Assembly: GCA_030652805.1 (NCBI GenBank)
Contig: JAUSPT010000088.1
Coordinates: forward strand, 1-12,022
DNA length: 12,022 bases
Source: a bacterium
GTDB taxonomy: Bacteria > JAHJDO01
Direction: 5' to 3'
The notes under the pieces are model-generated. The model worked only from the letters and a program-made list of their open reading frames with translations, was not told where the DNA came from and made no database searches. How positions within the stretch are numbered: position 1 is the first letter of the stretch; each line of letters opens with the position of its first letter. Positions 1-12,022 of the stretch are shown piece after piece. The position numbers and the translations under genes were made by a program.

Positions 1-1228
1 CGATAACTTCTTCAGTATTAAATATCGAGGGCTGCCCCCAGCCTTTTCTAATTATCTCGCAAGCTCTTCTTAAAAACTTATCCGGGCTTTTCTTGCTCAA
101 TAGAAAATTGCTACTGGGTTGCAATAATATCATTTCATCGATTACATCGAGTATCAGATAGGTTAAGTCATTCACTCCATCAGAACCATCAACCTTTAAT
201 CCACCATTATTAATATTGGCAAAATCGGTATAGGTCCCACTTTCTGCTAAAGTTACTCCTACTTTGGGCGGTGCCGGTTGGTTGTTAAACTTTATCCAAA
301 AATACTCTAAAAGTTCCTTTGCTTTCTCCTGGTTCAGCGTCCCCTCTTCCAGCTCCTTTTTATAAAAGGGGTATAGATGCTGGTCTAATCTGCCGGGGTT
401 AAAGGAGTCCCAAGTATTAAGTTCGGTGATAACTCCTAAGTGAACGAACCAGTACATCTGGAGGGCTTCCCAAAAATTTCGGGGAGGATGGACGGGGATA
501 TGCGAACAAACTTCGGTAATTTTGAAAAGTTCCTTTTTTCTTTGAGGATTTTTCTCGGCTTTAGCCATCTCTAAGGCTTTTTCGGCATAGCGCTCGGCAA
601 ATCTGATTATCGCTTTAGCACAGATAAGCATTGCTTTTAACTCTTCCTGTTTATCATAAGCTTCGGGGTCATTTAAATAATCAAGATTCTGCATACTTTT
701 CTCTATATCCCGGATAAAATCAGAAAAACCTTTATAATATATCTTGTCATCTGCCACCGTATGTCCGGGAGCTCTCTGCTCCATGAATTCGGTAAATATT
801 CCGGCTGTGTAACAGTCCTTCCACTCCAGAGTCATCTCTTTAAATATCCGACTGCGCATTGACCTGTTTTCCCAATAAGGAATAATTTTCTCTTTTTGAA
901 TTTCCTTTATTTTCTGATTTACTGTAAAAAAAATCTTCTTTCGATTATTAATCAGTTCGAGGTCTTCCAGACTGTGACAACATAATTCAGGAAAGGTGGG
1001 AGTCGCCCGGGGGTGTTCCCCTCTTTCTCCTACAATAAGTTCTCCTTCACCAATACATATACTTTTATTTTCCAGAACATATCCAAAAACTAAGGCACGA
1101 AGAACAGGAGCTGAAACTGTTCCGTTGTACTTCTTATAGGCTTCAGTCACTAAATTTGCCCGCTCAATAGAAATATAAGGTTGTGTATCTAAACTTTCCT
1201 GTCTTAATTTTTTTACTCTTTCATTCAT
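1..1228 (-). CDS. hypD: Glycyl radical enzyme, trans-4-hydroxy-L-proline dehydratase (HypD)-like, 3' part cut by window edge
   Basis: I translated this frame directly: ATG at 1228, beginning MNERVKKLRQESLDTQPYIS, open to the window edge for 409 residues. Blocks EFMEQRAPGHTV, ELNTWDSFNPGRLDQHLYPF, KFNNQPAPPKVG, TDFANINNGG and RKGWGQPSIFNTE closely match what I remember of the Clostridioides difficile hydroxyproline dehydratase (about 790 residues). This is the glycyl radical HypD, not the hydrogenase maturation protein. The family dehydrates trans-4-hydroxyproline to pyrroline-5-carboxylate in the cytoplasm under anoxia. The catalytic Cys and the radical-bearing Gly near the C-terminus lie outside the window, so activity cannot be judged. 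The SD TAAGAGG (1238-1244) lies in a duplicated tail of the activase gene. radC ends 30 bp upstream, so hypD may now be read with the restriction operon. No proC is visible, so the substrate is inferred from similarity only; other PFL-like dehydratases remain possible. Confidence 0.78.
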   Translation of the reverse strand, partial: MNERVKKLRQESLDTQPYISIERANLVTEAYKKYNGTVSAPVLRALVFGYVLENKSICIGEGELIVGERGEHPRATPTFPELCCHSLEDLELINNRKKIFFTVNQKIKEIQKEKIIPYWENRSMRSRIFKEMTLEWKDCYTAGIFTEFMEQRAPGHTVADDKIYYKGFSDFIRDIEKSMQNLDYLNDPEAYDKQEELKAMLICAKAIIRFAERYAEKALEMAKAEKNPQRKKELFKITEVCSHIPVHPPRNFWEALQMYWFVHLGVITELNTWDSFNPGRLDQHLYPFYKKELEEGTLNQEKAKELLEYFWIKFNNQPAPPKVGVTLAESGTYTDFANINNGGLKVDGSDGVNDLTYLILDVIDEMILLQPSSNFLLSKKSPDKFLRRACEIIRKGWGQPSIFNTEEVI

Positions 1229-1232
1229 ATAG

Positions 1233-1284
1233 ATTAACCTCTTAATTTTACATTCAGATTAAACTTCCTTAAAATCATTGCAGA
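1233..1284 (-). repeat. Orphan copy of the activase gene 3' end (left direct repeat)
   Basis: This segment matches 9004-9052, the last codons of the complete activase gene. The first 44 bases (1233-1276 against 9004-9047) agree at 42 positions. A 3-bp insertion (1277-1279) follows, then GCAGA is shared again. Read in the activase frame it gives SAMILRKFNLNVKLRG-stop, against SAILRKFNLKVKLRG-stop in the intact gene. The copy carries the SD of hypD and also the stop codon now used by radC. It marks the left end of the inserted restriction-modification island. Confidence 0.9.
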
Positions 1285-1963
1285 CCCCATTCTCTTTAAA
1301 ACTAAAATAACCATTCCCACCGATTATAATATGGTCTAATAAAACAATATCTACAGTTTTGAGGGCGGCTTTTATAGCCTTTGTTATACTGCAATCATCC
1401 TCTGATGGTTTTAAGGATTCTCCGGGATGATTGTGTGAAATAATAACGCCTGTCGCATGATTGTGTAATGCCCGTTCAACAATTTTTCTGGGATATACTA
1501 CTGATTTATTAACCGTTCCTTTTTGTATAGTCTCAACTGCCAGCAGACGATTTCTGCTATTTAAGAACATGACTTTAAATTCTTCGTCAGCTGATCCTTT
1601 TAAAGAAGCTTTCAGATAATCATAGACAACATCTGGTGAAGAAACTAAATCTTTTTTATAGAGCCCCTTCTCAAGGTAAATTACTGAAATGTCTTTTAAA
1701 AAATTGAGAAACAAGGCACCATGTTCGGAAATACCACAAACTTTTTTCAGCTCTTTCCTGTCAGCATCCAATACACCATTGAGTGTTTTGAATTCAGATA
1801 ACAACTGCTTTGCAATAGGCTTAGTGTCTTTTCTGAGAATGGTAAAGGATAAGGCAAATTCCAGCACCTCGTAATCAAGCCATCCTTTTATCCCACCGCT
1901 TTTGTACTTTGCCTTTATTCTCTTGCGATGTCCAAGATAATCTGGTTTTAAAGCTTTACTCAC
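1259..1963 (-). CDS. radC: RadC-family JAB/MPN-domain protein
   Basis: A 234-residue RadC-type protein. The N-terminal part (about 10-90) has helix-hairpin-helix character, including KKVCGISE. The C-terminal JAB/MPN domain has the metal-binding signature H177-x-H179-x10-D190 (HNHPGESLKPSEDD), with a plausible upstream glutamate in DEEF near 126-129. Despite its historic name, RadC has no settled enzymatic role; it is common in defence islands and mobile elements. The start is GTG at 1963, embedded in GTGA with the stop of the metallopeptidase gene, so translation is probably coupled. The C-terminus is odd. RadC proteins normally end shortly after a SFKExG motif, whereas here SFKENG is followed by VCNDFKEV, encoded by the duplicated activase tail. 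The gene apparently lost its own last codons and stop at the island junction. The catalytic core is intact. Confidence 0.9.
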   Translation of the reverse strand: MSKALKPDYLGHRKRIKAKYKSGGIKGWLDYEVLEFALSFTILRKDTKPIAKQLLSEFKTLNGVLDADRKELKKVCGISEHGALFLNFLKDISVIYLEKGLYKKDLVSSPDVVYDYLKASLKGSADEEFKVMFLNSRNRLLAVETIQKGTVNKSVVYPRKIVERALHNHATGVIISHNHPGESLKPSEDDCSITKAIKAALKTVDIVLLDHIIIGGNGYFSFKENGVCNDFKEV

Positions 1964-2301
1964 CTATCTACCTTCAGCCTTTCACTGTATTTTTCCCAAT
2001 CCGGCAAGAAAGCAAACATCAGACTTTTGAATAATTTGCCATGATTAGGGATTTTCATATGCAGCAGTTCATGAACAATTACGTAATCACAAAGTTCTCT
2101 CTCCATTTTAAAAAGTTTAGTGTTAAATGTTAATCTTCCATTTTGCGATAATGATGCCCACTTGTTTTTCATAAAACGCAAATGTATATCTTTCGGCTCA
2201 ACATCCAGTTTCTCTGCCCATTTAAAAATGTTTGATTTAAACTTCTCTGACTCATTTGATTGGTTCAGACATTCTCTATTTTTACTTAGAAGCATTGGCA
2301 T
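1960..2301 (-). CDS. Short YgjP-like (DUF45/M48-type) zinc metallopeptidase
   Basis: A 113-residue protein with the zincin motif HELLH (77-81) and a likely third zinc ligand in PNHGKLF (H87). The preceding stretch KWASLSQNGRLTFN matches the usual YgjP pattern of W-(G/A)-S followed by a strand. Full-length YgjP proteins are about twice as long; this one keeps only the C-terminal catalytic half. Short relatives of this kind are often found next to hsdR genes. The ATG at 2301 follows the hsdR stop without a spacer, and its own stop overlaps the radC start by 4 bp. A second in-frame ATG at 2295 is possible. It is probably a cytoplasmic protease acting with the restriction system. The substrate is unknown, and the link to restriction is inferred from gene order. 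Confidence 0.82.
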   Translation of the reverse strand: MPMLLSKNRECLNQSNESEKFKSNIFKWAEKLDVEPKDIHLRFMKNKWASLSQNGRLTFNTKLFKMERELCDYVIVHELLHMKIPNHGKLFKSLMFAFLPDWEKYSERLKVDR

Positions 2302-5190
2302 TTATCTTCTCTCCAGTTTCAGAATCTTCTCAACAAGTTCAACAGCCTTTGTTTTATTTTCTTCTTTCAGTAGTATCTTATACAACTGTGTGGTTAGCTC
2401 TCTCTTCTCCTCACTGTTTAATCTCCAGTTGGGATAATCTTCAAATATGCCATTAATCTTTACTGCCAGTGTATCTGGCTTTGAAATTCCGCTCTTCTTA
2501 AATAACCAGAAAATCGTAAAAGTATTAACATCAAAATTCTTTTCAGTCTGCTCCTTGTGTGCCTGATTAATCTCTCTGATAATTTCTTCTAATCTTTTTA
2601 AAGCTTCAAGAGTCATAATGCGTCTGTCATCATACAGCTCAATAACAGTCTGTGCCTTTTCACCTATGGAGATCAAATATGGCTGGGTATCCCGATTATC
2701 ATCAATAAACTTAATAATGCTTTTTCTTAAATTAATTATCTTAACATTATTAGACTTATCGCTTTTCTTTAATACCTCAAGAGTATCTTCTTTTATCTCA
2801 TAAATCGGAAGCATGGAGGAAATGTCTGTTGTATAAACATGCTTTTTAACCAGGTCAGAGGTCTTCCGCATCAACTCCTTATCCAGAAGAATCCTTTTGG
2901 CAAAGGCATTTCTAATAATGCTGTAAAGATAAGAAATTCTCCAGTAATCATTTATATAATCCCTTAAGAATTTATCTGGTGAGATAATCTCATAAAGCAT
3001 TTCAAGCTGCTTAAAGAACTTGTAAAAATCTTCTCTCTTGTCTTTATCACTAAAAATTTCAATTGCTCTTTCAACCGTTTTATCATCAAATCTACGTCCT
3101 ATCAATTCAAGATATGGCCTGGCTTTACCTTTCATCAGGTTTTCAAAGGTTGATTTCAATATATCTATATTTCTGATAACACTTGCCACAACATCTGAAT
3201 CAAAAGCCAGTGCCTTTTCGAGTCTTTCAAATATACCAACAAAATCAAGAACAAATCCTGCAGGTTTCTTTAAACCATCTTCATCCTCGTAAGGCCTGTT
3301 AACTCTGGCTATGGCTTGCAAAAGAGTATGATCCTTCATGGGCTTGTCTAGATACATACAATAAAGAATGGGGGCATCATATCCTGTTAATAACTTATCA
3401 GTAACTATCAATATCTTTGGCATCTTTGTTTTGTTTGGGAAAATCTTGCCTTTCAATTCCCGCTCCTTATACTCGCTTAAATAGTGCTCTTTTAAGAATG
3501 CCCTGTCATTTTGAGCCTGACTATAAACAACTATGGAATATTCAGAAGGAAGATATTTATCCAATGCTTTTTTATACAAGGCACACGCTTCTCTGTCTAC
3601 CGCAACCAGAAATGCCTTATAGCCCATAGGTTCAACATTTTCCTTATAGTGTTTAGCTACAAACTCAGCAACTTTCTTAACACGGTCTTCGGATTTTAGG
3701 AAATTCTTCAAACTTACTGCCTTATCTAATAATTTGTTTAATTCCTCTACATCACTAACACCTTCTTTTTCCATCAATGCAAAAAATTCCTTCTCAAGCA
3801 TTTCTTTAGGTACTCTTATCTCGCTTGGAGCAAGTGTGTAATGCAAAGGGAGAGTAGTACCATCTTCAATTGATTCTGCAATGGAATACTTATCCAGATA
3901 TCCTTTTTCATCCTCTTTGCCAAATATCTTGAACGTGCCTTTGCCATAAAGAATCTTATCAATGGGCGTACCGGTAAAGCCAAAATATGTTGCATCGGGA
4001 AGTGCAGCTATAAGATAATTGCCCAGGTCGCCGGTAGTAGTTCTGTGCGCTTCATCTATCAGCACAAAAATATTATCTCTTTTGTTGATATCCTTTGGCA
4101 TGCCTTCAAATTTGTGAATCATTGAAACTATAAGCCCGCGGTAGTCTGAAGAGAGAAGTTCTCGCAATTCCTTTTTGGAGTCTGCTATTTTCATTCCTTT
4201 TCCTTCTTTAAAACCGTAGGCATCAAGATTTCTGAAGAGTTGACTTTCCAGCTCATTTCTGTCAACAAGCATAATAACTGTCGGCTTTTCAAATTCTGGC
4301 TGCTGCAATATTTTTTCTGCTGCTACAATCATGGTGAAGGTTTTACCTGCACCTTGTGCATGCCATATAAGTCCTGTCTTCTTTTCCTCCTCCAATGCCC
4401 TATTAACTATCTTTTCCACTGCTCTTGTCTGGTGCTGACGCATAATTATTTTGGATAATACGTCATTTTTCCGGAAGAAGATAATATAATCCTTTATAAG
4501 TTGTAATACACGACCCTTATCGAAGAAAGTCTTGACCTTCTTCTCAAAATTTCCTTTTTCCACATCTTTCCAGTTAAAAAGTCCTTTTCTGTCAAGATTC
4601 CAGGTTACTCCATAATAAAAATCAAGCAGGTGGGTAACATCAAATATCTGATTTGAGGCCATCATCTCGGGTGTTTCAGAATGGTAGCGTCTTATCTGGG
4701 CAATTCCTTCTTCAATTCCTTCCCGCTTGTTGGCATTTTTTGTCTCTGCAATTATTACAGGAATACCATTTATCAGGAATATAACATCTCCTCTGTTGGT
4801 AAATTTGCCGTTGGTGTATTGCCATTCATCTGTTACGTGAAACTGGTTATTTTCAATGTTATCATTATTAAAGTCAATAAATCTTATATTTAGCTCCCGT
4901 TTATCCCTCTCATAGTAAACAGATTTCTCACCTTTAAGATATTGCAGGATTTCCTGATTGCCTTCTATTGAACTCTTTACATTTCCCATCCGTTTTATGA
5001 TTTCATTCGCTTTTTCGCTATTGATTATGCCCTTATTCAGATTGATTAACTGTTCTTTAAGGATATTGTAAAAAAATAATCCTGCCTCACCTTGTCTTAA
5101 GGCTACAGCTTCATCTCTGGTTAAATAAGTCCATCCGATTTGCCTGGCATATTTAATCAACGGTTCCTGGACTATTTTTCGTTCAGACAT
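2302..5190 (-). CDS. hsdR: Type I restriction enzyme, R (endonuclease/translocase) subunit
   Basis: A complete 962-residue HsdR. The N-terminal PD-(D/E)xK nuclease is visible as D135 in RGDVIF followed by E149-T-K151. The SF2 motor follows: RQHQTRAVEK (251-260), Walker A HAQGAGKT (277-284), DEAH (379-382) and GFTGTPI (404-410). Further on come the motif V region TDKLLTGYDAP and motif VI QAIARVNRP. The C-terminal helical region should dock to the methylase core. In the HsdR2M2S complex it translocates DNA using ATP and cuts DNA that lacks the host methylation. The ATG at 5190 lies one base after the hsdS stop, with GAGG just upstream. All key motifs are present, so the gene appears functional. 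Confidence 0.96.
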   Translation of the reverse strand: MSERKIVQEPLIKYARQIGWTYLTRDEAVALRQGEAGLFFYNILKEQLINLNKGIINSEKANEIIKRMGNVKSSIEGNQEILQYLKGEKSVYYERDKRELNIRFIDFNNDNIENNQFHVTDEWQYTNGKFTNRGDVIFLINGIPVIIAETKNANKREGIEEGIAQIRRYHSETPEMMASNQIFDVTHLLDFYYGVTWNLDRKGLFNWKDVEKGNFEKKVKTFFDKGRVLQLIKDYIIFFRKNDVLSKIIMRQHQTRAVEKIVNRALEEEKKTGLIWHAQGAGKTFTMIVAAEKILQQPEFEKPTVIMLVDRNELESQLFRNLDAYGFKEGKGMKIADSKKELRELLSSDYRGLIVSMIHKFEGMPKDINKRDNIFVLIDEAHRTTTGDLGNYLIAALPDATYFGFTGTPIDKILYGKGTFKIFGKEDEKGYLDKYSIAESIEDGTTLPLHYTLAPSEIRVPKEMLEKEFFALMEKEGVSDVEELNKLLDKAVSLKNFLKSEDRVKKVAEFVAKHYKENVEPMGYKAFLVAVDREACALYKKALDKYLPSEYSIVVYSQAQNDRAFLKEHYLSEYKERELKGKIFPNKTKMPKILIVTDKLLTGYDAPILYCMYLDKPMKDHTLLQAIARVNRPYEDEDGLKKPAGFVLDFVGIFERLEKALAFDSDVVASVIRNIDILKSTFENLMKGKARPYLELIGRRFDDKTVERAIEIFSDKDKREDFYKFFKQLEMLYEIISPDKFLRDYINDYWRISYLYSIIRNAFAKRILLDKELMRKTSDLVKKHVYTTDISSMLPIYEIKEDTLEVLKKSDKSNNVKIINLRKSIIKFIDDNRDTQPYLISIGEKAQTVIELYDDRRIMTLEALKRLEEIIREINQAHKEQTEKNFDVNTFTIFWLFKKSGISKPDTLAVKINGIFEDYPNWRLNSEEKRELTTQLYKILLKEENKTKAVELVEKILKLERR

Positions 5191-5191
5191 T

Positions 5192-6388
5192 TTAATTAAC
5201 CTCTACATCTAAATCTCTCACTCTGATTTTCACTCTGATTTTTCCAGTCATTAACTGGTTAAGCATGGTTCTGAATAAAGCTTGAAAGGTTTGTTTTTTG
5301 GATTCGGCTTGGGAAAGTTTTTTATCTATTTTATCTATTGCCTTTATTATATCCAATTGCTCGCTTATATTAGGGAAAGGAAATCGATAGTTTTCCAAAT
5401 CCTGACGTTGTAAGCTTGGTATTGTTGTTTTTGCATGCTCGCCTGAGAGTTGATTTATTGACATATAATAATAAAGGAATTTGGGGGTAACCATTTCTGA
5501 TTTCCATTCAAGATAAAAAGTAGTATCGGATGGCCAGCAAGGTTCTAAAAATAAATGAACAGCTCCGGCATTACCCTTTCTTCCTACAATTAATGTAGGG
5601 AAATTAATCAAAGGTTTTTCACACCATGCGTAAATTCTGCTAGAGCCGACCACTGGAATTTGACCTATTATTTTTGGCTTTTGTTTCCCATACTTTATTT
5701 TTGCAAATTCATTTATTTTTCTTACATCCCAACTCTTCGGCATCAAACCAATATCGGTTTCTTTTTGTTCTTCGCCATGCAAGCCTTCAGTGAAAAGTTT
5801 ATTCATAAGGGATTTCTTTAGCTCTCTTGTTGTTTCAATTATTCTATCCTGTTGTTCAATAGCCTGCTGGATTTTTGACAGGACAAAAGCAATTTTCTGT
5901 TGTTCTTGTATTGAGAAAAAAGGAATTTTTATGTGCAGTATTGCCTTGCTTGAATGCTTAATTGTTACTCCTGTTGTATATTTTTCAATAGTTCTTTGAA
6001 CATAGATTGTTTGCAATACATAATAAACGTAGTCTGAAAATAAATCCTTGTTTATAATTACTACTTTACGTATTCCTGATGAATATGCACCCTCTAAGCC
6101 TTGCTTAACTATCCCCGGGCTACCATCAAAAGTAATTAAAATATCTTTCTTTTTGCATAGTTTTAATTTTTTTGAAGTTGTATAAGTCTTATCATCTCGG
6201 CTACCTGAGATATCAACTACTCTTAAAAATCTTACCCCTTTCTTATCTTTATTATAATTTTCACTTCCTGGCTCAGTGCCTCTTTCAAATTGAATATATT
6301 TATCAACATTAACAACTTCCCAATCTTCAGGGATCAGTCCGATTTCTGTTTCTTTGAAACCGTTTTCTATTACTGCTTTGGTTTTCAT
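5192..6388 (-). CDS. hsdS: Type I restriction-modification specificity (S) subunit
   Basis: A complete 398-residue HsdS with the usual two-fold design. Half-repeats open with KETEIGLIPEDW (12-23) and KETDIGLMPKSW (209-220), each starting a target recognition domain (about 20-155 and 217-335). Conserved coiled-coil segments follow each one: QEQQKIAFVLSKIQQAIEQQ (161-180, continuing to LMNKLFTEGLHG) and SEQLDIIKAIDKIDKKLSQA (342-361). The two domains each read one half of a split DNA target, which cannot be predicted here. The start ATG overlaps the hsdM stop as ATGA, so translation is coupled. The C-terminus holds KIRVKIRV from a perfect 12-bp tandem duplication; the family usually ends near LMTGKIRV. 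Confidence 0.95.
   Translation of the reverse strand: MKTKAVIENGFKETEIGLIPEDWEVVNVDKYIQFERGTEPGSENYNKDKKGVRFLRVVDISGSRDDKTYTTSKKLKLCKKKDILITFDGSPGIVKQGLEGAYSSGIRKVVIINKDLFSDYVYYVLQTIYVQRTIEKYTTGVTIKHSSKAILHIKIPFFSIQEQQKIAFVLSKIQQAIEQQDRIIETTRELKKSLMNKLFTEGLHGEEQKETDIGLMPKSWDVRKINEFAKIKYGKQKPKIIGQIPVVGSSRIYAWCEKPLINFPTLIVGRKGNAGAVHLFLEPCWPSDTTFYLEWKSEMVTPKFLYYYMSINQLSGEHAKTTIPSLQRQDLENYRFPFPNISEQLDIIKAIDKIDKKLSQAESKKQTFQALFRTMLNQLMTGKIRVKIRVRDLDVEVN
5219..5242 (-). repeat. Perfect 12-bp tandem duplication in the 3' end of hsdS
   Basis: The plus-strand unit CACTCTGATTTT occurs twice head to tail. On the coding strand it gives KIRV-KIRV near the HsdS C-terminus. The unit is a multiple of three, so gain or loss of a copy would keep the frame. 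It resembles a slippage product. Confidence 0.9.
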
Positions 6389-7917
6389 TCTTCCTTCAAG
6401 AATCCTCTTTGTGTAATATTTTTCATTATCTCGTTAAGTTCTCTGTCTGTCTTTTTTCTTTCCTCTTCAAGCTCTGCTAGTTCAACAAGTATCTCATCAA
6501 CATCCCGATATTCTTCTTCTTTGCCATTACCAACATATCTTGACGGGCTTAAATTATAATCGTTCTTCTCGGCTTCTTGGTTAGTGATTATTCTTGTAAA
6601 TTTGTCTATGTTCTTCCAATCATGAAACGCCTTAGCTATTTTTTCAATCTTATCATCTGGTATGAAATTCTTAGGTCGTCCTTTTTCAAACTCTAAAGAG
6701 GTATTCATCAACATAATCCTGTCTTTTCTTTCCTTTGGCTTGTTTTTGTTCAGTATTAAGATAATTCCTGGTGCAGTTGTGTTATAAAATAGATTTTCGG
6801 GCAAAAGCAAAACTGCCTCTATCCAGTCACTATCTACGAATGCCTTGCGGATTTCCTTTTCTCTGTTACTTCCTTTGTTTCCTGAACCCCTTGCAACAGA
6901 ACCGGTATCCAGAACTATTGCAGCTTTTCCGTTCTTGTTTAATGAAGCAAACATAAGCTGGATCCATCCCCAATCAGCAGAGCTTGTAGGTGGGTAACCA
7001 TTATTAAAGCGGTTGAATGTATCAGACTCATAAAACTCACTGTTATAGCCATCTTGATTCCACATAGGATTAGCCACAACTAAATCAAAGGTTTTCAATA
7101 TACTCCCCTCAAGAAATTTCGGGTTACGGAGTGTATCTCCTATTGCAATGTCGCCTTCCATATCGTGAATAATCATATTCATCTTTGCCATTGCATAGGT
7201 AACGTAATTCTGCTCCTGTCCGTAAAGTCTCAAAGGTTTTAAAATCTTCTTCTCTTTTTCCTTAAGAGCAAGTTGGGATTTAACAAGTAATCCTCCCGAA
7301 CCACACGCCGGATCATAAACCTCTTGACCTTGCTCAGGATCCAAAATATAAGCCATAATCCAACCGACTTCTTTGGGAGTGTAAAACTCTCCTGCGCTCT
7401 GCCCCTGCCCTTCTGCAAACTTGCGAAGCAGATATTCGTATGCCCTTCCAAGAATGTCAGGTTCAGCATCTTTTAAGCCAAGCCTATTCCTGCTAATAAT
7501 CTCTATCAAACTGCTTAGCTTACCATCATCTATTATTCTCTGCCCGCTTACAGTGGCATTAAAATCAACTATGTCAATTACCCCCTGTAATTTCGGATTT
7601 TCTTTTGCTATTGCACGAATAGCATCTGTCAATTTCTCTCCGATTTTGGTTGTCTGCTTTCTTATTTGTTGCCAGGCTGCCTGTTTTGGAATAAAGAATC
7701 TCACCAAATTATGGTCTTTTGAAACAATCTCTATTGCGGTTTCTCCATCCCCAAATTCTTCAGAAAGTCTTTTAATCTCATCCTCAAAAACATCAGAAAG
7801 TCTTTTCACAAAAATCAGAGGCAGGATGTAATCCTTGAACTTTGGAGCATCCACAGCTCCCCGAATACTACAGGCAGCATTCCACAACCATGTTTCAAGA
7901 GTTTTAATGTCTAACAT
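6385..7917 (-). CDS. hsdM: Type I restriction-modification DNA methyltransferase (M) subunit
   Basis: A complete 510-residue HsdM, an adenine-N6 methyltransferase using S-adenosylmethionine. The N-terminal helical HsdM_N region covers about 1-150. GQSAGEFYTP (172-181) is the usual entry to the catalytic domain. Motif I is DPACGSGG (202-209). Motif IV is NPMW (283-286), where NPP followed by an aromatic residue is most common. The C-terminal helices (about 465-500, rich in E and K) should contact HsdS. It forms the M2S methylase with HsdS and protects host DNA at the recognised site. The ATG at 7917 has AGGAG upstream at a fairly long spacing (about 12 nt). It lies 62 bp after the nucleotidyltransferase gene, the widest gap in the operon, and overlaps hsdS by 4 bp. 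Confidence 0.96.
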   Translation of the reverse strand: MLDIKTLETWLWNAACSIRGAVDAPKFKDYILPLIFVKRLSDVFEDEIKRLSEEFGDGETAIEIVSKDHNLVRFFIPKQAAWQQIRKQTTKIGEKLTDAIRAIAKENPKLQGVIDIVDFNATVSGQRIIDDGKLSSLIEIISRNRLGLKDAEPDILGRAYEYLLRKFAEGQGQSAGEFYTPKEVGWIMAYILDPEQGQEVYDPACGSGGLLVKSQLALKEKEKKILKPLRLYGQEQNYVTYAMAKMNMIIHDMEGDIAIGDTLRNPKFLEGSILKTFDLVVANPMWNQDGYNSEFYESDTFNRFNNGYPPTSSADWGWIQLMFASLNKNGKAAIVLDTGSVARGSGNKGSNREKEIRKAFVDSDWIEAVLLLPENLFYNTTAPGIILILNKNKPKERKDRIMLMNTSLEFEKGRPKNFIPDDKIEKIAKAFHDWKNIDKFTRIITNQEAEKNDYNLSPSRYVGNGKEEEYRDVDEILVELAELEEERKKTDRELNEIMKNITQRGFLKEE

Positions 7918-7937
7918 ATCTTAACCAATCTCCTCGA

Positions 7938-7954
7938 AATTTAATTAATAAATT
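7938..7954. repeat. AT-rich 17-bp inverted repeat between the nucleotidyltransferase gene and hsdM
   Basis: AATTTA-ATTAA-TAAATT is a perfect 6-bp inverted repeat around a 5-bp centre, in the 62-bp spacer upstream of hsdM. It could be a binding site that uncouples hsdM expression from the first two genes. Such AT palindromes also arise by chance in AT-rich DNA, and no run of T typical of a terminator follows. Confidence 0.3.
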
Positions 7955-7979
7955 CCCCCAAATCCTCCGGCTTAATCTA

Positions 7980-8558
7980 CTATTTCCACACCTTTAACTG
8001 CTCAAATTTCACTTTAAATTTCTTAAAGAATTTCTCAATCTTTTGTTTTTGCACATAAGGAATTATTACACAACCTGCAGAAAGTTTCTGGCCGCCTATC
8101 TCCTGTAATAAACCTTTATACTTGTATCCTTTTCTTGTCTGTTCGTAAAGTTGCCTGTTGAATCTTGCCTTTTCTTTCTGAAGTAAGCTGCTTATCTGAA
8201 AAGAATAGATCAGATAAGGTTTTTGTTGCAGTAATATAGCGGATGGTATGTCGGATGGCTCTCTCAAGTAGAGAATCTTTCCTTCCTGAAAGATGTTCTG
8301 TAGTAAACCCGTATCTGTTTTCTGCAATTCAGCTAAAGTTCTTATGGTTGGCTGAATATTTCTGCCTATTTCGGATTCAAGTTCTATTACTTTATCGTGT
8401 ATCTCTTTCTGGGTGTTATAATCGGTTGTAAGTATAAACAAGTCAACGTCTGACCTGGAAGTAAATTCTCCTCTGGCAAGACTGCCATAAAGGATAATAG
8501 CTTTTACATCTTCAATTTTGGAAAGCTCTTTTGCTATCTTTTTAAGTATTCTCTTCAT
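7980..8558 (-). CDS. MNT-type nucleotidyltransferase domain protein
   Basis: From the ATG at 8558 this is a 192-residue protein. The minimal nucleotidyltransferase motif is clear: G25-S26 and R29-G30 in YGSLARGEFTSRSDVDLFIL, with D37 and D39 as metal ligands. A third carboxylate is not obvious: the strand where it usually lies reads NIQPTI (67-72). The C-terminal half (about 75-192) is basic and contains RKGYKYKGLLQEIGGQKL, which I associate with related archaeal and bacterial nucleotidyltransferases but cannot name. The frame stays open to a TTG at 8594. I prefer the ATG because GGAG lies 9 nt upstream and the overlap with the preceding gene falls to 17 bp. MNT proteins paired with small HEPN-type partners form toxin-antitoxin modules in which the MNT protein adds nucleotides to its partner. 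That role is an inference from gene order here. Confidence 0.8.
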   Translation of the reverse strand: MKRILKKIAKELSKIEDVKAIILYGSLARGEFTSRSDVDLFILTTDYNTQKEIHDKVIELESEIGRNIQPTIRTLAELQKTDTGLLQNIFQEGKILYLREPSDIPSAILLQQKPYLIYSFQISSLLQKEKARFNRQLYEQTRKGYKYKGLLQEIGGQKLSAGCVIIPYVQKQKIEKFFKKFKVKFEQLKVWK

Positions 8559-8910
8559 TGATCTTCTCTCCAAATCTTTTTTCAAAAAACTCAATTATTA
8601 CTTTTAAATTATCTGTTACCGCCTTCGCTCTTTCGCCATTAATTCCGTCATAACCCAAATCTCCATAAGCAAACCATATTTTACGCATTGCCTGGTTTAT
8701 TTCAACAGGAAAATTTTCATTTGAATATTCATGTCTACTCTGGTGGTCGCCAAAATGCTCTCCCTTTCTAGCAGCATCAGCTTCTACCAACTGCTCAACA
8801 ACCTTTGTGCCCAAATCACCAACCACTGTGCTCTGCTTGTTGTGATAGGCAGTTAATGTTGCTTCATACTTCTCTTTTGCTAATTCAAAATGTTTCTGAA
8901 AATCTCCCAT
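8542..8910 (-). CDS. Small helical protein, possible HEPN-like partner of the nucleotidyltransferase
   Basis: First gene of the defence operon, 122 residues. I do not recognise the family with certainty. It is predicted to be all-helical and has an unusual His/Arg-rich centre (ARKGEHFGDHQSRHEY, 47-62), followed by aromatic-rich helices (IWFAYGDLGYDG and IIEFFEKRFGEK). The size, the helical make-up, a polar R/H cluster after the first long helix and the overlap with a MNT gene suggest a HEPN-like protein. However, the canonical R-x4-6-H motif is not clear: the nearest spacings are R48-x3-H52 and R48-x7-H56. The ATG at 8910 has AAAGG upstream (TGAAAGGATGAAAAATG) and lies about 24 nt downstream of the -10 box. 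Alternatives are an antitoxin, or the repressor that binds the promoter palindromes, although no helix-turn-helix is evident. Confidence 0.7.
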   Translation of the reverse strand: MGDFQKHFELAKEKYEATLTAYHNKQSTVVGDLGTKVVEQLVEADAARKGEHFGDHQSRHEYSNENFPVEINQAMRKIWFAYGDLGYDGINGERAKAVTDNLKVIIEFFEKRFGEKINEENT

Positions 8911-8927
8911 TTTTCATCCTTTCATTT

Positions 8928-8944
8928 TTCGTTATTGTAACGAA
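8928..8944. promoter_or_regulatory. Operator-like palindrome 1, covering the -10 box
   Basis: TTCGTTATTGTAACGAA has perfect 7-bp arms around a TTG centre. It contains the whole -10 hexamer of the operon promoter, so a bound protein would block RNA polymerase. An identical copy lies 39 bp upstream. Confidence 0.8.
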
Positions 8945-8962
8945 TTATGGCTATTTTGTCAA
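8934..8962 (-). promoter_or_regulatory. Consensus sigma-70 promoter of the restriction-modification operon
   Basis: Read on the minus strand: -35 TTGACA (8957-8962), exactly 17 bp of spacer, -10 TACAAT (8934-8939). Transcription should start near 8927, giving a leader of under 20 nt before the ATG at 8910. The match to consensus is nearly perfect, so unrepressed expression should be strong. The flanking palindromes imply tight control. Confidence 0.85.
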
Positions 8963-8966
8963 GTTT

Positions 8967-8983
8967 TTCGTTATTGTAACGAA
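8967..8983. promoter_or_regulatory. Operator-like palindrome 2, just upstream of the -35 box
   Basis: Exact second copy of TTCGTTATTGTAACGAA, beginning 5 bp beyond the -35 hexamer. The identity extends three further T residues on the low-coordinate side (8964-8983 equals 8925-8944). Two identical sites bracketing the promoter suggest cooperative binding or looping by a dimeric repressor. Confidence 0.8.
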
Positions 8984-9006
8984 GGTAGGAGTTGCCTGGG
9001 GGTATT
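8982..9006 (-). pseudogene. Remnant of hypD (about codons 71-79) fused to the activase stop
   Basis: These 25 bases match 993-1017 inside hypD at 21 positions, and all four differences are transitions (C or G in hypD, T or A here). In the hypD frame the remnant reads YPQATPTF where hypD reads HPRATPTF. It directly abuts the activase stop codon. The preceding CCTCTT (9009-9014) also aligns with 1020-1025 of hypD, so the fusion is best explained by a deletion between AAGAGG microhomologies. It is short, so chance similarity is not fully excluded; position, order and frame all agree with a remnant. Confidence 0.6.
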
Positions 9007-9052
9007 AACCTCTTAATTTTACCTTCAAATTAAACTTCCTTAAAATCGCAGA
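9004..9052 (-). repeat. Intact activase 3' end (right direct repeat)
   Basis: This is the parental location of the sequence duplicated at 1233-1284: the last 15 codons of the activase, including the SD-like TAAGAGG that originally served hypD. With the left copy it brackets the restriction-modification island as an imperfect direct repeat. Confidence 0.9.
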
Positions 9053-9907
9053 TACCTCGGATAATTTTTCTTCCGAAGGAGATTGTGTAGTTGCTAACTT
9101 ATAAGTCCTTCCCAATCTTCCGTATTTATCTATGCCAATATAGTGATAAGGGAGAAGATTGACCTGAGCAATTTTTAAGGAAGACAAAAATTCTCCCGTT
9201 TCCCTGATGTTTTGATAATCATCATTTATACCGGGGATTACCGGAAAACGAATAAAAATATTATTGTGAATTGAGGAGAGTTTCTTCAAATTTTCTAAAA
9301 TGAGCTCATTAGATACCCCGGTATATTTTTTATGCCTTTCGCTATCCATTATCTTAAGGTCGTATAAAAAAAGATCTATTTTAGGGGTTATTTTGTCTAA
9401 AATTCCCCAGGAAATATATCCGGAGGTATCGACTGCGGTATGGATCTTCTTTTCTTGGCAACAAATAAGGAGACTCTCTAAAAATTCAGATTGCCCCAAT
9501 GGCTCTCCACCGGAGAAGGTCACCCCTCCGCCGGATTCTTCATAAAATACTAAATCTTTCTCTGCCTCTTTTATAACCTCTTCAGTGGTTAGTTTTTTTC
9601 CTATCATTTCCCGGGCTAAGGCTGGGCATTTTTCTATACACTTTCCGCAAAGAATGCATTTCTCTTTATCAGTAACCGGCTTTTTATTTTTCATTTGGAT
9701 AGCACTTGAGGGGCAATTCAAAGAACATACTCCACAGCCAATGCATCTATCTTCCCAGAATACCATTTCCTGCCCGCTTAATTGGCTTTCGGGATTCTGG
9801 CACCACCAGCAATTAAGCGGACATCCTTTTAAAAAGACTGTAGTTCGAATTCCTGGTCCATCATGAATCGAATATCTTTGAATATTAAAAACTGTTCCTG
9901 TAGTCAT
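9005..9907 (-). CDS. Glycyl radical enzyme activase (radical SAM)
   Basis: A 300-residue activating enzyme of the PflA/HypE type. It uses S-adenosylmethionine and a reduced [4Fe-4S] cluster to place the glycyl radical on its partner, here most likely the HypD-like enzyme. The N-terminus NIQRYSIHDGPGIRTTVFLKGC is typical. The radical SAM motif is C29-x3-C33-x2-C36. A two-cluster ferredoxin insert follows, CIGCGVCSLNCP (55-66) and CILCGKCIEKCP (84-95), then GGGVTFSGGEP (126-136). The frame extends to a TTG at 9943. I chose the ATG at 9907 because relatives start just before TVFNIQRYS, and the longer form would be encoded by a palindromic repeat. No strong SD precedes the ATG. The transketolase stop is 14 bp upstream, so the two are probably co-transcribed. 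Its partner gene has been moved about 7.8 kb away by the inserted island. Confidence 0.93.
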   Translation of the reverse strand: MTTGTVFNIQRYSIHDGPGIRTTVFLKGCPLNCWWCQNPESQLSGQEMVFWEDRCIGCGVCSLNCPSSAIQMKNKKPVTDKEKCILCGKCIEKCPALAREMIGKKLTTEEVIKEAEKDLVFYEESGGGVTFSGGEPLGQSEFLESLLICCQEKKIHTAVDTSGYISWGILDKITPKIDLFLYDLKIMDSERHKKYTGVSNELILENLKKLSSIHNNIFIRFPVIPGINDDYQNIRETGEFLSSLKIAQVNLLPYHYIGIDKYGRLGRTYKLATTQSPSEEKLSEVSAILRKFNLKVKLRG

Positions 9908-9917
9908 AAGAACAGAT

Positions 9918-9944
9918 TTTGTCAAAGGACCGTCCCCAGACAAA
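9918..9944. repeat. 27-bp interrupted palindrome (REP-like) at the transketolase stop
   Basis: On the plus strand the layout is TTTGTC-AAA-GGAC-C-GTCC-CCA-GACAAA: two nested pairs of complementary arms (6 and 4 bp) around one base. It includes the transketolase stop codon (9922-9924) and encodes the residues LGTVL at the end of that protein. A GGGGACGGTCC core resembles short palindromes that I recall as dispersed in several anaerobe genomes. There is no T-run, so it is not a standard terminator. Confidence 0.6.
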
Positions 9945-11910
9945 GTTTGATGATTTTTTGGGCAATTTTTTCAGGAGTAAAACCAAAATAATCGGCTAAT
10001 TGCTGATCGGGTGCACTCTTACCGAAAGACTTCATAAATACTGTGTAATAAGAATCGTTTAATAATTGATACCAACCCTGGCCGGTATTAGCTTCAATTA
10101 CTACCCGAAGTGCGTCTTTAGGCCCCAGAACCTCTTCTATATATTTTTTTTCTTGTCTTAAAAATTCTTCTCTGTCCGGAATAGATACTACTCGACCGGT
10201 AATACCGTTCACTTTTAAGATAAGATTTACCTTTACGGCTATCGAAACTTCACTACCGCTGGCCATTAATACCACCTGGGGTACTTCTTTCTCTTTGTGG
10301 GATATTACATAACCGCCACAGGAGAATTCTTTTACGCCGTGGTATTTTTCCAGATGAGGTAAATTCTGCCGGGATAAAACCAGGGCAGTAGGACCTTCTG
10401 TTCTTTTCAAAACTTCCTTCCAAGCTAATTTGGTCTCTTCTTCATCGGCAGGTCTGATGACTTTTAAACCGGGGATAAGTCTTAAAGATTCCAGCTGTTC
10501 CACCGGCTGATGAGTAGGGCCATCTTCTCCCACCATTATAGAATCGTGGGTAAAGATATAGATTACCGGGAGTCCCATTAAGGCAGCCATTCTAATAGCC
10601 GGACGCATATAATCAGAAAAAACAAAGAAAGTGGAACAATATGGTCTCAATCCCTTGTGTGCTGCTATGCCATTAACAATCGCCCCCATAGCATGTTCTC
10701 TAACTCCAAACCTGAGGTTTCTACCTTTAAAACTGTTTTTTTGAACTTCTCCATAGTTATTAAGATATGTTTTGGTAGAAGGAGATAAATCCGCTGAACC
10801 TCCGATAAGATAAGGAATTTTATCAGCAAGTTCATTTAAAACTACCGATGAGGCCACTCGGGTAGCTACCGGAGATTTTATTTCCAGGCTATCTAGTTCT
10901 AAATCTTGAGGAATAATTAAATTTAACGCCTTATTCCATTGCTTTTTTAGTTCGGGGTATTTTTTGCCCCATTGGGTAAATTTATCTTCCCATTCTTCTC
11001 TTTTTTGGGTAAGCTGTCTTTTTCTGTTTTTAAAAAATTCTTTGACCTCAGAGGAGACATAAAATTTTTCATCTAAGGGTAATCCTAAATTTTTCTTTAA
11101 ACCTTCTATTTCTTCTTCACCCAGGGGTGCGCCGTGACAGCTGCAAGAATCCTGCTTGGTAGGTGCACCATACCCAATATGGGTATTTGCTATAATTAAA
11201 GTGGGTTTATCTTCGCTCTCTTTAGCTTTAATAATAGCTGCTTTAATTTCTTCAATACTGTGGCCATCAATATGATCAATTACTTTCCATTTATAAGCCC
11301 TAAATCTATCGGCTACCGACTCGGTAAAAGTAGCTTTAGTCTCTCCGGCAAGACAGATTTTGTTATTATCATAGATAGCAATTAACTTTCCCAGACCCAG
11401 GTGTCCGGCCAGTGATGCAGCTTCGGAAGTAATCCCCTCCATCATACAGCCATCACCTAAAAGGGTATAAGTATGGTGGTCAACAATCTTATAATCCTCG
11501 GCATTAAACCTGGCTGCTAACATCTTTTCTGCTAATTCCATTCCCACCGCATTGGCAAAGCCCTGTCCCAATGGTCCGGTAGTGACTTCGACCCCGGGAG
11601 TTTTTCCATATTCAGGATGACCGGGAGTTTTAGAATTAAGCTGTCTGAATTTTTTTAAATCATCGAGAGAAAGGTTATATCCCGAAAGGTGTAACAGAGA
11701 ATACAACCAGGCTGAACCATGTCCGGCAGATAGCACAAAACGGTCTCGGTCTGGCCAATCTGGAGTAGAAGAATCGTATTTTAATACATCTCCAAAGAGA
11801 ACTACACCGATTTCTGCACAACCCAAAGGTAATCCCGGGTGACCGGAATTAGCCGTCTCTATCATATCTACAGCCAACCCTCTTACTATATTAGCGATTC
11901 TATAAAACAA
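9922..11910 (-). CDS. tkt: Transketolase
   Basis: A full-length, 662-residue thiamine-diphosphate enzyme that moves two-carbon ketol units between sugar phosphates in the non-oxidative pentose phosphate pathway (cytoplasm). Seen in order: ANSGHPG with H24, SAGHGS with H64, GPLGQG (112-117), and the ThDP/metal motif beginning G152-D-G and ending near N182-N183. The pyrimidine-binding domain has FGVREHAMG with the catalytic E405, then HDSIMVGEDGPTHQP (455-469). The start is TTG at 11910, supported by a perfect AAGGAGG (11920-11926) nine bases upstream and by conservation beginning at once with IANIVRGLAVD. The last residues, LGTVL, come from a palindromic element, so the original C-terminus was probably slightly different. 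As an uncut single-chain form it differs from the split N/C transketolases found in many anaerobes. Confidence 0.96.
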   Translation of the reverse strand: MFYRIANIVRGLAVDMIETANSGHPGLPLGCAEIGVVLFGDVLKYDSSTPDWPDRDRFVLSAGHGSAWLYSLLHLSGYNLSLDDLKKFRQLNSKTPGHPEYGKTPGVEVTTGPLGQGFANAVGMELAEKMLAARFNAEDYKIVDHHTYTLLGDGCMMEGITSEAASLAGHLGLGKLIAIYDNNKICLAGETKATFTESVADRFRAYKWKVIDHIDGHSIEEIKAAIIKAKESEDKPTLIIANTHIGYGAPTKQDSCSCHGAPLGEEEIEGLKKNLGLPLDEKFYVSSEVKEFFKNRKRQLTQKREEWEDKFTQWGKKYPELKKQWNKALNLIIPQDLELDSLEIKSPVATRVASSVVLNELADKIPYLIGGSADLSPSTKTYLNNYGEVQKNSFKGRNLRFGVREHAMGAIVNGIAAHKGLRPYCSTFFVFSDYMRPAIRMAALMGLPVIYIFTHDSIMVGEDGPTHQPVEQLESLRLIPGLKVIRPADEEETKLAWKEVLKRTEGPTALVLSRQNLPHLEKYHGVKEFSCGGYVISHKEKEVPQVVLMASGSEVSIAVKVNLILKVNGITGRVVSIPDREEFLRQEKKYIEEVLGPKDALRVVIEANTGQGWYQLLNDSYYTVFMKSFGKSAPDQQLADYFGFTPEKIAQKIIKLCLGTVL

Positions 11911-11919
11911 TTTATAATT

Positions 11920-11926
11920 CCTCCTT
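11920..11926 (-). promoter_or_regulatory. Ribosome binding site deciding the TTG start of transketolase
   Basis: AAGGAGG on the minus strand, nine bases before TTG at 11910. It is the strongest SD in the window. No in-frame ATG with such a signal lies nearby; the next in-frame Met (residue 16) is inside the conserved domain. Confidence 0.85.
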
Positions 11927-11950
11927 CTCTTATGAATACTGATATTAAAT

Positions 11951-11979
11951 ATTTTACACTTATTTTTTTTCTTCTACAA
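11951..11979 (-). promoter_or_regulatory. Probable sigma-70 promoter of the transketolase-activase operon
   Basis: On the minus strand TTGTAG (11974-11979), 17 bp of spacer, TAAAAT (11951-11956), about 40 bp before the start codon. The surrounding 100 bp is very AT-rich, so chance matches are likely and the call is moderate. Nothing else is seen between 11927 and the window end. Confidence 0.45.
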
Positions 11980-12022
11980 ACTTTTTTGTTTTATATAATA
12001 TTACTATATAAGTTGATGATGG

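Follow-up and report, generated by a model that had tools for sequence, protein, structure and literature searches.

The DNA analyzed here is probably part of an Atribacterota genome into which a foreign, composite defense island entered at the junction between a glycyl-radical activase gene and hypD, by an insertion that duplicated about 0.36 kb or more of the target through crossover with a carrier. This is the account we favor, with reasonable though far from complete confidence. Several observations underlie it: relatives have empty sites, a second genome (G091) has the same island at the same site, the tail of the activase gene and part of hypD are present in duplicate, the composition of the island is foreign to its surroundings, and radC runs on into the duplicated sequence.

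The window, by which we mean the whole stretch of DNA analyzed, is the complete contig C88 (12,022 bp), one of 102 in a MAG of 2.0 Mb. On the minus strand, its gene order is transketolase, activase, the island (a HEPN-like 122-aa gene, MNT, hsdM, hsdS, hsdR, ygjP, and radC), and hypD, with the following features.

2..1228, minus strand: hypD, trans-4-hydroxy-L-proline dehydratase; N-terminal 409 aa, running off the contig (NF043068, 713 bits)
1233..1284, minus strand: orphan activase tail, the right repeat copy, with the hypD ribosome-binding site and the radC 3' end inside; the G091 tail lies in the same place
1259..1963, minus strand: radC, JAB-domain RadC (PF04002, NF000642); final codons and stop from the activase tail
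1960..2301, minus strand: ygjP-like metallopeptidase gene (PF01863)
2302..5190, minus strand: hsdR, type I restriction subunit (TIGR00348, 476 bits, over cut-off)
5192..6388, minus strand: hsdS, specificity subunit (PF01420, two stretches)
6385..7917, minus strand: hsdM, methylase subunit (PF02384, PF12161)
7980..8594, minus strand: MNT nucleotidyltransferase gene (PF18765/PF01909; MntA model NF047752, 48.5 bits, cut-off 60)
8542..8910, minus strand: 122-aa HEPN-fold gene (AlphaFold model, pLDDT 83.7; match to 2hsb)
8925..8983, minus strand: predicted island promoter, TTGACA-17-TACAAT at 8962-8934, with two palindromes TTCGTTACAATAACGAA at 8928-8944 and 8967-8983
8984..9003, minus strand: left hypD remnant, hypD nt 214-234 (17/20); a longer remnant lies at the same position in G091
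9004..9052, minus strand: left repeat copy, the true activase 3' end, from the repeat alignment
9005..9943, minus strand: activase gene (NF043069, 437 bits, cut-off 425); likely start ATG at 9907, from relatives
9922..11910, minus strand: tkt, transketolase (TIGR00232, 836 bits; 89% to G059)

The direct repeat and the empty sites

The two copies of the direct repeat align without a gap over 1233-1276 and 9004-9047, with 42 of 44 positions identical and longest exact runs of about 20 nt; allowing a 3-nt indel adds TCTGC and extends the copies to about 1233-1284 and 9004-9052. A search of the 2.0-Mb assembly matched the sequence at these two positions alone, the second copy with E = 5.6e-14, and about 5e-14 such repeat pairs would be expected by chance in 12 kb. 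The intact left copy consists of the activase's final 13 codons and stop, and the orphan copy lies 5 nt ahead of the hypD start codon and contains the Shine-Dalgarno-like AAGAGG. The description in the initial annotation of a repeat of ~50 bp, intact at 9004-9052 and orphaned at 1233-1284 ahead of hypD with its ribosome-binding site, is thereby borne out. These 44 to 52 nt probably survive as a repeat because one copy is the coding end and stop of the activase and the other is the ribosome-binding site of hypD.

Empty sites were sought by searching for hypD in the named genomes and in 50 genomes from the phylum that gave the closest match. The activase-hypD junction is uninterrupted in five close relatives (G059, G060, G061, G093, and G094), where the repeated sequence occurs once at the orthologous site. 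The order transketolase-activase-hypD, which had been proposed as ancestral, is intact in G093 (L139), G061 (L140), and G060/UBA6251 (L008), and serine dehydratase-activase-hypD is found in G059/CSMAG_624 (L076) and G094 (L138). The G059 junction differs from the orphan tail of the window by a few bases and has an identical spacer, TCTAT. None of the five empty sites carries an orphan activase tail, and the outcomes named beforehand as refuting an insertion, namely, such a tail in island-less genomes or an activase and hypD that are never adjacent, were not found among the relatives.

Other rearrangements are visible around operons of this type. G059 has two activase copies with 93% DNA identity, one beside transketolase and running off its contig (L109, C81) and one beside hypD (L076, C74). 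In Atribacterota UBA6251, a paralogous activase-hypD pair has a different hsdM-hsdS-hsdR-ygjP unit immediately upstream of it (L037 2535-9013); this unit, absent in UBA6794 (L055 8994-9013), is a second, separate restriction-modification (R-M) insertion beside this operon type. We considered L037 as the donor arrangement and rejected it, since its R-M unit belongs to a different lineage and comparison with L055 reveals no comparable duplication. UBA6794 also has an orphan M24 peptidase gene tail before its activase, the upstream region having been exchanged (L055 8995-9050 versus L053 9005-9050).

A second carrier and a longer duplication

The known carriers are two only, the window and G091, and both are MAG contigs. 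In G091 (contig C86, L137), which was assembled independently, the order is M24 peptidase-activase, then MNT, hsdM, hsdS, hsdR, ygjP, and radC, followed by an activase tail and hypD. The two activase tails of G091 are identical at 44 of 44 positions. Its island proteins are 88-94% identical to those of the window, HsdS excepted (67%), and its hypD is 82.5% identical; the HEPN-like gene is missing from its island, and MNT has been kept. As the same junctions occur in G091, a chimeric contig is ruled out as their source. The two HsdS proteins (window 5192-6388, L137 4940-6205) agree almost completely over the first recognition half and differ strongly over the second, which reads as an exchange of domains and should make the specificities of these otherwise very similar systems differ.

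The left junction of G091 retains what the window has largely lost. Between the activase stop and the island promoter lies a hypD-like stretch of ~90 nt (2381-2470) that aligns with hypD nt ~214-310 and scores 45-47 against four hypD genes, compared with a control maximum of 26 (2,000 real-sequence controls per comparison). In the window, the corresponding sequence amounts to the 20 nt at 8984-9003, which had been overlooked in the initial annotation; 17 of the 20 match nt 214-234 of the window's own hypD, a score that none of 2,000 controls reached, and between 8 and 122 of 2,000 controls reach its score against other hypD genes. Weak alone, this shorter remnant is interpreted in the light of that of G091. 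Both remnants begin at the same hypD position, directly after the activase stop, and the junction is therefore shared by descent, hypD nt 1-213 having been lost from the left side before the island copies split.

The insert had been proposed to be bounded by ~50 bp of repeated target sequence. That part of the proposal is not supported: with an internal hypD fragment to the left of the island, we infer a duplicated target of at least about 0.36 kb, comprising the activase tail (about 49 nt), the spacer, and hypD to nt ~310, which was trimmed later. The length of ~0.36 kb is a reconstruction, as the middle of the left duplicate is deleted. The hypD fragment is evidence against both a 50-bp attachment site and a transposon target duplication, and both readings were set aside on account of the hypD sequence found within the left repeat. 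The G091 remnant is closer to the hypD genes of the window, G093, and G061 (46-49) than to G091's own hypD (27), so that the account needs a further step, either transfer of the block from one lineage to another or a replacement of hypD.

The right junction and expression

At its right end, the island meets the repeat within a gene, a detail that had also escaped notice: radC ends within the orphan repeat. The RadC homologue in L181 terminates in ...FNKKGLL*, and both island RadCs read ...FKENG-VCNDFKEV*, their last codons and stop being supplied by the activase tail in a different frame. As the RadCs end in the activase tail, the right end of the island cuts radC at its very end.

This arrangement may have consequences for expression. 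Cut off from the tkt-activase promoter, hypD is now probably read from the promoter-like site of the island through radC. The palindrome TTCGTTACAATAACGAA occurs in two identical copies around the -35 element, one of which overlaps the -10 of the island promoter, and the two copies form a likely, putative operator pair. No separate regulator gene was recognized in the island, and autoregulation by the HEPN-MNT pair is therefore possible.

Content of the island

A self-contained defense operon between the repeats, as originally described, is what we find: hsdM, hsdS, hsdR, the ygjP-like gene, radC, MNT, and the 122-aa HEPN-fold gene. HsdM, HsdS, and HsdR of a type I R-M system are encoded together (Pfam, NCBIfam, and PADLOC); the HsdM and HsdS Pfam models score over cut-off, and TIGR00497, at 217 bits, falls just under its cut-off of 242.75. 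No recombinase, transposase, or integrase family matched the ORFs scanned in the window, in agreement with the earlier statement that the island contains no recombinase gene. The activase belongs to the trans-4-hydroxyproline dehydratase activase family (NF043069).

The model of the 122-aa protein aligns with 2hsb over 116 residues (Z 15.6, rmsd 2.4), and its best rows are HEPN proteins. The HEPN-like and MNT genes with their palindromic promoter (window 7978-8984) are found alone in G092 contig C8 (L177 7446-8452), at 91% DNA identity, between a radical-SAM gene and miaB; the two thus seem to form a mobile cassette of their own.

PLSDB plasmids contain no similar DNA at the megablast level, and phages yielded only distant HsdM relatives, below 60% identity. 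Viral contigs contain one RadC relative (67%), in the unrelated R-M cluster L181, and no relative of the 122-aa gene.

Origin of the flanks and of the island

The chromosomal part of the contig is Atribacterota-like and the island resembles the phylum to which the bin is assigned, a division unseen in the initial annotation. The tetranucleotide profile of tkt and activase scores 0.89 with Atribacterota versus 0.60 with the bin's phylum, and that of the island scores 0.75 versus 0.87, on a measure for which 3-kb slices of the two phyla do not overlap. The window transketolase is 89% identical to that of G059, and the bin genome's own transketolase, on C56, is 50% identical to it. In the bin's phylum (n = 5 genomes), no hypD or activase outside the window passed the cut-offs used, and relatives were therefore sought in Atribacterota, where hypD genes are 85-89% identical to that of the window.

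For the island, the closest HsdM and HsdR outside G091 are those of G002, a member of the bin's phylum (85% and 81%), and the HsdR tree places the copies of the window and G091 closest to one another and that of G002 after them. The R-M unit on G002 contig C51 (L208) has the same gene order as that of the window, with hsdM 85%, hsdR 81%, and ygjP 58% identical. Its setting differs: its HsdS is different, the contig lacks HEPN-MNT and radC, and the flanks contain an N6/N4 methylase and a HATPase/Mrr-like protein, with a tyrosine recombinase gene after the unit. The simplest reading of these comparisons would be an island from the bin's phylum, or a relative thereof, in an Atribacterota chromosome. 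The contig itself is sound and was probably misbinned, drawn into the wrong bin by its island; alternatively, the G000 organism itself could have acquired an Atribacterota block. Within the same small phylum, rpoB of G000, G002, and G004 (L089, L090, and L088) lies within a single open reading frame about 2,630 aa long, suggestive of an rpoB-rpoC fusion.

Route of entry and its alternatives

The route of entry, left open in the initial annotation between site-specific integration at a gene end and homologous recombination with a carrier fragment, can now be narrowed: the hypD fragment disfavors the former, and recombination with a carrier is favored. The carrier would be a circle with the island beside a short segment comprising the activase tail and the start of hypD. 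A single crossover with the chromosome would yield a full activase and a 3'-truncated hypD, then the island, and then a 5'-truncated activase and a full hypD. The truncated left hypD would decay, losing nt 1-213 before the window and G091 copies split and more in the window thereafter. Sequence between the end of the activase reading frame and the ribosome-binding site of hypD would be free to decay, with the ends of the repeat kept by function, and recombination between the two tails would delete the island and restore the operon. This account rests on standard recombination logic; neither a circular carrier nor an intermediate with an intact ~0.36-kb duplication was seen among the sequences compared.

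The same end product could arise by local rearrangement, in which activase-hypD was first duplicated, in tandem or ectopically, the island arrived between the copies, and one hypD and one activase decayed in complementary fashion. Duplicates of this kind do occur: the activase is present twice in G059, hypD has two loci in each of G060 and G061, and in L037 another R-M unit lies beside a paralogous activase-hypD pair. We nevertheless hold this route to be rather unlikely, as it requires a longer series of events, in which a duplication and an independent insertion are joined by two deletions that end near the same short stretch. In our estimation it is improbable that a tyrosine recombinase, either supplied in trans or lost afterwards, integrated an element whose attachment site resembled the activase tail at the 3' end of that gene in a site-specific manner, leaving the ~50-bp repeat as attL and attR. 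A repeat that is the 3' end of a gene with its frame kept is usual for att sites, and the tyrosine recombinase gene after the closest related R-M unit, that of G002, makes an early site-specific step conceivable. However, both carriers have sequence from inside hypD separating the island from the left repeat, a result that insertion at an att site does not give, and no integrase is present among the ORFs scanned in the island. That the contig is an artefact of assembly or binning joining unrelated pieces might be suspected from its MAG origin and chimeric composition, but this we consider very improbable, because a different assembly (G091, C86) has the same two junctions with diverged sequence, and exact stretches in the repeat, at about 20 nt or less, are too short for most assemblers to join on.

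With insertion by carrier crossover as the preferred reading, the later history of the island can be considered. The hypD tree groups the window with G059 and G091 with G094 (support of 100 for G091-G094). The carriers are thus not sisters, and the nearest relative of each is without the island, which implies either losses, easy and clean through the repeat, or transfer between lineages by way of the activase and hypD arms. That the G091 remnant is of the window/G093/G061 type would favor transfer between lineages. Identities at 4-fold sites (70% for hsdM/hsdR and 70% for the activase) do not on their own date the island relative to the activase, and we make no claim of a more recent movement of the island. 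It could be speculated, further, that the activase tail and hypD serve as portable homology arms and that this cross-phylum island is a reversible cassette spreading among Atribacterota, cleanly removable through the 44-bp repeat and placing a glycyl-radical enzyme under a defense promoter. The distribution of the island over non-sister carriers lends this some support; we regard it as clearly unlikely all the same.

Significance and comparison with known systems

How restriction systems without a recombinase of their own enter chromosomes is a long-standing question. The two carriers described here, assembled independently, differ in how much of the duplicated target they have preserved, which makes the original event partly readable; what can still be seen as a repeat is only the part that selection retained. 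More generally, a short repeat at the flanks need not mark an attachment site, nor need its length be that of the target duplication. In addition, a defense island common to two phyla, which probably pulled its contig into the wrong bin, is a trap for anyone describing the gene content of uncultured lineages.

Placed beside known systems, the pair formed by the small gene for the HEPN-fold protein and the MNT nucleotidyltransferase gene that it overlaps downstream, found on its own at the G092 site, resembles type VII (HepT/MntA) toxin-antitoxin modules (PMC7641770, PMC11586414). It differs in that the MntA model scores below its cut-off and in that no RX4HXY motif is apparent by eye in the 122-aa protein. 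With tyrosine-recombinase islands at gene 3' ends, the island shares a repeat made of a gene's 3' end in which the reading frame is preserved; it differs in having no integrase and in the host hypD sequence inside the left repeat.

The closest parallel is the insertion of R-M genes with a long, variable target duplication, described, in the sources used here, from genome comparisons of Helicobacter pylori (Nobusato et al. 2000 and Furuta et al. 2010, both cited through PMC3031569, PMC1643837, and PMC4978471). Common to both are chromosomal R-M genes, an empty site in close relatives, flanking direct repeats derived from the target, and an interior in which no transposase or integrase is found; the long direct duplication at both ends is represented here by the 44 to 52 nt that are intact together with the remnant of hypD nt ~214-310. 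In contrast to the Helicobacter cases, the host is an Atribacterota genome, the island is composite, with HEPN-MNT and radC, and the duplication is partly erased, only its functionally needed ends being still obvious. The case belongs to this known type of insertion, to which it adds an unusually legible decay of the duplication and a probable cross-phylum source.
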